From positions 1-64,000 of IMG/VR virus record IMGVR_UViG_3300034062_004592: DNA of 64,000 bases, one strand, 5' to 3'. A program made the position numbers and the translations under genes. The notes beneath the pieces were generated by a model that saw nothing but the letters and a program-made list of their open reading frames with translations, did no database searches and was not told where the DNA came from. The DNA is from a virus. Every line of letters starts with the position of its first letter. Position 1 is the first letter of the stretch. Shown piece after piece: positions 1-64,000 of the stretch.

Positions 1-60
1 AACAGTAAAGTAACCGAGGTGGTAACGAACTCTACTTTTGTCGTAGTCGCTTAACTGCAC
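1..60 (-). CDS. Partial unknown protein, 5' end only
   Basis: The minus strand is open from a GTG at 60 to the window edge. The roughly 20 visible residues (reading VQLSDYDKSRVRYHLGY onward) look like an ordinary soluble protein. No ATG is visible in this frame and the 3' end lies outside the window, so the start is a guess; the frame also stays open a little upstream of the GTG. It would be the next gene of the minus-strand virion operon after the M23 peptidase. Confidence 0.35.
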   Translation of the reverse strand, partial: MQLSDYDKSRVRYHLGYFTV

Positions 61-99
61 TTCTACGTGTCGTTGTCTTTCAATTATAAAAGCAAGTAA

Positions 100-837
100 T
101 CAACCAAACAGGCCATTGAGGTAATCTGATGTGGCGCTGGATTGACCCATAAGTAACGGATCGTTTGTTCTGTAAGAATCCAGGAATCCCATGGGGTTGA
201 GTGCTTGTGAAATTAAACCTCCAACCAACTGTTCTTTAAGTGCGTCTTGTATTGTTTTCTTGGGTTTTTCTGATTCTTTACCCTGCAACTGAGCGCCGTA
301 CATGAATGCTTTAATGATGTCGTCAGCTCGAGAATCTGTGCCCCCTTGTGGTTGAGTCGGTGCTGCAGTTGGTGCAGTTGATGCAATAGCCCCGGCTTTG
401 CCAAGGGATTTCATGTGTCCGAAACCAAGTTCGTATTTGTTATCTCCTGTGGTAAATGCTGCTAGGTTGCCGTAACCACCTTGATTAGCAAGGGGCTTGT
501 ATGTACCAGAGCCTTCGAAATAAACCGGAGTTCCTTCTGGAAGAGCCCAATCTTCTCCCCGGTGAAACGAACTGGCTCCCTTGGTTGGAGCACTGCGCGG
601 ACCATACTTGGAAGTCAGGCTGATCCCAGCTTGTGGATTGAAATCGTATTTACCTTCTTTGTTTTTAATCAGTGCTGGGACTCTTTGCTCGCCAACGCGA
701 ACACCAGCCAAAGCAGAACGAATAGTAGAGGGATCAATATATTGTCCTGTCGAAAGATCTTTCACATAAACATGCTTATGGGGACCGGTTGATACTCCGG
801 TAGAGCCCACCTGTCCTAAGTATGTTATGCCTGCCAT
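100..837 (-). CDS. M23/LytM-like peptidase with circularly permuted motif order
   Basis: A 245-aa protein carrying every signature of a zinc M23 (LytM) endopeptidase in an unusual order. The HxH motif that normally ends the domain is N-terminal (STGPHKHVYV, His20/His22). It is followed by HRGED (His92, Asp96), GYGN and GFGHM (His141), which normally come first. The C-terminal ~90 residues are a P/T/Q-rich linker and a tail. M23 enzymes cut peptidoglycan cross-bridges, so as the gene next to the HhH and capsid genes a virion-associated lysin is plausible. The start is the ATG at 837. Permutation is seen; activity is inferred. Confidence 0.65.
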   Translation of the reverse strand: MAGITYLGQVGSTGVSTGPHKHVYVKDLSTGQYIDPSTIRSALAGVRVGEQRVPALIKNKEGKYDFNPQAGISLTSKYGPRSAPTKGASSFHRGEDWALPEGTPVYFEGSGTYKPLANQGGYGNLAAFTTGDNKYELGFGHMKSLGKAGAIASTAPTAAPTQPQGGTDSRADDIIKAFMYGAQLQGKESEKPKKTIQDALKEQLVGGLISQALNPMGFLDSYRTNDPLLMGQSSATSDYLNGLFG

Positions 838-866
838 GGTATCGTTTTATTCTTCATTGTAAGATT

Positions 867-890
867 AAAAAACCCCTGGTTTCCCAGGGG
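867..890 (-). terminator. Rho-independent terminator
   Basis: A perfect 7-bp CCCCTGG/CCAGGGG stem with a GAAA tetraloop (minus-strand reading) is followed on the minus strand by six Ts. It lies between the HhH gene and the M23 peptidase, so it would end or attenuate capsid-operon transcripts before the peptidase. Confidence 0.8.
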
Positions 891-904
891 CTTGGTGGAG
901 ATAG

Positions 905-1315
905 TTATACGCGAATTAAATCAGCAGCAAGTACGGACTCCCAATCAACACGCTTGATTTGCTTCAGCTGTTCAAGATTATTAAACCTTTCACCCGACAG
1001 AGACATCTGAAGGTCTTTAATCTCACGTGCTGTTTTAAGGCCAATTCCCTTAATGTGATCCGCAAGCATTTGTGCGGTAGCGGAATTGACATTTAAACGG
1101 TGATCAGGGGGGAAATCCCGTGGGTCCTCTTTGGCTGCTTTATCTTTGACTTGAAGAGTTTTTACCTTTTTGGTAGCCTCTTCATCTGGGATAAGTTCAG
1201 AGTTGTAAGCGGTGTAAAGGCGACCGTCCTGATCTTCGACCATGAACCAATCGCCATTATCAAACTCACTAACAACTTTGACGCGAGCGCCAGTTTTTTT
1301 GTGCTGGTAAAGCAT
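905..1315 (-). CDS. Helix-hairpin-helix (ComEA-like) protein
   Basis: 136 aa. The N-terminal ~45 residues look like a small SH3-type beta barrel (MLYQHKKTGARVKVVSEFD then WFMVEDQDGRLY). The C-terminal half has a ComEA-type helix-hairpin-helix pattern: LNVNSATAQMLADHIKGIGL followed by KTAREI and a second hairpin near LEQLKQIKRV. HhH domains bind DNA backbone non-specifically. Between the capsid-associated genes and the M23 peptidase it could be a head-completion or DNA-end protein, but that is inference. Confidence 0.55.
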   Translation of the reverse strand: MLYQHKKTGARVKVVSEFDNGDWFMVEDQDGRLYTAYNSELIPDEEATKKVKTLQVKDKAAKEDPRDFPPDHRLNVNSATAQMLADHIKGIGLKTAREIKDLQMSLSGERFNNLEQLKQIKRVDWESVLAADLIRV

Positions 1316-1353
1316 AAGGACCAGGTGTTAATTCTGGTCCTAGTTTAGCTTAT

Positions 1354-2163
1354 TCAGCTGACAGTGCGGCCAAGCAGGTAAGCTTCGATGTCTTCGTAGC
1401 CAGGGGCAATGTCAGGCTGGACGTAGCAGGTTTCCACAACCAGGTAACCAACACGACCGGCGGCGGCGTCACCGCTGGAGATGTAGAAACCACCGGAAGT
1501 TGTGGTGGAGTTTGCAGTTTCCTTAGCAAATACACGCAACGTGGTCGAGGCAGTAACCGGGTAGTTGACCACAGAACCAGAGACACCAGCGGCGCCAGTA
1601 GCGGTCAGGAAGGCGTTGGTACCATAACCGGCAGTGCCGCCAGCGAAGTAGATTTCGCCAGCTTGGAGGCCGGAAACAGTGGAAGTCAGGTTGGCTTGAA
1701 TCACGCCTTCACCCACGCCAGAAGCGGCGACGGGTGCACCACCGTTGCTGCGACCGAACGAAATGACGTTACCAGTAGCGGCATACACACCAGAGGCAAC
1801 ACGACCGTCACCCCAACCAGAGGCAACCGAAATGGCGGTGCGGTACACGTAAGCAGGCAGTGTGCTGCTGCCAGAGATCACCATGCCCGTGATGTCGGGA
1901 CGAGTGTCATCCTGGCGATAGGGCGAGGGAACGATCACAGCAGCGGAGTTAACGCTACCAGCACCAGAGGTGGTTGTCACTGCGACATAGCCACGCTGCT
2001 GGAAATAACGGTAACCAGGCAGAGCAAGGACCGAGGTGGGGCCACCAAGGGAGCTGTCGAGAGCGCTACCACCTTCGACAACAGAGTCAATGTTCTTGTA
2101 CCAGCCGTTCAGGGGTTCTGCCCAGTTGCCTGGGAAGATTTTTTTAGCGGACAAATAGGTCAT
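1354..2163 (-). CDS. Probable virion structural protein downstream of capsid
   Basis: 269 aa, rich in Gly/Ser/Thr/Ala with alternating beta-type segments and few charged residues, typical of decoration, fibre or minor capsid proteins. It directly follows the major capsid gene (35-nt gap) and is preceded by an AAGGA Shine-Dalgarno-like site, as expected for a highly expressed late gene. No diagnostic domain was recognised. A head decoration protein is the best guess from position. Confidence 0.5.
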   Translation of the reverse strand: MTYLSAKKIFPGNWAEPLNGWYKNIDSVVEGGSALDSSLGGPTSVLALPGYRYFQQRGYVAVTTTSGAGSVNSAAVIVPSPYRQDDTRPDITGMVISGSSTLPAYVYRTAISVASGWGDGRVASGVYAATGNVISFGRSNGGAPVAASGVGEGVIQANLTSTVSGLQAGEIYFAGGTAGYGTNAFLTATGAAGVSGSVVNYPVTASTTLRVFAKETANSTTTSGGFYISSGDAAAGRVGYLVVETCYVQPDIAPGYEDIEAYLLGRTVS

Positions 2164-2198
2164 TTATTTTTCCTTTTGTTAGTTGTTTACGTTATTGA

Positions 2199-3362
2199 TC
2201 AGATGTTACCGTCATCTTGCACGAAGCTGAACGCGGTGGTCACAAAGTCCTTGTTCAGGATTTCAAAACCGGCGTACAGTTGCCAAATAAGAATGATGAA
2301 ACGGCTGAAATCGTCGTTGTTGTTGATCAGAACTTGAGCGTTCGGACCACCGATACCAACGCCAATCGCTTGAGGACCGAAGAAGTAACCTTGAGCGGCT
2401 TCTTTCACGGCATAGCTAGAACCACCGTCAAAGGAAGTGTTGATACTCTTGATCGGGAAGTTAGTGGATTCGAAGAACTTAACGCCTTCAAACTGCACGC
2501 CAGTCGGCATAACAGGTTCGCCAGCCAGGAAGTAGGCTTGACCGGCCTGGGGGCCTTGGTAGAAGCTGGCGTTGTTAGGCAGCATGGGGTTGCCCATGTA
2601 CATGCCTTGACCAGGATTACCAGCGTAACGAGCGATCTCACGGAAGTCAGGGTCACGACGCAGGTGCATCATGAACGTGGGATCGCAAATACAACGATAC
2701 AGACCATCGGCATAGGTCGGAACGTTGCGCTTGCGCAGGTCCTTAACAACGGTCAGCAGGTCGGTACGCACCTGGAACTGCTGCAGGTCAGCGGTGTACT
2801 CAGGACCAGTGTAGGAAATACGTCCAGAAGCATCCTTGACCTTGTTGCCAGCGAAGTAGTAACCACCTTGAGTGGTGGAAGCAGCACCGTTGGCTTCAGC
2901 TTTGGACAGTTCATCAATGAACACGCGGTCACGCCACCGGCGATAGTCGTCAAGCAGCGTCAAGCTACCGATCGACTGGTGGAACATATTCAGGTTACCG
3001 GTATCCAGCAGCATGCGCTGAGCGGTAACCAGTGTTTCGCGAGCAATCTTGAATGTGCTGGGCTGAGTCGGGTCGCCCGGATCCGCAGGACCGGTGTACT
3101 CCTTAAGCACCACCAGAACTTTCTCTTTGGTGATGTTACGGCTGTTAGCGGTACCGATCGTTTGGTCAGCAATACGCTCACGGCTGTCCTTAGTACCAGG
3201 GGTACCCCAGAACTTGTAGCGGTCTAACTGAACGGTTTGACCAGGCTGACGTGTGAAGTCGTGGACAACCACAGGCTCCACAGCCATCTCAGCGATGTAT
3301 GCAGGGTGGGGACGATAAAGTTCCGCACCTAAAATCTTTGGAAAGTCGTTATCAATAAACAC
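2199..3362 (-). CDS. Major capsid protein (probable)
   Basis: 387 aa. Position after terminase, portal and scaffold, length, mixed composition and the absence of enzymatic motifs all fit an HK97-fold major capsid protein. Visible landmarks include the N-terminal segment around LGAELYRPHPAYIAEMA and a long helix-rich centre around LLDDYRRWRDRVFIDEL. The start is a GTG at 3362 preceded by GGAGG about 10 nt upstream. A 10-bp hairpin sits just upstream in the scaffold-capsid gap. The call rests on synteny more than on a motif. Confidence 0.7.
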   Translation of the reverse strand: MFIDNDFPKILGAELYRPHPAYIAEMAVEPVVVHDFTRQPGQTVQLDRYKFWGTPGTKDSRERIADQTIGTANSRNITKEKVLVVLKEYTGPADPGDPTQPSTFKIARETLVTAQRMLLDTGNLNMFHQSIGSLTLLDDYRRWRDRVFIDELSKAEANGAASTTQGGYYFAGNKVKDASGRISYTGPEYTADLQQFQVRTDLLTVVKDLRKRNVPTYADGLYRCICDPTFMMHLRRDPDFREIARYAGNPGQGMYMGNPMLPNNASFYQGPQAGQAYFLAGEPVMPTGVQFEGVKFFESTNFPIKSINTSFDGGSSYAVKEAAQGYFFGPQAIGVGIGGPNAQVLINNNDDFSRFIILIWQLYAGFEILNKDFVTTAFSFVQDDGNI

Positions 3363-3450
3363 TTTGTTTTATCCTCCAGTGTCGCAGGAAGTGTGTTGTC
3401 AGGTGAAAGATTCAGACATGATTATGTCTTATCTAACACAAATTTTAGCA

Positions 3451-3475
3451 GCCGGTAATTTATTTAATTACCGGC
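3451..3475 (-). other. Hairpin between scaffold and capsid genes
   Basis: A perfect 10-bp inverted repeat (GCCGGTAATT/AATTACCGGC) with a 5-nt loop lies in the 119-nt gap upstream of the capsid gene. No long T run follows on either strand, so it is more likely an mRNA-stabilising or processing hairpin, or a weak attenuator, than a full terminator. It may help give the capsid gene its own transcript level. Confidence 0.55.
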
Positions 3476-3481
3476 ATTAAA

Positions 3482-4468
3482 TCATTCCATTACAAACAGT
3501 TTGTTTGCAACGGTCTGAGGCTGAGCTTGGTTCAGGACGCGCCAAGCGTTCTGAGGATCGCGATTCATCATCTCGCCAAAAGTGCCCCAGAAATTCTCAG
3601 GTGCTTGCGGAGCAGCAGCTGTCGGGGGAGCAGGGAAGTTGCCAGCTTGGAACTGACCAATCGACTGAGTCGGATAACCGCGTGTCTCAAGTTCCTGCTC
3701 GTTTTCGTACACAGGGTACGGACCTTCAGGACCAAAAAACTTAAGCGTGTAATCGCTCAGGACATCGGGATTGGTAAGGATCTCGTTGTAGGCAAGATTC
3801 TCTTGATGCTCGTTAATGGCAAAATCAGCGTAACCCTTGATGGTATCAGCGGCGCGGTTTCCCCACGCGACGGCGCTGTCCAGCATTTGCTCCAGGTTTA
3901 GAGCGTAGTTGTTCAGCACTGCCGGAGCTTCGATCCCGAACGCGTCCATCACGTACCGACTGTCCTGGCTCATTCCCAGGAGGTCCGCCATTTGGGTTGC
4001 CGCCTCCTGCAAGGATTGATTGGAGGAGGTTGGGGAATAGCTGGGCGAGTATGCCTGGTTGGGAGACCAAGTCTGCGGAGCCGATTGTTGCGTAGCTTGG
4101 CTGCTGTACTGTCCGTAATTGGCCGGGGTATACGCCGTCGTCGGCGGCGATGGTTGACCCTGGAACGGGGATTGGACTGGTGCGCTCAGCAGATTCACCA
4201 CCTTGTTGAACGCCGATTCCCAGGGATTCCCCGCCGAGTCCGCCGCCGGTTGGGATTGGGGGGCGTACTGAGTAGGGCTGGATTGGTAGCTGGGGGCTGC
4301 CTGAGGTACCGCTTGGGGGTAACTGGTACCCACCTGATACGCCACCGGAGCCGGAGCCTGGTAACTGGCCGGAGCTGCTTGCGGTGCTGCCACCACGTAG
4401 CTGCTCGGCGCGACGGCCACTGGTGCTTGGCTCGTCTGTGGGATCGATTGGACGGTAGCGTCCTGCAT
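3482..4468 (-). CDS. Probable scaffold protein
   Basis: 328 aa lying between portal and capsid. The first ~150 residues are low-complexity P/Q/A/S/Y (repeats such as APAPVAY and SYPQAVPQ). The rest is charged and helical (LQEAATQMADLLGMSQ, then LNLEQMLDSAVAWGNR). Size, disorder and position match phage scaffolds. The ATG at 4468 has a good AAGGAG site. Unusually, its first 623 nt overlap the 3' end of the portal reading frame in another frame. Confidence 0.65.
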   Translation of the reverse strand: MQDATVQSIPQTSQAPVAVAPSSYVVAAPQAAPASYQAPAPVAYQVGTSYPQAVPQAAPSYQSSPTQYAPQSQPAADSAGNPWESAFNKVVNLLSAPVQSPFQGQPSPPTTAYTPANYGQYSSQATQQSAPQTWSPNQAYSPSYSPTSSNQSLQEAATQMADLLGMSQDSRYVMDAFGIEAPAVLNNYALNLEQMLDSAVAWGNRAADTIKGYADFAINEHQENLAYNEILTNPDVLSDYTLKFFGPEGPYPVYENEQELETRGYPTQSIGQFQAGNFPAPPTAAAPQAPENFWGTFGEMMNRDPQNAWRVLNQAQPQTVANKLFVME

Positions 4469-6218
4469 AACTCATCTCCTTTTGTAAAGCTTCTAAAGTG
4501 CGATATAGATAGGGTGTTAAATCTAATCGCGGGTCCGCAGCCATCGGTAAGTCCGGTGATTGCGGATGGGGAGTTTGCATCATTCCCCCCACAAGGCGAG
4601 CAAATTGAGAGTATGCACTCTGCAATTCATTCACCATTCTGAACGGAAACCCAGATAACATCTCGGCCCGTTCCTCATCCGTCTTGGACGGGAAGAGGTA
4701 TTTCAGTGCCTCAATGCTATCAACACCTAACTCCTGTAAGTTGCGTACCACGATGGAGTTGTTCAGGATGTCTTGAGTGGAATCCTCATAAACAGGTCCA
4801 AGCCAACGCCACTGCATGGTCACATCGCCATCTGGAATCAAACCAGAAACACCAGGAGGGATCTGCTGCGTTTGAAGGCAAGCCATCATCAACTGCTTGA
4901 CTTGATCATCAAATGCACTCATGGCATCGTTGTAAGCTGCCAAGTCTTCCGCACTAGATTCCTCTGGAAGATCCAGGGGTTTTTCTAATCCTGCAGCGGC
5001 GGCAAGCGTCTCCTTAAACAGGCGTTCTTCTTGGTAGATAATTAGCTCAAAACAACGGCAGATACCGTAAGTGTAAATGGCAATTGCCTTTTTCTTGGAC
5101 GTGGCAGAAACACGACCAAACAATGACTTGTACTCAGTAGCAGTCACGCCTGCAGAAATTGACAGTTCGTCAACGCCGCCCAGGGCGGTGCGAATTTCTT
5201 CTCGGTACTGACGTGCAAAAGAATTCTGGTCGCCAGTGATGGCATCGGGAACAATGTAACCAACACGGTCGTTTGGTTCCAGGTTTGCAATGACGCGTGG
5301 AACTCGGATCTGTCCGTCAACACCACGGTGAATGGGATCAGCCTTGAATCGGGATTGACTCAGTCCACTGGGACCACTGAACCCAGAGTTAGCTGCGATA
5401 GAAGGACGCTGAACAACGTTCTCGCCACCGGCCTCCATCAAGTCAGTCTTGGGCCTGGAGGAAAGAAGCGTGGGGTTACCAAAGAACTGTACGTTCTTGC
5501 GCATGGTGCGAACCATTTCGTCATGCGTGCAGATGTGATTGGCTAACGCTTCAAATTCACCGACACCTTCAGTAGAGAAACCCTTGACGTTATGGAAAAT
5601 TTCTACGCAAGGAATAAAGCCCAGCGTATTTGTAAACGTTTTTGTTCTACCAAAATTTGCTTGGTAGTTGCTATCAAACGACAGCTCACCTTCCGAGTGG
5701 GTTTCTTCAATCGTTTTGCGTTTGATTGAAAGGCGGATGTAACGCTTTGCACCGCCCTGTCCCATGGTGGCCGGACCACTTAAACTTGCGGAATCAATGT
5801 CCTGCTGGTAACCAAACCCGTTCTTGACCTTGTAGCTGTAAATGATTACAACTTCATCAAGCTCGCCATCAATGTTGTAATAGCTACGATATTCGTGCTT
5901 ACGAAAGTAGTAAAGACGATAGTTGTTCTGAGTTGGACGGATGTAAAAAAGACCTTGCCCATCACAAAGTGAATAATCCCAGATTGAATCGAAGCGGATG
6001 TCGAGAGAGTTGTATTTGATTACACGGTCAATAAAGTCTTTGCGCTGATTCCCAAAGTTATCCTGCACAGGAAAAAACTCAACACCCTGGCGGATGCCGA
6101 ATAATTTCATCTGCGCTAGGTGTGAAGCTACGACGCCAGTGTCAATCATTGACCCGCCGTCTTTTTCAAGATACGAGTCAATAATTTCCTTGAGTCTAGA
6201 CTTAGCGTCGACGGCCAT
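3846..6218 (-). CDS. Portal protein (probable)
   Basis: 790 aa, downstream of the large terminase gene and upstream of the capsid gene, with the length and mixed alpha/beta pattern of large portal proteins. Residues 1-580 look like a folded protein. The last ~207 residues, encoded within the scaffold gene in a different frame, are S/G/P/R-rich and may be disordered or may not be part of the functional product. The start ATG at 6218 overlaps the stop of the upstream small gene (TAATG), with AAGGA nearby. The call is by synteny. Confidence 0.7.
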   Translation of the reverse strand: MAVDAKSRLKEIIDSYLEKDGGSMIDTGVVASHLAQMKLFGIRQGVEFFPVQDNFGNQRKDFIDRVIKYNSLDIRFDSIWDYSLCDGQGLFYIRPTQNNYRLYYFRKHEYRSYYNIDGELDEVVIIYSYKVKNGFGYQQDIDSASLSGPATMGQGGAKRYIRLSIKRKTIEETHSEGELSFDSNYQANFGRTKTFTNTLGFIPCVEIFHNVKGFSTEGVGEFEALANHICTHDEMVRTMRKNVQFFGNPTLLSSRPKTDLMEAGGENVVQRPSIAANSGFSGPSGLSQSRFKADPIHRGVDGQIRVPRVIANLEPNDRVGYIVPDAITGDQNSFARQYREEIRTALGGVDELSISAGVTATEYKSLFGRVSATSKKKAIAIYTYGICRCFELIIYQEERLFKETLAAAAGLEKPLDLPEESSAEDLAAYNDAMSAFDDQVKQLMMACLQTQQIPPGVSGLIPDGDVTMQWRWLGPVYEDSTQDILNNSIVVRNLQELGVDSIEALKYLFPSKTDEERAEMLSGFPFRMVNELQSAYSQFARLVGGMMQTPHPQSPDLPMAADPRLDLTPYLYRTLEALQKEMSYAGRYRPIDPTDEPSTSGRRAEQLRGGSTASSSGQLPGSGSGGVSGGYQLPPSGTSGSPQLPIQPYSVRPPIPTGGGLGGESLGIGVQQGGESAERTSPIPVPGSTIAADDGVYPGQLRTVQQPSYATIGSADLVSQPGILAQLFPNLLQSILAGGGNPNGGPPGNEPGQSVRDGRVRDRSSGSAEQLRSKPGANAGQRRRVGKPRR

Positions 6219-6364
6219 TAACTATTTTCCTTTTTCTTTGACTCAATCTTAGCAGCTTTTGCTTGCTTCTTAAAGTGCAACCATTTGCCAAAATACACCA
6301 GTTCGGCAGAGGAATAAAGCTCTGGATTATGCAGCGCTTGCTTTACAAGTTTTTTAGTTTTCAT
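6218..6364 (-). CDS. Small basic protein upstream of portal
   Basis: 48 aa (MKTKKLVKQALHNPELYSSA...), lysine-rich and helical. It sits in a tight virion operon and its TAA overlaps the portal ATG, which argues for translation coupling and that the gene is real. No function recognised. Confidence 0.6.
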   Translation of the reverse strand: MKTKKLVKQALHNPELYSSAELVYFGKWLHFKKQAKAAKIESKKKENS

Positions 6365-6373
6365 AGCGTTTCC

Positions 6374-6592
6374 TTACGAAACAAATTTGGATTGGAACCC
6401 GGCTGGCAACTGCTCAGCGTCAGCCACTCCCTGAAGATTGCCAACAGCACCGGGTAAATTGCTGGAACCAAACGCCGAAGGGAATTTTTTAAATTTTGCG
6501 CCGGGAGGGGTGTCGAAACTTGGGTTAACAGCAAGTAGGCCACCTTGGTTACCGGGGGCTCCAGGGACGTTGAGTTCTCCGCCGTAATACAT
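6374..6592 (-). CDS. Small virion-operon protein, unknown
   Basis: 72 aa, Gly/Pro/Ala/Asn-rich with little predicted regular structure (begins MYYGGELNVPGAPGNQGG). AAAGGA lies upstream of the ATG. Located between an AbrB-like gene and a small basic gene; composition suggests a structural or flexible virion component. No family recognised. Confidence 0.55.
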   Translation of the reverse strand: MYYGGELNVPGAPGNQGGLLAVNPSFDTPPGAKFKKFPSAFGSSNLPGAVGNLQGVADAEQLPAGFQSKFVS

Positions 6593-6616
6593 GTGCTTAT
6601 CTTGTTTTCCTTTATT

Positions 6617-6799
6617 CTAGTCCTCTAAAACTTCGTAACCGGAAGCGTCATTTACCTTGGAAATTACGATACCTTCGCCGCGTACATCCCAATTCAAAAC
6701 ATCGCCCTCTTGCCAACCCAGCTCTTCGATTACTTCATCAGGCAAAATAATGTATTGATCTCCGTTTTCGTCCTCTTGTACTTCAAGGATGTAACTCAT
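6617..6799 (-). CDS. AbrB/MazE-like swapped-hairpin protein
   Basis: 60 aa. The pattern QYIILPDEVIEELGWQEGD followed by a beta strand (IVISKV) is the classic AbrB/SpoVT/MazE DNA-binding fold, here as a minimal single domain. Such proteins act as dimeric transition-state regulators or antitoxins. No toxin-like partner is adjacent, and the gene lies inside the virion operon (its start overlaps the stop of the upstream membrane protein), so its target is unknown. Confidence 0.65.
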   Translation of the reverse strand: MSYILEVQEDENGDQYIILPDEVIEELGWQEGDVLNWDVRGEGIVISKVNDASGYEVLED

Positions 6800-7167
6800 T
6801 TGGTCAAAAGCTTTTCCATCAGTTTATCAAGCTTATTATTGATCTCGCGAAAATTGTTGTGCATTTCTTGAATTTCCCTTAAGAAGTCCACCTTGAGCAC
6901 GTAGTCCAGTGGCATGCGGTTGACTTGGTCTTCCAAGACCTCCACTCTTCGGTTTTGTGAATTAAGTCTTTCGCCCAGGCGGCTCATAAGCTTACTCATT
7001 GCCCAGGAGCCACCTGTCGCAGCTGAGATCACTGCCGTAAGAGCAATGGCTAAATATTCTGGTCCCACGAATCCAAGGTTTTTTAATATTCTAAGAGTCA
7101 GTAATCGAGGTGTAACTGTCCCTTCCTTGCTAATCCGGTAACAAGCCAGACGAGAGCGTCGACACAA
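6796..7167 (-). CDS. Membrane protein with coiled-coil tail (holin-like candidate)
   Basis: Up to 123 aa. One hydrophobic segment (GPEYLAIALTAVISAATGG) is followed by a long charged heptad-type coiled coil ending LDKLMEKLLTK. The ATG at 7167 would overlap the terminase end by 70 nt; a GTG at about 7068, just before the hydrophobic segment, is an alternative start. One TM plus coiled coil is seen in phage holin-like or membrane-anchor proteins; the endolysin is far away (61-62 kb), so the holin call is tentative. Confidence 0.5.
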   Translation of the reverse strand: MCRRSRLACYRISKEGTVTPRLLTLRILKNLGFVGPEYLAIALTAVISAATGGSWAMSKLMSRLGERLNSQNRRVEVLEDQVNRMPLDYVLKVDFLREIQEMHNNFREINNKLDKLMEKLLTK

Positions 7168-8627
7168 TCGTCGTGACTACTTACGCCAAAGTTGGTAAGC
7201 TCTTCAAACATGTTGGTGAAATTACGAAAACGATTGAAGATGATCTTGCGGTCCTCAAACATACCCATAATGCCACGGAAGCGAGCCAACTTATCTGCCC
7301 TGAAACCTTTAACGGGATGCCAAATTAAATTGTAAAGACCTTCATTGTTCAGACAAACACGTTTGAAGTCCGCCTCCAGGGATGCCTGGTACTGTACGGC
7401 CTCACTCCAAATGTCGCACGTTGAATAGCTGGGGTAATACAAACCGCTTTGTTCGTCTTTGGCAATCACTGACCAATCATTCAACAACTCCTTGAGGGCA
7501 TCAAGTTTTTCAAGGTTACCCATGACGCGAATACGTCGGTAATCAATGATGTGAATGCGGTCGCCAATGCGACCACCAAGAATCATAACTGTGTAATCGT
7601 TTTTCTCTTTAGTGCCAGCGGAGAGATCAACCCCAACCCCAAGGGCGTCAAACTCCGTTGCAATTTCCGCTTTCACAATCAACTCCGGAGCCAACGAAAG
7701 TTCGTTCTGCCGAACGATTTGATTCATGTACTGGAACGAGAAAGCAATTGGTGCTTGCCGTTTTTTCTCCTTTAGGTAATCCAATGACCACATGTCTGGC
7801 CAATACGATTCCTCTTCACCAGTGATGGGATTGTTTTGAATTGCTGAAAGGATAATCTGTTGCCAGTTGTTTTGTTCATTAAATGTTGTGGAGTGAATGT
7901 CATCGTGTCTGAAGCGAGTACCAAGGCAGATCGCTCGTGCACCTTCAAACATGGTTGGTGCAATCACAGCATTCCAGTTGTCCTGCATCTGTTTCCTGAT
8001 GTCAGGGTTGGCAATATCTGCGGCCGACTTGATGGCGTCATCAATCATGACCAAGTGCGAACGCTTGGAAGTCACCGAACCCTTGAGGCCTGCTGCGCAA
8101 AGCGTGAACTGTTCGTCACCTGTTACATCAATGCCAGCAAACTTGTGATCAATTGACCAGTACTCATTGCTGGTGGCGTTCTTCAAAAGGCGAACTTTAG
8201 GGAAAACCTCTTGGTATCGCTTGCTTTCAATGATGCGTTTGATGGTGGAAGATTTGGAACGAGCGATGTCAACGGTGTAAGACAGATACAGAATCTGCAG
8301 TGGCAATCCTGCGTGCGTATGGATGCCAATGGCCCATGCCGTAAGCAGACCCAATACTGTGGACTTAGCGGAGCCCCTGGGTGCCAGGAGATCCACGTTG
8401 GGACCAGCGATCTTAATGAGGCAACTGCTGTCCTCCTCTGTGACAAAGTGTCGATGCCAGTTGAGGTGATGAGCAGCCGGTGGTTTATCTGCTACGTATT
8501 CACAGAAGAAGCCAAAATCTTCTTGGGCTTTCTTCAGTGCTTCTGCGTTACGTGGCTTGCGTATTTGCTGTCTGCGTGCGGCGGCTTGAGCATTGCGGCG
8601 GTAAGCAAGATGCGTATAGCTTGGCAC
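7098..8627 (-). CDS. terL: Terminase large subunit
   Basis: 509 aa. The ATPase domain has Walker A APRGSAKST (residues 82-90), Walker B HLVMIDDAI and the following motif LGTRFRHDD. The C-terminal nuclease has VGVDLSAGTKEKNDYTVMIL and a terminal acidic CVDALVW, matching the RNase H-like terminase nuclease. It packages DNA into the prohead through the portal. The start is an ATG at 8627; upstream lie a small basic gene and the putative small subunit. Confidence 0.93.
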   Translation of the reverse strand: MPSYTHLAYRRNAQAAARRQQIRKPRNAEALKKAQEDFGFFCEYVADKPPAAHHLNWHRHFVTEEDSSCLIKIAGPNVDLLAPRGSAKSTVLGLLTAWAIGIHTHAGLPLQILYLSYTVDIARSKSSTIKRIIESKRYQEVFPKVRLLKNATSNEYWSIDHKFAGIDVTGDEQFTLCAAGLKGSVTSKRSHLVMIDDAIKSAADIANPDIRKQMQDNWNAVIAPTMFEGARAICLGTRFRHDDIHSTTFNEQNNWQQIILSAIQNNPITGEEESYWPDMWSLDYLKEKKRQAPIAFSFQYMNQIVRQNELSLAPELIVKAEIATEFDALGVGVDLSAGTKEKNDYTVMILGGRIGDRIHIIDYRRIRVMGNLEKLDALKELLNDWSVIAKDEQSGLYYPSYSTCDIWSEAVQYQASLEADFKRVCLNNEGLYNLIWHPVKGFRADKLARFRGIMGMFEDRKIIFNRFRNFTNMFEELTNFGVSSHDDCVDALVWLVTGLARKGQLHLDY

Positions 8628-8659
8628 AGCAGTAATTCAGAGTATTACTGAATACTACC

Positions 8660-8824
8660 TTACTTTTTGCCTTCTTGTTTTTTGGCCTTTTGCTTTTGAT
8701 ACTTACGTGCTTTTTCTAAAGCGGCCTTACGCTTTTCCTTGTCCGACATCTCAGTGCCGTCTTCTTTCTTTGCATCTTTTTTCTTAAGGTGCGCAAGAAA
8801 CTGCGGAGGGATTTTACCAGCCAT
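8660..8824 (-). CDS. Small lysine-rich protein
   Basis: 54 aa, about one third Lys/Arg (MAGKIPPQFLAHLKKKDAKK...), fully helical by appearance. It sits between the putative small and the large terminase genes. One of several short basic proteins in this genome (also near 15.2 and 49.1-49.7 kb). A nucleic-acid-associated role is possible but unproven. Confidence 0.55.
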   Translation of the reverse strand: MAGKIPPQFLAHLKKKDAKKEDGTEMSDKEKRKAALEKARKYQKQKAKKQEGKK

Positions 8825-8878
8825 TTAAATCAGTTATCTGTTAACAATGTTGTATTGCACTTTAATATTTTAAGGCAG

Positions 8879-9538
8879 TTATTCATCAAGTTGCATTTTT
8901 GCCCACACACTCATGGTCGCTTCTTCCAGGGGGATCTCAATGGGATCATCCTTGAAGACGGATAGGAGTTCACGAATAGCACGATCGGCACCAGCCATTA
9001 ACAGGCCCTTGCGATCCTTCATGCCAGTGAATCGGTCAATTTGTTCGATGTGACCACGGATTTCTTTTTGCATTGACGCAATGCGAGCAACGCCCGCATC
9101 ACGTTTAACATTGCCGTTCTCAACATCTTCACGGAGTTTGCGAACATCCTCCTGCATCTCGTCAATTTCGTACAGAAGTTTTTGACGATGGTCAGCCTTG
9201 GGGTAATTGTTTTGCACCCAAAGCTCACACGCAGTAATGCTACCTGTATACCGCAGGAACCGGGCATACAGGTAGACTTCGACTACGGAATAGTTGTTGC
9301 TGGCAAAAGAGCAAAATGTTTCCTGAGTTGACGCATCGAGGTTGTCAACCCATGAATCAAATAACTCAATATCGATAAGCTCGTTGGGCCTGCCCGTAAT
9401 CCCGCTCTTCGTCGCGTTGCTTGAACTGCTGGCCTTGTTCGGCAGAGCTACGTTGTTCTTCTGCGCCCTTACCGATGGTTTCACGTTCTTGTTCACCAGC
9501 AGTCTCCATTTTTTTCTTGGAAAATTCGTAAGCCACAC
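8879..9538 (-). CDS. Putative terminase small subunit
   Basis: Up to 219 aa. The core from about residue 48 (GRPNELIDIELFDSWVDNL) includes a central coiled coil (EIDEMQEDVRKLREDVENG) and an acidic tail, resembling the DNA-binding plus oligomerisation layout of TerS proteins; it lies just upstream of terL. The N-terminal ~57 codons overlap the preceding gene in another frame and look unnatural. GTG codons near 9496 or a later non-ATG start are alternatives, so the 5' end is uncertain. Confidence 0.5.
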   Translation of the reverse strand: MWLTNFPRKKWRLLVNKNVKPSVRAQKNNVALPNKASSSSNATKSGITGRPNELIDIELFDSWVDNLDASTQETFCSFASNNYSVVEVYLYARFLRYTGSITACELWVQNNYPKADHRQKLLYEIDEMQEDVRKLREDVENGNVKRDAGVARIASMQKEIRGHIEQIDRFTGMKDRKGLLMAGADRAIRELLSVFKDDPIEIPLEEATMSVWAKMQLDE

Positions 9539-9614
9539 CAGCAGCCTGGCGGTACTTGTCTAGATCAAACCAGTCATCAACGTCTGTTTGACCAGCGGGT
9601 ACACTGCTTGTCAT
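9366..9614 (-). CDS. Small virion-operon protein, first of three related N-termini
   Basis: 82 aa. It begins MTSSVPAGQTDVDDWFDLDK, matching the N-terminal pattern (S-P-GQ-T-DD-FD-K) of the two 58-aa proteins encoded just upstream, then diverges into a charged E/Q/R-rich helix. It overlaps the putative TerS gene by 173 nt. Function unknown; probably a divergent paralogue that acquired a new C-terminus. Confidence 0.55.
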   Translation of the reverse strand: MTSSVPAGQTDVDDWFDLDKYRQAAGVAYEFSKKKMETAGEQERETIGKGAEEQRSSAEQGQQFKQRDEERDYGQAQRAYRY

Positions 9615-9638
9615 GGCTTAGATAGTTTACAAGAAAAA

Positions 9639-9815
9639 TCAGAAGTTGGACATCATCGATGCCAGGCCTTGAGAATAGATGTCACGGCGACCCTCAAGAG
9701 ATTTCTGGCGTTGCTGGCGACCTTTGGAACCTTCAAGCCGCTGAAGAAGCTGCTCAAATTTATTGATATCAAAATAGTCGTCAGTTGTAGGTTGACCAGT
9801 GGGAGTAGCAGACAT
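9639..9815 (-). CDS. 58-aa tandem paralogue B
   Basis: 58 aa (begins MSATPTGQPTTDDYFDINKF, ends GLASMMSNF), nearly identical to the protein encoded at 9830-10006. The repeat unit is 191 bp. A flexible N-terminus is followed by a basic Q/R-rich helix (GSKGRQQRQKSLEGRRD). Tandem copies with high identity suggest dosage selection or a recent duplication. Function unknown; likely a small virion component. Confidence 0.65.
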   Translation of the reverse strand: MSATPTGQPTTDDYFDINKFEQLLQRLEGSKGRQQRQKSLEGRRDIYSQGLASMMSNF

Positions 9816-9829
9816 TTTTTAGTACCTAA

Positions 9830-10006
9830 TCAGAAGTTAGACATCATCGATGCCAGGCCTTGGGCGTAGATGTCACGACGGCCTTCAAGGGATTTTTGAC
9901 GCTGTTGACGACCCTTGGAACCTTCGAGTCGCTGAAGCAGCTGTTCAAATTTATTGATATCAAAATAGTCATCGCCCGTGGGCTGACTATCGGGTGTAGC
10001 AGACAT
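9830..10006 (-). CDS. 58-aa tandem paralogue A
   Basis: 58 aa (begins MSATPDSQPTGDDYFDINKF), about 90 percent identical to the following gene, with most nucleotide differences synonymous. That pattern shows both copies are under protein-level selection rather than one being a fresh sequencing duplication. It ends with the same GLASMMSNF tail. Function unknown. Confidence 0.65.
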   Translation of the reverse strand: MSATPDSQPTGDDYFDINKFEQLLQRLEGSKGRQQRQKSLEGRRDIYAQGLASMMSNF

Positions 10007-10062
10007 CTAAATATCTTGCGGACTAAAACGATTATAACAAGGGTAATTCAACTGGAAATGGA

Positions 10063-10956
10063 TTAGCTCCAGAAACCAGAAACAAGGTTTGACGCCACAC
10101 TACCAAACGAATTAATCTTGGCAACTTCTTTGGAGCCTTCATTTTTTAACTTCTGGGTTTCTTTGTCGATCTCCCCTTGGAGGTTGGTCAACCCAGCGCT
10201 GTAAAGATATTTGCGGGTGTCACGTACGTTTTGTAGGTTCTCTTCAATTTCACTGGGAGTTCCGGTGAAGCTATCAGCAAAGTTCGGCAGCTGGACCCCA
10301 GCCCTTGCTTTGGTTGTGTCTGCGTAGGTGGGGAGAAGATTCTTGTCAAACTTGAAAGTACGTTGTCCTGTTTTCTTGCCAGCAGCGTCAGTCGCCTGCT
10401 TGCCAAACGTTGTGTCGTAGTAATTATCAAGATAGCTATTGTTGAACTTATCTTGATACTCTTGACCTTTTGCAAGAGAATCGCGAAGATCCTGGACGGT
10501 ACTGTAGTAGCCCTGATTAAATCGCTCCAGTGCTTCTGTTTTTTCTTCTTCTTTAGCCTCTCGACCCAATACTTCTTTATACGCAGATGTAATACCTGTG
10601 GCACGCCGACCAGGGAGGAGTTCTTTTGTATAGATATCCGTCAATCCAGCAACGTCTTGCTCCGGTGGAGAAAGATCATATTTGGACGCATAATCACGCA
10701 ATTGTGACGCTGCATCGTTGTACGAAATTAAACCCTGACGAAGTTGAGATTCAATTCCGGAACGCATTCCAGAGTATGCAGCTGCACCAGATGATTTGCG
10801 TGCCTCGGCGGCTGCTTTTTGTTCTGCTTTTTCCGTATCAGCACGCTGCTCTGCACGCGCCTCTCTTTCTTGCTGATACTTTAAATACTCAGCAAAAGTA
10901 TTGTCCCTTGGAATTTCAGGGGATTTATATTCAACTCTAGTGCCGCCGCCACCCAT
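10063..10956 (-). CDS. Virion protein with DUF4214-like segment
   Basis: 297 aa, strongly helical and charged. The N-terminal third is an Ala/Glu/Arg coiled coil (EYLKYQQEREARAEQRAD). The middle (AYKEVLGREAKEEEKTEALE then DLRDSLAKGQEYQ) resembles the DUF4214 repeat of surface and adhesion proteins. A GAGGATTG site precedes the ATG. Position among internal/tail-associated genes suggests a virion component. Confidence 0.5.
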   Translation of the reverse strand: MGGGGTRVEYKSPEIPRDNTFAEYLKYQQEREARAEQRADTEKAEQKAAAEARKSSGAAAYSGMRSGIESQLRQGLISYNDAASQLRDYASKYDLSPPEQDVAGLTDIYTKELLPGRRATGITSAYKEVLGREAKEEEKTEALERFNQGYYSTVQDLRDSLAKGQEYQDKFNNSYLDNYYDTTFGKQATDAAGKKTGQRTFKFDKNLLPTYADTTKARAGVQLPNFADSFTGTPSEIEENLQNVRDTRKYLYSAGLTNLQGEIDKETQKLKNEGSKEVAKINSFGSVASNLVSGFWS

Positions 10957-10966
10957 GATTCAATCC

Positions 10967-11545
10967 TCAAACGAACATTGTGCCCACATCGCGTGGAGCA
11001 ATACGACCAAACATACCAGCCATAGCGGCTTCTTTTTCAGCCAAAGAAGCTTTTAAAGCTTCTCTGTTTGCTCTTTGGTTTTGCTCACGTGCTTCAAGAG
11101 AACTTCCAAGGGCAACACCACGTCGAGCGCGATCAGATAAAGTGGCTGATTCCATTTCGGCAAGTGGGCCGAGTTCAAACTTCTTTGCGTAAAGCTGTCG
11201 GCCAAGATCCAGGTCAGGCATCCAGGTACCTTGTGCCACACGGGCGCCAACATTGCCACCTTCACCAAACTTTGCAATATCCCGACCTTGTTGTACATTC
11301 CACTTCAGTTGGTCGGCTGCTGCCGCCATCTGGGCATTGGCAATATTTGCTTGCGTACGCTGTGCGCCAAAACCAGTGAGGGCTCCAAGGCCAGCACTGG
11401 CAAAGCCTAAGCCTGCTGTCAATGGATCAAACATACGTCCTCCCTTGTTTGCACTACCAGAAAACCTTCCAGCACTAGAAATAGGTTCAGTAACATTCAT
11501 CCAACTGGTGTTGGGAAAACTACTGGCGCTAACTCCAAATGCCAT
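10967..11545 (-). CDS. Candidate internal virion protein with Gly/Ala-rich hydrophobic segment
   Basis: 192 aa. Residues ~40-60 form a glycine-zipper-like hydrophobic stretch (DPLTAGLGFASAGLGALTG), followed by an amphipathic helix-rich, Ala/Arg/Glu-rich C-terminus. The combination resembles ejected internal virion proteins that insert in the envelope during DNA delivery. No named family recognised. Confidence 0.5.
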   Translation of the reverse strand: MAFGVSASSFPNTSWMNVTEPISSAGRFSGSANKGGRMFDPLTAGLGFASAGLGALTGFGAQRTQANIANAQMAAAADQLKWNVQQGRDIAKFGEGGNVGARVAQGTWMPDLDLGRQLYAKKFELGPLAEMESATLSDRARRGVALGSSLEAREQNQRANREALKASLAEKEAAMAGMFGRIAPRDVGTMFV

Positions 11546-11571
11546 AATTTATAACTTATTTTAGTGTACGT

Positions 11572-11994
11572 TTACCCACGACCAAAATAGGACATTGGCG
11601 TGTATTGAGCTGAGCGGGCCGCAACTTGAGGACCTGGAAGTGCTCGCACACCTTCCATTACTGTGTTAGCGACACGATTAGCGCCTTCCACTGCTAACTG
11701 CCCCGGAAGTGTAAATGCTTGTGTAATTTGCCCAGGGAGGTCAAACATTAATTTGTAAGGCGCAGCGGCTGCCATGCGTTCTTTATCAAACTCACTTTGT
11801 ACGCGTAGTTTTTCACGCAAAGCTTGAGAAGTATTTTGTTCCTGGGCAAAATTCAAAAGACGTTCAAACCATTGTCCATTGTCTTTGCCGGGGGAAAACA
11901 TCTGCTCCAGCCCGTATCGTTGCGCTTCGTCGTTAAGGCCAGACTTTTTAAGTCTGTCGGCCGCTGCAATGTATGCATCTACATCGAAAGCCAT
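11572..11994 (-). CDS. Virion-operon protein, unknown
   Basis: 140 aa, helical, beginning MAFDVDAYIAAADRLKKSGL. The C-terminus is Ala/Pro/Gly-rich. It lies 3 nt downstream of the glycine-rich gene at 11998, clearly in the same operon. No domain recognised. Confidence 0.55.
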   Translation of the reverse strand: MAFDVDAYIAAADRLKKSGLNDEAQRYGLEQMFSPGKDNGQWFERLLNFAQEQNTSQALREKLRVQSEFDKERMAAAAPYKLMFDLPGQITQAFTLPGQLAVEGANRVANTVMEGVRALPGPQVAARSAQYTPMSYFGRG

Positions 11995-11997
11995 GGT

Positions 11998-12822
11998 TTA
12001 ACCCCGATATTGGAATGCAGATGCCGCATAAGGATTGCTTGCGTTCATCATTGCACGCACCGTCTCACCACCTTGTGCCTGGGCGCCACCAGCAAGTTGA
12101 GCGGTGTAAGCCTGACGGTTTAATGCACCAGTAAGTTGACCGGTCTGCTGATTGAGCTGCATCTGACGTTGCATTTGGTTGTTAAGATATTGATTTTGAA
12201 TGGGAAGCATCTCCCGAGCAATATCAACTTGAGCACGTCCAGTGATGCGAGACAGTTCGTCAATGCGTTTAATGTCTTCATCAGAGAAACCGATGCCGCC
12301 ACCGGTAAGACCCGACTTACCTTCTTCCCTGCGTGCGCCGGTAACAGCACTGGCAACGCCTTGAGCAGCGTTAGCAACACCACCACCAACAGCACTTGCC
12401 ACCCCGCCACCAATGCCGCCACCAAGCAAACCGCCTGCCAAGCGCACAGCGCCGCCAAGAAGTTTACCTTTGGCACCGCCTTTTTCAAGACCGCTTGCAA
12501 TTCCACCAACAAGTTGAGAACCTAAAAGACCGCCGCCTAATTCACCGGCACCTTGAGCAATATCGCCCTGCATTAAACTACCAGCAGCAAAAAGTGAAGG
12601 AGCAGCAAGTCCAGCAATTTTTGCACCGGTGGGTGACGCAACTCTATCGGCCACATTGCGACCAGCTCCCCTCAACTGGTTCAATAGGTTTCCAAAATCA
12701 AAACCTTTACCACCGGGGACATTCATGTCTACGGTAACAGGGATATCACCACCACCAAGAAGACGGCGCGGATCGTTTTGAACAAAAGTCCCAGGACCTG
12801 TAGGACCAGAAACAATAGCCAT
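11998..12822 (-). CDS. Glycine-zipper membrane-active candidate ejection protein
   Basis: 274 aa. Residues ~50-140 are nearly all Gly/Ala/Leu/Val with repeated GxxxG spacing (for example GGLLGGGIGGGVASAVGGG), a pattern of pore-forming or membrane-inserting segments. The C-terminal third is Gln/Asn/Met-rich and helical. Among consecutive similar genes it is a candidate DNA-ejection channel component; this is inference from composition. Confidence 0.5.
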   Translation of the reverse strand: MAIVSGPTGPGTFVQNDPRRLLGGGDIPVTVDMNVPGGKGFDFGNLLNQLRGAGRNVADRVASPTGAKIAGLAAPSLFAAGSLMQGDIAQGAGELGGGLLGSQLVGGIASGLEKGGAKGKLLGGAVRLAGGLLGGGIGGGVASAVGGGVANAAQGVASAVTGARREEGKSGLTGGGIGFSDEDIKRIDELSRITGRAQVDIAREMLPIQNQYLNNQMQRQMQLNQQTGQLTGALNRQAYTAQLAGGAQAQGGETVRAMMNASNPYAASAFQYRG

Positions 12823-12857
12823 TTTTACCGTTCACTTTATACCCTAATTTTACCAGG

Positions 12858-13829
12858 TTACATGCTTTGTGGATATTCTAAAGTTGAAGGATACGTTGGG
12901 CGATTACCTGCGGCAATTGCTTCGTTAAGTGCATTGCCAATAGCAACACCACCCAAGGAACCGGCTAAGCCACCAGCAACCGCCCCTGCAATGCGCTGGC
13001 CCGGTGTCCCACGGCGGATAAGATTTGGTACCTTGGCATCTGGTTTAGAAGCCATTCGCGCACCTTGTGCAGCCCCTAAAGTTCCCCCTGTAAATCCGGC
13101 TACCATTGGAATACTTACAGGAAAACCTAATAAACGAGCCTCTGGGTTACCTTGTAAATTTTCAGAAGTTGCTTTGAGGACACCCAGTCCCAATAAACCT
13201 TTGTCTTGGTACAGATAATTCATATAATTTCCGTAACGCTCTGGCGTCAAATCAGGAATATCTTTTTTTGCTGTTTCGTATTTAAGAGGATCTCCAGTGC
13301 GGTTAAGGAAGAACCGTTCAAACAATTCTTGCACTGGTTGAGCAGTTGTACGACGATCTTCCGAACCAAGTTCGGAATAAGATTGTGCAAATCCTTTGGG
13401 GCGAAACTGCTCTTCCGGATTTGTAATGTCATATGTACCAGAAGCTGCTACGGCAGGCGCAGCAATCGCTAATCCCGTAAGTGCTCTACCGGTTGGAGAT
13501 TTAATCAAGTCTTTGTTAACAAGAGTTTCTACACCTGCTTGTGCAATGGCGAGTGGGTGGTTGTATCGCCACCAGTAAGTACGGGTACCGTCGTTAGCAG
13601 CATCAACAGCCAGTCGGGCAGCATACGCACCTAAAAATTGAGCTGGTGTTTCACCAAAGGTGATTCCTTCCTTTGCAATGGATTTTTTAAAACGAGGGTC
13701 AAGAATACTTTGTCCATAACCCAGGCCTTTTATACCACTACGCTGCATTACCTCATCAGCTTTAATCGCTCCTTGCTGGAGGCTCTTGCTGATGTTTACC
13801 AGCTCGTCTTTTAAGTTTTGAATATTCAT
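12858..13829 (-). CDS. Candidate internal virion protein
   Basis: 323 aa. It has an N-terminal charged helical region, a short hydrophobic stretch (ALTGLAIAAPAVAASG) and a C-terminal glycine-zipper segment (GTPGQRIAGAVAGGLAGSLG). Its ATG overlaps the stop of the upstream gene by 4 nt (ATGA). Composition groups it with the neighbouring Gly/Ala-rich proteins. No family recognised. Confidence 0.5.
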   Translation of the reverse strand: MNIQNLKDELVNISKSLQQGAIKADEVMQRSGIKGLGYGQSILDPRFKKSIAKEGITFGETPAQFLGAYAARLAVDAANDGTRTYWWRYNHPLAIAQAGVETLVNKDLIKSPTGRALTGLAIAAPAVAASGTYDITNPEEQFRPKGFAQSYSELGSEDRRTTAQPVQELFERFFLNRTGDPLKYETAKKDIPDLTPERYGNYMNYLYQDKGLLGLGVLKATSENLQGNPEARLLGFPVSIPMVAGFTGGTLGAAQGARMASKPDAKVPNLIRRGTPGQRIAGAVAGGLAGSLGGVAIGNALNEAIAAGNRPTYPSTLEYPQSM

Positions 13830-14425
13830 GAGGCCGTACGGTATGGTAAACCTTGCAGTTGATACAACGTACCTGGGGAGGTTACTTGTTGCTGCAAGTC
13901 ATTTAACTGTTGCATTTGTTGCAGCTGCTGCGCTTGAGTAGCAGCTTGCTGTTCGGCTTCATACCGTTGTTGCATGAACCATGGTTCCAATGCCAAAGTG
14001 GCTCCTACGCTACCAGCGTACATAAGGCCGTGTTCAGCCGCGCTTGGTGTATACGCTTTTTGAAGTTGGGCAACATTGACCGGGGCCCCTTGTTTTGCTG
14101 CTTCGTATTGCTTGGGACTAAGAGCATAATTGTATTTACCTGCCATCTTGGGAGCATATTGTTGCAACGCACGTGCTCCCCCGTAACTCAAACCTAAATC
14201 TGCTGCGCCAACCGCCAAACCGGCAATTGGATTACCAGTCGCAATAGTGCTAATAACGCCCCCAAGCGCAGCCCCTGGTAAAGCAGTGGATAAAATTTCG
14301 GAGCCGCCTTTTGCTGCAATGGAGTTAGCATAACGCAAAACATCGGAATCCGGATACATCCGAGCGGCACGCGACACCACTTCAGGCTTTGCCAATACTC
14401 GTCCAAGCAATCCGGCTAACTTCAT
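13826..14425 (-). CDS. Candidate internal virion protein, Q-rich C-terminus
   Basis: 199 aa. Two hydrophobic Gly/Ala-rich stretches (STALPGAALGGVISTIATG and IAGLAVGAADLGLSYGG) are followed by a long Gln-rich helix (EQQAATQAQQLQQMQQL). Membrane-active segments plus a coiled helix fit a DNA-ejection role; unproven. Confidence 0.5.
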   Translation of the reverse strand: MKLAGLLGRVLAKPEVVSRAARMYPDSDVLRYANSIAAKGGSEILSTALPGAALGGVISTIATGNPIAGLAVGAADLGLSYGGARALQQYAPKMAGKYNYALSPKQYEAAKQGAPVNVAQLQKAYTPSAAEHGLMYAGSVGATLALEPWFMQQRYEAEQQAATQAQQLQQMQQLNDLQQQVTSPGTLYQLQGLPYRTAS

Positions 14426-14459
14426 TTATCCAACTCTTATCTTTCTATTTTATGCGTTG

Positions 14460-15113
14460 TTACCCTTGGGTTTTACCGGGAGATACATTTGTTTCCACGG
14501 ATTCTTCGTTGGCCGTATCTTGACCTTCTTTTTTTTCCTCCTTGACCGGCATTGATTTCACAACACCTTTGCGATCCAAGAGCTGGGCAATTGATGGTTT
14601 ATCCTCAAACTCATTCTCTGCACGCTTCTCCGCCATTGACATCAGATAGCCGTTGGGATCTGGATTACGCATCCGTGGCATTGGATTCTTGGCCACTTTG
14701 CCGGGGTTTAATGTTGGACTAAGTTTGTATGCTTCAATCCATTGGGGATTGAAATCAGGTTGGTCCTGAGGGCGTTGTGTAGTTTTTGCCCGACCTTCAT
14801 CAAAGTCATAATCTTCTGGGCGGTTAAACCGTCCCAGGCCAAACATGTCATACGCTTCGGTTACTTCGCTATTGTCATCAAAGAACGGTGTATTACCAAC
14901 AAATTCAAGATCCGGGTTTAAATTAATTTTACGCGTCATGGCGCGACGCATTAAATCCTGTTGACCAAACCTTGATGGGTTCCAGGGATACTGACCGGCC
15001 TCCGGTTTGGAGCGAAACAAGTCGTCAAAATCTAATCGTTTGGCAATTTCACCACGGCGATTAAATGGGTTTTGAATGTAACGACCTAGATCAAGCCTGT
15101 CATCTTTTGCCAT
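14460..15113 (-). CDS. Virion-operon protein, unknown
   Basis: 217 aa, hydrophilic, rich in Pro, Arg, Asp and Asn, with little hydrophobic core (begins MAKDDRLDLGRYIQNPFNRR) and a Glu/Lys-rich tail. Its start overlaps the stop of the 75-aa gene upstream by one base. Probably a flexible virion or assembly protein. Confidence 0.5.
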   Translation of the reverse strand: MAKDDRLDLGRYIQNPFNRRGEIAKRLDFDDLFRSKPEAGQYPWNPSRFGQQDLMRRAMTRKINLNPDLEFVGNTPFFDDNSEVTEAYDMFGLGRFNRPEDYDFDEGRAKTTQRPQDQPDFNPQWIEAYKLSPTLNPGKVAKNPMPRMRNPDPNGYLMSMAEKRAENEFEDKPSIAQLLDRKGVVKSMPVKEEKKEGQDTANEESVETNVSPGKTQG

Positions 15114-15340
15114 CAGCCCTCAGATTTCTTCTGGTCTTTTTTCTTCTTTAATCCTACCAACGTTTGGCGAAGCCGTGCTTGTTTAACCGTTTTTTCGTCG
15201 TACTTATCCGGATTGGAAAGAACGTTCTCCTGAAGCTGAGCAGAAGTAATGCCTTTCTTTTTGGCTTTAGCCGTGAAGGCGCCTTCCTTGATGTCAGCGC
15301 CTTGGATCCACTTATTTGGTTTTTTCTTTTTTTCAGCCAT
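15113..15340 (-). CDS. Small lysine-rich protein
   Basis: 75 aa, about 30 percent Lys (begins MAEKKKKPNKWIQGADIKEG, ends in a Lys/Glu-rich tail). The centre (ITSAQLQENVLSNPDKYDEK) looks helical and folded. Part of the tight virion operon. Possibly DNA-binding within the capsid; not recognised. Confidence 0.55.
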   Translation of the reverse strand: MAEKKKKPNKWIQGADIKEGAFTAKAKKKGITSAQLQENVLSNPDKYDEKTVKQARLRQTLVGLKKKKDQKKSEG

Positions 15341-15342
15341 TG

Positions 15343-17394
15343 TTAGTTTCCAATTCCAAGTTGGCGCAAGATCATTTGTGGATCGCGTCCTTCGATTCTA
15401 CTTCGGCGCAAAGCTTCTGAAACGGCAAGTCCTTCTTGTGCCGCCCGGCGACGTTGCATTTCTCCTTGAAAAGATTGTTGAATACGACCAGTTGTTTTTT
15501 CGGCAGCAGCTTGAAGTTGCGGAGTGGTAAGTGACTCAAAACCACTACGCATTTGTTTACGCTGCAGCCAACCAGGTACATACGAAGGTTGGCGTTCAGA
15601 AGCGGCTGAATACTCACCTGTTGCTTTACTTACGGCGCCAGGTACATAAGCGGGTTCAATGCCGTAAACCCCAATACCGGCAGAGCCACCCGAAAGTTCA
15701 GGCTGAGGAGGTTTGTTAAGAAAACTGTATTTAATTTCTTGTTTTGATAATGCCGATTGGGGAATATCAGATGGCAAGGAAGCTGTAACACGGGCACTAC
15801 CGGGAATGTCGGGACCCATTTCGTCGGGCGCTCCATACACAAGTGGATCTCCTGTTCCTGTTAATTGACGTTCTCTCGTAATCGGCATAGCTTCGTAATA
15901 AGACGGCGATGCTCCACGAATTGCAGTGCCTGCTGCAGTGCTTGTAATTTGAGCTTGTGGTCCAATATTGACAACCGTCCGTTCAGGAACAAACCCCGTA
16001 GGATCTGCTCCAACTCCCACAACATCAACAGCTTTACGAACAGAAGACGGAAGAGAAATATCTACTTTACCAAGTTCTTGTAAACGTCTAAATTCTTGTG
16101 TACCAGGTTGAACGCCAGGTAGTGATTTTGTGGTCCACGATTGCGCTAATGCTCTCTCAAAGCGTTGAGTGCCTGGACGAAGACCGCGAGAAGCTAAGTC
16201 TTGGCGTAAAGCCATCATTTCTGTTTTGGCAATATCCGCCAGTTCTTGAGAAGACAAAGAACGTATTGCAGTTTGTTCTGCCTGATCAACAGGAAGGCCA
16301 TCTGGAAGTTGTGCAGCAATTTGATTGATTGAAGCATCTGCTTCATATCCAATCATTTCAGATGGATCTGCGTTTTGAATCATGGCTTGACGGTCAGCCT
16401 CCGCCATGTCCTCCATAAAGTCAACCCTAGAAAGGTTAATGTCTTCATTGCGCTGAAGCTGCTGCTTTACTCGTCCTGTTTGTTGATCTTCTGCGGCATC
16501 TAATGCATTAATTGTTTGGTCAACATTAAAAGTACGGGTAGTTTGCTGTTGATCTACTAGGGTTTCATTTTGAATTTCACTTACTAAATTCCAAAGATTT
16601 TTGCGTTGCTGCGAACGAACACTTGCCGCTTGTGTTGCAAGTTCACTCCTAGCGCTTTGATTGCTAAAAGCGGCAACCTCATCAATTAAATCACCAGCGG
16701 CTTGTTCCGCTGCACGATCTAAAATAGTTTGTTCAATGTAACCACGGCCTCCCAGTTGACTTGTTAGGAAGTCAGTGCCAGTGGTGCGAGCTGGCGGTAA
16801 AGCTTTAACTGCAGGAGCAGCTTGTTGTGCGGCTTTTGGCAATTGACCATAAGAAGGAGATTCCTGAAAAAAGCTTTGAATACCTTCTTGTGCTGTTGCA
16901 TTACGCGGATTAAGTACTCGATCGTTAATAGCTTTTAAAGCGGCACGCGCATTTTCCGGAGAAACCTCACTTAAATCAGCTTGGATGACGCCAGGCATTC
17001 TTTCGGACCTGGCTTGGCGCGTAGTCTCGGCCATTTTCCCCAAGCGATCCACCATTCCCCCAGGAGTGGGTTGTGAAGGGGGCGGTTGACTGGGAGCAGG
17101 CGCTGCTTGGTAGCGTTGCTGGGCGCCACGAACGTCAGCTTCTGCTTTTCGTCCAATATTGCCAAGATCTTCTACCGTAACTTTCTGCGTTGCTCCACGT
17201 GCGGCGCGATTTGCCAATAAACGGCGCCCACCAATTCCAGCAGCAACGCCAAGGCCAGCAACTAACGCCGTTTTACCCAAAAAATCAACTAATCCGCCAC
17301 CTTCGGACCCGGCTTCGTTCTGTCTTTCGTTTTCATATGCAGCTTGCGCCAAAAGTGCAGCTTGTAAATTAGGATCTTGGTAATATGAATTCAT
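15343..17394 (-). CDS. Large virion protein, first gene of late operon in window
   Basis: 683 aa, the longest protein between the terminase genes and the divergent early block. An N-terminal hydrophobic Gly/Ala segment (GKTALVAGLGVAAGIGG, about residues 40-56) is followed by ~600 residues rich in Gln, Ala, Ser and Pro with long helical parts. Layout and position are consistent with an internal virion/ejection protein. It starts with an ATG at 17394, next to a divergent intergenic region. Confidence 0.5.
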   Translation of the reverse strand: MNSYYQDPNLQAALLAQAAYENERQNEAGSEGGGLVDFLGKTALVAGLGVAAGIGGRRLLANRAARGATQKVTVEDLGNIGRKAEADVRGAQQRYQAAPAPSQPPPSQPTPGGMVDRLGKMAETTRQARSERMPGVIQADLSEVSPENARAALKAINDRVLNPRNATAQEGIQSFFQESPSYGQLPKAAQQAAPAVKALPPARTTGTDFLTSQLGGRGYIEQTILDRAAEQAAGDLIDEVAAFSNQSARSELATQAASVRSQQRKNLWNLVSEIQNETLVDQQQTTRTFNVDQTINALDAAEDQQTGRVKQQLQRNEDINLSRVDFMEDMAEADRQAMIQNADPSEMIGYEADASINQIAAQLPDGLPVDQAEQTAIRSLSSQELADIAKTEMMALRQDLASRGLRPGTQRFERALAQSWTTKSLPGVQPGTQEFRRLQELGKVDISLPSSVRKAVDVVGVGADPTGFVPERTVVNIGPQAQITSTAAGTAIRGASPSYYEAMPITRERQLTGTGDPLVYGAPDEMGPDIPGSARVTASLPSDIPQSALSKQEIKYSFLNKPPQPELSGGSAGIGVYGIEPAYVPGAVSKATGEYSAASERQPSYVPGWLQRKQMRSGFESLTTPQLQAAAEKTTGRIQQSFQGEMQRRRAAQEGLAVSEALRRSRIEGRDPQMILRQLGIGN

Positions 17395-17498
17395 AATCCT
17401 GTTCTATAAACCTTTAATTTGCCTCCCAACATTCTATTGGCGATAAATCTTAGAAACATGGGCGCTATAGTGAAACAATAACGTATTTGATTCCAGGG
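17395..17498. promoter_or_regulatory. Divergent intergenic region between late and early blocks
   Basis: This 104-bp AT-rich gap separates the minus-strand late operon from the plus-strand early block and should hold promoters in both directions. Candidate boxes are CTATAGTG near 17465-17472 for the plus strand and AT-rich stretches near 17408-17421. No well-spaced -35/-10 pair is clear. Confidence 0.4.
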
Positions 17499-17711
17499 AT
17501 GGACGCCGGTACACGCCAAAAACGGGTCGAAGCTCTTGAAGCAATTAAAGATAGGGCTCTTGGGATGGCTGAAAAGAATACTGATCCGTTTGAAGTGCGT
17601 GATTTTGTGACTTCAGCCAAAAAAGAATTGGCATATGAGTTGCCTGACGAAGAAGCATTCAAAAAAGCAATGAACGCAACCCTCGCGTACAAGCGTAAAA
17701 AGGAATCTTAG
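17499..17711 (+). CDS. Small helical protein opening the plus-strand block
   Basis: 70 aa from the ATG at 17499 (begins MDAGTRQKRVEALEAIKDRA). Highly charged and all-helical, ending in a basic tail. It is followed at once by a strong terminator, so it is a monocistronic unit, perhaps an early anti-host or regulatory protein. Family not recognised. Confidence 0.6.
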   Translation: MDAGTRQKRVEALEAIKDRALGMAEKNTDPFEVRDFVTSAKKELAYELPDEEAFKKAMNATLAYKRKKES

Positions 17712-17735
17712 AAATATAAGGACTTTTAAATATCG

Positions 17736-17762
17736 GCCGGGGCAAATGACCCCGGCTTTTTT
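17736..17762 (+). terminator. Rho-independent terminator
   Basis: Perfect 7-bp GCCGGGG/CCCCGGC stem, 7-nt loop and a run of six Ts, 25 nt after the 70-aa gene. Confidence 0.9.
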
Positions 17763-18223
17763 GTCTAAAAATTTGGGATAAACCTTGTTTTACATGACAC
17801 AATCGCACTTTTACTTAAAAGAGGGGCCCTATAGACCCCAAAAAGGGACTAGATTTTCCTGACGCTTCTCCACCCACCCACCCGAGTAGGGTCACGGGGA
17901 GAAAAAAAAGAATGTTGGGAGTGGCAGTGAGAGTAGGAGGGGGTGCGGTGGCACCAACAATCCCCTAACTACGTTATAACGATAGTGTTATACCCGCTCA
18001 CTTCGTTCGCTAGTGCGACGAGCGGGCAAATATATACTGTCGTCCCTACCAAGCCTCAGCCAACAGACAGAACCAACATCCTCGGCTGATACGATTTCGT
18101 ATCGCGCTGCGATATGCTTAGCTACACTCTCCTCCTGTTTTCAGGAAGAACTGTTGTCAATACTGGGTTTTCGGGGGCTGCGCATCCGTACAACGCAGAC
18201 ATTCCATTGCATTCAACTTTAAG
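17763..18223. other. 461-bp non-coding leader of the early block
   Basis: No convincing gene on either strand. It contains a C-rich stretch with CCACCCACCCACCC (17872-17885) and an A8 tract, a small GGTGC/GCACC hairpin near 17946-17955, and hairpin TATAAC/GTTATA near 17975-17992. There is also a strong compound hairpin at 17993-18026 (outer CCCGCTC/GAGCGGG, inner TCGC/GCGA) and GATACG-ATTT-CGTATC near 18086-18101. The concentration of structure before the early genes suggests a promoter/leader or origin region. Confidence 0.5.
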
Positions 18224-18403
18224 ATGGACATCTTCTACACCATTGTTACCAAGGAAGCAGCGTATTACTTCGTTGCTAACTCACAGTACAACCTGGTGCG
18301 TATCACACGCTTAGTCCTCAAAGGACAGAAGGGATACCACCGTAGTACCACAATGTCAATCGACAATGGACGCGAGTTCGCTCGCAGACTAAAGGCCAAG
18401 TGA
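18224..18403 (+). CDS. Small early protein, unknown
   Basis: 59 aa from ATG 18224 (begins MDIFYTIVTKEAAYYFVANS), a compact beta/alpha protein with a basic C-terminus ending LKAK. The leader CATTCAACTTTAAG-ATG has no Shine-Dalgarno but resembles the A/C-rich leaders of later genes. No family recognised. Confidence 0.55.
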   Translation: MDIFYTIVTKEAAYYFVANSQYNLVRITRLVLKGQKGYHRSTTMSIDNGREFARRLKAK

Positions 18404-18416
18404 GTAATAACTCCCT

Positions 18417-18435
18417 GCCAGGTGTAAAGCCTGGC
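18417..18435 (+). other. Intergenic hairpin
   Basis: GCCAGG-TGTAAAG-CCTGGC, 6-bp perfect stem, 13 nt after the preceding stop. First of two structures in this gap; no T tail. Confidence 0.6.
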
Positions 18436-18441
18436 TTGGTC

Positions 18442-18471
18442 ATTGCCCAGCACGTAGGGATGGGCTCCTAC
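18442..18471 (+). repeat. 30-bp structured leader repeat, copy 1
   Basis: Perfect 30-bp match to 18721-18750. Two interleaved 5-bp pairings are possible: GCCCA (18445-18449) with TGGGC (18461-18465), and GTAGG (18454-18458) with CCTAC (18467-18471). They form either a tight pseudoknot or two mutually exclusive hairpins. It ends 16 nt before the ATG at 18488. Confidence 0.75.
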
Positions 18472-18487
18472 ACAACAACTCAACACC

Positions 18488-18679
18488 ATGCGTTACCAAT
18501 TCCCTAATGCAGCCACAATTATTTGTGTTGCAGCATTGATCATTGGTGTAGGCACACAAGTGTCAGTGCATCAACTTGAAAAGGCAACAGCACAGCAATG
18601 TGCTAACCACGATTGGCCTAAGGAAGCACACGAGGTTCACATGGCCTGGTGTGCAGCCAATCAGTATCCAACCAACTGA
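18488..18679 (+). CDS. Small membrane or exported protein
   Basis: 63 aa (begins MRYQFPNAATIICVAALIIG). The N-terminus is a signal-anchor: short polar start then a hydrophobic run ending near VGTQVS; the rest is hydrophilic with two Cys. Leader is AACTCAACACC-ATG with no Shine-Dalgarno. It may be a membrane peptide acting on the host envelope; family unknown. Confidence 0.55.
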   Translation: MRYQFPNAATIICVAALIIGVGTQVSVHQLEKATAQQCANHDWPKEAHEVHMAWCAANQYPTN

Positions 18680-18695
18680 GTACCAGGCGTGAGCC

Positions 18696-18712
18696 GGGGG
18701 ATCGAATCCCCC
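18696..18712 (+). other. Intergenic GC hairpin
   Basis: GGGGG-ATCGAAT-CCCCC, with a 7-nt loop. It resembles a tRNA T-arm by chance or origin, but no acceptor, D or anticodon arm surrounds it. It precedes copy 2 of the 30-bp leader repeat. Confidence 0.6.
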
Positions 18713-18720
18713 ACTTAGTT

Positions 18721-18750
18721 ATTGCCCAGCACGTAGGGATGGGCTCCTAC
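18721..18750 (+). repeat. 30-bp structured leader repeat, copy 2
   Basis: Identical to 18442-18471, again placed 16 nt before an ATG (18767) and again behind a simple hairpin. Conservation at two sites with the same spacing suggests a cis-acting translation or processing element. Confidence 0.75.
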
Positions 18751-18766
18751 GCAACTCAGTTCAACC

Positions 18767-18925
18767 ATGGCTATTCGTAAGACTCTTGCTCAACAATTCT
18801 CTAAGGCTGCCAAGGCTTTGGAGAATGACAAGAGCAAGGAACGACTGGGCGCAGCAGTAATTGTTGCACGTGTGGCTTTGGCTAACACGATCATGCCCAA
18901 GAAGTTTAACTACCCAACCAGGTGA
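18767..18925 (+). CDS. Small basic early protein
   Basis: 52 aa from ATG 18767 (begins MAIRKTLAQQFSKAAKALEN, ends KKFNYPTR). Helical and basic. Leader AGTTCAACC-ATG, no Shine-Dalgarno. Function unknown; small basic early phage proteins often bind host RNA polymerase or nucleases, but nothing here shows that. Confidence 0.55.
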   Translation: MAIRKTLAQQFSKAAKALENDKSKERLGAAVIVARVALANTIMPKKFNYPTR

Positions 18926-18956
18926 GTAATAGCTCCCAAGCCAGGTGCAATACGAT

Positions 18957-19025
18957 GCTTACTGTGATCTCTACCCGAATGCTTGGATAGAGATTGTAAG
19001 CAAGGGAGACTACGATTCAGTAGTC
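18957..19025 (+). other. Two intergenic hairpins
   Basis: A long hairpin (GCTTAC-ATCTCTA paired with TAGAGAT-GTAAGC, 18957-19001, 13 bp in two blocks) is followed by a compact one (GACTAC-GATTCA-GTAGTC, 19008-19025). This repeats the pattern long hairpin plus small hairpin found before neighbouring genes. Confidence 0.65.
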
Positions 19026-19070
19026 AAATAGCTTACTGATCAACTTACTAACTTACCACTAGGAGACACA

Positions 19071-19283
19071 ATGACTTACACATTCGATCAACTCAAGGAA
19101 GCACTTAATGAGTGCACATCATATGACCTTCAACCTTATTCTGATAGTAAAGAGTCTGGTTATTTACTCATTGATCCATTCAGTGATATAGTTGGCTACC
19201 CATTCTTTGATCTTGATGATGTCGCTGATTACATCATAATCAACGATCAGGTAGCTGACTACCTAACACAACTAGACAACTGA
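19071..19283 (+). CDS. Small acidic early protein
   Basis: 70 aa, acidic, Asp/Tyr-rich (begins MTYTFDQLKEALNECTSYDL). One of the few early genes with a normal Shine-Dalgarno (AGGAG, 5 nt before ATG). Strong negative charge would fit a DNA-mimic or inhibitor, but that is speculative. Confidence 0.6.
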   Translation: MTYTFDQLKEALNECTSYDLQPYSDSKESGYLLIDPFSDIVGYPFFDLDDVADYIIINDQVADYLTQLDN

Positions 19284-19293
19284 CGTTTGCACT

Positions 19294-19332
19294 AAGGGGC
19301 TACGGCCCTTTTCTGCAGACCTCATTGTCTGC
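19294..19332 (+). terminator. Terminator with UACG loop plus second hairpin
   Basis: AAGGGGC/GCCCTTT stem (one G-T pair) closed by TACG, a very stable UNCG-type tetraloop, followed by TTCT (19294-19314). Directly behind lies GCAGAC-CTCATT-GTCTGC (19315-19332). The next gene starts 26 nt later. Confidence 0.75.
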
Positions 19333-19358
19333 ATTCAATTCACACCACTTGGATTCAC

Positions 19359-19598
19359 ATGACTCCTAAAGCTGTTGAACATTTACTCACGCAGGACGCT
19401 CGCCTGCTTGCACGTCGAGACGCCCCTGTCATTGACCAAGATCTTGAGCAGCAGCGTCAAGCTGCACTCGAAATCTTTTTCCAATGGCAAGATGGGGCGC
19501 GTGAGTTCCAAGATCTTATGCCGTTCTGCGTGGTACTCCAACGCCAGGTAAATCTCAACCGAGATCTGCTACGTTGGGAACGCCAGAACGCAGACTGA
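19359..19598 (+). CDS. Small helical early protein
   Basis: 79 aa, all-helical, Gln/Arg/Leu-rich (begins MTPKAVEHLLTQDARLLARR). Leader CTTGGATTCAC-ATG, no Shine-Dalgarno. No family recognised. Confidence 0.55.
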   Translation: MTPKAVEHLLTQDARLLARRDAPVIDQDLEQQRQAALEIFFQWQDGAREFQDLMPFCVVLQRQVNLNRDLLRWERQNAD

Positions 19599-19615
19599 CT
19601 TCTGTACTTAACCTT

Positions 19616-19671
19616 CCGTTGATACGAATTCGTATCGGCGGTAGGTTTTCTACAGGACTCAACATCCTGTA
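19616..19671 (+). terminator. Terminator-like hairpin plus CTCAACA-loop hairpin
   Basis: CCGTTGATACG paired with CGTATCGGCGG around an AATT loop (11 bp with two G-T pairs, 19616-19641) and a short T tail (TTTTCT). Then TACAGGA-CTCAACA-TCCTGTA (19651-19671), whose core is repeated at 20114-20130. The inner part is a 16-bp perfect palindrome in DNA. Confidence 0.7.
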
Positions 19672-19692
19672 TCCCATTGTCAATTCAACACC

Positions 19693-20073
19693 ATGCTGAG
19701 CAACACCATCATCGGCAACATCACTTACATGGAGAAAGCTGTGCATGAGGGTCGCGAGTTCCTTGCGATCACCATGGCAGTTAACGACATGTACGAAGGT
19801 GCTTGCCGAGTCCGGTTCAACAACTCCAACGGGTTGTTGACTGCATACAACAACAGCACACTCGTTGTTGGACACCAGCTCATCCTCGGTCAATATGACG
19901 TGCGCATCAGCAGCATTCGTACGCACTACCTAAAAGATGGACTGATGCATCAACTCAAGTATCCTGAGCTTGCACTTACTCGAGTGAGGGCTATCATCGG
20001 TGCTGCACCCAGGCCCAAGCCTGAGGTTGTAGCACCAACTGTCGAACCAACTCTCGAAGAGATTGCATTCTGA
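19693..20073 (+). CDS. Second SSB-like single OB-fold protein (putative)
   Basis: 126 aa. The N-terminus (NTIIGNITYMEKAVHEGREF then LAITMAVND) matches the strand pattern of SSB OB-folds. The protein ends in a Pro-rich linker and an acidic tail EPTLEEIAF, reminiscent of the SSB tail ending IPF. A separate, larger SSB is encoded at 35166. It may be a paralogue for recombination or a single-stranded nucleic-acid chaperone. Leader CAATTCAACACC-ATG. Confidence 0.45.
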   Translation: MLSNTIIGNITYMEKAVHEGREFLAITMAVNDMYEGACRVRFNNSNGLLTAYNNSTLVVGHQLILGQYDVRISSIRTHYLKDGLMHQLKYPELALTRVRAIIGAAPRPKPEVVAPTVEPTLEEIAF

Positions 20074-20083
20074 CTCCTGCATC

Positions 20084-20130
20084 AAGGGCCTTGGGTTACC
20101 GGGGCCTTTCTTGCAGGACTCAACATCCTG
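20084..20130 (+). terminator. Terminator-like hairpin plus CTCAACA-loop hairpin
   Basis: AAGGGCCTTGG paired with CCGGGGCCTTT around GTTA (11 bp, G-T pairs included), then TTTCT (20084-20111). Next CAGGA-CTCAACA-TCCTG (20114-20130), identical in core to the hairpin at 19653-19669. Confidence 0.7.
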
Positions 20131-20156
20131 TTCAACATTTACCCAACATCTCAACC

Positions 20157-20465
20157 ATGCCAGTCACTATTGATCACAAAGAACTTCAAGATGCACTGGA
20201 AGAGTTTAATATTCGTCCGGCAGATTACTATCTGTCGTTTGACACCAATGTTCTTTACCTCGTTTGGTGTACAAACGGCGCTAATGCCGTTCGTCTCGTA
20301 CACAACAACGGGTGTATAGACATTGAAATCAAAGGCGTATGGCATGAGGAAATTCCTGAAGGTTACATCCTTCCTTCATACGCATGCGTACGTTACATCC
20401 TTGCCGGTGCCGTACTTGGCATCGACATCACCTCACCTAACACCACTACACAACAACTGACATGA
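20157..20465 (+). CDS. Early protein with shared C-terminal tail
   Basis: 102 aa from the ATG at 20157 (leader ATCTCAACC-ATG). It begins MPVTIDHKELQDALEEFNIR and looks like a small alpha/beta domain. It ends with GAVLGIDITSPNTT, the same peptide that ends the next gene's membrane segment, from a 42-bp nucleotide duplication. It overlaps the next ATG (ATGA). Function unknown. Confidence 0.6.
   Translation: MPVTIDHKELQDALEEFNIRPADYYLSFDTNVLYLVWCTNGANAVRLVHNNGCIDIEIKGVWHEEIPEGYILPSYACVRYILAGAVLGIDITSPNTTTQQLT
20405..20446 (+). repeat. 42-bp coding/leader direct repeat, copy 1
   Basis: Matches 20590-20631 with one mismatch (33 bp perfect at the 5' side). It encodes the end of one protein and runs into an A/C-rich stretch before the next start. 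Confidence 0.85.
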
Positions 20466-20665
20466 AACAAATCATTCCCCTCGGCAAAGGCCGATTTGTC
20501 CACGTTGATTCTTACGGTGCGTCTCATGAGACACGCCGTGGATCAATTATTGTGGCAGCCTTTGCTATGCTCATCTCAGCACTCACTGTCGGTGCCGTAC
20601 TTGGCATCGACATCACCTCACCCAACACCACACAACATGGCTATCCACATCGCACTGATCGTTGA
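20462..20665 (+). CDS. Small single-pass membrane protein
   Basis: 67 aa. The cytoplasmic start MKQIIPLGKGRFVHVDSYGA is followed by one TM segment (GSIIVAAFAMLISALTVGAV). The TM end and following residues are the duplicated LGIDITSPNTT peptide. It overlaps both neighbours. Function unknown. Confidence 0.5.
   Translation: MKQIIPLGKGRFVHVDSYGASHETRRGSIIVAAFAMLISALTVGAVLGIDITSPNTTQHGYPHRTDR
20590..20631 (+). repeat. 42-bp coding/leader direct repeat, copy 2
   Basis: Second copy; it ends 5 nt before the ATG at 20637, so the duplicated DNA also supplies the A/C-rich translation leader for the following gene. Confidence 0.85.
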
Positions 20666-20861
20666 CCGCACCGGTCGCTATGCCCACGTTTGGGGCGAAG
20701 CTCCAAGCTGGAGTAAGTTTTCCGACCAGCTCGAAGACCTTGGCGCAGAGGTGGTAGAAGAACAAACAGACGACTGGGAAGGCAGTACTAAAGATGAGAT
20801 CGCTGAAGATTGCGTGGCAATTAACCAGCTTCTCAGCGGTACGGACTTCTTGCCCCATTGA
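20637..20861 (+). CDS. Small early protein, unknown
   Basis: 74 aa from ATG 20637 (begins MAIHIALIVDRTGRYAHVWG). Acidic in the second half. The longer upstream reading frame is rejected because the A/C-rich leader and neighbouring pattern point to this ATG. It overlaps the end of the preceding membrane-protein gene by 29 nt. Function unknown. Confidence 0.5.
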   Translation: MAIHIALIVDRTGRYAHVWGEAPSWSKFSDQLEDLGAEVVEEQTDDWEGSTKDEIAEDCVAINQLLSGTDFLPH

Positions 20862-20888
20862 TAGCGTCAACAGAACAGACCACACCAC

Positions 20889-20920
20889 ACCTGGTACTTG
20901 TCATCTGATAGGTACCAGGT
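20889..20920 (+). other. Intergenic hairpin
   Basis: Perfect 9-bp stem ACCTGGTAC/GTACCAGGT with a 14-nt loop; no T tail. It lies 27 nt before the HTH-protein ATG. Confidence 0.65.
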
Positions 20921-20947
20921 ACTCTATGCAAGCAACCAACTCAAACC

Positions 20948-21397
20948 ATGGAAGCACTCAGCCAACTGGACGTTCAAGCCCCTGATCACGTCAGTGTGAT
21001 TACAAGGGAAGGCAAGGTCACCATCTCCGTCGTCAAAGACGGAACATCAGTGACCCTTGGGTTCCCCATCAAAACTACAGGGCTTGATACAACCCCCAGA
21101 CCCCCGCTTCAGCCACCAGCACCAAAAGTAATGGCTGTTAAGACCCAGCATTCCACTGCAGTGCAGCTGGAAACATCTTATCTTTCTTTGAAAGGTAAGC
21201 ACTCTCCCGTTGGCAACTGTAAGTTGACACCACAGCAGGTACGTCAAATCAAACTGATACTGACCGATGAACGGTTCATGAAAGCATTTGGTTCTAGGCA
21301 ACAAGCTTACGAAGCAATTGCTGCTAAGTTCAACGTCAGTTACCACACAATCTCCAACATCCACAAGGGACTTGCTTGGAGGAACGTAAGTATCTAA
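20948..21397 (+). CDS. HTH protein of homing-endonuclease-associated type
   Basis: 149 aa. The N-terminal ~85 residues are of unknown fold with a Pro-rich linker. The C-terminal ~55 residues are a helix-turn-helix: CKLTPQQVRQIKLIL, then AYEAIAAKFNVSYHTISNIH and GLAWRNV. This resembles the HTH repeats attached to phage HNH and Vsr-like nucleases. A DNA-binding regulator or a nuclease-derived fragment is likely. Leader CCAACTCAAACC-ATG. Confidence 0.6.
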   Translation: MEALSQLDVQAPDHVSVITREGKVTISVVKDGTSVTLGFPIKTTGLDTTPRPPLQPPAPKVMAVKTQHSTAVQLETSYLSLKGKHSPVGNCKLTPQQVRQIKLILTDERFMKAFGSRQQAYEAIAAKFNVSYHTISNIHKGLAWRNVSI

Positions 21398-21404
21398 CAC
21401 CGCA

Positions 21405-21422
21405 GTAGTATATTTGTACTAC
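21405..21422 (+). other. Intergenic hairpin
   Basis: GTAGTA-TATTTG-TACTAC, just upstream of the pseudoknot element at 21427. Confidence 0.6.
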
Positions 21423-21426
21423 GAAT

Positions 21427-21454
21427 GGACCTGAGTAAGTCCTTAAACTGCTCA
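21427..21454 (+). promoter_or_regulatory. Pseudoknot element (UAAAC class), copy 1
   Basis: Stem 1 GGAC/GTCC encloses CTGAGTAA. TTAAAC follows, then TGCTCA, which pairs with loop TGAGTA (6 bp, one G-U). It ends 22 nt before the ATG at 21477. Same architecture as five other copies with different stem sequences. Confidence 0.7.
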
Positions 21455-21476
21455 ACACACCACTGCAACTCACACG

Positions 21477-21674
21477 ATGAAAGACCCTGACTTCATTGAT
21501 GAACAACGCAATGCCGATGCCCTTGACGCAATGGCTGATCGTATATACGAATTGGAAGAAGCCATGCGTGAAGCAGAGCAAGATGGTTGGACAGGCGTTT
21601 TCAATGATGAGATATCAAATGAAGAACGCTACGCATGTGACCATTACAACGAGAGGTATGTAATCAATGACTGA
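21477..21674 (+). CDS. Small acidic protein downstream of pseudoknot 1
   Basis: 65 aa, acidic, helical (begins MKDPDFIDEQRNADALDAMA). Leader GCAACTCACACG-ATG. Its 3' end carries the first copy of a 43-bp direct repeat and its stop is inside the ATGACTGA junction with the next gene. Confidence 0.6.
   Translation: MKDPDFIDEQRNADALDAMADRIYELEEAMREAEQDGWTGVFNDEISNEERYACDHYNERYVIND
21630..21672 (+). repeat. 43-bp direct repeat, copy 1
   Basis: Perfect repeat of 21923-21965. The two copies flank the inserted 88-aa gene, like a duplicated target or a recombination scar. Confidence 0.9.
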
Positions 21675-21933
21675 ACCGCTCTCCCCCGCCGCGCAGGCGG
21701 TGCTGGATGCGTATAAGAACGCTCCAGATTTGATGCTTGACGGTGATCCTGACGAAGTGGAACGGCGCCTTGGCCTTGCCGCCGCCCTGCGGGTTGCTGC
21801 TGATCAGGTAGCACCCGATGGCTATGCCTCATTTACTGGCGACATCGATTGGGACCAAGGAATGGAAGCAAGAAGTGACTCAATCCGTGAGGCAATCCTC
21901 GCCATCGCCGCCGAGCTGGAGGTACGCATGTGA
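21667..21933 (+). CDS. LSPAAQAVLDA-family protein, cassette 1
   Basis: 88 aa. Conserved N-terminus MTEPLSPAAQAVLDAYKNA, a variable middle, and conserved blocks LAAALRVAADQVAPDG and LAIAAELE. Four relatives occur at 27218, 27409, 31002 and 31240. GC-rich compared with neighbours. It lies between 43-bp direct repeats, and its last residues (VRM) come from the second repeat. I associate the family with Synechococcus/Cyanobium and their phages; function unknown. Confidence 0.7.
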   Translation: MTEPLSPAAQAVLDAYKNAPDLMLDGDPDEVERRLGLAAALRVAADQVAPDGYASFTGDIDWDQGMEARSDSIREAILAIAAELEVRM

Positions 21934-21965
21934 CCATTACAACGAGAGGTATGTAATCAATGACT
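21923..21965 (+). repeat. 43-bp direct repeat, copy 2
   Basis: Second perfect copy, 293 bp from the first. It reconstitutes the junction ATGACT with the gene starting at 21960. Confidence 0.9.
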
Positions 21966-22439
21966 ACCACTAAACAAATCTGGGATGAAGACCCAGTGCT
22001 ACTGGCTATTGTCCTGGTATCAATCACAGTCACACTCATTGGAGACTTCATTAAATGCCTACTGCAAATTCATTTGCCAAGACAGAAACAGCTCGTCGTT
22101 GGATCAGTCATTACAACTGGTCAACAGAGTTTGAAGACAAGGAACCAACCACGATCACGCTCCACGAATGCAGCCTGCATTACGGTGGACCAGAAGAAGG
22201 CGGATGGTATTACGAATCAGGCTGGCCCATCAAAACAGTCTGTGTCTTCTCCAAGAAGCAAGCCATCCGCGAAGCAATCGCACTCGAAGAGTACGCACTC
22301 GAAACGTACGGCGACAAGAAGGACTACCTCGGATGGCCTCAATGGCGCGTTAGTTTCTCAGACGAGTACGCCAAAGCGTACCCCAAAGAACGTCCGTACT
22401 ATTGCTGATGTCAAATCAACTGGACCTGCCAAAGCTTGA
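21960..22439 (+). CDS. Uncertain: membrane peptide with long overlapping frame
   Basis: The frame stays open for 159 codons from ATG 21960. The first ~38 residues make sense, with a TM segment (DPVLLAIVLVSITVTLIGDF). The rest is S/T/K/R-rich and overlaps the gene at 22055-22408 throughout in another frame, so it looks like an out-of-frame reading. The start belongs to the original neighbour of the 43-bp repeat. Where the real product ends is unclear. Confidence 0.3.
   Translation: MTTTKQIWDEDPVLLAIVLVSITVTLIGDFIKCLLQIHLPRQKQLVVGSVITTGQQSLKTRNQPRSRSTNAACITVDQKKADGITNQAGPSKQSVSSPRSKPSAKQSHSKSTHSKRTATRRTTSDGLNGALVSQTSTPKRTPKNVRTIADVKSTGPAKA
22055..22408 (+). CDS. Early protein, unknown
   Basis: 117 aa, well-balanced composition with many Trp/Tyr (begins MPTANSFAKTETARRWISHY). 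The TGA overlaps the next ATG (TGATG). Convincing as a folded cytoplasmic protein; no family recognised. Confidence 0.6.
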   Translation: MPTANSFAKTETARRWISHYNWSTEFEDKEPTTITLHECSLHYGGPEEGGWYYESGWPIKTVCVFSKKQAIREAIALEEYALETYGDKKDYLGWPQWRVSFSDEYAKAYPKERPYYC

Positions 22440-22662
22440 TCCCAAGATTAGGCTGACAATCAACCAACGCAACATCTGGTTTTACTTTCTGAATCACAGG
22501 AAGAAGTACAAGAACTTACCTTGTTATGTACCAAAGCTTCCGATGCAAGAGACCAGGCGTCAAGACTATTACACAGCCTTGGAAAGGTTGGAGCAATACG
22601 GATTGATACGCGTGGACAGAACCAGTCGTAACTACACGGGCTGGATCATGCTTGATCCCTAA
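22408..22662 (+). CDS. Winged-helix-like small protein
   Basis: 84 aa from ATG 22408, chosen because TGATG overlaps the upstream stop. Residues ~50-80 (YYTALERLEQYGLIRVDRTS, then a YTGWIML strand) have the helix-turn-helix-wing pattern of wHTH regulators. A DNA-binding early regulator is plausible. Confidence 0.5.
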   Translation: MSNQLDLPKLDPKIRLTINQRNIWFYFLNHRKKYKNLPCYVPKLPMQETRRQDYYTALERLEQYGLIRVDRTSRNYTGWIMLDP

Positions 22663-22666
22663 GCGC

Positions 22667-22818
22667 ATAACACTAGCGTTATATAAGCTGTCCTTATATC
22701 CCATTCGCTATTTGCGAATAGCGAACAAAGGGTATTGCCAGATAACTACTGGCCTACCCCCCAAACCCCCCGCTGTTCAGTACCAGGGGGGGATCCTTAG
22801 ATATACATACGGTATATC
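22667..22818 (+). other. Array of six consecutive hairpins
   Basis: In order: ATAAC/GTTAT (22667-22682), ATATAAG/CTTATAT (22681-22699), TTCGCTATT-TGCG-AATAGCGAA (22704-22725), GCCAG/CTGGC (22737-22753), CCCCCC/GGGGGG (22766-22791) and GATATAC/GTATATC (22800-22818). The 190-nt gap has no ATG of its own and leads into the A/C-rich start of the next gene. No poly-T follows any of them. Confidence 0.6.
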
Positions 22819-22852
22819 CACTTACTCCCACCATCCATTCATCAACTCAACC

Positions 22853-23152
22853 ATGGAACAATCACAGAGGTATCCAAAGATTGACTGGACCAAGAACGAA
22901 TACTTTCATGTGCAACACGCATTGGAAATCCTCCAACATGTTGTTGATCGTGAATCAAAACGTCACGAGATGAATCAACACCTCACACCCAGCATGCTCA
23001 GCATGTTGGAAGATGAGATCATCCCAATGCTCAGTAACGAACTTGGCTGTGACGATGGGCCAAGCGATTACGAAATCTTTGGTGAACCACCGATGACGGC
23101 AAACGAAATGTACACTGCTGCATGGCGTCAGCACCAAGAGCTTCACTCCTAA
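22853..23152 (+). CDS. Early protein, unknown
   Basis: 99 aa from ATG 22853, selected because it follows the exact leader CAACTCAACC. The longer frame starting at 22652 would run through the hairpin array and is rejected. Begins MEQSQRYPKIDWTKNEYFHV; helical, with His/Met-rich segments. No family recognised. Confidence 0.6.
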   Translation: MEQSQRYPKIDWTKNEYFHVQHALEILQHVVDRESKRHEMNQHLTPSMLSMLEDEIIPMLSNELGCDDGPSDYEIFGEPPMTANEMYTAAWRQHQELHS

Positions 23153-23174
23153 CCAAACATTAAGAGAATCTGTA

Positions 23175-23207
23175 AGTCTGCCTTGGACTAGCCGTCCAGG
23201 GTAGACT
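23175..23207 (+). other. Strong intergenic hairpin
   Basis: 14-bp stem AGTCTGCCTTGGAC/GTCCAGGGTAGACT with two G-T pairs and a TAGCC loop. No T tail, so probably an mRNA stability or processing element. Confidence 0.75.
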
Positions 23208-23243
23208 GATCCTGCTTAACTCATTCCGCAAAACACACATCAG

Positions 23244-23447
23244 ATGTCCGACAAACCACGCATTCCCGACGCACTTGACATGCAACGTCTGCATGCCATG
23301 CAGCTTGTTGCCAAAATGAAAGAGTCCGCTGATAAGCATGGCGTTCAATTCATCGGGGGTTTTGTCACCCCCGATGGAGAGAAATTTGTAATGACCAATA
23401 TGGATGAAGATGATCAACGTATGCTCATGCCTGAGGAACTCAAGTGA
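23244..23447 (+). CDS. Small early protein, unknown
   Basis: 67 aa (begins MSDKPRIPDALDMQRLHAMQ), helix then a beta hairpin (FVTPDGEKFVMTNM). Overlaps the next gene by ATGA. Function unknown. Confidence 0.55.
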   Translation: MSDKPRIPDALDMQRLHAMQLVAKMKESADKHGVQFIGGFVTPDGEKFVMTNMDEDDQRMLMPEELK

Positions 23448-23644
23448 CTAAAGACAAATCACCAATCAACTTCGACAAGACAATTGCTGGCTTTAACATA
23501 ACTGAGCACGGCGTTAAGTCTTATACCAAGTCAATTAAACTTGGTCCGTTCCAGGTTACACTTAACGCTCGTGGCTCTGGTGTCAGAGGATCTATCAGTA
23601 TCCCTGGCACAGGCATAAGCAAACGAGGTATCAAACTGTTCTAA
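23444..23644 (+). CDS. DUF4236-like beta-hairpin protein
   Basis: 66 aa. The segment YTKSIKLGPFQVTLNARGSG followed by SISIPGTGIS matches the repeated hydrophobic pattern of DUF4236 (usually R-KSIKLG-G-R-N-S then GIPGTGLSY). DUF4236 function is unknown. Here it is a minimal single-domain version. Confidence 0.5.
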   Translation: MTKDKSPINFDKTIAGFNITEHGVKSYTKSIKLGPFQVTLNARGSGVRGSISIPGTGISKRGIKLF

Positions 23645-23646
23645 TA

Positions 23647-23681
23647 GCTGGGCATCACCACTACGGTGTGTAAGTCCCAGC
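23647..23681 (+). other. Two-tier intergenic hairpin
   Basis: GCTGGG/CCCAGC outer stem and CACC/GGTG inner stem. A second CCCAGC follows at 23687-23692, offering an alternative partner for GCTGGG. Confidence 0.6.
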
Positions 23682-23704
23682 ATTCACCCAGCTTTCAACT
23701 CAAC

Positions 23705-23878
23705 ATGGATTCACTCACACTATTTGATCGCATCAATCTTGCAAAGTGTGCACAGTTGCGGGCAGAAGCTCGCCTTTGTGACAACGACGGATTCCTTGCG
23801 GAGTATACCACTGCACGCATGTGGACTAAGTACCGGTGTTACATCACCAAAACACATTCATTCGTGGAGCCTGACTGA
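23705..23878 (+). CDS. Small early protein, unknown
   Basis: 57 aa from ATG 23705, which follows TTCAACTCAAC. Begins MDSLTLFDRINLAKCAQLRA; helical with several Cys/Tyr. TGATG coupling with the next gene. Function unknown. Confidence 0.55.
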   Translation: MDSLTLFDRINLAKCAQLRAEARLCDNDGFLAEYTTARMWTKYRCYITKTHSFVEPD

Positions 23879-24126
23879 TGTCTGTTCTTGCAATCGAATC
23901 AACTATCATCGATGATGACTATGTCACAGTTGAAGCAATTGTTGATGACATGCGTTGCATTTATGCAGCGACTTACTCAAACCCTGCTGAGTATGCTCCG
24001 GCACTTTGCCGAGCTAGTTTCTTCTTGGGTGATGACACCATCCCTACTGATGAAGATGGCTTCTGCCGTTATCTTGACGCATGCCAGCTTGAGTGGGAAC
24101 CCATTGATCTAGGTAACGACGAATGA
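23878..24126 (+). CDS. Small acidic protein, unknown
   Basis: 82 aa, acidic (begins MSVLAIESTIIDDDYVTVEA), alpha/beta with four Cys-containing segments. Coupled on both sides by 4-5 nt overlaps. Not recognised. Confidence 0.55.
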   Translation: MSVLAIESTIIDDDYVTVEAIVDDMRCIYAATYSNPAEYAPALCRASFFLGDDTIPTDEDGFCRYLDACQLEWEPIDLGNDE

Positions 24127-24296
24127 TTGGATTCTCCATCGAATTTAAACGCTGGTATATTACAGTGCGTGGTCCCATGGGCAGGGTATATCTCTGCGCT
24201 GGGTTTGCCAAACGCCTGCCAGTGTTTGTGTCACCGCAACAATCAATTGCATTTGATGACGACATCAATAATGATGAAGGCCATAGTGTGAAGTAA
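24123..24296 (+). CDS. Small early protein, unknown
   Basis: 57 aa starting with the ATGA overlap at 24123 (begins MIGFSIEFKRWYITVRGPMG). Beta-rich N-terminus and acidic C-terminus. Function unknown. Confidence 0.55.
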   Translation: MIGFSIEFKRWYITVRGPMGRVYLCAGFAKRLPVFVSPQQSIAFDDDINNDEGHSVK

Positions 24297-24300
24297 CACT

Positions 24301-24329
24301 ACGTCCTGAGCATGACGTTAAACTGCTCA
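24301..24329 (+). promoter_or_regulatory. Pseudoknot element (UAAAC class), copy 2
   Basis: Stem 1 ACGTC/GACGT around CTGAGCAT; loop TGAGCA is perfectly complementary to TGCTCA after the TAAAC spacer (6 bp). It ends 28 nt before the PcfJ-like start at 24358. Best-formed copy of the set. Confidence 0.75.
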
Positions 24330-24357
24330 TCACTACGAACTCAACCCTGAACTTACC

Positions 24358-26094
24358 ATGGAATTTCGTCTTCCGACCAATCTTCAGAACGAACTTATCC
24401 CTTACGATCCAACGCTCAAGAAGTTGGCACGTACTGAAAAGCAAACCAACACAACTACTAAGAAATCTAAATACCCACTTGGCAATCCACCACAGTTGAT
24501 GCCATTGGATATTGTAAGAGAATCACTACAGCAAGAAGCAATTGATGTTATCAATGCATCAGCTGCTCCTGATAGGCACCACGAATTCAAGTTGCCTGTC
24601 GGTAACATTCCCAATGTAGAGTACGTTGTCCATGCAGTAATGTACCACTACGAAGGCGTATGGGTAGCAGCATGGCTGCCACCTAAAGGCAAGGAGAATG
24701 ACTATGTATACGGCTACACTTACTGCTTCAAGGACACAGCCGCCACTCGTAAGATGCTGGATTACCAGGTTAAAAATCACCTGGAACAATACACCATATC
24801 AGAAATTGGTCGCTCTACTTATTACCACAAGACTGAATTGGTTACCAAGCAAGACATCATTGATGGTAATGATAAAGCCCACTGGATGTATAACACCAAC
24901 AGCTGGAGCGCAAAGGGTAGAAACATTTCAGCAATGTTAGGACTCTTTAGGGATGCACTTAAGAAAACAATTCCAACCTGGTCAGACGGTCGTGGAATAT
25001 TTGATCGCATCAAAACTTCTCGTAACCTATACAACTTGCTTAGTGAAGATCGTGACTTAGATCGTAACTACTGGATCAAATACGAAAAAGATTTTGAGCA
25101 AACTAAAAAACAATGGTCTGCATCAGTTGCATCTTTGTTCCACATAATTGATTACCATGCAAATGTCCCTCACTATAATCCGTTTGCTCCATTTGTGCGC
25201 GTTCGTCACATCCTTGATAAACCATTCTTCCGCAAGTGGATCCAAGATAAATGTAATGAGATCAATACAAAGTACCAAGATGAATCAGTAGACACTATGG
25301 CTACAATCCGCAGGCCTTGGTTGTTAATCAAAGAGTTTGTTAAAGGTATTGCTTATGTCCATTCAATCTGGGGTGATGCAGTTCCACTGGATTACTACCA
25401 ATCAAACATCGATAACTTGATGGGCATTGAAGTCTGGGGCACTGTACCAACAATTGTTGTTCCGTGGCTAACTGAACATATGCCAGTTGCTTCATTCTTC
25501 CAAATGCGTAGTAAATACTACTTGGAACAGAAGGCTGCTCCACAACGTAGTTATGACTATGAAGAAAAACTTGGTATGTCTAAGTACCGATTCCGTGAAT
25601 GGGAAGATACATGCAGCATGCTTAATCAAATCCTCAGTAACGACAAAACAATTGATCCACCTAAGCGTTGGCGCATCACTGAATTCCATGACCATGTGCA
25701 AGCAGAAGCATGGAAAATTCAGAATCCCAATCACAAACTTCCACAAGATCTATTCCCTGCACCAATCAAGGTGCAGCACGCTGATCAGAACTGGTCATTC
25801 TTCCAGCCATTTGACACCCATCAACTGGCACAGTGGGGCCAGGCCGTACGTAACTGCGTAGGTAACGCCAGCAGTTATGCCGAAGGTGTACGCAAGAAAC
25901 AACACTTCATTGTGTTGTGTATGGTCGATGGTGCACCACGCTTTACCATCCAACTTGAAGTCAACATGGGACTCATGAGTGTCAAACAGATTGTTGGGAT
26001 GCACAACTCCAGGCTGACGGAGGCAGATCGTGATCTGTATTCGGCAGCTTTCCGTCAGGCCTTGCAATCCCGCGAGGAACAGCTTAAGATCTGA
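24358..26094 (+). CDS. PcfJ-like protein
   Basis: 578 aa. The last ~130 residues match the PcfJ domain: GQAVRNCVGNASSYAEGVRK, then PRFTIQLEV and QIVGMHNSRL (pattern of an essential HCVG/NCVG and a Q-G-HN). PcfJ proteins are found on plasmids and phages; molecular function unknown. The ~440-residue N-terminal region is helical with Trp-rich blocks. Translated behind pseudoknot copy 2. Codon use is AT-richer than in flanking cassettes. Confidence 0.65.
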   Translation: MEFRLPTNLQNELIPYDPTLKKLARTEKQTNTTTKKSKYPLGNPPQLMPLDIVRESLQQEAIDVINASAAPDRHHEFKLPVGNIPNVEYVVHAVMYHYEGVWVAAWLPPKGKENDYVYGYTYCFKDTAATRKMLDYQVKNHLEQYTISEIGRSTYYHKTELVTKQDIIDGNDKAHWMYNTNSWSAKGRNISAMLGLFRDALKKTIPTWSDGRGIFDRIKTSRNLYNLLSEDRDLDRNYWIKYEKDFEQTKKQWSASVASLFHIIDYHANVPHYNPFAPFVRVRHILDKPFFRKWIQDKCNEINTKYQDESVDTMATIRRPWLLIKEFVKGIAYVHSIWGDAVPLDYYQSNIDNLMGIEVWGTVPTIVVPWLTEHMPVASFFQMRSKYYLEQKAAPQRSYDYEEKLGMSKYRFREWEDTCSMLNQILSNDKTIDPPKRWRITEFHDHVQAEAWKIQNPNHKLPQDLFPAPIKVQHADQNWSFFQPFDTHQLAQWGQAVRNCVGNASSYAEGVRKKQHFIVLCMVDGAPRFTIQLEVNMGLMSVKQIVGMHNSRLTEADRDLYSAAFRQALQSREEQLKI

Positions 26095-26110
26095 TTGCTG
26101 AAGCCACAGC

Positions 26111-26147
26111 AGGGCCATCGTATTCTCGTTATAGGTGGCCCTTTCTC
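26111..26147 (+). terminator. Terminator-like hairpin
   Basis: AGGGCCA/TGGCCCT 7-bp stem with an 18-nt loop and TTCTCT tail, directly before the ATG at 26150. Confidence 0.6.
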
Positions 26148-26149
26148 TA

Positions 26150-26377
26150 ATGCCTGATTACACTGACGATCAACTACTTGCCATGGCAATGGCAAATCTT
26201 GGTGAGTACATCCATGACAACTCACCACATTACATTCTGATTGAAGAAGATCCTCGCAATGAGGATGACTACGATACGTGGAGTTATGGCTGTGAGCCAT
26301 TGCCACATGATCACACTTGGCAACACACATCAATTGATGTGAGTGTAAGCCCAAGTGATGGGGACATGGCGGAATAG
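26150..26377 (+). CDS. Small acidic protein ending inside the tRNA gene
   Basis: 75 aa from ATG 26150 (begins MPDYTDDQLLAMAMANLGEY); the upstream GTG at 26135 is less likely because it lies in the terminator stem. Acidic, His-rich centre. Its TAG stop lies in the D-loop of tRNA-Leu, so 18 nt are shared. Function unknown. Confidence 0.5.
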   Translation: MPDYTDDQLLAMAMANLGEYIHDNSPHYILIEEDPRNEDDYDTWSYGCEPLPHDHTWQHTSIDVSVSPSDGDMAE

Positions 26378-26445
26378 GTAGACGCAACGGACTTAAAATC
26401 CGTAGGCCATTGGCTGTGAGAGTTCAAGCCTCTCTGTCCCTACCA
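26360..26445 (+). tRNA. tRNA-Leu (anticodon UAA)
   Basis: 86 nt with encoded CCA. Acceptor GGGGACA/TGTCCCT (one G-U), D arm GCG/CGC, anticodon stem ACGGA/TCCGT with loop CTTAAAA (anticodon TAA), class II variable arm GCC/GGC, T arm GAGAG-TTCAAGC-CTCTC. The long variable arm and UAA anticodon fix the identity as leucine. It likely supplements decoding of UUA/UUG in the AT-richer phage genes. Confidence 0.97.
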
Positions 26446-26467
26446 ACCCATACAACAGCTCAACACC

Positions 26468-26830
26468 ATGTCAATCTTTGCTTGCTTTAAGTACATCATC
26501 CCTGAGTTCCATGCATTCAGTGATGACGACAATCGTTACAACCTTGGTGCAACATGGACTGCACAAGATGGACTCAAGGATTATCACAACCTTGAACTAA
26601 GGTATGTCCATAACTCAGAGCGGCTTGCGCTCCAGGGGGATCCACAGCCTGATGGCTCATGGCGTTACGTGGAAGCCAACGGTTCCGTTCATACCATCTC
26701 ACCTGAACGTGCCAAGCATTTCATGGAGCAGACTCATCAGCATGCCACGATCATGTGTGCCATGCTCGACAAGCTTAAAGAGTCAGGGGTTATGAACGAA
26801 CCACTGGACACCCAAGCCAGCCCAGCTTAA
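26468..26830 (+). CDS. Early protein, unknown
   Basis: 120 aa (begins MSIFACFKYIIPEFHAFSDD), leader CAGCTCAACACC-ATG 22 nt after the tRNA. Mixed alpha/beta with a beta-hairpin (GSWRYVEANGSVHTISPE). No family recognised. Confidence 0.6.
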   Translation: MSIFACFKYIIPEFHAFSDDDNRYNLGATWTAQDGLKDYHNLELRYVHNSERLALQGDPQPDGSWRYVEANGSVHTISPERAKHFMEQTHQHATIMCAMLDKLKESGVMNEPLDTQASPA

Positions 26831-26849
26831 ACTCAGTACCTACTCACTA

Positions 26850-26876
26850 CCCTCCGTTACTAACAGCGGAGGGTTT
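26850..26876 (+). terminator. Terminator-like hairpin
   Basis: CCCTCCG/CGGAGGG perfect stem, 10-nt loop, TTT tail; only 4 nt before the next ATG, so it could also shield or expose that start. Confidence 0.65.
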
Positions 26877-26880
26877 ACTC

Positions 26881-27225
26881 ATGGACACACAACCTTCAAA
26901 TGATTACATTGACCTTGATCTTGTTGACAAGGTGCTTGCATTAGTACCAGAGCAGGCATGGTCTTTAGTATTGACCGCTATTGTTAGCGGCATTGTTGAT
27001 GAGATGCCATCGACTGTGCTCCAGGAATTGACTGGAGATGTGGAGGGGTTTGATCGTGCTGAAGAAATCTTGACTTCGTATTACAATGGCACAGATCAAC
27101 GCAATGCTTTAATCCAAGATGCATTCAAACTTATTGGTACAGAAAATACATTGCATCTTTTGGATGCAATGCAATTAAACAAGTATGTTGAATCTCTTGA
27201 ACTTAACACTGAAACCAATGACTGA
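26881..27225 (+). CDS. Early protein, unknown
   Basis: 114 aa, helical and acidic (begins MDTQPSNDYIDLDLVDKVLA). Ends with Asn-Asp-stop inside the ATGACTGA junction. No family recognised. Confidence 0.55.
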   Translation: MDTQPSNDYIDLDLVDKVLALVPEQAWSLVLTAIVSGIVDEMPSTVLQELTGDVEGFDRAEEILTSYYNGTDQRNALIQDAFKLIGTENTLHLLDAMQLNKYVESLELNTETND

Positions 27226-27412
27226 ACTATCACCACAAGCGCAGGCGGTGTTGGATGCTGCCGACTCCGCATTTGACCAAGCTGGAACAACTCGCCAAGG
27301 CATTGCCGCCGCCCTTCGCAGGGCTGCTGGTTATTTGTTTCCAAACGACACAGCTAAACAGTGCTACGACCGTCTCCTCGCAATCGCCACCGAACTGGAT
27401 GACCAGCAATGA
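27218..27412 (+). CDS. LSPAAQAVLDA-family protein, cassette 2
   Basis: 64 aa from ATG 27218 (ATGACTGA junction). MTELSPQAQAVLDAADSAFD, IAAALRRAAGYLFPND and LLAIATELD are the family blocks; the shortest member, with almost no variable middle. GC-rich. It overlaps the next paralogue by ATGA. Function unknown. Confidence 0.7.
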   Translation: MTELSPQAQAVLDAADSAFDQAGTTRQGIAAALRRAAGYLFPNDTAKQCYDRLLAIATELDDQQ

Positions 27413-27666
27413 CTGAACTATCGCCACAAGCGCAGGCAGTACTAGATGCCTATCGCAGCATTTGGCTAGATGAACCATTGGAGTGTGACGTGGAGTGCCT
27501 CGCCGCCGCCCTGCTGGCTGCTGCGGATCAGGTGGTGCCTGATGAATCTCATCCTGGAGAATCTCAATTTTGGGATGATGAAGCAGAGCAGGAATGGCAA
27601 AACAATCGTCATGTTCGCCTCCAATTCCTCGCCATCGCCGCCGAGCTGGAGGGTGGCAATGACTGA
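27409..27666 (+). CDS. LSPAAQAVLDA-family protein, cassette 3
   Basis: 85 aa. MTELSPQAQAVLDAYRSIWL, AAALLAAADQVVPDESHP and LAIAAELEG blocks, with an acidic variable insert (WDDEAEQEWQNNRH). Ends Asn-Asp-stop in an ATGACTGA junction. Directly behind its closest relative, suggesting tandem cassette gain. Confidence 0.7.
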   Translation: MTELSPQAQAVLDAYRSIWLDEPLECDVECLAAALLAAADQVVPDESHPGESQFWDDEAEQEWQNNRHVRLQFLAIAAELEGGND

Positions 27667-28024
27667 CTTTCGTGCGCTGTGCGCTGAGCTGCTAGCTGAC
27701 TATGACAACTGCCACTACCGTTCCGAGTTGAGTGACCGCGCCCGCGCCGCCCTGGCTCAGCCCGAGCCGCAGGGGCCTAAGTTGGTTTATCGCTACAGCC
27801 CGGTCACTATTGCCGAGTGCGGTGGCCCGTGCGAGCAAGGCCCTCAATACTGCGACTGCGGCGAAATAAAGGGCGAACCTGCGCCCGTCCCGGTGGCGCC
27901 TACGGATGAGGAGCTGTGGGACCTGTACCAACACCTGGGAAGTTACTTTTCTCCTACGGAGTTTGCTCGTACAGTTCTCGCCCGCTGGGGCACACCCACC
28001 AATACTATTAACCAGGAGGACTAA
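27659..28024 (+). CDS. Synechococcus-type cassette protein (ALAQPEPQ family)
   Basis: 121 aa. Begins MTDFRALCAELLADYDNCHY, contains LSDRARAALAQPEPQGP, a Cys-rich middle (CGGPCEQGPQYCDCGE) and PTDEELWDLY...FARTVLARWG. Proteins with this plan are, as I recall, common in Synechococcus and its phages. GC-rich compared with neighbours, which suggests transfer. Four or more Cys could bind metal. Function unknown. Confidence 0.6.
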   Translation: MTDFRALCAELLADYDNCHYRSELSDRARAALAQPEPQGPKLVYRYSPVTIAECGGPCEQGPQYCDCGEIKGEPAPVPVAPTDEELWDLYQHLGSYFSPTEFARTVLARWGTPTNTINQED

Positions 28025-28314
28025 TGGCCATGGAAATCCAAACACTTCGCGGCAACTTTTCTCAATTCAGCAAAGGTTTGTCAATTCGCGTATCAGACGG
28101 AAATGCAACGCTTGATACTTACATTGACCGCAAGGAATTGCGAGCTTTTGCTGCCATGCTTGTTGACATTGCCGATGACGCACTTTCCAAGATTGGAGAA
28201 GAAGCTCAAGATTGCCAATCGAAACTACGCGACTGTCTTGAGGATCTGCAAAGCGGCGATTGGAAAGCTCCCCTTGTCGAGCCGGTGCCTGTAGTGGAAG
28301 GTGCCGATGACTGA
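28024..28314 (+). CDS. Early protein, unknown
   Basis: 96 aa with a rare canonical AGGAGG site and TAATG overlap. Begins MAMEIQTLRGNFSQFSKGLS; helical C-terminus, Pro/Val-rich tail. Function unknown. Confidence 0.6.
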   Translation: MAMEIQTLRGNFSQFSKGLSIRVSDGNATLDTYIDRKELRAFAAMLVDIADDALSKIGEEAQDCQSKLRDCLEDLQSGDWKAPLVEPVPVVEGADD

Positions 28315-28420
28315 CGCCCTGCTCGCCCTCGCCCTGCTGCTCGCCCTCGGCGCAGCGTTTGAACTAAGTGTGAAAGTAATTTTTGTTAAGTTACTACCGC
28401 TGTTGCTTAGGTTGCATTAA
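28307..28420 (+). CDS. Tiny hydrophobic peptide
   Basis: 37 aa from ATG 28307 in an ATGACTGA-type junction; almost entirely Leu/Ala/Val (MTDALLALALLLALGAAFEL start), one TM segment. The TAA overlaps the next ATG. Could be a small membrane peptide or the remnant of a cassette. Confidence 0.45.
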   Translation: MTDALLALALLLALGAAFELSVKVIFVKLLPLLLRLH

Positions 28421-28767
28421 TGAAATGTCGTCAATGTAATAGCAAGAACACACGTGTTACTTGCACTGATCACTTTGATACATTCACCAAGCGTTACTGC
28501 AGATGCCTCGATTGCAATTCAAAGTTTCGAACTGTTGAATACTATGAAGAACGGAAGCCTGGCCCCCCGCCTGGCACACCAAGAACACGTAACATAACGC
28601 GTGGTGAGTCCCATGGTTCTGTAGTATTTCAAGAGAAGGACATCCGCATGATGCGCACTCTCTACCAACAAGGCACAACCTTGGTATCCATCGCAACTAA
28701 ATACGGGACAAGTTCTTCTTACGTGTCACGCATTGTCAACTACAAATCATGGAGCCACATTAAATGA
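28420..28767 (+). CDS. Zinc ribbon plus HTH protein
   Basis: 115 aa. The N-terminal zinc ribbon resembles NrdR (MKCRQCNSKNTRV, then CRCLDCNSKFRTVE) with CxxC knuckles at 3/6 and 29/32. The ATP-cone of NrdR is missing. The C-terminal HTH TLVSIATKYGTSSSYVSRIV resembles that of the protein at 20948. Probably a DNA-binding regulator. Confidence 0.6.
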   Translation: MKCRQCNSKNTRVTCTDHFDTFTKRYCRCLDCNSKFRTVEYYEERKPGPPPGTPRTRNITRGESHGSVVFQEKDIRMMRTLYQQGTTLVSIATKYGTSSSYVSRIVNYKSWSHIK

Positions 28768-29060
28768 CCAGTGCCAAGTATGACTTCAACATTGGTGATC
28801 GCGTAGCCGAGCGTCCCAAGTCACATGGGTTGTTTGCTGTAAGTAAAGAAGCTGAGGAGATTGTTAAACGCAATAGGTCTCAAAGGTATGGCACTATTGT
28901 TGGCTATGATACACAGCTAAACAAAAGTGGTAAGCGCATGAACATGTTGCTTGTGCAATGGGATCACCTCAAGTCCCCAATGAAACATGCAAGGTGTAGG
29001 ATCTGTCCCATTGATCAGCTTGCTACATTGACAAAACAAATCATTGTCCCAGGGGAATGA
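28764..29060 (+). CDS. Early protein, SH3-like, unknown
   Basis: 98 aa (begins MTSAKYDFNIGDRVAERPKS). The GDRV and RYGTIVGYDTQLNKSG...LVQWD pattern resembles a KOW/SH3 barrel. Coupled to thyX by ATGA overlap. Not further identified. Confidence 0.55.
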   Translation: MTSAKYDFNIGDRVAERPKSHGLFAVSKEAEEIVKRNRSQRYGTIVGYDTQLNKSGKRMNMLLVQWDHLKSPMKHARCRICPIDQLATLTKQIIVPGE

Positions 29061-29713
29061 CCATGAACGCATCACTTGTTTGGGTCACGCCTCAAGCCGA
29101 AAAGTTGATCACACGCATGGCTCGGGTGTCAGCTCCAAAGAACCAAGACAATATGGATACAGCTCCTAAATTATTGCGGTACTTATTAAAACATAAACAC
29201 TACTCTCCGTACGAAATGGCTAACATGTGTGTTGAAATCAACACAACACGTGCAATATCTGCACAGATTATTCGCCATCGTTCGTTTAGCTTTCAAGAAT
29301 TCAGTCAGCGCTACGCAGATATCAATGAGCTTGGCTCAGCTGTTATCCCACACCTGCGCCGTCAAGACCACAGCAACAGACAAAACAGTATCGACGACTT
29401 GACATCAGAAGATGTTGCCAACTTCTATCGGCGCATCAGTCAACTCTTTGAGGATACTGAGCATCTCTATCGTGAGATGGTAAGTCATGGCATTGCCAAA
29501 GAGTGCGCCAGGAACATCTTGCCGATGGGTACGCAGACTAAGATCTACATGAACGGTTCGCTCCGTTCGTGGATACATTACCTGCAGCTAAGAACTTCCA
29601 ATGGAACCCAAGTAGAACATAAACAAATCGCAGAAGAAATCAAACAAATCTTCTGTGCACAATTCCCAGTCATTGGAGAAGCTGTGTTCTCAGGAGATCC
29701 AGGGATTGCCTGA
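29057..29713 (+). CDS. thyX: Flavin-dependent thymidylate synthase ThyX
   Basis: 218 aa. The ThyX signature RHRSFSFQEFSQRY (residues 73-86) is intact and the C-terminal region contains the expected NGSLRSWIHYLQLR. It makes dTMP from dUMP with methylene-tetrahydrofolate, FAD and NADPH, supplying thymidine for phage DNA. Start at the ATGA overlap (29057); ATG 29063 is an alternative. Followed by a terminator. Confidence 0.95.
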   Translation: MTMNASLVWVTPQAEKLITRMARVSAPKNQDNMDTAPKLLRYLLKHKHYSPYEMANMCVEINTTRAISAQIIRHRSFSFQEFSQRYADINELGSAVIPHLRRQDHSNRQNSIDDLTSEDVANFYRRISQLFEDTEHLYREMVSHGIAKECARNILPMGTQTKIYMNGSLRSWIHYLQLRTSNGTQVEHKQIAEEIKQIFCAQFPVIGEAVFSGDPGIA

Positions 29714-29738
29714 GGATTCTTTTAGTCAGCCCGTTGAA

Positions 29739-29858
29739 TCAGACAACAACTTCAGCAGGTTGTTTTTTTAATTCCTTAATGGCACGCTTGGACTCTACAT
29801 CCTTGCGTGTTTGTTTTTTCTTTTGGTTTGCCAGGTACACAAGCAGTGCTTGATCCAT
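29739..29858 (-). CDS. Possible 39-aa antisense peptide
   Basis: A minus-strand reading from ATG 29858 gives MDQALLVYLANQKKKQTRKD and ends EVVV. Charged and helical like real small phage proteins, but it has no clear Shine-Dalgarno and overlaps the thyX terminator. Weak call. Confidence 0.3.
   Translation of the reverse strand: MDQALLVYLANQKKKQTRKDVESKRAIKELKKQPAEVVV
29745..29769 (+). terminator. Terminator after thyX
   Basis: AACAAC/GTTGTT stem, 8-nt loop and a run of Ts (29763-29769), about 30 nt after the thyX stop. Weak stem but good T tract. Confidence 0.6.
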
Positions 29859-29928
29859 TATTCTGTATCTGTTGTTACTGAAGTTTACTCCAATTGACGT
29901 ACACCATGTCGTTCACTGTGTAACACAA

Positions 29929-30165
29929 ATGACACCAAACGAATACCAACGCAACGCACGTTTTAATTATTTGGCAAAGCATGATCACTTTGCTAAACCA
30001 GATGACTTTATTGAAGTAACCGAATGGTACAACGGTGAAGGCTTTGATGTACAACTCAGCACCAACGCTGGTGAACAACGTATGTCATTTAGCTGGGGTG
30101 AATACCAAGCATTGAAAGCAACCCTTGGTGACTGGGCTGAAAACAATCTGGAGAATGAAGAATGA
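29929..30165 (+). CDS. Small acidic protein, unknown
   Basis: 78 aa from ATG 29929 (begins MTPNEYQRNARFNYLAKHDH). Upstream in-frame extension is possible but starts in the non-coding gap. Ends acidic (NNLENEE), ATGA overlap with the next gene. Not recognised. Confidence 0.55.
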   Translation: MTPNEYQRNARFNYLAKHDHFAKPDDFIEVTEWYNGEGFDVQLSTNAGEQRMSFSWGEYQALKATLGDWAENNLENEE

Positions 30166-30485
30166 CTAATCAACACCCTATCACCCTACCGCCGGAGTTG
30201 GTAGAGCAGTGGTATTCTAATTCACCACTAGACCGAGGCTTAACTGTTGCCACCCAAGCCGCACAATGGGGAGCCGACCAAGAACTGGAGGCGTGTTGTG
30301 AGTGGCTTAATGGCGGATCAAAAATTGATTACGACACTGCTGCGTTACTCCGCGCCGCCCGCCGCCCCAAGCCGCCGAGCTTGAAGGAGCAGGCGCTTGG
30401 CATCCTCGATGTGGCTCACCACGATGTTTTAGAAGATGATCAAATAGCAACTATCCGCCGCGCACTGGAGTCGATCAATGATTGA
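30162..30485 (+). CDS. GADQELEA-family cassette protein 1
   Basis: 107 aa. MTNQHPITLPPELVEQWYSN start, GADQELEACCEWL centre, LLRAARRPKPPSLKEQALG and IRRALESIND end. A relative lies at 30640. I recall this plan from Synechococcus and cyanophage genomes. GC-rich 3' half. Function unknown. Confidence 0.65.
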   Translation: MTNQHPITLPPELVEQWYSNSPLDRGLTVATQAAQWGADQELEACCEWLNGGSKIDYDTAALLRAARRPKPPSLKEQALGILDVAHHDVLEDDQIATIRRALESIND

Positions 30486-30639
30486 CATCAACAGCTATGG
30501 CGGACAAATCGGGCGCATTATGTGGCAGAACACTTGGAACGAGCTATGGGGATACACTGGTTTCTGGGACAAGAATCCAGGAAAGAAAGGTCGATTTATT
30601 CTTTGGTGTATTCGACCGCGCACTGGAGGCGCTACCTGA
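30478..30639 (+). CDS. Small Trp-rich protein with frameshifted cassette tail
   Basis: 53 aa from ATG 30478. The first ~43 residues (MIDINSYGGQIGRIMWQNTW ...) look native. The last ~10 codons lie in a 30-bp repeat that encodes IRRALEALPE in the next gene but is read here in another frame because of one extra base. It looks like a recombination junction. Confidence 0.55.
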   Translation: MIDINSYGGQIGRIMWQNTWNELWGYTGFWDKNPGKKGRFILWCIRPRTGGAT

Positions 30640-30645
30640 ATGACT
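30616..30645 (+). repeat. 30-bp direct repeat, copy 1
   Basis: Perfect repeat of 30978-31007, 362 bp apart. The copies flank the 30640 cassette gene, and each ends at an ATGACT start. Confidence 0.85.
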
Positions 30646-31005
30646 AAACAAATCAACGGTGACAAGTTGTTTGTCATTGATCCACACCCTGCTATTCCAC
30701 CTGCTGATCAACTAAAGAAGTGGGAAGACAAATGGTTTGACGAAGAAGAACATGCTGATGTTCTGTTGATCCAAGCGTTTCAAGCAGGCGCCGACCAGGA
30801 GCTGGAGGCGTGCGTCGGATGGCTTGACCGAAATGGTTACTTCGATTCTGCGCATGAACTCCGCGCCGCCCGCCGCCCCAAACCGTCGAGCTTGAAAAAG
30901 CAAGCGTTAGTTGATCTTTATGATATCTACACCAGCCAGCCCTTCCCTGTGGGAGATAATCGCTTTAACTGTATCCGCCGCGCACTGGAGGCGCTACCTG
31001 AATGA
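30640..31005 (+). CDS. GADQELEA-family cassette protein 2
   Basis: 121 aa. N-terminus MTKQINGDKLFVIDPHPAIP, core GADQELEACVGWLDRNGYFD, ELRAARRPKPSSLKKQALVD and a CIRRALEALPE end. Paralogue of 30162 with a different N-terminal region. Flanked by 30-bp direct repeats. Function unknown. Confidence 0.65.
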   Translation: MTKQINGDKLFVIDPHPAIPPADQLKKWEDKWFDEEEHADVLLIQAFQAGADQELEACVGWLDRNGYFDSAHELRAARRPKPSSLKKQALVDLYDIYTSQPFPVGDNRFNCIRRALEALPE

Positions 31006-31007
31006 CT
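30978..31007 (+). repeat. 30-bp direct repeat, copy 2
   Basis: Second copy; encodes RRALEALPE in the 30640 gene and the ATG of the 31002 gene. Confidence 0.85.
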
Positions 31008-31247
31008 GACTTATCACCACAAGTGCAGGCGGTGTACGACTCAATGCGCGCCGCCACCACAATCGTTCCAACCCGCGTTGAATCTGGTGTTCCGGTCGCC
31101 TATCGACTGGCCCGGTATCGCACCACCGAAGGTGCTGTTCACCTCAAGCTCCAGGGCGCCTACCGATGGAAACAAGGGGCCAGCAGCGGGATTGAGTGGA
31201 GAGACATTGAAACCGTCGATCTTGACCAGGAGGCCGACAATGGCTGA
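31002..31247 (+). CDS. LSPAAQAVLDA-family protein, divergent member
   Basis: 81 aa. Only the N-terminus (MTDLSPQVQAVYDSMRAATT) matches the family; the rest (beta-rich, AYRWKQGASSGIEWRDIETV) is unrelated to the AALRAAADQ/AIAAELE blocks. A chimera of the family head with another domain. Function unknown. Confidence 0.6.
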   Translation: MTDLSPQVQAVYDSMRAATTIVPTRVESGVPVAYRLARYRTTEGAVHLKLQGAYRWKQGASSGIEWRDIETVDLDQEADNG

Positions 31248-31488
31248 ACCTCTCTCCCCCGCCGCTCAGGCGGTGTTGGATGCCGCTAATGCTTCCGCAA
31301 CTAATGCGTGGTCTGATGCCACTCACCAACGCTTTAGGTCTGGTGTAGCCGCAGCCCTGCAAGCTGCTGCGAATCAGGCGGTGCCAGATGACGGTGTGGC
31401 GTCATCTATTGAACGCATTGTTGAAAAGCGCATCCAAACCAAACTTCTCGCCATTGCCGCCGAGCTGGAGGGTGTGACCTCACGGTGA
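31240..31488 (+). CDS. LSPAAQAVLDA-family protein, cassette 5
   Basis: 82 aa from ATG 31240. MAEPLSPAAQAVLDAANASA, AAALQAAANQAVPDDG and LAIAAELEG blocks are all present. GC-rich. It overlaps the preceding gene by 8 nt. Last gene before a structured gap. Confidence 0.7.
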   Translation: MAEPLSPAAQAVLDAANASATNAWSDATHQRFRSGVAAALQAAANQAVPDDGVASSIERIVEKRIQTKLLAIAAELEGVTSR

Positions 31489-31524
31489 TCAAGCCGCAAG
31501 GTCATTCGCTTGCTAGCCAGGGGA

Positions 31525-31563
31525 AGCAGCAGAAACCCTGACTCCCTCGGGGTTGACGCTGCT
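31525..31563 (+). other. Extended intergenic hairpin
   Basis: AGCAGC (31525-31530) pairs with GCTGCT (31558-31563); inside, AACCC pairs with GGGTT; outside, GGGG (31520-31523) can pair with CCCC (31572-31575). No T tract. The 147-nt gap holds this plus pseudoknot copy 3. Confidence 0.55.
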
Positions 31564-31587
31564 CTGCTACACCCCAGATAATCATAC

Positions 31588-31614
31588 ACGTCCTAAGCAT
31601 GACGTTAAACTGTT
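31588..31614 (+). promoter_or_regulatory. Pseudoknot element (UAAAC class), copy 3
   Basis: Stem 1 ACGTC/GACGT around CTAAGCAT; TAAAC spacer; TGTT can pair with loop AGCA (4 bp, one G-U). Ends 21 nt before the GP88-like ATG at 31636. Confidence 0.65.
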
Positions 31615-31635
31615 GGTCAACTCAACTCAACTACC

Positions 31636-32403
31636 ATGAAACTTCTTAAGTTTTCTACCGGCAACGGCAAGCTCAAGAATCGTTTGATCTTCTCGCTCCC
31701 AGCGGGATACGCCTGCCCTCACGCAGGTGTGTGTAAGACCATGGCCGATCGTGCCACTGGTTCTATCATTGATCTGCCACAACACAACGGCACAACAGCA
31801 GATGAGTTCCGCTGCTTTGCTGCCATGGCAGAAGTTAGGCCAAACGTACGGGAGGCACGCTGGCACAACTGGGATCTGTTGCGTGGTGTTATGTATGGCA
31901 ATGGAAACCAAGCGTTGTTGTTGCGTGATCTAATTGACATGTCGCTCAGCATGCAACCACCAAAAGAACTGGTGCGTGTCCACGAGTCAGGAGATTTCTG
32001 GACTGAGAACTATCTCAAGGCATGGCTGATGGTTGCCAAGCAACGCCCCAAGCAAAAGTTCTATGCCTATACCAAGTCTCTTGGGATGTGGTACAACCTT
32101 AAAGATCTGATACCATCCAACTTTTATCTTACCGCATCTTACGGTGGTACGTTGGATTACATGCTGCCCAAGTATCCAGACGTTTATACACGCATTGCGT
32201 ATGTGGTGTACACGGAAGAAGAAGCAGCAGAGCGTGGACTTGAGATCGACCATGACGATAGCCACTGCCTTGGTGATAAGCCATTCGCACTCTTGGTTCA
32301 TGGGTCCCAGAGGGCTGGTACTCCTGCATCCCAAGCGTTGTCTCAACGCAAGAAGGATGGGAAGTTTGTCGGGTACGGTAAATCAATGCAGAAGATATCC
32401 TGA
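31636..32403 (+). CDS. GP88-like phage protein
   Basis: 255 aa. The start (LLKFSTGNGKLKNRLIFSLP then AGYACPHAGVC) resembles the phage GP88 family, which begins with a slPAG-tCP-a-C motif followed by aromatic/Trp blocks. Conserved stretches VRVHESGDFW and FYAYTKS fit that family. Function of GP88 proteins is not established to my knowledge. Leader CAACTCAACTACC-ATG behind pseudoknot 3. Confidence 0.6.
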   Translation: MKLLKFSTGNGKLKNRLIFSLPAGYACPHAGVCKTMADRATGSIIDLPQHNGTTADEFRCFAAMAEVRPNVREARWHNWDLLRGVMYGNGNQALLLRDLIDMSLSMQPPKELVRVHESGDFWTENYLKAWLMVAKQRPKQKFYAYTKSLGMWYNLKDLIPSNFYLTASYGGTLDYMLPKYPDVYTRIAYVVYTEEEAAERGLEIDHDDSHCLGDKPFALLVHGSQRAGTPASQALSQRKKDGKFVGYGKSMQKIS

Positions 32404-32459
32404 ATATCTTGCATTGACAAACAGGTCTGATAACATCTGACAGTTATCTTCTTTTTCAA

Positions 32460-32693
32460 ATGAGCTACGTCATTGTCTCCTGGAAATCAGGAGCGCCGCA
32501 TGCGGTACATGCATGCAACAAAACTAACTCTTTCCAGTTGGTTCCATTAGACTCTGACGTAGCTCTTACCAAGATTTTTTCGCATCCGTATCGTGCGGGT
32601 GCGCAACAAATTTTAAATTGGATTAACAAGAATGATGACCAGCTCGCCCGTCAAGAACTCGACGTTTATGATGAAGCCCAGTTCAGGAAATGA
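32460..32693 (+). CDS. Early protein, unknown
   Basis: 77 aa (begins MSYVIVSWKSGAPHAVHACN). TTGACA occurs ~45 nt upstream but without a well-spaced -10. ATGA overlap with the endonuclease gene. Not recognised. Confidence 0.55.
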   Translation: MSYVIVSWKSGAPHAVHACNKTNSFQLVPLDSDVALTKIFSHPYRAGAQQILNWINKNDDQLARQELDVYDEAQFRK

Positions 32694-33148
32694 CTAATAC
32701 AAAAATCTGTTCAGGTTGCAAACAAGAAAAACCTTTGTCATGTTTTTACTTACGTAGTGATTCTAAAAACTACAGAAGCAATTGTAAAAATTGCACAAAA
32801 ATTAAACAAGCAAGAAAGTGGGCTAATGATTTTGAATTTAAAAAACGTGGCATTGCAAGACAACGTCGTTGGCAACGTCAAAAATTTTATGGTCTTTCTT
32901 TACAGCAAGAGCAAGAACTTTTAAAAATACAAAACAATGCTTGTGAAATTTGTAAAAAACAATTTCAATCTGATGCAGATTACCATGTTGATCATTGCCA
33001 TAAAACAAATGTAATCCGAGGATTGCTTTGTCCTGGTTGCAACAAAGCGTTAGGATTATTCAAAGAAAACCCTGAAGCACTTAGGCAAGCAGCTATTTAT
33101 GTCGAAAGTCAAGGAGTCACGTTTCCAGCTAAAACCAAATCCAAATGA
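32690..33148 (+). CDS. Recombination endonuclease VII-like protein
   Basis: 152 aa. The C-terminal core YHVDHCHKTNVIRGLLCPGC then NKALGLFKEN is the endonuclease VII signature (HNH-type His-Me finger with zinc Cys pairs; other Cys pair CEICKK). An N-terminal CxxC zinc ribbon (CSGCKQEK ... CKNCTK) is extra. Endo VII resolves branched DNA or, as free-standing forms, acts as a homing nuclease. AT-rich, and it overlaps the polymerase gene by 50 nt. Confidence 0.85.
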   Translation: MTNTKICSGCKQEKPLSCFYLRSDSKNYRSNCKNCTKIKQARKWANDFEFKKRGIARQRRWQRQKFYGLSLQQEQELLKIQNNACEICKKQFQSDADYHVDHCHKTNVIRGLLCPGCNKALGLFKENPEALRQAAIYVESQGVTFPAKTKSK

Positions 33149-34952
33149 AACGTTTTTAGTTTTTGATTGTGAAACCAATGGTTTGTATGATCAAGCTACT
33201 GTTGTTCATTGTCTTGTGATCTATGACGTCAACAAGCAACAAACTTTTACTTATGGGCCTGAGTCTATTGATGCTGCTCTTGCTCATTTGGCAACTGCCA
33301 CTTGTCTTATAGGACATAATATTTGTTTTTTTGACATTCCTGTACTAACAAAGCTTTATCCTACTTTCACACACAATGCCAGGGTCATCGATACACTTGT
33401 GTGCACTCGATTGATCTGGCCAAAGGAATTACTCAATGACCTTGACACAGAACAATATCCGCAGGTTCCATCGAAACTGCGGGGATCAGCTTCTCTTAAG
33501 GCCTGGGGATGGCGCCTGGCCGATAACAAAATCAACTTTAAAGACTTCTCGCAATACTCTGAGGAAATGTTGGAGTACTGTGTCCAGGACGTTGTCATTA
33601 CTACCAGGCTTTGGCAAAAGATCGCAGACGAATACTATCCGCAATCAGCGCTCAAACTTGAGCATGACTTTGCTATCGCAATTAACCGACAAATTAGATC
33701 AGGTATTCCTTTTGATGTTGATGCATCTCTTGATCTTGTGGATGAACTACGCACAAAGCAACAAGACATCGAGACAAAGCTAAAAGAAATCTTTCCGCCA
33801 ATCAAACATGAAACAGTATTCATTCCAAAGGTCAACAACAAAACCAGGGGTTATGTCAAAGGTGAACCATTTGTCAAGGTTCATTATGAAGAATTCAACC
33901 CTGGTTCTCGTCAGCAAATTGTTGATCGTCTACAAGAAAAATACGGATGGGCTCCTGAAAAAACAACTGAGAAAGGTAATCCAATTCTTGATGACGATGT
34001 ACTTGAATCACTTCCATATCCAGAGGCCCAAGTACTGGCTCAATACATGCTGGTCAAAAAACGTCTGGGACAAATCGTAGATGGCAACAACGCTTGGAAC
34101 AAGTTGGTTAATAACGACACTGGTCGCATGCACGGTGATGTTGTTACTAATGGTTGTATCACTGGCCGCTGCGCTCATCGCAACCCAAACATGGGTCAAG
34201 TCCCTGCTGGTTACTCACCTTACGGTAAAGAATGCCGTTCTTTTTTCCATGCTCCTATGGGTTGGCAGCTACTTGGTATCGATGCCAAAGCGTTAGAGCT
34301 ACGTTGTCTTGCTGGATATCTAGCCATTTGGGATGGCGGTGAGTACGCCAAGCTTGTTGTTAATCCTGAATCAGATATCCATACAATCAACCAGGAACTA
34401 TTTGGCGTGGCTACCAGGGATATTTCTAAGCGTTTGCTTTATGGATTGTTGTATGGAGCTGGTGCACTAAAGGCTGGCACGATTGTGGATCCGAATGAAA
34501 AAGATGAAACAGTTCTGCGTCAACTAGGAAGGACTGCAATCAATTCATTCATGAAAGGTGTACCTGCATTGCGTCACCTCAAGGAACAAATTGAGAATAC
34601 ACTTGCAGAACGCACGTATTTGATTGGGCTTGATGGTCGGCATTTGTATTGTCGTTCAGCGTTTAAAGGATTGAATGTGTTGTTGCAATCAGCAGGTGCA
34701 ATCCTTATGAAGCAAGTTGTTATTACAATTCAAAACAACATCACCAATAACTTGGGCCTGGTGTATGGAGAAGACTGGGAACAAATGCTGATGATTCATG
34801 ATGAAGTTCAGTTGGCTGCCAAGCCGGAACACATCTTAAAGATCCAGGAGCAGGCAATGGCTGCGTTCCCACAAGCACAGGAATTCTTTGGGTTCAGGTG
34901 TTTGATTGAAGGCGACTCTCGTGTAGGATCCAACTGGTCTGAAACCCATTGA
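33099..34952 (+). CDS. polA: T7-type family A DNA polymerase with 3'-5' exonuclease
   Basis: 617 aa. Exonuclease motifs: FDCETNGL (D23, E25), GHNICFFD (N74, D79), YCVQD (Y160, D164). Polymerase motif A LGIDAKALELR (D395), motif B RDISKRLLYGLLYGAG (R440, K444, Y448), motif C MIHDEV (H567-E569). The Tyr at the position equivalent to E. coli 762 is the T7-like variant usually seen in lytic phages. Replicative polymerase. The 5' end lies inside the endo VII gene. Confidence 0.96.
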   Translation: MSKVKESRFQLKPNPNETFLVFDCETNGLYDQATVVHCLVIYDVNKQQTFTYGPESIDAALAHLATATCLIGHNICFFDIPVLTKLYPTFTHNARVIDTLVCTRLIWPKELLNDLDTEQYPQVPSKLRGSASLKAWGWRLADNKINFKDFSQYSEEMLEYCVQDVVITTRLWQKIADEYYPQSALKLEHDFAIAINRQIRSGIPFDVDASLDLVDELRTKQQDIETKLKEIFPPIKHETVFIPKVNNKTRGYVKGEPFVKVHYEEFNPGSRQQIVDRLQEKYGWAPEKTTEKGNPILDDDVLESLPYPEAQVLAQYMLVKKRLGQIVDGNNAWNKLVNNDTGRMHGDVVTNGCITGRCAHRNPNMGQVPAGYSPYGKECRSFFHAPMGWQLLGIDAKALELRCLAGYLAIWDGGEYAKLVVNPESDIHTINQELFGVATRDISKRLLYGLLYGAGALKAGTIVDPNEKDETVLRQLGRTAINSFMKGVPALRHLKEQIENTLAERTYLIGLDGRHLYCRSAFKGLNVLLQSAGAILMKQVVITIQNNITNNLGLVYGEDWEQMLMIHDEVQLAAKPEHILKIQEQAMAAFPQAQEFFGFRCLIEGDSRVGSNWSETH

Positions 34953-34957
34953 TTACC

Positions 34958-35131
34958 ATGGACTCTCAAGTTGATTACGAGCTTCTGGCTAACGACTTGT
35001 ACTTGGCTGCTGATCATTTCTTTTGTTCAATGTTTGATAGTTCTTGCTGGAACGACGAAGAATTAAACAACAAGTACATAACAGTTCTTGGAGAAGCTCG
35101 CAAGGTATTTGGTTCCGCGTCCCAAGCATGA
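34958..35131 (+). CDS. Small acidic protein whose 3' end forms a pseudoknot
   Basis: 57 aa from ATG 34958 (begins MDSQVDYELLANDLYLAADH). The last codons (Ser-Ala-Ser-Gln-Ala-stop) lie in pseudoknot copy 4. Function unknown. Confidence 0.55.
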   Translation: MDSQVDYELLANDLYLAADHFFCSMFDSSCWNDEELNNKYITVLGEARKVFGSASQA

Positions 35132-35143
35132 CGCTAAACTGCT
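35117..35143 (+). promoter_or_regulatory. Pseudoknot element (UAAAC class), copy 4, upstream of ssb
   Basis: Stem 1 GCGTC/GACGC (compensatory change from ACGTC/GACGT) around CCAAGCAT; TAAAC; TGCT pairs with loop AGCA. It ends 22 nt before the ssb ATG and contains the stop codon of the preceding gene. Confidence 0.7.
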
Positions 35144-35165
35144 GTAACACTATCCTTTTGATCCC

Positions 35166-35981
35166 ATGAACTTTTGTTGCATCTGCGCACAGCTGGGTGA
35201 AAACCCACGCGAAGTTTTTACCAGCGCATCTTCAACTGCAATTCGTTGCTCCGTCATCCTTCCTCCAGTTGGAAACAAAGCACCTACCACAATTGAATAC
35301 AACATCTACGGAAAACAATCCGAGCGTTTCCAGCGACTGCATAAAGGAAACCTCATCTACATTCACGGCGCCAAGCTACGTTATGATCTCGAATCCAAAA
35401 CGTATTCGCTACATGGAGGAGTTGTTGCAGAAGTTACGGATACATTCCCAATCCTCAACTCAATCATATTGACTGGCCGTTGTGTTAAAGACATTGATCA
35501 GTCTGATGCACGTGCATTTAAAACAACCGCTGATGGTTTGATGATTGCGAATCAAAGCATCTCGGTTAATACCGGTAAAGGCCAAGCAGATCTATTTAAC
35601 TTCTATGCAATCAACAATTCAACAGACAAGTTTAATCAAGCCGAACTTCTGGTGAACTTCACCAGGAAAGGTACGGGCATTACAATCCACGGGCGATTGG
35701 TTACTGATCGTTTTAAGGATGCCAATACCCAGGAGATTCGTAACATCTCCAAACTTCAACTGGTCAATATGACCTTGGCTCCCAAGGGGGCAGACGGTAG
35801 TGCGCCTAAGCCTGTAGCGCCGCAAACAACTGTGGCATCGGCAGGTGAGGTAACATCCCTCTGGGGTGGCCGCACCGCTGAGGAGAACAACGATCCTTGG
35901 AACCAAGCATCAGGTGGCGGTCTACCTGAAATCCCTGGTCAATACGGACAAGCTCCCAACCTCGACGAGATTCCTTTCTGA
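35166..35981 (+). CDS. ssb: Single-stranded DNA-binding protein, probable tandem OB-fold
   Basis: 271 aa. The N-terminal half (RCSVILPPVGNKAPTTIEYN ... LIYIHGAKL) and the second half (ILTGRCVKDIDQ ... ADLFNFYAINN ... GITIHGRLVTD) each have the length and strand pattern of an OB-fold. A Gly/Pro-rich linker and the canonical acidic tail NLDEIPF close the protein, the tail that recruits replication partners. Works with the T7-type polymerase. Preceded by pseudoknot copy 4, which raises the possibility of autogenous translational control. Confidence 0.85.
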   Translation: MNFCCICAQLGENPREVFTSASSTAIRCSVILPPVGNKAPTTIEYNIYGKQSERFQRLHKGNLIYIHGAKLRYDLESKTYSLHGGVVAEVTDTFPILNSIILTGRCVKDIDQSDARAFKTTADGLMIANQSISVNTGKGQADLFNFYAINNSTDKFNQAELLVNFTRKGTGITIHGRLVTDRFKDANTQEIRNISKLQLVNMTLAPKGADGSAPKPVAPQTTVASAGEVTSLWGGRTAEENNDPWNQASGGGLPEIPGQYGQAPNLDEIPF

Positions 35982-36205
35982 TGACGATTCGGTTTTCCCA
36001 CTCGGATGAAGATCTAAGTATTTCATTTGAGTCCCAAGCTGTTACTACGGATGAGGTGGTGTCTCACTTCATCCAGTTTCTTTCGGCAATGGGGTATGCC
36101 CGCGAAAGTATTCATGAGGCCATGCAAGAGATCGTTGATGAGCACGACGATTACCTGAAGAATCTTGACAAAGAAAAAGCTCGGTTGCTTTTTAACGTAG
36201 ACTGA
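35981..36205 (+). CDS. Small acidic protein, unknown
   Basis: 74 aa (begins MTIRFSHSDEDLSISFESQA), TGATGA coupling to ssb. Helical C-terminus. Position suggests a replication accessory factor; nothing diagnostic. Confidence 0.55.
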   Translation: MTIRFSHSDEDLSISFESQAVTTDEVVSHFIQFLSAMGYARESIHEAMQEIVDEHDDYLKNLDKEKARLLFNVD

Positions 36206-36208
36206 GTC

Positions 36209-36236
36209 ACGCCTTGGGATGGCGTTAAAAGCATCC
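36209..36236 (+). promoter_or_regulatory. Pseudoknot element (UAAAC class), copy 5, degenerate
   Basis: Stem 1 ACGCC/GGCGT around TTGGGAT; spacer TAAAAGC; ATCC pairs with loop GGAT. Stem base pairs differ from all other copies but still match. Ends 21 nt before ATG 36258. Confidence 0.55.
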
Positions 36237-36257
36237 AGCGTTTACTACGAACCGACC

Positions 36258-37301
36258 ATGACCCAACTTCCGTCTTTGAAAGACATCAACACAATGGCTA
36301 CGAAGAAAACTTCTGCTCTTGCTACACGCGGTCTGGAATCTTTCAAGATGTTCCAGTCCAAAGAATTTGTATCGGGTTACCAGAACCTGGTCACTATCCA
36401 ACCACTGAACAAGTCTAAGACTCGTGGTTGGTTCGTGCGTAAGTCTGATCTGGATACCTGCGGTTGGACCGCAACTGAAGATCAGTTTGCTAAAGGTTCA
36501 GTCATCTGGAACTACAAGCAAACCTTTGGTATGGCTCCCAACACTTCGATTGAAGAAGGGTTGAATTTTACTGAGCCTCGGCTTCAAGTGCTGTTGCGTT
36601 CTCCCCTGATGGTTGAAGAAACCTCTGGGATGCGCCAGGTGATTGGTTCGTTTGACAATCCGAATGTCAAAGAACTGTTTGAGGCTGACAAGATTGCATC
36701 TGATCTTGCCAACAGCAAAGGTGAAATGTACAAGCGCAGGTACAGCGTGCGTACCAAATACCTGGTGTATGTGCTGACCCAGGACAACAAGCGTGCCCAT
36801 AAGATTCCTATGGTGCTGACGTTGAAAGGCCTGAATGGTACCGACGTTTCTGAAAAGATTCGTCTGTATGAAAAGGAAATGTCCAAGTGCCTGAGCAAAG
36901 CACTGGACTCTGAAGTGCCTCTGGCATTCAATGAAAAGTTCTATGCCACTACGGTGTTCTGTCCTGTGCTGGCAAATGAAATGCGCGGTGCCAACAACGT
37001 TGAGATCTGCGCCATTGAATCCTTTGACATCCCTGATTACAGCTCCCAGGAAGATGCAGTCGAATCTTTGAATCGTCTGTCAATTCCTGATGAAGATCGG
37101 GAATCAACCTGGAAGTATCAAGAGATGTTCCAGGACTACATCAACGTCCATGCCAAGCAGGATTCAGACAAACTTGGTGGTGCCTATGGCATCAAGGAAG
37201 GTGTTGAGATTCTGCCTGTGTCCCGCACCATGGATCCAGTGGATGTCAAAGCCCTGCCTTCTCGCGATGAGTTGACAGGGGAAGACGCTTCACTACTTTG
37301 A
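36258..37301 (+). CDS. Conserved-looking early protein, unknown
   Basis: 347 aa from ATG 36258 (begins MTQLPSLKDINTMATKKTSA); the in-frame ATG at 36219 lies within the pseudoknot and is rejected. Mixed alpha/beta with a long central block (EPRLQVLLRSPLMVEETSGM). Next to ssb and behind the same type of leader element, so possibly replication/recombination related. It resembles cyanobacterial uncharacterised proteins in general pattern but I cannot name a family. Confidence 0.6.
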   Translation: MTQLPSLKDINTMATKKTSALATRGLESFKMFQSKEFVSGYQNLVTIQPLNKSKTRGWFVRKSDLDTCGWTATEDQFAKGSVIWNYKQTFGMAPNTSIEEGLNFTEPRLQVLLRSPLMVEETSGMRQVIGSFDNPNVKELFEADKIASDLANSKGEMYKRRYSVRTKYLVYVLTQDNKRAHKIPMVLTLKGLNGTDVSEKIRLYEKEMSKCLSKALDSEVPLAFNEKFYATTVFCPVLANEMRGANNVEICAIESFDIPDYSSQEDAVESLNRLSIPDEDRESTWKYQEMFQDYINVHAKQDSDKLGGAYGIKEGVEILPVSRTMDPVDVKALPSRDELTGEDASLL

Positions 37302-37559
37302 TGTAGGTTCAACCTTGGGGTTAGCTAGGTCATCTTGATTAATGGAAACATTATTAAAGATGAACATATCCTGGACTAACCCTCGGATACAACCTTGACG
37401 ATTCGTGGCGATCTGCGCAAGCAAGGTCGCCATTTCTTTTAATTCACTTACGGAGTTGCAATCTTGAATTGAACGTTTGATTTTTTCTAGCCAGAACTTA
37501 TCGTCAAGCGATGGTTCAATCTGAAACTTGTTCAGGGGTACGTACTGAATTTCTTCCAT
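37293..37559 (-). CDS. Antisense-oriented small protein, unknown
   Basis: 88 aa, helical (begins MEEIQYVPLNKFQIEPSLDD). The only clear minus-strand gene inside the early block; its 3' end overlaps the upstream plus gene by 9 nt (convergent). Its upstream sequence is AT-rich and could hold its own promoter. Possibly a lysogeny-like or antisense-controlled regulator, or a later insertion. Confidence 0.55.
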   Translation of the reverse strand: MEEIQYVPLNKFQIEPSLDDKFWLEKIKRSIQDCNSVSELKEMATLLAQIATNRQGCIRGLVQDMFIFNNVSINQDDLANPKVEPTSK

Positions 37560-37640
37560 AGGTATTCAGTTGTTACAAATCAATTGTACTTCCATAGTTA
37601 AATGCAACGTCAACCTTCACAATGTATTAAGGAGCACACA

Positions 37641-37841
37641 ATGCACAAGGCTGATGCGGCTGCTATCATTGCGGGTGGCACCATGGCATTGGTTGGTGCT
37701 GCTATCATTGCGGTCGGCAGCACTCCCGTTGCCTGGGCTGCACTAGCATACGGGACCTACCGTATGAGCAAACAAGCTCACCGCCTGGTCCGGAGCCGCA
37801 CTAACTCCAACATCCAAGAAGAAGATTCTTGGCATGTCTAA
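37641..37841 (+). CDS. Small membrane protein, two hydrophobic segments
   Basis: 66 aa from ATG 37641, chosen because AAGGAG lies 6 nt upstream. Hydrophobic hairpin (IIAGGTMALVGAAIIAVG then VAWAALAYGTY) and a basic tail. A holin-like or small membrane regulator is possible. Confidence 0.6.
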   Translation: MHKADAAAIIAGGTMALVGAAIIAVGSTPVAWAALAYGTYRMSKQAHRLVRSRTNSNIQEEDSWHV

Positions 37842-37860
37842 CTTAACCCTCAACTCAACC

Positions 37861-38805
37861 ATGACTACTCAAACTGTTCTTGAACTCAACGCTGCACAAG
37901 CCAGCATCTACACTCGTACTAACATTCGTCGTGCGTACCAGGATTTTGATGACTCCGAGATTGCTGGCATTGGTGTGCGAGGCGACAATTGTATTGTTGT
38001 GCGTCGCGATGGTAGTGAGCAGACTTATGACAGGCAGTTGATTAAGACTGCGTTTAGCTCCTATACTCACCGTTTAAAAGATTTCTTCTCGTACCTTGGC
38101 CCTCATTACCGTGGCCCTAGTGTATGGCGTAACAATGCTTACGTATTGTTTAAAGGATGGACCTACACTCACGCCCTTGGACACACAACATCCCATGCAA
38201 AACTCCAAGCCCACTGGGCAGACAAGTTTATACACCTATCCGACCCCGTCAAGCTCACCACGTTGCTTCAGTCTGACCAAACGGACCTGGGCCATTTGGT
38301 GGCGCCAGACGGATTTCGGTTTTCGAATCGGCCGTTTGATATGGACTCTGAGTTGGACAACGACAAAGAACAACAGCAGGTGCTTAATGAACCTAGTTGC
38401 TCGTGTGGGTCGTTTCAACGTCAGCTCAACAACCTATCTGCTTTCCAAGAAGAGATCCAGGGATTTAAACCGTGGTGTATTCACCTGACTTGGTTTCAGA
38501 AATACAGGGAACTGCTTTGCAAACGTACTGAGATTCGTAATGCTGCACATAGTGGTGTGTCTGACAAGTGCGTGGCTTGGTGGTACGCACCTCCTGTTGA
38601 CTCCAACGGTGATGGACGTTTCGTATTGCTTCACACCAAGTCAGGTGCGCAAGCACCGCTTAGCCACTGGCGTACCTACAAACCACAGGAGGTCCTGACA
38701 CAGAACGATGCATGGGACCTGTTCTTCAATATGATGGAGGTAGGTTACATTCCATTCCCTGGAACCTCACTACCACAACTCAAGGAGGCCGTCAAGAAAT
38801 CATGA
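37861..38805 (+). CDS. SWIM zinc-finger protein
   Basis: 314 aa from ATG 37861 (leader CTCAACTCAACC); the upstream in-frame ATG at 37834 overlaps the preceding gene. A SWIM motif CxC-x23-CxH is formed by Cys180, Cys182 (CSCGSF), Cys206 and His208 (WCIHLTW). SWIM fingers mediate DNA or protein contact in recombination and transposase proteins. The N-terminal 160 residues contain Trp/Tyr-rich blocks (WRNNAYVLFKGWTYTHALG) of unknown fold. Confidence 0.65.
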   Translation: MTTQTVLELNAAQASIYTRTNIRRAYQDFDDSEIAGIGVRGDNCIVVRRDGSEQTYDRQLIKTAFSSYTHRLKDFFSYLGPHYRGPSVWRNNAYVLFKGWTYTHALGHTTSHAKLQAHWADKFIHLSDPVKLTTLLQSDQTDLGHLVAPDGFRFSNRPFDMDSELDNDKEQQQVLNEPSCSCGSFQRQLNNLSAFQEEIQGFKPWCIHLTWFQKYRELLCKRTEIRNAAHSGVSDKCVAWWYAPPVDSNGDGRFVLLHTKSGAQAPLSHWRTYKPQEVLTQNDAWDLFFNMMEVGYIPFPGTSLPQLKEAVKKS

Positions 38806-38996
38806 GCTGGGTCAACAACCTACAGATTGAATACAAAGAAGAGCCTGATGGTTCCGGTACAATTAGCATTGAGTGGGATGAGAACGACTGTTCACTGGAA
38901 CAATGGATGTCATGGGGTGAAGAAAAACAAAAACAATTTATTCTTGATGCGCTTACTCTTGCTGTATCTGACGCACTAAACGACAATGAAACTTGA
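38802..38996 (+). CDS. Small acidic protein, unknown
   Basis: 64 aa from ATG 38802 (ATGA overlap; begins MSWVNNLQIEYKEEPDGSGT). Trp-rich acidic centre. Not recognised. Confidence 0.55.
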   Translation: MSWVNNLQIEYKEEPDGSGTISIEWDENDCSLEQWMSWGEEKQKQFILDALTLAVSDALNDNET

Positions 38997-39315
38997 TTCA
39001 TGCGGGTTACCAGAAGATCAATTCATTGAGATCTTCCAGAAAAAAACCCAGTTCCTTGGTAGGTTGTTGCTTGCATTTCATCCGGGGGCAAAGGCCGTTA
39101 TGGATGAAAAGATTGCCTGGGAGATGTTCCAGGAATGTGTCTATGCTGCTGAAGCAGAGGCACGGGATATTGTTGATCCTGAAGGCAAGGATGATCCTTA
39201 TGGTCCCAAGATGTTTATCTCCCGTGAGGATATGATGCGTGAGATTAAAACTGTTAAAGAAAAAGTGGAGGCGCTTGCTGATAACGTCTCTGTGTTAATT
39301 CATACAGAGAAGTGA
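38986..39315 (+). CDS. Early protein, unknown
   Basis: 109 aa, overlapping the previous gene by 11 nt (begins MKLDSCGLPEDQFIEIFQKK). All-helical, ending in a coiled segment (IKTVKEKVEALADNVSVLIH). Not recognised. Confidence 0.55.
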   Translation: MKLDSCGLPEDQFIEIFQKKTQFLGRLLLAFHPGAKAVMDEKIAWEMFQECVYAAEAEARDIVDPEGKDDPYGPKMFISREDMMREIKTVKEKVEALADNVSVLIHTEK

Positions 39316-39319
39316 CGAT

Positions 39320-39347
39320 GCGTCCTGGTCATGACGTTAAACTGACC
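39320..39347 (+). promoter_or_regulatory. Pseudoknot element (UAAAC class), copy 6
   Basis: Stem 1 GCGTC/GACGT (one G-U) around CTGGTCAT; TAAAC; TGACC pairs with loop GGTCA. Relative to copy 2 both sides of helix 2 changed together, strong evidence for pairing. Ends 24 nt before ATG 39372. Confidence 0.75.
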
Positions 39348-39371
39348 TTAACCAAATCCACTAATCAACTC

Positions 39372-39485
39372 ATGTTTGAATCCATCCTTGGCATTGTTCT
39401 TCCCGTTGTTAAAGATTTGTTGTGGGCAGCGGCAGGCATGGCGCTGACCTATTTGATTAACAAGGTTCAACATAGTTGGGCATGA
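39372..39485 (+). CDS. Tiny membrane peptide
   Basis: 37 aa (begins MFESILGIVLPVVKDLLWAA), one TM segment. Leader AATCAACTC-ATG, ATGA overlap with the HicA-like gene. It has its own pseudoknot leader, so it is probably real. Function unknown. Confidence 0.5.
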   Translation: MFESILGIVLPVVKDLLWAAAGMALTYLINKVQHSWA

Positions 39486-39694
39486 CTAAACACGATGCAA
39501 CAAAACAAATCATTGCACTAGCTAAAACCTACGACTTTATTCTGATCAGGAAAAAGAAGCATCTGATTTTTAAGCATCCGTCTGGTGCCACGCTTGTAAC
39601 ATCAGGTACCACTGGTGACTGGCGTGCACTTAAAAATGTTGAAGCCAACATCAAACAAGTTCTTTTGAAACATGACTCAAATCACATCAACTAA
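39482..39694 (+). CDS. HicA/YcfA-like small dsRBD-fold protein
   Basis: 70 aa from ATG 39482. The pattern RKKKHLIFKHPSGATLVTSG followed by WRALKNVEANIKQVLLK resembles HicA-type domains (GSH-x-h-f--p-G then helix). HicA toxins cut mRNA using a conserved His; here His (KKKHLIF) is present. No HicB partner is adjacent, so a toxin role is doubtful. Confidence 0.5.
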   Translation: MTKHDATKQIIALAKTYDFILIRKKKHLIFKHPSGATLVTSGTTGDWRALKNVEANIKQVLLKHDSNHIN

Positions 39695-40373
39695 ACTCAA
39701 CGAGCTTAGTGTCATCAAACTCTACGAGCACTACAATGCTCTTGAAAAATCACTGCCTCTACTTACTCCTGAGTCCCAGGACTTGGCAAAAGCAGAGCTT
39801 GAGAGTTGCGCCAACCTACGGTCTGAAAAGGTTGATCGTATCTATTACGCCATGGCGGCGCACGACGACGCCTTGGAACGTATCAAGAAAGAAACTGAAC
39901 TCATCACGCAAGCTAAACGTCACCACGAATCTCAACTGCGGTCCCTCAAGGGGTTGTTAAACTGGTTGAAGCGGTCATTGCCATTTGATACCAATAAAAT
40001 CACTGGCCGCAATTATCAGTTCACACTTGTAAAGAAGAGGGAGTTAACGGTTGAAGTCTCGTCGGATCCGGACGTTTGGAGTCCTGAACACAGGCAACTC
40101 TATTGCATCGAAGAACAAGTCACCACAACTAAAGAAATTGTGCTACGTTCAATGTCAGGAGAAGTTCTTTCCACAAGAACAGAACCTGCCACCAAAACTA
40201 AAGTACTCCCAAACCTCGATGCCATCCGCGACGCCTACCAAACCGGACAACTTCTACCAAGTGGGGTCAAGGTCTGCCAAGAGTACAGCATCCGTTCTAA
40301 GCGAATCTATGTCGAACCACGTGTGGAACTACAAGCATCCGAGTATCCAGGACAATTTCTACCTGAAGATTGA
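39672..40373 (+). CDS. Siphovirus Gp157-like protein
   Basis: 233 aa. N-terminal coiled coil (LAKAELESCANLRSEKVDRI then IKKETELITQAKRHHESQLR), then a C-terminal domain with KITGRNYQFTLVKKRELTVE and DAIRDAYQTGQLLPSGVKVC. This two-part plan matches Siphovirus Gp157 proteins, linked in other phages to resistance or recombination functions. Overlaps both neighbours. Confidence 0.6.
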   Translation: MTQITSTKLNELSVIKLYEHYNALEKSLPLLTPESQDLAKAELESCANLRSEKVDRIYYAMAAHDDALERIKKETELITQAKRHHESQLRSLKGLLNWLKRSLPFDTNKITGRNYQFTLVKKRELTVEVSSDPDVWSPEHRQLYCIEEQVTTTKEIVLRSMSGEVLSTRTEPATKTKVLPNLDAIRDAYQTGQLLPSGVKVCQEYSIRSKRIYVEPRVELQASEYPGQFLPED

Positions 40374-40626
40374 AGCGCCATCCAATGTGGATGATGCCAA
40401 GATCAAAATGAACTGCCATCAACACGCAGTAAAAGACTTTGATCTTCAGCTGGAAATGAATGATCTTGAGATCGATATGCTCAAAGATCAGGATCAGGTA
40501 TTGCCGTACAACGAAACACGTGCGGATGAATTAGACCAAAAAAAACTTAAGTTGCTTCTCGGTAAGAGGTTCCATCAAAATGCTATGAATGCTTATTGGT
40601 ATTACTTGGCTAAGATGGGTAAATAA
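40309..40626 (+). CDS. Early protein, overlaps Gp157-like gene
   Basis: 105 aa from ATG 40309 (begins MSNHVWNYKHPSIQDNFYLK), overlapping the previous gene by 65 nt in another frame. Continuous protein-like sequence across the overlap supports this start. Charged helical C-terminus. Not recognised. Confidence 0.5.
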   Translation: MSNHVWNYKHPSIQDNFYLKIEAPSNVDDAKIKMNCHQHAVKDFDLQLEMNDLEIDMLKDQDQVLPYNETRADELDQKKLKLLLGKRFHQNAMNAYWYYLAKMGK

Positions 40627-40649
40627 CTTAAGGCTATACGGGGTGTTCC

Positions 40650-40913
40650 ATGGGGGGAGATTCAGTTCTCAATAACTTGATTGCTGGTTTTACTCAGGAT
40701 GGGACACCTCTTTCTGCGTTGATTGGTTCTAAGCAGGAGTTTGGAGTTGTCATCCTTACTGCCGCCATGCTTGCAAATGAAAACCTTGCAGGCCAAATGA
40801 CGGCAGAAGAAATGGTAGATGGTGCTATCAATTACTACAACGTAATCCAAGAGCGTCTTGGTTACTACCAGCAACATCAAGCCCATTCACTGGAACGACT
40901 TCTAAATAACTGA
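40650..40913 (+). CDS. Small early protein, unknown
   Basis: 87 aa (begins MGGDSVLNNLIAGFTQDGTP). Amphipathic helices; no family recognised. Confidence 0.55.
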   Translation: MGGDSVLNNLIAGFTQDGTPLSALIGSKQEFGVVILTAAMLANENLAGQMTAEEMVDGAINYYNVIQERLGYYQQHQAHSLERLLNN

Positions 40914-40941
40914 TATAGTGACTGGGTCCTTCCAGTTATTG

Positions 40942-41139
40942 ATGGAACCAGTTACTGTGCCAAAACTAACGGTGTCATTTGCAATTGATATTGAAGTAGA
41001 GTATGACTCCTTCGGTGGTAAAACGCCGCAGGATATTGCGATTGCGCTCCAAGATGAGATTGATGATCTCCTCTACGAAGCAAGCCCCACTGTGTCTTCT
41101 GTATTCACTTCCATTACCGCACTGGATTCCAATGACTGA
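40942..41139 (+). CDS. Small acidic protein, unknown
   Basis: 65 aa from ATG 40942 (begins MEPVTVPKLTVSFAIDIEVE); the GTG at 40918 is less likely. Ends Asn-Asp-stop at an ATGACTGA junction. Not recognised. Confidence 0.55.
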   Translation: MEPVTVPKLTVSFAIDIEVEYDSFGGKTPQDIAIALQDEIDDLLYEASPTVSSVFTSITALDSND

Positions 41140-41458
41140 CGACCTCGCAATCAAACTTAAAACTGCTGGGGCTTTTGATACGCCTTGGCTCAAGGAACAA
41201 CTCCGCAACTGGAACGTTATTACTGAGCAAAAGAAAGCAGACTTTACTGAGCACATGTATGAGTGCTCTGGACGCCAGCACCCGCAGCATCCCATGCACG
41301 GCCTCTACACCGGCCTGTGGGAAGCCTTCTGCCTGAATGAGGCAGGTCCGTACTGCCGGGAGAAGTACTTCCAAATGGTGGAAGCAGTGCGTCAATACGA
41401 GGCTGGTTTGCTGCCAGCGGTTGCGCTTGACACAGAACCCGTGGTAGTTATATCTTAA
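41132..41458 (+). CDS. Early protein, unknown
   Basis: 108 aa from ATG 41132 (begins MTDDLAIKLKTAGAFDTPWL). His/Cys/Trp-rich centre (CSGRQHPQHPMHGLYTGLWE). Followed by a terminator. Not recognised. Confidence 0.55.
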   Translation: MTDDLAIKLKTAGAFDTPWLKEQLRNWNVITEQKKADFTEHMYECSGRQHPQHPMHGLYTGLWEAFCLNEAGPYCREKYFQMVEAVRQYEAGLLPAVALDTEPVVVIS

Positions 41459-41483
41459 GCTTTATATTGAACACAGTTGCTTC

Positions 41484-41517
41484 AAAGCACATCACAATGC
41501 GGGTGTGCTTTTTCTTT
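41484..41517 (+). terminator. Rho-independent terminator abutting next start
   Basis: AAAGCAC/GTGCTTT stem with T-rich tail (TTTTCTTTT); the next ATG is at 41519. Confidence 0.75.
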
Positions 41518-41518
41518 T

Positions 41519-41986
41519 ATGGACCATCCCCACGAACCCATCAATGCCATCAAGGAATGGCAAAAGTGGTACCGCACTCACGCCGTTGTTGCTTCCATGG
41601 ATGAACCGTTAATGTCTAAAGACTCACGCGAAAATTTGCACGACACCTCCAAAGCTACGCATGAGATGCCAGACTGGCGTTCGTTTTACAAAGAACTTGC
41701 CGAGGTTGATATTGAACCTACCAAGGTAGATGACAACATTTATCTACAGAAAGCAATCGAACACTTTAGTGACACTCTTTGTGAATTTGCGCATGAACTA
41801 AGTGCTGAACAGTTCTACAAAGCATTCTTGATTGCAGCTACAAATGTAGCCAAGAGTGCACAAGATGATTACCTCAAGTGCAAAACATTAGTTGATCTTA
41901 TTGAAGGCAATGAAGAAACAAAAGCGAGTGAATTATCCGAATTGGATATGCCACAAGTGCGGCGTAAAGCACGGTGCCTGGTATAA
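41519..41986 (+). CDS. Early protein, unknown
   Basis: 155 aa from ATG 41519 (begins MDHPHEPINAIKEWQKWYRT), helical and acidic. Its 3' end overlaps the start of the broken zinc-finger gene by 77 nt. Not recognised. Confidence 0.55.
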   Translation: MDHPHEPINAIKEWQKWYRTHAVVASMDEPLMSKDSRENLHDTSKATHEMPDWRSFYKELAEVDIEPTKVDDNIYLQKAIEHFSDTLCEFAHELSAEQFYKAFLIAATNVAKSAQDDYLKCKTLVDLIEGNEETKASELSELDMPQVRRKARCLV

Positions 41987-42136
41987 AAATGGAACTTATA
42001 TTGGACCTGACAATTGCTCTACAAATCACATGGGAACTTGTGGTGTGTGTGTGGTACAACTGATGTAAGCGTTACTGAGCCACGGGACTATGGCCACTTG
42101 CGTGCTGAATGGAGGCAAGAAAAACTACAATTTTAG
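41910..42136 (+). pseudogene. Small zinc-finger protein split by a GT-tract frameshift
   Basis: From ATG 41910 the frame reads MKKQKRVNYPNWICHKCGVK ... NHMGTCGVC and then stops at 42068. Removing 2 nt from the (GT)5G tract at 42043-42053 restores one continuous 74-codon gene: ...CGVCGTTDVSVTEPRDYG... ending KLQF at 42136. The intact form has the Cys-His pairs and VTEPRDYG tail I recall from other marine and cyanophage small proteins. It is either a genuine mutation, slippage-based phase variation, recoding, or a sequencing error. Confidence 0.7.
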
Positions 42137-42477
42137 TTGCCAGTGCCAAGAGAAAATAATACAGTTGCCGCAGTGCCGCCCGATTCGGATACAAATACTG
42201 GTCGAACGTATCTCACCGGGTGGTTTGTTGAGTTGTAATGAGTTGTACCGTTAGCGGTAATGGTTGTATTGGCAATTATTTTAGACCAGTGGGTTCCGTC
42301 AATTGATGCTTCTAGTGCAATGATAACGTTGGTATTAATTGATGCTACTGTTACAAACAACGAATAGTTTTTTGTGACAATAGTTGGAGGTAAATAAACA
42401 GAAATGGAATCACACGAAGCGGGTGCATCAAGCAAAGGATAAGTAAAAAATAAACTATCGGGGGGATGTGCTGTCAT
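42133..42477 (-). CDS. Virion-associated beta protein
   Basis: 114 aa, beta-rich, Thr/Ser/Asn-rich (begins MTAHPPDSLFFTYPLLDAPA), like small phage adhesion or discoidin-type domains. AAAGG precedes the ATG. Last gene of the minus fibre cassette. Converges on the split zinc-finger gene. Confidence 0.5.
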   Translation of the reverse strand: MTAHPPDSLFFTYPLLDAPASCDSISVYLPPTIVTKNYSLFVTVASINTNVIIALEASIDGTHWSKIIANTTITANGTTHYNSTNHPVRYVRPVFVSESGGTAATVLFSLGTGN

Positions 42478-42559
42478 GAGTTTTGCCTTTATCTTTTTAT
42501 TTTAATGCATAAAATTATTGTTGCACTTCCTTTTATAATAGAACTACAGTTAAAAAATT

Positions 42560-42652
42560 ATGTATACTCCTGCTCCCCAACAGTACCAAGTAGCTGTAAA
42601 CAATAATTATGTTGCAAACACTCTTACCGGCTGCTCCGGCGTCACGACATAG
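42560..42652 (+). pseudogene. Truncated copy of the Dps gene 5' end
   Basis: The first ~10 codons (MYTPAPQQYQ) and ~8 nt of upstream sequence (TAGAACTA) match the start of the Dps-like gene at 46427, then it diverges and stops after 30 codons, running into the fibre gene antisense. It lies at the other border of the minus-strand fibre cassette, so it looks like a recombination remnant. Confidence 0.65.
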
Positions 42653-42906
42653 GCGTCCCACCCATCAGGCAGCTCACCGATGTAGTTGACGTGCCAGCCG
42701 CTCAGCAGCACGGGTGGGGTAAGCACCTCGCCGGTCTCAGGGTCGTAGGTGCCGCCTGTGTAGATGGGACCGATGACATCCAGGGCGTGCGTGTGGCTGG
42801 CGGTGAGGGGATGCGTGACGCCATCATCGTCGGTGTAAAGAAGGCCAGCAGCATCCAGGGCAGCCATGCCGGTGGATTCGTCGGGGAAGCGGATGTAGTG
42901 GGTCAT
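42607..42906 (-). CDS. Fibre-cassette small protein
   Basis: 99 aa (begins MTHYIRFPDESTGMAALDAA), a compact domain with WHVNYIGELPDGWDAYV. ATGA-type overlap with the fibre gene. This type often sits beside phage tail-fibre genes; function unknown. Confidence 0.55.
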   Translation of the reverse strand: MTHYIRFPDESTGMAALDAAGLLYTDDDGVTHPLTASHTHALDVIGPIYTGGTYDPETGEVLTPPVLLSGWHVNYIGELPDGWDAYVVTPEQPVRVFAT

Positions 42907-44219
42907 TGCGTGATTGCCTGGAGGGTGCTGTTGGGGAGGCGCTGGGGCCAGTAGGTGAGGCGGCGGATGGTGCCTCCTTTCTGTACAACAAAACTACTAT
43001 CTCCTTGAATCGCAAGCCTGCTAAGGGTTGGCATGGACGATGGGTTTGCACTTGTAGAAACAGCAGAGCCATTGCAAGAGAGCCCTCTTCCGCTGGCGGA
43101 AACTGCCAACGCAGCTCGGTTCAAAACGTTTGCCGTGAATGTCCCACCAGCATCCATTCGCCCTTGGTTTGCAGATGCAACAAGCATGTTTGAGCTTACT
43201 CTTTGATTGGCTACGCTAACGCTAAATAGATTGATCGAATTGTTAGCGGTTTCGTCATCAATAACAACAATCGAACCTCCAACTGCTGGCTGATCGTATG
43301 CTGCAAACACCGTCCCCTCATCCTGCCGATACCAGGAGCTGAAGTTCGCCCCCGTGATGCTGGCAACGTCCGCGCTGCGGGTGGCGGCTGCGGTTGACGT
43401 TGGGATCGCACTGGTCGCAAATGCACCCAGCTCTAGCTGGGGCAGGCCGATGCGGAGGGTGATGTCAACAGCCAAGCCAGTGTTAATGTTGCATTGAATG
43501 AAAGGCATAAGGGCGGCTACAGTAGCCCCTCCCGATAGTGTTCTAGTAAACGATGGCCTATAAGACCCCAGTGGTGTAACAGGAATAGTCATGTCCTGTG
43601 TGCCACTAACCACCGCAACACCTGCTGATGTGTTTTCCTGCAAAACAAGGCGAATGTTTGTGAAATTAGCGGTTGAGCCAGCCTGCACTTTGATGTAGTT
43701 CGTTAGCGTCCAGGCCTGCCCAGTTAAAGCTGGCACACCCGTGGCGGTTTCAAACACAATGTTTGTCTGACCTGTGCCTGTAGTTGTGCCGTTAATGCGA
43801 AAATCAATGTATGTAATTCCATTTTCCGTGCCGGTGCCGACTACATTTGCCGCTAGACCCGTATTGTTTGACTGGTTCCAATTTGTTGGAGGTGTCCCCG
43901 GCGTACCAGCCACCGCGCCAACCATCGTGTTGTTGCGGATGCTGTTGGTCCTCTGCTCCTCCACCAGCAGGCCCAGGCTTTCGCCGGTTGTGGGGTTGTG
44001 GTCAAACCTCGGCACATCCACAGCCGCCGTCTGCAGCGTTCCCGCACTGTCGATGAAGGTCGCACTGCTGGCGCGGGTAAACGTAACTAAATTTTGCCCA
44101 GTTGCAGAATCAATTAAACTTTTAGTAGACGCAAAGTTTAAATCAAGGGCAGAATTTTTAAATATAGTAGAGGCAAAGTTTCCAGCTGTTAAAGCTTTTA
44201 AATGAGGAAGTATAAACAT
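42903..44219 (-). CDS. Tail fibre / head-spike-like protein
   Basis: 438 aa. N-terminal segment FTRASSATFIDSAGTLQTAA and DVPRFDHNPTTGESLGLLVE are characteristic of phage fibre/spike modules of the concanavalin-like type, followed by beta-rich Thr/Ser/Asn repeats and a C-terminal domain (PQRLPNSTLQAITQ). Likely receptor binding or decoration. Confidence 0.7.
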   Translation of the reverse strand: MFILPHLKALTAGNFASTIFKNSALDLNFASTKSLIDSATGQNLVTFTRASSATFIDSAGTLQTAAVDVPRFDHNPTTGESLGLLVEEQRTNSIRNNTMVGAVAGTPGTPPTNWNQSNNTGLAANVVGTGTENGITYIDFRINGTTTGTGQTNIVFETATGVPALTGQAWTLTNYIKVQAGSTANFTNIRLVLQENTSAGVAVVSGTQDMTIPVTPLGSYRPSFTRTLSGGATVAALMPFIQCNINTGLAVDITLRIGLPQLELGAFATSAIPTSTAAATRSADVASITGANFSSWYRQDEGTVFAAYDQPAVGGSIVVIDDETANNSINLFSVSVANQRVSSNMLVASANQGRMDAGGTFTANVLNRAALAVSASGRGLSCNGSAVSTSANPSSMPTLSRLAIQGDSSFVVQKGGTIRRLTYWPQRLPNSTLQAITQ

Positions 44220-44224
44220 TTTGA

Positions 44225-44620
44225 TCAGCTCGTAGTATCGCCGGTAAGAATGTATTCATTTGTTACTACGCTAACTAAAGATGCAATTGCATATTGGCCA
44301 CCTGTTTTATTAGTGCCATTCCGTAAACGTAAAGTTGCGCCGGCTCCAGCGGTTACCGTTATTTGTCCTGTTCCGTATTGGACGATGCTGCATGTAAAAC
44401 GTGCGGATAATCCTGCTGGAATTGTTAATGTAATAGTAGATGAATTTGTAAAAACAACAATTTTTCCATTGTCATCATTATTTAAAGTGTAAGCAGTAGT
44501 TGTTTTTGTTGTTAGTCCAGGGGGATTTAATTGATACGTATCCGCTGAAACGCCAGGAAAATTACAGTACTGCTTGTAAATAGCAGTGCCTTCAGAATTT
44601 ATCAAAGGAAATTTAGACAT
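44225..44620 (-). CDS. Fibre-associated beta protein
   Basis: 131 aa, beta-rich (begins MSKFPLINSEGTAIYKQYCN; centre TLTIPAGLSARFTCSIVQYG). This repeat type is found in phage fibre domains. Part of the minus cassette. Confidence 0.6.
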   Translation of the reverse strand: MSKFPLINSEGTAIYKQYCNFPGVSADTYQLNPPGLTTKTTTAYTLNNDDNGKIVVFTNSSTITLTIPAGLSARFTCSIVQYGTGQITVTAGAGATLRLRNGTNKTGGQYAIASLVSVVTNEYILTGDTTS

Positions 44621-44659
44621 GTGCGCATCATCTTGTTTTTATAAGTCTAGCAAACCAAA

Positions 44660-45175
44660 TTAAGCTTGAGCTTCTGTCCAGGAAGGATGCGTGGCGATTG
44701 TGTTGGTAGTAACAGCGCTAACGTTGGTTACCCTCATGGATTGGGAAGAAATCTCAAGATGAGTCGTTAATGTAGGTGGCTGCGGCCAGGTGATGTCGAA
44801 TGGGTTGGGCGCATCAGCCAGATCGCGCAGGGCCTGGCGGTAGATGGCCCAGGCGTCACGATCAGCGCCGAGGTCGTAGTCAGCAATCTGCGTCCAGTCG
44901 CTGGCCTTGAGCAGCTCGATGCGCTGATCGCGGACCTTGGCGTGCTGCATTTGCAGCTCGTTGAAGCTGTAGGGGCGCACCACAAAGGCGCTGCCGTCCC
45001 AGTCAATCGTTTCCAGCTTCGGGTTGCACTCGGGGCGCTCGTAGGGGCCGCTGTACCCGGCACGCTCCAGCTCGTCAGGCGTGAAGGTGGTGCTGTCGGT
45101 GCGGGTGCTGCCGTCCGCAAAGCGGATGCGGTGCGGCAATGGTGCTGGGGCGGCTTGGCGGTGGGAGTAGAGCAT
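44660..45175 (-). CDS. Tail fibre assembly chaperone-like protein
   Basis: 171 aa. The motif RDQRIELLKASDWTQIADYD then WAIYRQALRDLADAPNPFDI matches the phage tail assembly chaperone / fibre-assembly domain (R-R-LL--SDWT-----W--YRQALRDL). It probably helps fold the adjacent fibres. Confidence 0.75.
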   Translation of the reverse strand: MLYSHRQAAPAPLPHRIRFADGSTRTDSTTFTPDELERAGYSGPYERPECNPKLETIDWDGSAFVVRPYSFNELQMQHAKVRDQRIELLKASDWTQIADYDLGADRDAWAIYRQALRDLADAPNPFDITWPQPPTLTTHLEISSQSMRVTNVSAVTTNTIATHPSWTEAQA

Positions 45176-45954
45176 CAGAAGTTCGGGAAGGGACCACTCG
45201 GAAGTACATCTGGGCGGGCAACGCCTTTGGTAATGCGGAGATCGTCGATGTAGCCCGGCATGTAATAAGTTCCAAGGCCAGTAATAAAACGACCTACGTA
45301 CAGATCATCGTTGTTAATCTTGTTGTAACTTGTTGAGTCTGTAGCCGTTGCGCCAAGTTGTGTATTGTCTACCAAAAGTCGCAGATTAGTGCCGCTTCTA
45401 GTGGCCTTGATGAAATACCATGTATTGACAACTGGGGTCCATGCGCGGCTAGTTATTGTTGAAGTCGTCCCATCAAATCTATACCAGGCAAGTGTATTAT
45501 CTGTTTCCCAAAATAACGCCCAACCGGATGTAGTTGGAGACCCGCCCCCGATGGCGCCAACGCCAAGGCTGACTAATGGAATTAATGAACTAACAGAATC
45601 AAACCGAGCCCATAGTTCTACATCAAAATTACCTGTGCCAAGCTCAAATGCACTATTGACCGGAACAGTCAGAAAGTCTCCTGCTCCGTCAAAGTATCCG
45701 CTTGCACCGCCCCATTTGCTCTGCGCCGTGCTTATCTGCGCGTTGCCATTAGCCGTGACTGTAAACCCGTTGCTGCTGTTATCCGTAAACGTAGTGCTGC
45801 TGTTGCTGCCATCCATGTGCAGCAGCAGGCTTACATTGGCAAAGTAGGGATCAGAGCCTTCAATAATCGCCCGCTCGTTCGGAAACCACAGACCAGGAGT
45901 GGTGCGCTTTTGCTCGCGCCTGAATCCCAGCAGTCCGCCGTTGAAGCCGAGCAT
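45175..45954 (-). CDS. LamG/ConA-like adhesin
   Basis: 259 aa. Pattern ANVSLLLHMDGSNSSTTFTD, GYFDGAGDFLTVPVNSAFEL, FDVELWARFDS and a final YIDDLRITKGVARP is the laminin-G/concanavalin fold. A sugar-binding virion adhesin. Single-base ATGA-type overlaps on both sides. Confidence 0.8.
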   Translation of the reverse strand: MLGFNGGLLGFRREQKRTTPGLWFPNERAIIEGSDPYFANVSLLLHMDGSNSSTTFTDNSSNGFTVTANGNAQISTAQSKWGGASGYFDGAGDFLTVPVNSAFELGTGNFDVELWARFDSVSSLIPLVSLGVGAIGGGSPTTSGWALFWETDNTLAWYRFDGTTSTITSRAWTPVVNTWYFIKATRSGTNLRLLVDNTQLGATATDSTSYNKINNDDLYVGRFITGLGTYYMPGYIDDLRITKGVARPDVLPSGPFPNF

Positions 45955-46313
45955 CAGCTGATGTCCTCGTAGGAGATGACCAGCTCCAGGTCGTTGGCGG
46001 CGCTGGCCTGTGCGCGGAGGCTGTGGCCTTCTTCCAGGTAGATGTATGCCTCGCGGGTGACCAGTACCTGGGTAGCGTCAGCTGGCACGCTGATCGTCTT
46101 GCCAATAGCGAAGCCAGTGGTGCCGTTGTAATGCTCCAAGCTGATGTCAGCCGCTGCGGTGCCGTCCACGTTGGCGCAGTAGACGCTGTTGATCTTTAGC
46201 ACCTTGCCACTGCTGGCGCCGTTGCTCAGCGCTGCAGCCATCGAGGTGGTGACGGCATACCCTATTGTTTTGCCATTTATTGTAGTTGGCGTTTTAAGGT
46301 TTGGTGCTGCCAC
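45954..46313 (-). CDS. Small virion protein, beta-rich
   Basis: 119 aa with a GTG start (begins MAAPNLKTPTTINGKTIGYA). Beta-sandwich-like (LVTREAYIYLEEGHSLRAQA). First gene of the minus fibre cassette. Not further identified. Confidence 0.6.
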   Translation of the reverse strand: MAAPNLKTPTTINGKTIGYAVTTSMAAALSNGASSGKVLKINSVYCANVDGTAAADISLEHYNGTTGFAIGKTISVPADATQVLVTREAYIYLEEGHSLRAQASAANDLELVISYEDIS

Positions 46314-46426
46314 TGAAGGATATCTTATTGAAAATAGTCTAGCAAAACTATTTCAAATAATTGATTTGCTTCGCATTAAACATAAAAAGTCTAACGTTGT
46401 TAAACTAGAACTATTGATAAGTAACC
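46314..46426. promoter_or_regulatory. Divergent intergenic region
   Basis: 113 bp, AT-rich, between the fibre cassette (minus) and the Dps-like gene (plus). The 3' part (TAGAACTAT near the ATG) recurs before the truncated copy at 42560. Must hold promoters both ways; no clear -10/-35 set. Confidence 0.45.
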
Positions 46427-46981
46427 ATGTATACTCCTGCCCCTCAACAGTACCAGGCTGCGGAAGCTCCTCAGGCACAACCTGTTCCTCAGCCCCAGAA
46501 CAAGCCTAAAGCTCCTGCTAAATCCAAGGCTGGTGGTGATGTGGGTGCATTCATCCAGCAGTGCATTTCACTTTGCGCTTACCTCAAGGAACTTGAGACC
46601 CAATCACATTTGATTCATCTCAACTACGAGGGATCAAACTTCCTTGGGGTCCACGCATTCCTAAAGGATCAATACGAGGCTCACCTGGAACAGTTTGATA
46701 CCCTTGCTGAGTTTGTTCGCAGCATGGACTACCTGATGCCAATGTGTGGCTGCGGTCTCAAGGATGCAGCCCCTCCCATGCAAGCAGTAACCTCTTACAA
46801 GGGCAATGACATGCTTGGCGTGTACTACAAGAACCTTGAAGAGCTGGGCATGAAAGCCAAGAAGCTTGAGCCTGTAGCACAAAAGGTTGGTGCAATTGAC
46901 ATCCAGAACTACATGGCTGATCTTGTTGGCCAAGCATTTAAAGCCGCTTGGTTTGTTAAGGCTACGTTGAGGAACGGGTGA
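46427..46981 (+). CDS. dps: Dps-like ferritin (DNA protection / iron storage)
   Basis: 184 aa. The four Dps ferroxidase residues are present with exact family spacing: His64 (HLNYEG), His76 (VHAFLK), Asp91 and Glu95 (FDTLAEF), i.e. +12, +15, +4. The N-terminal ~38 residues are Pro/Ala/Gln/Lys-rich, like DNA-binding Dps tails. Predicted to bind iron, quench peroxide and perhaps coat DNA. Start ATG 46427. Confidence 0.8.
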   Translation: MYTPAPQQYQAAEAPQAQPVPQPQNKPKAPAKSKAGGDVGAFIQQCISLCAYLKELETQSHLIHLNYEGSNFLGVHAFLKDQYEAHLEQFDTLAEFVRSMDYLMPMCGCGLKDAAPPMQAVTSYKGNDMLGVYYKNLEELGMKAKKLEPVAQKVGAIDIQNYMADLVGQAFKAAWFVKATLRNG

Positions 46982-47901
46982 TGGAACTATTTCAAAAATT
47001 TTTAAATCAAGTTAGGCAAAAATATAAAGAAGTAGATAAGACTACAGGCGGTTGGTTGCCTGGTGGAGGTGTTGCATCTCCTCTGACACGTGCTCGTCAA
47101 GAAGGGGAACGGAAAATGGCTGAACGAATTGCTGCACAACAAAGACCTCAATACTCTGGCCAACCGGGTCGCTTTGCTGGTCAAGGGCAATTGTTAAATG
47201 CTGTCCGGGCCACTACTGAAGCAGGCTCTAATCCTTTTGCCATATTGATGGGAAATCCAGGAGAAGTTAAACGCGTTGCTGATTATTATCAACAAAATCC
47301 AAACTTGCAAAATCAGTACGATCTAAATACAAATATGTTTTTACGTTATCTTTCAGGTACTGGCGCAAAAGGATTACAGGTAACCCCGGAAGTTGGTAAA
47401 CAATTATACAAAGATATTCAAACACAAGAACAAAAGTTTCAAATTCCTGATAATCGGGAGAGAATGATTAATGCAAATCCTTGGACCAAACAAAGTTGGA
47501 CCAAACAAAATTTTTTAAAAGGCAGGACTCCGGTTTATTACGGAGGACATTCTGAAGCCACTACAGAAAATAGTCCTGAAGTTGGTTCTGGCCTTCGTCC
47601 TACGCTTTCATATGATAAAGGACAACGTTGGCAACTTCGCAATTCGTTGGGTTCTTTTTGGGCAGAGCCTACTAATAATGGCTATGCCGTTAATAATGAA
47701 CGCTACAACTTTATGTATGCCCCTGCAGAAAAAGAAGGAACTAATGTGCCACCCCTATTAGGCGAAAACCTATTCAAACCAAAAAGCCAAGTGCCAAACA
47801 GCATTGCTGATGTAGGAAGAAATCTTGTAAGAGCAGGTTACGGAACTCCATACACAATTAATTTACAAGTAAATCCTGAAGGCCAGGTAATCTTTCGTTA
47901 A
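46981..47901 (+). CDS. Unknown protein coupled to Dps
   Basis: 306 aa from ATG 46981 (TGATG overlap). Hydrophilic, Gln/Asn/Pro-rich, with a small internal repeat PWTKQSWTKQ. C-terminus (IADVGRNLVRAGYGTPYTIN) is more folded. Stops head-on with the HNH gene (shared TTAA). Could be a virion cargo or structural protein; not recognised. Confidence 0.55.
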   Translation: MELFQKFLNQVRQKYKEVDKTTGGWLPGGGVASPLTRARQEGERKMAERIAAQQRPQYSGQPGRFAGQGQLLNAVRATTEAGSNPFAILMGNPGEVKRVADYYQQNPNLQNQYDLNTNMFLRYLSGTGAKGLQVTPEVGKQLYKDIQTQEQKFQIPDNRERMINANPWTKQSWTKQNFLKGRTPVYYGGHSEATTENSPEVGSGLRPTLSYDKGQRWQLRNSLGSFWAEPTNNGYAVNNERYNFMYAPAEKEGTNVPPLLGENLFKPKSQVPNSIADVGRNLVRAGYGTPYTINLQVNPEGQVIFR

Positions 47902-48146
47902 TCACTCCAGTGTTCAAGCCTGTGGCAGTTGCAGCACAACGGAATACATTTATTGATTTCTTCTTGGATACGACGCCAGGCGTATCCGTGATTCACCATA
48001 CTTGACACATTTAAATCCTTGTCACCTATATGGTGAAACTCAAGGACTCTATAGTCTTCCAGGGCGCAGTGCTCACACTTAAGAGTCTTCTTGTATTCCA
48101 AGAATCTCTTTCGGTTTTCTTGTAGCCTGCGTGTACTTGTTGGCAC
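47898..48146 (-). CDS. HNH endonuclease, small
   Basis: 82 aa with a GTG start (begins MPTSTRRLQENRKRFLEYKK). C-E-H-C ... LEFHHIGDKDLNVSSMVNHG ... KCIPLCCNCHRLEHW is a zinc-binding HNH core. Probably a homing endonuclease or its remnant. TAGTG overlap with the gene upstream. Confidence 0.8.
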   Translation of the reverse strand: MPTSTRRLQENRKRFLEYKKTLKCEHCALEDYRVLEFHHIGDKDLNVSSMVNHGYAWRRIQEEINKCIPLCCNCHRLEHWSD

Positions 48147-48343
48147 TAATGCCTACGCATTCTTTCGTGAATCAAACGGGCGGGAGTGATCAATCTCCCG
48201 GCCTGGAAACCCAGGACTTCGAACAGTCCTCCCAAGACAAATGCCAAGTTCAGACTGTGGGATGGATCAGGTGTAACTGGCGTACCGACAATCGGGCTGT
48301 GAGTTAACCAGGCGTATCCAGACAGGGACCTGACCTCTATCAA
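48146..48343 (-). CDS. Possible small protein upstream of HNH
   Basis: Up to 65 aa with only a TTG start, preceded 4 nt upstream by TATAAT on the minus strand (48348-48353). One hydrophobic stretch (NLAFVLGGLFEVLGF). The 1-nt overlap with the HNH gene is the main support. May instead be leader RNA. Confidence 0.3.
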   Translation of the reverse strand: MIEVRSLSGYAWLTHSPIVGTPVTPDPSHSLNLAFVLGGLFEVLGFQAGRLITPARLIHERMRRH

Positions 48344-48358
48344 AGATATTATAACAAA

Positions 48359-48907
48359 TCAAAGGTCATCAAGCACCAAGCGTTTGCCACGGAACTTGCT
48401 ACGAGCGGTTTTATTTTTTGTGTCCACGGCAATAACTACGGCAATTTGTGGCGTGGTACCGTTTGTATACAAGAGATAATCTCCCTTTTTTACTGTATCT
48501 GGTTGGCAAACGTAATGTGTTTCTTTGCCATTCATTGCTGCAGAAAAAGTGTAGGGCAGTACTTCTTCCAGGTCTGCAGGAGCAATTACATGGATGTTGT
48601 TTGTCCCTTTTTCTTCAATTAGGTAGTTGTTGCTAGAGTTGGTGCCAATGTGGCTGCCATATGCAATTGTGCCGTCTTCTTTCTTGAAAGAATAAAGAGT
48701 TTTGGTGTCAGCCATAATTTCTTCAAGGGGTTCGTAAAGTTTTAATTCGCTTTCGCAAGCTTCAAAGCATCCTTTGCTTGGTGCTAGATACTGACAGTAC
48801 CAATATGGATTAGTAGTACTGCCGCGCCATGAGATTCGACGCAGTATTGTTGCAGGTGTTTTGCCGTGCATTTTGGTGACGGTATCACCAACATTAAATT
48901 GTGACAT
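48359..48907 (-). CDS. Unknown protein with SH3/KOW-like N-terminus
   Basis: 182 aa. The N-terminus (MSQFNVGDTVTKMHGKTPAT ... YWYCQYLAP) resembles a small SH3/KOW barrel. The second half is beta-rich (YLLYTNGTTPQIAVVIAVDT). Not further identified. Confidence 0.55.
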   Translation of the reverse strand: MSQFNVGDTVTKMHGKTPATILRRISWRGSTTNPYWYCQYLAPSKGCFEACESELKLYEPLEEIMADTKTLYSFKKEDGTIAYGSHIGTNSSNNYLIEEKGTNNIHVIAPADLEEVLPYTFSAAMNGKETHYVCQPDTVKKGDYLLYTNGTTPQIAVVIAVDTKNKTARSKFRGKRLVLDDL

Positions 48908-48944
48908 GCTTCAAAACTGTAAATGCAACTGTTGATAGCATAGC

Positions 48945-48973
48945 AAAAAATCCCGGCCACGCACACCGGGATT
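48945..48973 (-). terminator. Rho-independent terminator (minus strand)
   Basis: AATCCCGG/CCGGGATT 8-bp stem, 9-nt loop and six Ts on the minus strand. Ends transcripts coming from the 49-51 kb operon before the 182-aa gene. Confidence 0.85.
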
Positions 48974-48980
48974 GTATCCT

Positions 48981-49053
48981 CCTTACCGCTGTTGCAAGCC
49001 CTACCGTAAGGTGTCAGGGTTTCGACTATTACCCTGGAGCTTTGGTGCTCTCC
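48981..49053 (-). other. Structured non-coding stretch
   Basis: Three inverted repeats: CCTTAC/GTAAGG (48981-49011), CAGGGT/ACCCTG (49015-49036) and GAGC/GCTC (49037-49050). With the terminator they make a compact folded leader/attenuator-like region on the minus strand. No tRNA or known riboswitch core recognised. Confidence 0.45.
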
Positions 49054-49062
49054 GATACATTA

Positions 49063-49212
49063 TCACTTTTTCTTTTTTGCTGCGGCATCTTTTTTCTTGG
49101 CAATCATCTCTTTGAACTTATCGCGAGCCTCGGTTTGCTTGGCAGATGCGCCACCTTTTCCCTTGGCGGGAGGCACAGCTTTTTTGGGGGGAACAGGCTT
49201 TTTCTTTTCCAT
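49063..49212 (-). CDS. Tiny lysine-rich protein
   Basis: 49 aa, about 40 percent Lys (begins MEKKKPVPPKKAVPPAKGKG, ends AKKKK). Third of three consecutive small basic proteins. Likely nucleic-acid binding by charge; no family named. Confidence 0.6.
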   Translation of the reverse strand: MEKKKPVPPKKAVPPAKGKGGASAKQTEARDKFKEMIAKKKDAAAKKKK

Positions 49213-49245
49213 GATAATCAGGAATCTTTATTAAGTATAAGTGGG

Positions 49246-49452
49246 TTATTTGTTTTTGTAACGTTTGGCTGCACGCGCCGCACGCCCAGCTTTTTCTGCT
49301 GCTTCTGTATTAGGAACAAACTGTTTTCCTTTTTGGCTACCAGCGCGTTTCTTTTGGTCGGTCTCCTGACGTTCTTCTTTTGACAGTGAGGCCCAGGCGC
49401 TTTCTGGTAGGTAGCGTTTTGTGTATCCTTTTTGAATTGCTTTGTCTGCCAT
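49246..49452 (-). CDS. DUF6321-like basic protein (C-terminal partner)
   Basis: 68 aa (begins MADKAIQKGYTKRYLPESAW; TDQKKRAGSQKGKQFVPN). Resembles the C-terminal half of a basic protein found, as I recall, fused to DUF5872 in marine viruses; here it is a separate gene, single-base overlap with the 49452 gene. Confidence 0.5.
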   Translation of the reverse strand: MADKAIQKGYTKRYLPESAWASLSKEERQETDQKKRAGSQKGKQFVPNTEAAEKAGRAARAAKRYKNK

Positions 49453-49736
49453 TACTTTGAGTCCTTGTATTTTTTGGCAGCAGATTTGGCTTTACTTCGT
49501 TTCTCGTATTCATCCTTAGTCATCCACTTCTCTTTGCCCCATTTCTCCAGGGACTTCTGCTTTTCTCCCTTATCTCCCTTATATCCCCCTCCTTCTTTTT
49601 CGTACTCTTGTGCAACAAGCTGAGCCTTGCGTGCACTCCACTGCCCCGGCTTGCCACCCTTGGAGCCAGCCATCACTCGATCTTTGATGCGCTCGCGTAA
49701 CTCTGGTTTTGAATACTTACTATCGTCCTGAGCCAT
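49452..49736 (-). CDS. DUF5872-like basic protein
   Basis: 94 aa. ELRERIKDRVMAGSKGGKPG, QWSARKAQLVAQEYEKEGGG and KSLEKWGKEKW match the DUF5872 pattern seen in marine viruses. Function unknown; strongly basic ends suggest nucleic-acid binding. Confidence 0.6.
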   Translation of the reverse strand: MAQDDSKYSKPELRERIKDRVMAGSKGGKPGQWSARKAQLVAQEYEKEGGGYKGDKGEKQKSLEKWGKEKWMTKDEYEKRSKAKSAAKKYKDSK

Positions 49737-49987
49737 TATTTAAATAACCCTAAACGCCGTGCTTCATCCAGTGTCCCCGGTGCGGTTGCACCAGCATTAA
49801 TTGTTGTGACGCCTAAAGCTGGTAAAGATACATAAGGTAACCCAAATAAAGCACTGGCGGCTTTATTAACGGGATCTTTAGAAAAATGCATGTTACCTAA
49901 ACCAATCCCCAACTTGGCGCCTTCATTGAGAACTGTTTGAGTCAAAGGATTTATGTTAAATTTTCCAGCCAATTGAAAAGGATTCAC
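49736..49987 (-). CDS. Small protein, unknown
   Basis: 83 aa with a GTG start (begins MNPFQLAGKFNINPLTQTVL), Ala/Gly/Leu-rich, no clear TM. GTGA overlap upstream. Not recognised. Confidence 0.5.
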   Translation of the reverse strand: MNPFQLAGKFNINPLTQTVLNEGAKLGIGLGNMHFSKDPVNKAASALFGLPYVSLPALGVTTINAGATAPGTLDEARRLGLFK

Positions 49988-50148
49988 TCTAAAGTAACTC
50001 TTTCTTCTAATATTTTAGCCCACTTACATGGTTTCATACTCAACTCCCACCCAAGGGGTGGCTTGGGAATTTGATAACTCAACCATGCAAAGTAACGGTC
50101 TAACCGTTCTTCATCCGAAGGGACTGTCCTCTTTTTGTTTGTGGCCAT
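49984..50148 (-). CDS. Small basic protein, unknown
   Basis: 54 aa (begins MATNKKRTVPSDEERLDRYF; Trp-rich middle WLSYQIPKPPLGWELS). Overlaps the neighbours on both sides. Not recognised. Confidence 0.5.
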   Translation of the reverse strand: MATNKKRTVPSDEERLDRYFAWLSYQIPKPPLGWELSMKPCKWAKILEERVTLE

Positions 50149-50368
50149 GACCAAACTTCTCTAAGATCTGATCCATGGATTCAACCGATTCTAAACGTAC
50201 GAGAAGATCGGAGATAGTTGCTATGGTCATTGGATGTTCAGATCTGGCGGCAAACGCAAGCGCATCACGAAGGTGCTCGGCGGCTTGATTGACTGCTTCT
50301 TTGACCTGACTGGATAAAGACATTTCAGAAGTACGGGGTCCTCTAAGTATAAACGTGTTGGTGTACAT
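50111..50368 (-). CDS. Small helical protein, unknown
   Basis: 85 aa from ATG 50368, or 70 aa from ATG 50323 (MSLSSQVKEAVNQAAEHLRD). Helical bundle-like. No Shine-Dalgarno for either start. Overlaps the next gene by 38 nt. Confidence 0.5.
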   Translation of the reverse strand: MYTNTFILRGPRTSEMSLSSQVKEAVNQAAEHLRDALAFAARSEHPMTIATISDLLVRLESVESMDQILEKFGHGHKQKEDSPFG

Positions 50369-50375
50369 GCGTCTT

Positions 50376-50972
50376 TTAAACTAACCCAAATAGTATGCCC
50401 TGCCACACCCAGCCAACCTGGTAGTCGTCAAGGAATGGCTCGATGCCCAAGGACTCCATCAGCTCGTAGACCAGGCGTCCTTTGCCCAGGCGCTTACCCT
50501 CGTGCTTGATGTTGTCATCAATGACAATAAGGGTGTTATGTTGAATGATGTCCTTAGCTGCAAACAATTCCTTAAGATGGTGTGCAGCCGGGGCCCAATC
50601 ATTGTGCCAATTTTGGATGTTGTAGGAATCCAGGTAGAGGAGTGCAACATTTCCTTGTAGCGTGCCAAGGAATTCAACTGAGTCGGACTCGACAACTTCG
50701 GTAAGATTGCTGGTGTTTGCCGATGCCAGGGCGCAGGCTTTGGGATCATTGTCAATAGAGATTACATTGCCACCACGATCGTTGACGTAGTTGTCAAAGA
50801 GGAGGGTCGAACAACCATCTCCGGTGAAGTTGTTCTCCTCGCGGTATGTGCCAGTTTCAATAATGGTTGGATTGGTGGTTTCATCCAGGTAAGCAAAGAT
50901 CTTTTCAAAGCCTCGTGCCCTGGCGCCAAGCTTTGGTTTTACTTCGGTAAAGTAGTCGTCCCAGCTAGTCAT
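50376..50972 (-). CDS. Class I methyltransferase-like protein
   Basis: 198 aa. TIIETGTYREENNFTGDGCS then LLFDNYV, VISIDNDPKAC and LLYLDSYNIQNW follow the Rossmann SAM-methyltransferase order (GxG-like loop, acidic end of strand 2, LDxx). Often found near sugar or fibre modification genes; substrate unknown. Confidence 0.6.
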   Translation of the reverse strand: MTSWDDYFTEVKPKLGARARGFEKIFAYLDETTNPTIIETGTYREENNFTGDGCSTLLFDNYVNDRGGNVISIDNDPKACALASANTSNLTEVVESDSVEFLGTLQGNVALLYLDSYNIQNWHNDWAPAAHHLKELFAAKDIIQHNTLIVIDDNIKHEGKRLGKGRLVYELMESLGIEPFLDDYQVGWVWQGILFGLV

Positions 50973-50978
50973 GGCGTT

Positions 50979-51116
50979 TTACAAATCAACCCGAGTATAA
51001 GAGATATCTTCGTTCTGTAAGCTTTGTTCAAATGCGTCGGCTTCAATGGTTTCAATGTCTTCCACTACGGGCCAGCCGTCAAGGTCGTAGTAGAAACGGG
51101 TGAGATTACAGGACAT
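50979..51116 (-). CDS. Small acidic protein downstream of hli
   Basis: 45 aa (begins MSCNLTRFYYDLDGWPVVED), overlapping the hli 3' end by 11 nt. Acidic. Not recognised. Confidence 0.5.
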   Translation of the reverse strand: MSCNLTRFYYDLDGWPVVEDIETIEADAFEQSLQNEDISYTRVDL

Positions 51117-51354
51117 GGACAAGATTCCAAATGGAAGATTTGGTGGTTAACTCGGTGATTAAGATGATGGTTACTGCTAGCATGGCAAGCCTTCCGTTGA
51201 CACGCTCTGCATACCAGTTGAAATCATCTGGGTGAGTGGGTGGCTTCCAGAAGACTAGGTCTGGGAGATACTCCTTGACAATTTCAGTAATGATCCAGGA
51301 GGTGCAGCTGTACCATCCACGGATTGAGTACCAGAACTTATCGAGTCCTGTCAT
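51106..51354 (-). CDS. hli: High-light-inducible (Hli) chlorophyll-binding protein
   Basis: 82 aa. The signature ExxNGRxAM is intact (Glu50, Asn53, Gly54, Arg55, Met58) inside the single TM helix NGRLAMLAVTIILITELTT. Hli proteins bind chlorophyll and carotenoid, protect photosystem assembly and are common auxiliary metabolic genes in cyanophages. Longer N-terminus than many phage Hlis. Coupled to an upstream TM peptide. Confidence 0.93.
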   Translation of the reverse strand: MTGLDKFWYSIRGWYSCTSWIITEIVKEYLPDLVFWKPPTHPDDFNWYAERVNGRLAMLAVTIILITELTTKSSIWNLVHVL

Positions 51355-51461
51355 TGTCCTGGAGTAGAGGCAATAAAAATCAGGTAAGCATCAATGGCCA
51401 CAACTGTCAATAGAGCCAGGAGGATGCTGGAGATTGCGTACACAAAACCGTTCGTTCGCAC
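51351..51461 (-). CDS. TM peptide coupled to hli
   Basis: 36 aa from a GTG at 51461, or an undetermined start slightly upstream. One TM segment (GFVYAISSILLALLTVVAID). ATGA overlap with hli and a divergent promoter behind. The reading frame also extends antisense into the exonuclease gene but that part is rejected. May assist Hli in the thylakoid. Confidence 0.55.
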   Translation of the reverse strand: MRTNGFVYAISSILLALLTVVAIDAYLIFIASTPGQ

Positions 51462-51507
51462 TTTGATAATTAGTGTGGTAACTTGAGGATAATATATAAA
51501 AGCTTCA
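51462..51507. promoter_or_regulatory. Divergent promoter region hli / exonuclease
   Basis: 46 bp AT-rich spacer (AATATATAAAAG) between the hli operon start and the exonuclease ATG. It resembles overlapping -10 boxes on both strands; not resolved further. Confidence 0.45.
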
Positions 51508-52362
51508 ATGGTTGCTAAGATAGATTTATCGGATCCTTGGATTAAGGTCCAGGATAAGCAACCGGATCTCATGCGGAACCTAAACAGGGCCGCAACCAGA
51601 ATTACGCTTAACGGCAAAAGGCATTACACCACGCCGTTACCCACTGGCCCAGCCCCGTCTGTAACTACAATCATATCTGAGACTGCTTCCGAAGCAAACA
51701 AGCGGAAGCTCGAAATGTGGTCAAAAAATAATCCAGGTGTTAAGGAGGCCGCTGCTGAAAGGGGGACTGCCATCCACTATGGTATGGAGCAGTACCTGAA
51801 AGGGAACAAAACCCCGGAGATCGCTGATGAGTACCAAGACTTTTGGCAAGGCATGCCGTCAATTCTGGATCAGTTTGACGAAGTCTTATGGGCAGAGACG
51901 CCTGTGGTTGATCGGTTTAAATTCACTATTGGCGCTGATGACGTTGCTCGCGTTTGGGGTTGCGATCCTGACGGGCGAGCTTGGGCTGGTGCTCCCGACA
52001 TTATCGGTGTGGTTAATAACAAGCTTACTCTCGCTGATTTGAAGACCAGCGTCAAACCCTACAGTCGCAAGTGGCCTAAAGACTTGGAGAAGGGGTCGCC
52101 TGAATGGCGTGATCTCTTGGGTGGTCACATGAAATTTAAAAAAACTTTGAAGCAGCTCGCAGCTTACGACTTGGCTATTACCCAGACGCTTGGCATCAAG
52201 GTCCAGCAGGCTGCCATCTTGGTATCAACACCGGTGCGTACACAAGTCTTTAAGATCTCCAGGAATTTTCTTAATGCTTTGCATGCGGATTGGCACAAAC
52301 TGGTTGAAGAGTATTACACGCAAATGGACGAGTATGGTCGGCAGGACCAGGATCTTGTCTGA
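51508..52362 (+). CDS. PD-(D/E)XK (RecB-like) exonuclease
   Basis: 284 aa. Motifs: RGTAIHYGMEQYL (His90, Glu94), APDIIG (Asp164) and LTLADLKTS (Asp177, Lys179), QLAAY (Gln216, Tyr220). This is the RecB/Cas4-like nuclease order. It likely processes DNA ends for recombination or degrades host DNA. Opens the plus-strand replication operon. Confidence 0.85.
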   Translation: MVAKIDLSDPWIKVQDKQPDLMRNLNRAATRITLNGKRHYTTPLPTGPAPSVTTIISETASEANKRKLEMWSKNNPGVKEAAAERGTAIHYGMEQYLKGNKTPEIADEYQDFWQGMPSILDQFDEVLWAETPVVDRFKFTIGADDVARVWGCDPDGRAWAGAPDIIGVVNNKLTLADLKTSVKPYSRKWPKDLEKGSPEWRDLLGGHMKFKKTLKQLAAYDLAITQTLGIKVQQAAILVSTPVRTQVFKISRNFLNALHADWHKLVEEYYTQMDEYGRQDQDLV

Positions 52363-52461
52363 GATATAAGTGGGTCTAATGAGTCTCAAAACTCTGGGAA
52401 GTCGTAAGGTTGTCCTTGGATTGGTGGCCCTAGGATAAGTAAACAACCAAGCAACCCTCCG

Positions 52462-52647
52462 ATGGAAATCTACGTTTCCGTTGGTGAGTGGATGAATAGT
52501 CTTCAGAATCGCATGAATAGTGCGATGGATGGGGACTGTTTTTATCTGCCCACCCCTATGCATCTTCATGCTTTTTTCTTGGTGAAGGACCAGGCATTTG
52601 CCAATAAAGACTTTAAAGTGGAACTCATGCCATCAGTTAACGAATGA
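52462..52647 (+). CDS. Small protein, unknown
   Basis: 61 aa (begins MEIYVSVGEWMNSLQNRMNS), leader CAACCAAGCAACCCTCCG-ATG without Shine-Dalgarno. ATGA overlap with the primase-helicase. Not recognised. Confidence 0.5.
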   Translation: MEIYVSVGEWMNSLQNRMNSAMDGDCFYLPTPMHLHAFFLVKDQAFANKDFKVELMPSVNE

Positions 52648-55274
52648 CTAATACTTCTCAGCTCTCGCTCCGGCCCGGCGAAATTCGTTTTGATTACATC
52701 CCAGCGGATTGGCCTCTTACTCCGCTTGGTGCCAACAAGGATCCGTATGTCGCTGGATGGCAAAACAAACCGTTTAGTGTCAAGGAAATTGAAAATGAAT
52801 TGACAAGCGGTAAGTGTAAAGCTATTGGTCTGCTCGGTGGTCCTGTCTACAACCATCCGTACGGTTTCATCTGGATTGACATTGATGGGCCATCGGTGTA
52901 CCAGCTGGTGGAGGAGTTGGCCGATGCACCTTTCATTGAGGTGATGCCGCCCACGCTGACAATTTTCAGTGGGAAAGAAGGTAGGGAGCGTAGGTTATAC
53001 CGGGTTAGTCGTGAGAAACATAAGCACATCGTTCGGAATAAGTACACGTGGCACGCGGCAGTAGACAAAGAGAAGCTTGAGATTCTGTGGAAACGGCACC
53101 AGGGTGTGTTAATGGGGTTACATCCGGAAACGGATGGGTACTACACAGCTCCAGACCTTGGGTTTGAGTGGGCAAAGGCTGTGCCTGAAATGCCTGACTT
53201 CTTGTTGAATGCCATCATCAATAAGAATGTCAAGCAAGGTATTCCGGCAAAGGAAACAACGCGTGTTATCGGTCCAGGGTTTGCGATCAACAGTGTTGTA
53301 GACCTTGACCGGGATATGAAACTTGCCGCAGAGGCAATGTGGGGTATGCCTCCAGAGGCGGCGGATGACTATGACATCTGGATTACGGTCGGTCAATCAC
53401 TCCATAATCTCGATGAATCACTCCTTGATCAGTGGGAAGAATGGTCCAAGCAGTCGGACAAGTATAGGGAGGGGGAGTGTCACCGGCGATGGCTGTCGTT
53501 TACTCGTGGCTCTGGTCGCAGCATTGGCTCACTGATTCACGTTGCTCGTGAGCAGGGGTGGCAGCCGTCCCAGGAGTATAGGGGGCTGAGTGTTGATGAT
53601 GCGACATTAGAGCATGCTTCAAAATTATTGGCTGAAATTGATCTGGAAGAATCTCAAATGACTCCCGTAACCGCTCCATGTGCTGCATCCGATGCCACTC
53701 AGACAAATCAATGGCAGTCGCAGGAGCTGGACACAAAAAACATGAAGTCAAAAGAAGAGAAGAAAACGTCAAAAAACCCGTCATCCAGCCAAATCGTAGA
53801 TCATTTGCGCTCAACATATAACGGAGATCTGCGCTTTAGTCAAGCCCACGGTCAATTCTTTATTTATGCTAAAGAAAGTGACGGGCTTTGGTCGCCTCTC
53901 ACGAAGATCGAAATGATGGGTGACATTCGGGAAAAGCTGCAAGTACTGCACCTTCCCGGTGGATTCACTTCTAATTTGATGAATGACATCTACCTGCAGC
54001 TCCAGGCGGTGTTGGTGTTTGATGATTGGTATGACGGTTCCAACTACCTGTTGTTTACCAATGGGGTGCTGGATATTGAGAAGAAGGAGTTACTTCCGTT
54101 CAATCGGGGGATGCACCTGACCCAGCAAATGCCTTATCGGTATGATCCAGCGGCTGGGTGTGAAGATATCATTAAGTGGCTGAAGCATGTGCAGCACGGT
54201 AGCTGGGAACGTGTTCAGGTGTTACGTGCATGGTTGCGTGCCACGCTACTGGGGCGTTATGAGATCCAGAAGTTTGTGGAGATTGTTGGCCCCGGTAAGT
54301 CCGGTAAATCGACCTATGCAAACCTGGCTGTGGCATTGGTTGGTAAGCAGAACACCTACTCAACAGACTTTGAGAATCTGGAGAAGAACCGGTTTGAGGC
54401 TGCAAGCTACATGGGTAAGAAGCTTCTGCTGTTCCAGGATGCGGATAGGTGGGGCGGATCGGTATCAAAGCTGAAGGCAATTACCGGTAATGATTGGATC
54501 CGTAGTGAACGCAAGTATCAAAGCGAAAGTCAGGATCCGTTTCAGTATCATGGAGTTGTGATGATTACAGCTAATGAAGCTATTCAATCAACTGATTACA
54601 CTTCTGGCCTTGCGCGTCGCCGCCTTACTATTCCGTTCGACCGTCCGTTTGAGGGCGGTCAGGCAGAACAAAAGGAACTGATTAAGTTCGATTCCAAGGG
54701 TGTTCCCCAGGGTGTGTTCGCTCCCTTGTTGCCAGGGTTGGTGAACTGGTTGTTGGATATGACTGAAGATGACATGCGTGCTTGTCTCATGGAAACCGGT
54801 AAGAAGATTGATTTCTTCCGTAAGTATGAGAAGCAGCAAAGCCTGCGTTCTAATCCACTGTTGGATTGGATGGATCACAAGTTGGTGTTCCAGCCGAATG
54901 TGATGACGCACGTTGGCTTCTGTCAGCAAAATCCGAATGGAACTGGCGGCTATTACAAGGACAATACGCGTTGGTTGTATGCCAGCTATGCGGAGTTCTG
55001 TCGCAACTGCAACGTGGGCATCATGTCACGCGGCAGGTTTGAGCCCTTGTTCTTGGATATTTGCAAGCACCAGCTCAAACTAAACGTCTACTCCAAGAAG
55101 GCGGCGTCTGGTATGCAGGTCTTTAACATTGCCATCAAGGAGTCGAATATTGACAGGTACTTACAGCTGCCTTCGGTTGTGGAATTTGCAGCAAACCCTG
55201 ACCGTTATAAGGATCAATACCCTGAGCTTTTTGTACCTACTGGTGAGACAATAGAGAATGATGCAACAATGTAG
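52644..55274 (+). CDS. Primase-helicase (PriCT-2 plus SF3 helicase)
   Basis: 876 aa. N-terminal ~220 residues resemble a primase-polymerase-like domain (FIWIDIDGPSVYQLVEELAD). Then PriCT-2 (DYDIWITVGQSLHNLDESLL). The SF3/D5 helicase at ~480-760 has Walker A VGPGKSGKST, Walker B LLLFQDAD and Arg-rich GLARRRLTIPFDRPF. Primes and unwinds DNA for the T7-type polymerase. Confidence 0.93.
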   Translation: MTNTSQLSLRPGEIRFDYIPADWPLTPLGANKDPYVAGWQNKPFSVKEIENELTSGKCKAIGLLGGPVYNHPYGFIWIDIDGPSVYQLVEELADAPFIEVMPPTLTIFSGKEGRERRLYRVSREKHKHIVRNKYTWHAAVDKEKLEILWKRHQGVLMGLHPETDGYYTAPDLGFEWAKAVPEMPDFLLNAIINKNVKQGIPAKETTRVIGPGFAINSVVDLDRDMKLAAEAMWGMPPEAADDYDIWITVGQSLHNLDESLLDQWEEWSKQSDKYREGECHRRWLSFTRGSGRSIGSLIHVAREQGWQPSQEYRGLSVDDATLEHASKLLAEIDLEESQMTPVTAPCAASDATQTNQWQSQELDTKNMKSKEEKKTSKNPSSSQIVDHLRSTYNGDLRFSQAHGQFFIYAKESDGLWSPLTKIEMMGDIREKLQVLHLPGGFTSNLMNDIYLQLQAVLVFDDWYDGSNYLLFTNGVLDIEKKELLPFNRGMHLTQQMPYRYDPAAGCEDIIKWLKHVQHGSWERVQVLRAWLRATLLGRYEIQKFVEIVGPGKSGKSTYANLAVALVGKQNTYSTDFENLEKNRFEAASYMGKKLLLFQDADRWGGSVSKLKAITGNDWIRSERKYQSESQDPFQYHGVVMITANEAIQSTDYTSGLARRRLTIPFDRPFEGGQAEQKELIKFDSKGVPQGVFAPLLPGLVNWLLDMTEDDMRACLMETGKKIDFFRKYEKQQSLRSNPLLDWMDHKLVFQPNVMTHVGFCQQNPNGTGGYYKDNTRWLYASYAEFCRNCNVGIMSRGRFEPLFLDICKHQLKLNVYSKKAASGMQVFNIAIKESNIDRYLQLPSVVEFAANPDRYKDQYPELFVPTGETIENDATM

Positions 55275-55627
55275 TGGGAAATGGCCGGCATCTGATACTG
55301 GATCTATACGATTGTGATCCAGAGGTTTTGGATGATTACCAGGAGCTTCAACGATTGCTTGAGGCTTCTTTGGTAATGGCCAAAGCAACTATCCTGCGCA
55401 TTATTGGCGAGAAGTTTAAGCCGCAAGGTGTCACGCTATTAGCACTGCTGGCTGAATCCCACGCATCCATTCATACATGGCCTTGCGAAAGGTACTGTGC
55501 TATTGATCTGTACACGTGTGGAGACAGAACAGAAACCCATAAAGCTGCTGAATTTTTAAAGCACAAACTCAAGGCCCAGTATTGTGAGCAAAAAGAAATT
55601 GAAAGAAAAGTTTTCAGAGATCCTTAG
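55274..55627 (+). CDS. speD: S-adenosylmethionine decarboxylase proenzyme
   Basis: 117 aa with a GTG start in a TAGTG overlap. GRHLILDLYDCDPEVLDD, the cleavage/pyruvoyl site in ESHASIHTWP (Ser62) with His67, and YTCG (Cys82) are all present. Makes decarboxylated SAM for spermidine synthesis. A known cyanophage auxiliary gene. Overlaps an antisense HNH gene by 14 nt. Confidence 0.95.
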   Translation: MGNGRHLILDLYDCDPEVLDDYQELQRLLEASLVMAKATILRIIGEKFKPQGVTLLALLAESHASIHTWPCERYCAIDLYTCGDRTETHKAAEFLKHKLKAQYCEQKEIERKVFRDP

Positions 55628-56156
55628 GCCACATGGTTTCAAGCCTACTTGCTAACGCTGCAAAGTAAGCCTCTTCTTTTGTTTTGAACACGCCCAGGTA
55701 AATGCGTTTTTTACCAACTTTGTATTCGACCTGCCAATTGGTAGAGTTTGCTATGGCGTACACGTATTTATATCCGGTTTGATTTTTTACTTTTTGGTTT
55801 TTCTTTTGAAGGGATGCATCTGCCCACCTAAGGTTGCCGGGTCCGTATCCCAAGCTTGAATTAATACGGTCTAAAGAGTAACCTTCTTTCTTTTCCCCTA
55901 AATTGTTTTCTACATACTCTAAAAACAAACAAAATCCTAAAGACCACCTTTTAATTTGAGGGTGTCGGGATTTATTCCGCCATTCCTCAAAAACAAAAAT
56001 ACCTTTTCCACCATAACGTTTGTATGAAATTGAATTGATGGAGTGACACCTTTCAAGCATTCCGCGCCACGTGTTGTACAGCGGGTGCTTGTTCATCGCG
56101 CCTGCGCGACTTTGTATTTGCTGAAGTGAAATCTCTTTTAAAGCCGGGCGTGCCAT
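55614..56156 (-). CDS. HNH-AP2 homing endonuclease
   Basis: 180 aa from ATG 56156. HPLYNTWRGMLERCHSINSI, YKRYGGKGIFVFEEWRN and YSLDRINSSLGYGPGNLRWA form the HNH region; C-terminal GYKYVYAIANSTNWQVEYKV then YLGVFKTKEEAYFAAL is an AP2 DNA-binding domain. AT-rich and opposite in strand to both neighbours, typical of a selfish insertion. Confidence 0.88.
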   Translation of the reverse strand: MARPALKEISLQQIQSRAGAMNKHPLYNTWRGMLERCHSINSISYKRYGGKGIFVFEEWRNKSRHPQIKRWSLGFCLFLEYVENNLGEKKEGYSLDRINSSLGYGPGNLRWADASLQKKNQKVKNQTGYKYVYAIANSTNWQVEYKVGKKRIYLGVFKTKEEAYFAALASRLETMWPKDL

Positions 56157-56246
56157 GTTAAAAAACATAGTTTAACACACACGGGCCGGAGTGTGGTCGA
56201 CTGCTCCGTCGAATTGAGTATAGTAAAACGAGATAATCCATCTTAA

Positions 56247-57509
56247 ATGGCTAAAAAAACTAAGATCCTTTGGGTTGCTGACTTTGCAGCAATGACTGGT
56301 TTCGGCCGTGTCAGTGGTGCGGTACTGCCGCGACTGAAGGATGACTTTGAAATTGTGGTGCTCGCATGTAATTGGCATGGGGATCCAACGGATGAACAGA
56401 AAGATTTCAAGATGTATCCTGCGTCCAACCGATTCCAGCAGGCGCCCTTTGGTGAGGATCGCATTCGGGAGATTGTTGAGAAGGAACAGCCGGATATTGT
56501 GTTCAGCTTGAATGATCCTTGGATTGTCAGTGAACAGTACAGGCGTATTCAAGATCTGCATCAGCAAAAGAAGTTTAAGTTCTGTGGCTACCTCACGATG
56601 GATAGCTACAACTGGATTGGTGGCATCGATGCACACATCAATGAATGGGATGCGTTGATTGCGTTTACGGAATTTGGTGCATACGAATTCTTTAAGGCGG
56701 GTATCACCAAGCCGGTCACTGTAATTCCACATGGGTTGGATACAGATCTCTTTTATCCCATGGATAAGAAGGAGGCACGCAAGAAGCTGGGGCTATCGGA
56801 TGACATCTTCATCTGCCTGAATGCCAACAGGAATCAGTTCCGCAAACGGATGGACATTACGATTGCAGCCTTTGCCAAGTTCGCAGTCGGTCGCCCGGAT
56901 ACGCAACTTTATATGCACTGCGGTACCAAGGATCAGGGGTGGGATATCATGCCGCTCTTCGGGCGGGAGATGAGTAAGAACGGACTTGATCCGAACGGTC
57001 GCATCATCATGACCAATAACAACCAGGGGCCGCCGAACGTTTCGGTGGAGTTCCTGAATTGCATCTATAACGCGGCTGATATTGGGATCAATACCACCAA
57101 GGGGGGTGGCTGGGAACTGGTCAACTTTGAGAATGCTGCCTGTCGTGTGGCGCAAGTGGTGCCGGATCACACCAGTACCAAAGAGATTTTTGAGGGCCAT
57201 GGCTGCCTCATTCGTTGTGACCACGTGGATGTGGACACCAACATGGCACGGGAGATGCCCTGCCCCTCCGACCAACACCTGGCGCAGATCCTTGCCAACC
57301 TCTACGACGATCGGGAGTACCTGAACAGTGTGGCCGATGCCTGCTACAAGCGGGTGACGGATCCTCAATTTAGTTGGGACTCAGTTGCGTCTCAGTTTGG
57401 TGGAGTGTTCCAGGAGGTGATGGAGGCTGGTGAACCGGAAATGGAAGAGAAACCAAAGAAGAAAAAGAAGGAGAAGAAGGAAAAACGCACGGTTGGGGCT
57501 GCGGCGTGA
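56247..57509 (+). CDS. GT-B family (group 1) glycosyltransferase
   Basis: 420 aa. N-terminal Rossmann half (ILWVADFAAMTGFGRVSGAV), linker VIPHGLDTDLFYP, and C-terminal half with GGGWELVNFENAACRVAQVV, a GT4-type E-x7-E-like acceptor region. Ends in a Lys-rich tail (KKKKKEKKEKR). May glycosylate virion protein or DNA or alter the host surface. Confidence 0.85.
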   Translation: MAKKTKILWVADFAAMTGFGRVSGAVLPRLKDDFEIVVLACNWHGDPTDEQKDFKMYPASNRFQQAPFGEDRIREIVEKEQPDIVFSLNDPWIVSEQYRRIQDLHQQKKFKFCGYLTMDSYNWIGGIDAHINEWDALIAFTEFGAYEFFKAGITKPVTVIPHGLDTDLFYPMDKKEARKKLGLSDDIFICLNANRNQFRKRMDITIAAFAKFAVGRPDTQLYMHCGTKDQGWDIMPLFGREMSKNGLDPNGRIIMTNNNQGPPNVSVEFLNCIYNAADIGINTTKGGGWELVNFENAACRVAQVVPDHTSTKEIFEGHGCLIRCDHVDVDTNMAREMPCPSDQHLAQILANLYDDREYLNSVADACYKRVTDPQFSWDSVASQFGGVFQEVMEAGEPEMEEKPKKKKKEKKEKRTVGAAA

Positions 57510-57559
57510 GACTGGTCTCATGTGAGATGGCTGAGGCTTGATTGGTGCCAAGGTGATGG

Positions 57560-57584
57560 ATCCCCTGGAAACAGGGGATTTTTT
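57560..57584 (+). terminator. Strong terminator
   Basis: ATCCCCTG-GAAA-CAGGGGAT stem-loop followed by six Ts, 50 nt after the glycosyltransferase stop. Confidence 0.92.
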
Positions 57585-57627
57585 GTAGCAAGGTGTACGC
57601 ATTGAGGAGGTGGGGTACGGGTGAAAT

Positions 57628-57843
57628 CCGATAAAACCCCCTTCCTATCTTTACGTGACGCACATGACACTTTCAGTAAAGTGTCATTATTTGAGTCATG
57701 GTGAGACGGGAATGAGACGGTGGGATTGGTGGGTTGTGCTTAGTGTCTCAAGTACAATCTCACTTGAGAATCCTTGACAAATAATGACACTTTCGGCAAA
57801 GTGTCATTTGGATCTAATAAAGATAAACAGGGGGTTTTATCGG
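57628..57843. other. Nested inverted-repeat region, origin/operator candidate
   Basis: A 15-bp inverted repeat (CCGATAAAACCCCCT at 57628-57642; its complement at 57829-57843) brackets ~186 bp. Inside are two near-identical palindromes (ATGACACTTT/AAAGTGTCAT, 57664-57687 and 57784-57807), another inverted repeat TCTCAAGT/ACTTGAGA (57746-57769) and GAGACGG direct repeats. No genes. Best explained as an origin, operator cluster or DNA-ends feature. Confidence 0.75.
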
Positions 57844-57848
57844 GTTCT

Positions 57849-58184
57849 ATGGCTAGACCAGGCGCACCACTGCCACCTCTCTGGTACTTGGAGTCCCAGC
57901 TTCGGTTGTCGACTCAGTACCCATCTGGCCTGGAGTGGGCCTGTACCACGGGCTGGCACGCTGAAGGAGACATGGCCGGGAAACACGTCCCATCCACCCG
58001 CTACTACGTGGTGAGGCTGGGGGGAGGGCAGTACCAGGCCCACAGGCTTGTCTACTTCCTACGCACCGGCCAGGACCCCCTGGAGGCCTCTGTCATTCAC
58101 GTCGCATCTGACCATGACAACCGCAAGGAGTTGATCCTTCGTTCCAGATCCCCTACCACCAATCTCATATTGGACTCAAATTGA
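57849..58184 (+). CDS. Putative HNH-like protein
   Basis: 111 aa from ATG 57849 (begins MARPGAPLPPLWYLESQLRL); the longer upstream frame would read through the inverted repeats. QAHRLVYFLRTGQDPLEASV then IHVASDHDNRKELILRS follows the HNH_3-like pattern (aHRLvy...p...viH...d..N). Probably an HNH nuclease with an altered core. Confidence 0.6.
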   Translation: MARPGAPLPPLWYLESQLRLSTQYPSGLEWACTTGWHAEGDMAGKHVPSTRYYVVRLGGGQYQAHRLVYFLRTGQDPLEASVIHVASDHDNRKELILRSRSPTTNLILDSN

Positions 58185-58185
58185 C

Positions 58186-58857
58186 ATGGCAAATTTGATT
58201 GCTCAGGTTTCCGAACTCAACGCTCGGCTCAACATTCGTTATTTGCGAAATGCAAATCAATGTGACGACAAGACCCTCGATGAGCACGGCTACTACCGGG
58301 GTTATGTGTGTCCGCACAACCACGACATACGTGACCAGGAAAACCATTGGTGTTACTACTGTGTCCAGAAAATCTGGAAGAACGTCTGTGGTTTTGACAT
58401 CAACTACCTGGATCCCAACTACAAACACAAATACGCCGCGATCTGGAACCGAATCAATGTCACAACCATGGATGAGTGCTGGCACATACGTGGCAATTCC
58501 AAACGTGCATGCCTTCCTTCTTACCGTTCTCACTACGCCAAGCAATCATCTGAATACGTCTCGCTCCACAAAGCTGTCTACCAGTGCGCATGGGGAGATG
58601 TTGGTAAGTTTTTTGTGACTCGCGTGTGTGGCAATCCGGAATGTTTTAATCCTGTACACATGCTTTCCAGCTGGAACAGGGACTATCCCCCTGGCCGCAT
58701 TCACCCACTTGTCTTGGAATTTGAGCCAAGTAAATTGATGTGCTATGCCAGGGCGCGGAAGAAAGTGCAGGCTGACGCTCTGGCTGCCACGCAGTACAAA
58801 CAAACAATTACCAATCCACGGGAAGCAGGACCACCACCTGAATACGATGAGGGTTGA
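58186..58857 (+). CDS. HNH/zinc-finger phage protein
   Basis: 223 aa. N-terminal Cys/His-rich part (YVCPHNHDIRD, WCYYCVQKIW) and C-terminal VCGNPECFNPVHMLSSWNR, the CNP-CfNP-H element of HNH-type phage proteins. Starts 1 nt after the previous stop region. Nuclease or DNA-binding. Confidence 0.6.
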   Translation: MANLIAQVSELNARLNIRYLRNANQCDDKTLDEHGYYRGYVCPHNHDIRDQENHWCYYCVQKIWKNVCGFDINYLDPNYKHKYAAIWNRINVTTMDECWHIRGNSKRACLPSYRSHYAKQSSEYVSLHKAVYQCAWGDVGKFFVTRVCGNPECFNPVHMLSSWNRDYPPGRIHPLVLEFEPSKLMCYARARKKVQADALAATQYKQTITNPREAGPPPEYDEG

Positions 58858-58899
58858 ATTGAGCGCACTTACAATAAGGAAAAGGAATTATATCAAATA

Positions 58900-59988
58900 A
58901 TGTCGCGCAACCCGGCTATTGCCCAAGCCAATCGCAGTAAAGCAAATCCATTGGTACTTGGTACCTTTAATACAACTTCACTGCGTTATCTAAAGGGTAG
59001 GCTGGGCCCGCAAAATAAAGTCATTGGCTATAGGGATACCAACCAAACGTCAAACGGTGGTTTTGGTGGCGGTGCTTACAACCATTGGTTTCAAATTAAC
59101 CTAGAAAAACCCGGCTGGATTATTGCCGTCAAAGGTCCGCCGCGTCCAAACTACATTCAAGTCTCTGCATACGATCTTAATTCCATTCCTATTCAAGGGA
59201 GGGGTATTTTTGACGAGGATTCAATTTCTGTTGTAGACAACAACGAAATTTTTTATCCGTATTTGGGTAAAGTGATGAAAACCCAATCAAATTTTTACAA
59301 TCAATTTGTTGCTTATCGTTTAGATCGAGGTGATGATCGTTATTATTCTCTCACTGCAGGCAGCTATTTAATCTGTGTTTCAACAACACGCAATGAACCA
59401 CTTGAGTACGAACTGGGAATTGTTGTTGAGTTTTCTCCAACAGAGTTGTTTATTTCATTAGAAGACGAAGATCAAGTTACTCTTTGGCTTCAAGAAACCT
59501 CGGTTGATTACAGTCGTACAATCAATGTTATTTCTCCTGTTACAACCAACATTGTAATTTCAAACAACGTAGATCAACCCAATGGCTTTACTGATACGCT
59601 ATCTCAAATAAATTTAGGTTTTACGGTTATTGTTTTATCAGGATCTACGTGGTTAATTGGTGTCCTTCCATCGTCACAAGCACAAGAATATGGTGTTTTA
59701 GGTGAATCAAGTAATGATGAAGAATTTTTTAACACAATCCACAATCATTCTTTGGGGGAATGGCAAGCCGCTTGGGAATCAGAACACCAAGATACGGATA
59801 AATTCCCCAGTCTTTTTATTCCTTTAACCGACAGGGTGCCAATTGGAACTCTTCCCTTAAACACAGAAGTGCCGATACCTCCTCCCGGCGGTGGCGATGT
59901 CGGTGATCTTGAAGACTACTGGGCTGACATGGTTATACAGCTTTACAATTGGCAAGAGCTGTTTTATATTGGCTGGTGGGGTAATTGA
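58900..59988 (+). CDS. Probable virion protein
   Basis: 362 aa, beta-rich (ITVISPVTTN-like blocks such as TINVISPVTTNIVISNNVDQ), with a Pro/Gly linker (PIPPPGGGDVGDLEDYW) and an aromatic C-terminus. Leader TCAAATA-ATG. Composition fits an adhesin or tail-associated protein. Confidence 0.55.
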   Translation: MSRNPAIAQANRSKANPLVLGTFNTTSLRYLKGRLGPQNKVIGYRDTNQTSNGGFGGGAYNHWFQINLEKPGWIIAVKGPPRPNYIQVSAYDLNSIPIQGRGIFDEDSISVVDNNEIFYPYLGKVMKTQSNFYNQFVAYRLDRGDDRYYSLTAGSYLICVSTTRNEPLEYELGIVVEFSPTELFISLEDEDQVTLWLQETSVDYSRTINVISPVTTNIVISNNVDQPNGFTDTLSQINLGFTVIVLSGSTWLIGVLPSSQAQEYGVLGESSNDEEFFNTIHNHSLGEWQAAWESEHQDTDKFPSLFIPLTDRVPIGTLPLNTEVPIPPPGGGDVGDLEDYWADMVIQLYNWQELFYIGWWGN

Positions 59989-60040
59989 TTACCCGCAAGG
60001 GATACACTCTGGGTATCCAAAAAAATCTGTACAGTAAATT

Positions 60041-60178
60041 ATGATTCGCCAACTGCTTTCGTTTTGGCCTCGTTTTACAAAACAAGGACCAACCAAAACA
60101 AAAACTCAGGCATATCGTTGGTATCAGTACTGCCAGGAAAATCCACACGCTAGTTGCTGCAAGATGTATGACGTATGA
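60041..60178 (+). CDS. Small basic protein, unknown
   Basis: 45 aa (begins MIRQLLSFWPRFTKQGPTKT; Cys-rich end ASCCKMYDV). Overlaps the next gene by 11 nt. Not recognised. Confidence 0.5.
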   Translation: MIRQLLSFWPRFTKQGPTKTKTQAYRWYQYCQENPHASCCKMYDV

Positions 60179-60614
60179 AGCTAAACGCTTTAGACGCCGC
60201 AAAAAAACAACAACGTATCAACTGAAAAACGGGTACATCTTTAAGATGCGCCTGATGCCGTGGTTAAGGACGGATGCTGGCTGTATTTGGCTTGCCAGCT
60301 TGGCAGTCGGTAAATCAAAACGTCAACTTAATGACTGGCTCAATAGACGCAACAAAAAGTCGGTGCGTTCCTTGTCGGCATCTTTAACAGGGCAAGAAGG
60401 GAACAAGATACAAGCTTTAGCTATCCGTCAAGTTCGCCATTGGGTAGTTGATTTACCGCCTGGTGATTCTTTGTGTTTAAGGTGTGAGTCTGCAGTGCCA
60501 GACAAACAATTCAAGGTGTGGCGACGTTGGTTTGAAGCGCATGAAGATCCAAGGTGGAGAATAAATCCAGATCTTAAATCTTTCTATATTTATAAGCCTA
60601 GCAATTTAGAATAA
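60168..60614 (+). CDS. Basic protein with C-terminal YIYK domain, unknown
   Basis: 148 aa, Arg/Lys-rich N-terminus (EAKRFRRRKKTTTYQLKNGY), followed by a helical domain (KSKRQLNDWLNRRNKKSVRS). Likely nucleic-acid binding. Not recognised. Confidence 0.5.
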   Translation: MTYEAKRFRRRKKTTTYQLKNGYIFKMRLMPWLRTDAGCIWLASLAVGKSKRQLNDWLNRRNKKSVRSLSASLTGQEGNKIQALAIRQVRHWVVDLPPGDSLCLRCESAVPDKQFKVWRRWFEAHEDPRWRINPDLKSFYIYKPSNLE

Positions 60615-60631
60615 GGAAAAAGGTATTGATC

Positions 60632-60796
60632 ATGTCCCAATTTCAACGTTACCTGGAAATCTTGTTTGCTTTCCACGCTTTTTGTTCGTTAGTTTGTGCG
60701 CTGACTCCGACGCGCAAAGACGACACATTTATTGGTTATCTCTATCGTTTCCTTGAAGCCGGTGCTCTGTTGGTTGGTCGCGCCAAAGATCGCTGA
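60632..60796 (+). CDS. Small membrane protein, holin candidate
   Basis: 54 aa with AAGGAA upstream. One TM-type segment (ILFAFHAFCSLVCALTP) and a basic tail. Faces the endolysin operon head-on; its TGA directly abuts the TCA that is the stop of the opposing gene. Holin role inferred from position and size. Confidence 0.5.
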   Translation: MSQFQRYLEILFAFHAFCSLVCALTPTRKDDTFIGYLYRFLEAGALLVGRAKDR

Positions 60797-60964
60797 TCAA
60801 TCGGGCAACGCTTGAAACCACCAGGTGCATCCACCCTGTTTCTCTACCCAATCTCGTGTTGCATACGCCGCCTCTTTCGAGAGTGTGGCGCATTTTTTTT
60901 CATCACCAACTTGCCAACACATATTGACACGTATGTGTGGATCTTTGTTTTTTGCTTTAGCCAT
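60797..60964 (-). CDS. Small Cys/Trp-rich protein downstream of endolysin
   Basis: 55 aa from ATG 60964 (TGATG overlap with the endolysin stop; begins MAKAKNKDPHIRVNMCWQVG). Three Cys. Could modulate lysis; not recognised. Confidence 0.5.
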   Translation of the reverse strand: MAKAKNKDPHIRVNMCWQVGDEKKCATLSKEAAYATRDWVEKQGGCTWWFQALPD

Positions 60965-61971
60965 CAGTAGTCCCAGCGAATTCGTGCTTTGCTTTCCCTC
61001 ATCCCAAGATGGACAAATCCTTTTTTGGCACCGTAACCAACTGAGTACGGCCAATTTTTGTCACACCAGTCTTGCAGTGTGTATATACTGACACCATCAA
61101 TGTAAAAGTCAACGGCACCTTTGGAGGGTGCGTCATAAGTATGCTCACTGTTTCTTGCACCACCAACTTGTGAATTAATTGGTTCCGGCCGTGAACCACT
61201 AGTAATTACCAACGGCTTGTTTCCAAATGCAGCACGTGCTTTTTCTAAGAACTTACACAGTTCCAAGGCTGTCTCACATTGATACTGTTTGGTGAAACGA
61301 CGCGCCTCTTGATTCAAAGTCAGTTCACCGTAGGTGATGTGTTCCGTGACTTTGGTTGTGAATGGGCTCCAAGGTTGAAATTTAGCTGACGTTTCAGGTT
61401 TTACTGCTGGCGCTGCGGGCTTGTCTTGTTTGGATAGGATGCCAATCAGTTTTGTTGCGTAGTTTGGATCAGTGGCGTACCCTTCGGTAACTAAAAGCCT
61501 GGCGCACTCTTCAGCATTTTTAGCACGATTAACACCTTGGTAGCGACCAAAGTCTTTGTACCAACGCTCGACTAGGTAGCAAACACAGGTGTAAAGGTCG
61601 GGGAAATCAATGAATCCGGCTTTGATCGTGACCCATTTACCGTTGAGAAATTCTTGGGTGTTGACGTTGGACCCACTTCCTTTTAATCCAAAGTAGTTGT
61701 GAGTACCTGATGTGTGTTTGCCCCAGCCTGATTCCAGTGCCCACTGAGCCGCAACAACTTCCGGATATTTACTGCCCGCTGCTTTTGCTGCTGCAAACAC
61801 ACCGTCCCAGGTGTTGTCAAAACTTTGGGGCGGTGTTGGTTTTTTTCGATACATAGACGCAAAAGTCTCCAGGACCGAGGAGGAAACCTGATCCTGGAGC
61901 CAGTTAAATGCGTCAATTTGATGTGGCAGTCCCTTGAAAAACTCAGCTGCCTCAACAATTTTTATCGACAT
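60964..61971 (-). CDS. Two-domain endolysin: glucosaminidase plus M15 peptidase
   Basis: 335 aa. N-terminal GH73-like domain (AAQWALESGWGKHTSGTHNY, FGLKG). C-terminal M15 (D-Ala-D-Ala) peptidase with VITSGSRPEPIN, NSEHTYDAPSKGAVDFYIDG and GFVHLGM, containing the His/Asp/His zinc ligands. It would cut both glycan and peptide bonds of the cyanobacterial wall. Confidence 0.9.
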   Translation of the reverse strand: MSIKIVEAAEFFKGLPHQIDAFNWLQDQVSSSVLETFASMYRKKPTPPQSFDNTWDGVFAAAKAAGSKYPEVVAAQWALESGWGKHTSGTHNYFGLKGSGSNVNTQEFLNGKWVTIKAGFIDFPDLYTCVCYLVERWYKDFGRYQGVNRAKNAEECARLLVTEGYATDPNYATKLIGILSKQDKPAAPAVKPETSAKFQPWSPFTTKVTEHITYGELTLNQEARRFTKQYQCETALELCKFLEKARAAFGNKPLVITSGSRPEPINSQVGGARNSEHTYDAPSKGAVDFYIDGVSIYTLQDWCDKNWPYSVGYGAKKGFVHLGMRESKARIRWDY

Positions 61972-62012
61972 CGACCTAAAGCTTTTTACTAACTTTAGAT
62001 CAGGTGTGTCAA

Positions 62013-62204
62013 TTACTCAGCAGTTTCTTCTGCCACAACTTCGGGAGTAATGGCTTCCTCTTCGGATTCTGGTTCAAACTCCAGAGTATCAACCAGTTTG
62101 CCAATGAGTTCAGCGGCAAACGCAATAAGGTTGCAGTCACCTGTGGCACGTGCAGAACCAAAGGAGTTGATGGCGGAAACCAGTTGAGACTTTTTGCAGG
62201 CCAT
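62013..62204 (-). CDS. Small protein with acidic tail, unknown
   Basis: 63 aa (begins MACKKSQLVSAINSFGSARA), helical with a Glu-rich C-terminus. Not recognised. Confidence 0.55.
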   Translation of the reverse strand: MACKKSQLVSAINSFGSARATGDCNLIAFAAELIGKLVDTLEFEPESEEEAITPEVVAEETAE

Positions 62205-62240
62205 GTCAGTCAGTTAGCTTACGTAAAATATAGCAAATAA

Positions 62241-62564
62241 TCACCAGGGGATGCCAGCCGCTGATGTCGGGTTGAGCTTTTGTTGAATCTGGTTGTTCAA
62301 ACCTTCTTCAATGGAAACAACTTGATCGACGCCAAGTGTTGCCAGTAACCAACCAACGACTTGCGATTTGGTCAATTGATTGTACGGCGTAAAGGAACCG
62401 GAGCCTGGCTCACCTAGCCCAACGCTGCCGTAAACACTGGCTGCTTCACCGCTTTCTTCCAGGGATGCAGTCCAGTGGATCTTGTAAACGGCACCGTCCG
62501 GGCATGTGTCTCCATCAGGAAGATGACGCTCAAGCTGTGCAATATCCCAGGTAACAGTAGACAT
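62241..62564 (-). CDS. Conserved-looking phage protein, unknown
   Basis: 107 aa (begins MSTVTWDIAQLERHLPDGDT). WTASLEESGEAASVYGSVGL and FTPYNQLTKSQVVGWLLATL are well-ordered blocks I associate with cyanophage hypothetical proteins. No Shine-Dalgarno. Function unknown. Confidence 0.55.
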   Translation of the reverse strand: MSTVTWDIAQLERHLPDGDTCPDGAVYKIHWTASLEESGEAASVYGSVGLGEPGSGSFTPYNQLTKSQVVGWLLATLGVDQVVSIEEGLNNQIQQKLNPTSAAGIPW

Positions 62565-62616
62565 GTTGATAAATGTTTTTCTTATTTTAACGGTTTGTTG
62601 ATTTAAGCAACCTTAG

Positions 62617-63195
62617 TTAAAAACCAATTTCCAAAAATGAATGTCTTTCTGTTGACACAAACCCACTTCGTGCTTGCCTTACAGAAATCCAGTACGGCAG
62701 AATACCAATCTTACGCCACATCCAGGCTCTCCATGTGTCGATTTTGATGTGAGTGGCATCGGATGCTTTGTAGGAATCACCATCTTGGTAGCTGTGACCC
62801 TCAATGGGAACACGGCCACCCCACACTTGCTTTGCAATGGCAAGCGCTCGTGGCATGTGGGAGGAATCAGTGACCACAAACAAACGTGTGATGCCAAGTC
62901 GACGCAACAACTTATAGGTATGAGTGAAGTTGGTGACAGTGTCCCAGGCCTGTATGTCGATTGCGATTCGACTGCGATCAATGCCAGCAGCATCGTAATA
63001 ACTGAGGCCATGGTCACCCCCTTCCGAGGAGATGACCACAGTTGCATTTGGATACTGCAGAGCAAGTTTAGCGGCCTTAGTTGCCCTGACCGGATTACCT
63101 CCCAAATGAAGAATAATATCCACGTGCTTACCAAGAAGAAAGGGCTGTACGTCGCCACGTATCTGTAGCAGTGCAGACGTAAATGTAGTTGGCAT
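62617..63195 (-). CDS. DUF218 (YdcF/SanA-like) protein
   Basis: 192 aa from ATG 63195 (GTG 63210 is an alternative). HVDIILHLGGNPVRATKAAK, ATVVISSEGG, VTNFTHTYKLLRRLGITRLF and VVTDSSHMPRALAIAKQVWG match DUF218. In bacteria such proteins affect the envelope. Overlaps the fibre gene start region by ~70 nt. Confidence 0.75.
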   Translation of the reverse strand: MPTTFTSALLQIRGDVQPFLLGKHVDIILHLGGNPVRATKAAKLALQYPNATVVISSEGGDHGLSYYDAAGIDRSRIAIDIQAWDTVTNFTHTYKLLRRLGITRLFVVTDSSHMPRALAIAKQVWGGRVPIEGHSYQDGDSYKASDATHIKIDTWRAWMWRKIGILPYWISVRQARSGFVSTERHSFLEIGF

Positions 63196-63895
63196 CCCAG
63201 CAGATTTCACCGGCGGTGCCAGTGGCGGTTGCTGATGCTGGAGTACGGGCAGTGCGCAGGCGAACGGTGTCAGAGTTTACATCTAATAGCGTGGAAGGAC
63301 TACTCGTCCCAATCCCCACGCGGCCAGCGCTGTCGATGCGGAAGCGTTCGGCATTCACTGTCCAGAGTGTTAATGCATTACTTTGATAACCTATGTATCC
63401 ATTTGGGTCGACACTGTTAACAAAACGTAGATATAAATCCGCGTTAGACGTTTGAAGTGTTGCGGGCGTAGTTGCGCTACCAGAAACGTGCAAAGATGTG
63501 CTAGGGCTACTCGTCCCAACCCCAAGTCTGCCCGTTGAATCAATAAAAATTCTTCCTGCACCACCAGTGCTAATACCTAAAATGTCAGTACCAGCACCAT
63601 ATAAGCCAGGTGCCACACTTGCGCCAACACCCACTTGAATACTTGGTGCACCAGCGCTTCCTGCTGGAGCTTTAATAATTGCACCAGAAATTTGTGTGGT
63701 GTAAACACCTGATGCAAAGTTGGCAGTTGTACCAGTTACCGTTGTAGCTTGGACATTTAAACCGGAGATGGTACCTGTTGCTGTTACGTTACCAGTAAAG
63801 GTAGGGTTTTGAACTAAACCTGAAATTGCTACACTCTTATCTCCGCCCGCATCTGTAAACGTAATCGTATCAACCTTGATAGTACCGTACGGCAT
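63128..63895 (-). CDS. Tail fibre-like protein
   Basis: 255 aa. Gly/Thr/Ser beta repeats with GRLGVGTSSPSTSLHVSG and RVGIGTSSPSTLLDV, the repeat found in phage fibres and cyanophage structural proteins. Likely fibre shaft. ATG at 63895. Confidence 0.75.
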   Translation of the reverse strand: MPYGTIKVDTITFTDAGGDKSVAISGLVQNPTFTGNVTATGTISGLNVQATTVTGTTANFASGVYTTQISGAIIKAPAGSAGAPSIQVGVGASVAPGLYGAGTDILGISTGGAGRIFIDSTGRLGVGTSSPSTSLHVSGSATTPATLQTSNADLYLRFVNSVDPNGYIGYQSNALTLWTVNAERFRIDSAGRVGIGTSSPSTLLDVNSDTVRLRTARTPASATATGTAGEICWDANYIYVCTATDTWRRTALSSW

Positions 63896-63933
63896 TGTTG
63901 CTTACCTGTTTTTACTTATTTTAAGCCAAAAAA

Positions 63934-64000
63934 TTAAGGAAGGATGATTAATGGTCCTTGAATTACAAAACCAGATGCACTACCAGAAACAACACCGGAG
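63934..64000 (-). CDS. Partial fibre-type protein, 3' end only
   Basis: Minus-strand frame open to the window edge, ending SGFVIQGPLIILP-stop at 63934. Composition matches a beta-rich fibre C-terminus. The rest lies outside the window. Confidence 0.5.
   Translation of the reverse strand, partial: SGVVSGSASGFVIQGPLIILP

Follow-up and report, generated by a model that had tools for sequence, protein, structure and literature searches.

A covarying tRNA-like structure coupled to a pseudoknot between small cyanophage genes, with predicted cutting by host RNase Z

To our knowledge, most of the tRNA mimics described in viral RNA come from RNA viruses of plants, and no tRNA-like part is known for the cyanophage RNAs manA and wcaG. 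The nearest viral mimics of the tRNA elbow, in which T-loop residue 56 forms a Watson–Crick pair with D-loop residue 19, appear to be the tRNA-like structures (TLSs) of tymoviruses (PMC4810234). The manA (RF01745) and wcaG (RF01761) motifs are structured RNAs that occupy putative 5′ UTRs in cyanophages (PMC2864571). The nearest functional precedents for the element described here are probably the plant mitochondrial t-elements, tRNA-like sequences at mRNA ends that direct cutting by RNase P and RNase Z, together with mascRNA, which is cut by the same two enzymes (PMC11658184). Searches of part of the literature turned up no account of tRNA-like elements lying between the genes of a phage, which falls short of proving novelty.

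The window analysed here is a stretch of 64,000 nucleotides from the 85,462-base virus record IMGVR_UViG_3300034062_004592, whose remaining 21 kb were covered as two further loci (L101 and L102). An earlier note had reported an exact 30-bp duplication placed 16 nt ahead of two ATGs, and both its coordinates and its uniqueness in the window were borne out. The 30-mer ATTGCCCAGCACGTAGGGATGGGCTCCTAC occurs at 18442–18471 and 18721–18750, with no third site in the window even when three mismatches are allowed, and 16 nt separate its 3′ ends from the ATGs at 18488 and 18767. The expectation from shuffling was 0.00, which rules out a chance repeat. The hairpins before the two copies, which had been described as unrelated, are in fact two sequence versions of a single tRNA-like fold, and the identical stretch starts at the very nucleotide that adjoins the 3′ end of this fold (A18442 and A18721). 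Comparison with related sequences shows that each 30-mer forms the 3′ half of an intercistronic cassette whose 5′ half is a covarying TLS. The proposed cis element with interleaved helices is supported, but the larger 5′ half around the upstream stop codon had been missed. The GUCCGUAAACACGG hairpins of two related loci (L002 and L003) are the D-arm-like part of this same TLS.

The cassette consists, in order, of the P1 5′ strand, the P2 hairpin, a T-arm, the P1 3′ strand, the trinucleotide N-U-U, a pseudoknot or hairpin, the RBS and the start codon. The TLS is a three-way junction in which P1 is acceptor-like and overlaps the upstream stop codon, P2 is D-arm-like and the T-arm has a true 7-nt T-loop. 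Only these three parts are present and the anticodon arm is absent.

All features of both window copies lie on the + strand. In copy 1, the P1 5′ strand GGCCAA (18394–18399) is contained in the last codons of ORF 18224–18403, which ends with the stop codon TGA (18401–18403), and it pairs with the P1 3′ strand UUGGUC (18436–18441). Between these strands lie the P2 hairpin GAG-UAAUAA-CUC (18402–18413) and the T-arm GCCAGG-UGUAAAG-CCUGGC (18417–18435; 7-nt T-loop at 18423–18429), so that T-stem and P1 give 12 bp below the T-loop. The discriminator-like A18442 is followed by UU (18442–18444) and by the pseudoknot (18445–18471), in which S1 is formed by 18445–18448 and 18462–18465, S2 by 18454–18458 and 18467–18471, and the loops are L1 AGCAC, L2 GAU and L3 U; both helices covary. 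An A/C-rich leader of 16 nt (18472–18487) extends to the ATG of ORF 18488–18679 (63 aa).

In copy 2, the P1 5′ strand AACUGAGU (18674–18681) holds the stop codon UGA (18677–18679) and forms 8 bp with the P1 3′ strand ACUUAGUU (18713–18720). The P2 hairpin GGC-GUGA-GCC (18686–18695) and the T-arm GGGGG-AUCGAAU-CCCCC (18696–18712) are supported by alignment A2 and CM R2, and T-stem plus P1 amounts to 13 bp. A18721 and UU (18721–18723) precede a pseudoknot identical to that of copy 1 (18724–18750; S1 18724–18727/18741–18744, S2 18733–18737/18746–18750), and a second 16-nt leader (18751–18766) extends to the ATG of ORF 18767–18925 (52 aa). CM R2, which was built without the window, detected copy 2 with 62.4 bits (E 1.1e-10), and CM R3 detected copy 1 with 28.2 bits (E 0.00047). 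A degenerate third TLS (18918–18966, + strand), recognised from its sequence and from repeat D13, lies 3′ of ORF 18767–18925. It retains the 5′ half, namely the GAGUAAUAGCUC hairpin and GCCAGGUGCAAU, and the missing 3′ half of its T-stem has apparently been lost through recombination.

Among deposited phages, similarity to this region and to the family consensus cassette was confined to Synechococcus phage S-EIV1 (KJ410740). Two cassette copies are recognisable in the genome of the window and two in S-EIV1, with no other sites in either. Scanning IMG/VR with the proteins that flank the element gave 80 and 14 loci. Of the 46 loci that continue for 3 kb or more past the 3′ side of the anchor gene, 41 carry between one and nine cassettes, and in all anchored loci the cassettes lie ∼0.5–3.5 kb from that gene, near the start of one operon. 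The ORFs downstream of cassettes are short (median 63 aa). The common pseudoknot pattern matches at least 120 IMG/VR stretches, whereas a scan of 257 Gb of genomes from bacteria and archaea gave no match; among the matches listed, nearly all distinct stretches with this pseudoknot carry the same upstream TLS module. Freshwater cyanophages place a TLS and a knot-shaped fold between the small genes of one operon. Two pseudoknots from the same locus are identical more often than expected (26 of 129 pairs, against a permutation mean of 9.5, sd 3.1), and the exact duplication in the window can therefore be read as ordinary within-genome homogenisation, probably through gene conversion or recent copying.

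Other repeated sequences were observed in the neighbourhood. A leader hairpin GGGGCUGCGCAUCCGUACAACGCAG (window 18173–18198; L001 3830–3854; L104 ∼460–500), conserved in S-EIV1 and other relatives, is found near the start of the cassette operon, sometimes with a pseudoknot or TLS directly 3′ of it. Palindromic sequences of the GATACGAATTCGTATC type form intergenic repeats at 18086–18104 and 19619–19637 of the window and are also present in relatives. Long direct repeats occur at 20402–20446/20587–20631 (45 nt, 96%) and 21630–21672/21923–21965 (43 nt, 100%), and their location among neighbouring small ORFs suggests repeated cassette exchange in the region.

A pattern search of S-EIV1-like IMG/VR phages produced ∼320 matches, a set of 323 cassettes in which some chance hits are expected. 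P1 is fully paired in 66% of this set, compared with 5.5% when the letters are shuffled. The pairs of P1, P2, the T-stem, S1 and S2 were counted in alignments of two structural classes. In A1 (37 sequences), 97.9% of cells are paired and changes on both sides are seen in 15 of 25 pairs; in A2 (33 sequences), the values are 96.4% and 15 of 23 pairs. The slid controls reach at most 46% and 49%, respectively. Plain MFE folding was uninformative (z −0.8 to −1.6) and the support for the structure rests on covariation, which strongly favours the proposed cassette fold.

S1 and S2 are paired in 100% of cells in both alignments, with double changes, and occur as four pair sets for S1 (GCCT/AGGC, GCCC/GGGC, ACCC/GGGT and ACCT/AGGT) and 17 for S2. 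Two interleaved helices, each conserved by covariation, are consistent with an H-type pseudoknot. Both helices of the earlier note can form, as GCCC/GGGC and GTAGG/CCTAC, and are interleaved; where the note drew GCCCA/TGGGC, covariation delimits a 4-bp core, RCCY/RGGY. Loss of the element, or breakage of both helices, among relatives had been named as the observation that would count against it; instead, both helices are kept via compensatory changes, which supports an element acting in cis on translation or RNA processing.

The retention of S1 and S2 fits a pseudoknot, and two alternating hairpins would also be compatible with the covariation. A riboswitch, or a switch between two mutually exclusive hairpins, could account for the conserved loop residues AGAU and for the ability of S1 and S2 to alternate, and the MFE fold shows S1 alone, though nested folding cannot display pseudoknots. 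We regard such a switch as very improbable, given that up to nine copies per locus stand ahead of unrelated small ORFs, that the simple-hairpin variants described below have no aptamer-like core and that an Rfam match is absent. None of the Rfam models for riboswitches and motifs of cyanophages (glnA, Downstream-peptide, manA, wcaG and others) reached the gathering cut-off in the window, and the three cassette regions gave no relevant match at E ≤ 10, viral TLS families included. The cassettes show no similarity to manA or wcaG, and the family is absent from Rfam 15.

The arm below the T-loop has a nearly fixed length. The boundary between T-stem and P1 shifts (7+5, 6+6 or 5+7 bp) yet the sum stays at 12–13 bp, with 13 bp rather than 12 in ∼17% of cassettes. 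Likewise, the distance from the end of the T-loop to NUURCC is 12 nt in 166 cases and 13 nt in 35 on the + strand, compared with two and three cases on the − strand. The 7-nt T-loop itself varies among relatives (UGCAAAC, UUCGAYU, AUCRAAU, UGUAARN and similar). An acceptor/T arm of 12 bp, or sometimes 13, with a 7-nt T-loop and covarying helices is what would be expected of a TLS, and we infer that the two parts of the 12-bp arm stack coaxially.

Covariation also extends to the putative elbow. Here '19' denotes the last nucleotide of the P2 loop and '56' the third nucleotide of the T-loop. For the P2 classes CCG, TCG and GAG, the last being that of window copy 1, the 19–56 pair is G-C in 191 cassettes and A-U in nine, with six distinct loop combinations, i.e. 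a compensatory change. Copy 1 of the window is among the nine A-U elbows, combining UAAUAA with UGUAAAG (A18410 as '19' and U18425 as '56'). The five exceptions resemble other P2 types or off-register parses. In the same loop table, position 55 tracks position 18, with U55 accompanying G18 and G55 accompanying A18 or C18.

The TLS differs from that of TYMV, with which it shares mimicry of the D/T-loop elbow and the presence of an H-type pseudoknot in a virus. In TYMV the acceptor arm is itself a pseudoknot, located at the RNA 3′ end and provided with CCA, whereas in the cassette P1 is a normal two-strand stem, the pseudoknot is separate, internal and 2 nt downstream, CCA is absent and the whole lies inside the mRNA of a dsDNA phage. 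Compared with a bacterial pre-tRNA, the cassette shares the 12-bp acceptor/T arm, the T-loop, the 19–56 elbow and a discriminator followed by U, as in CCA-less genes, but it has no anticodon arm, a short P2 loop and an overlap with a stop codon. ARAGORN did not detect the cassettes as tRNA or tmRNA genes, and the only match to Rfam tRNA (RF00005) in the window is a tRNA-Leu at 26360–26445. This tRNA-Leu(UAA) encodes CCA and is followed by an ATG 22 nt past the CCA; it is a possible real-tRNA counterpart of the punctuation proposed below.

The module downstream of the TLS follows the pattern RCCY, 2–6 nt, S2a, (A)GAU, RGGY, A/U, S2b, and is found between many small ORFs. When 194 pseudoknots were collected without upstream criteria, a TLS was present at 15 or 16 nt in 178. 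In 176 of these 178 elements UU lies directly before S1, although UU was not used in the search, and the discriminator-like nucleotide is A in 151 and is followed by UU, not CCA. The nucleotide after S2a changes with L3 (AGAU with A in 181, AGAU with G in two and GAU with U in 11), as if an A-A or G-U pair extended S2. About one third of cassettes have, as their second module, a simple hairpin of the GCCACACACUGAGUGUGGC or GCCACAAUCCCGUGGC type, which likewise starts 2 nt past the discriminator position. The start codon follows the end of the pseudoknot mostly by 14–20 nt (mode 16) and the hairpin mostly by 10–17 nt.

A start codon within the pseudoknot (the AUG of AGAUGGG, as in the S-EIV1 annotation) was considered and rejected: AUA occupies this place in about half of the pseudoknots (89 of 194, with S1b AGGC or AGGT), the spacings vary out of frame, and both window copies are out of frame with their ATGs. 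The annotated CDS concerned (KJ410740 CDS 43496–43732, AHV82201; L001 4188) more likely starts at a GTG with an SD, 27 nt downstream. The SD and the start codon that follow many pseudoknots together make up a short inverted repeat (CAGGAGAUUCCUGUG, CAUGGAGUUAUCCAUG and CACGGAGAACACCGUG; for example L005 11378–11396 and L003 4104–4122), and a perfect hairpin of at least 5 bp lies within 30 nt 3′ of the pseudoknot in 84 of 194 cases.

We propose that the cassettes act as tRNA-like punctuation, at which host RNase Z is predicted to cut the polycistronic mRNA into single-gene mRNAs; we consider this reading about as probable as not (roughly 0.5). The enzyme would bind the elbow, measure the 12-bp arm and cut 3′ of the discriminator-like nucleotide, as on the CCA-less pre-tRNAs of the host, i.e. 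at 18442/18443 and 18721/18722 in the window. Such cuts would divide the polycistronic message into single-gene mRNAs and leave the upstream mRNA with a tRNA-like 3′ end. Each downstream mRNA would start 5′-UU-pseudoknot, with the fold two nucleotides from the new end, where it could plausibly shield that end from 5′-dependent decay and keep the RBS clear of upstream structure. The broader proposal, that this cyanophage lineage hijacks RNase Z through many minimal tRNA mimics, with a pseudoknot capping each cut 5′ end, is put forward a little more tentatively.

Several features of the putative substrate agree with RNase Z cutting. The B. subtilis enzyme is stimulated ∼200-fold by a U within 2 nt of the discriminator (PMC10100781), and contact of the RNase Z flexible arm with the tRNA elbow gives a ∼100-fold gain in affinity (PMC4810234). 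The cassettes likewise have no CCA and have a U within 2 nt of the discriminator position. As a stand-in for the host we used Cyanobium, which was taken from the Synechococcus host of S-EIV1 and may not be the host of this phage. Both genomes encode RNase Z, and all 32 distinct tRNA genes checked in the two genomes are CCA-less, 30 of them with a U within 2 nt of N73. The step from B. subtilis enzymology to cutting in cyanobacteria is an extrapolation. Against cutting, the TLS is without an anticodon arm, neither Rfam nor ARAGORN scores it as a tRNA, and the 13-bp arm of ∼17% of cassettes departs from the 12-bp measure. Cutting must also compete with translation, because P1 would be melted by any ribosome that completes the upstream ORF. 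The plant mitochondrial t-elements are homologous to whole tRNA genes, whereas the cassette, for which cutting is only predicted, occurs in many copies within phage operons, each coupled to a downstream pseudoknot or hairpin; the mascRNA/MALAT1 tRNA-like element belongs to a human lncRNA and is a single site. We discarded an RNase E site at the UU junction, whose consensus is matched by only some of the variants.

The upstream stop codon begins inside P1 in about two thirds of cassettes; counted from P1 nucleotide 1, it starts at +2 or +3 in 205 of 303 cases. The CUGA found here is a stop codon, and a hammerhead-like reading of it was dropped. This overlap, together with a spacing mode of 16 nt that approximates where the upstream edge of the 30S subunit would fall, suits a translation-initiation element in which TLS and pseudoknot act on the ribosome and are never cut, whether as a standby site, by docking near the 30S exit or by promoting reinitiation past the upstream stop codon. 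Some window leaders have no SD sequence, and the tRNA elbow is recognised by ribosomal sites (PMC4810234). We nevertheless find translation without cutting, the main rival of the RNase Z reading, unlikely, as it gives no obvious role to the 12-bp ruler, the discriminator-like position or the near-invariant UU, and as the second module varies (a pseudoknot or either of two simple-hairpin types, at different spacings) while its start is fixed, always 2 nt past the discriminator position. A role in translation could coexist with cutting, given the narrow start-codon spacing.

RNase P could instead cut on the 5′ side of P1, or act with RNase Z to release the TLS in the form of a small RNA. The elbow and the acceptor/T-arm are recognised by RNase P, which also cuts viral TLSs (PMC4810234; PMC12710915), and the Synechocystis RNase P ribozyme cuts a viral tRNA-like RNA (PMC5723415). 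However, the first P1 pair in A1 (AU 15, GC 7, GU 6, unpaired 6) shows no G1-C72 preference, whereas NUU on the 3′ side is nearly invariant, and a 5′ cut would land at the upstream stop codon or immediately ahead of it. The lack of a G1-C72 preference speaks against RNase P being the main reader, although coding constrains the P1 5′ strand, and we consider cutting by RNase P improbable.

A three-way junction with a pseudoknot loosely recalls exonuclease-resistant RNAs, and each intergenic gap holds two stable structured modules. The cassettes might then serve mRNA stability only, blocking exonucleases (RNase J or 3′ exonucleases) without any site-specific cut by a tRNA enzyme. Blocking alone would not require a complete tRNA elbow with a 12-bp ruler, and the UU spacing is constant; we consider stability as the sole function improbable.

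In this lineage of DNA phages, which includes the cultured S-EIV1, a covarying, anticodon-less tRNA mimic recurs as a genetic part. Should host RNase Z cut at these sites, the phages would employ tRNA maturation for mRNA processing, and 'tRNA punctuation' as in mitochondria would have been rebuilt by phages without tRNAs. The cassette would then also provide a natural minimal substrate from which to learn the requirements of RNase Z, and a compact, modular intergenic part for producing single-gene mRNAs in cyanobacteria.
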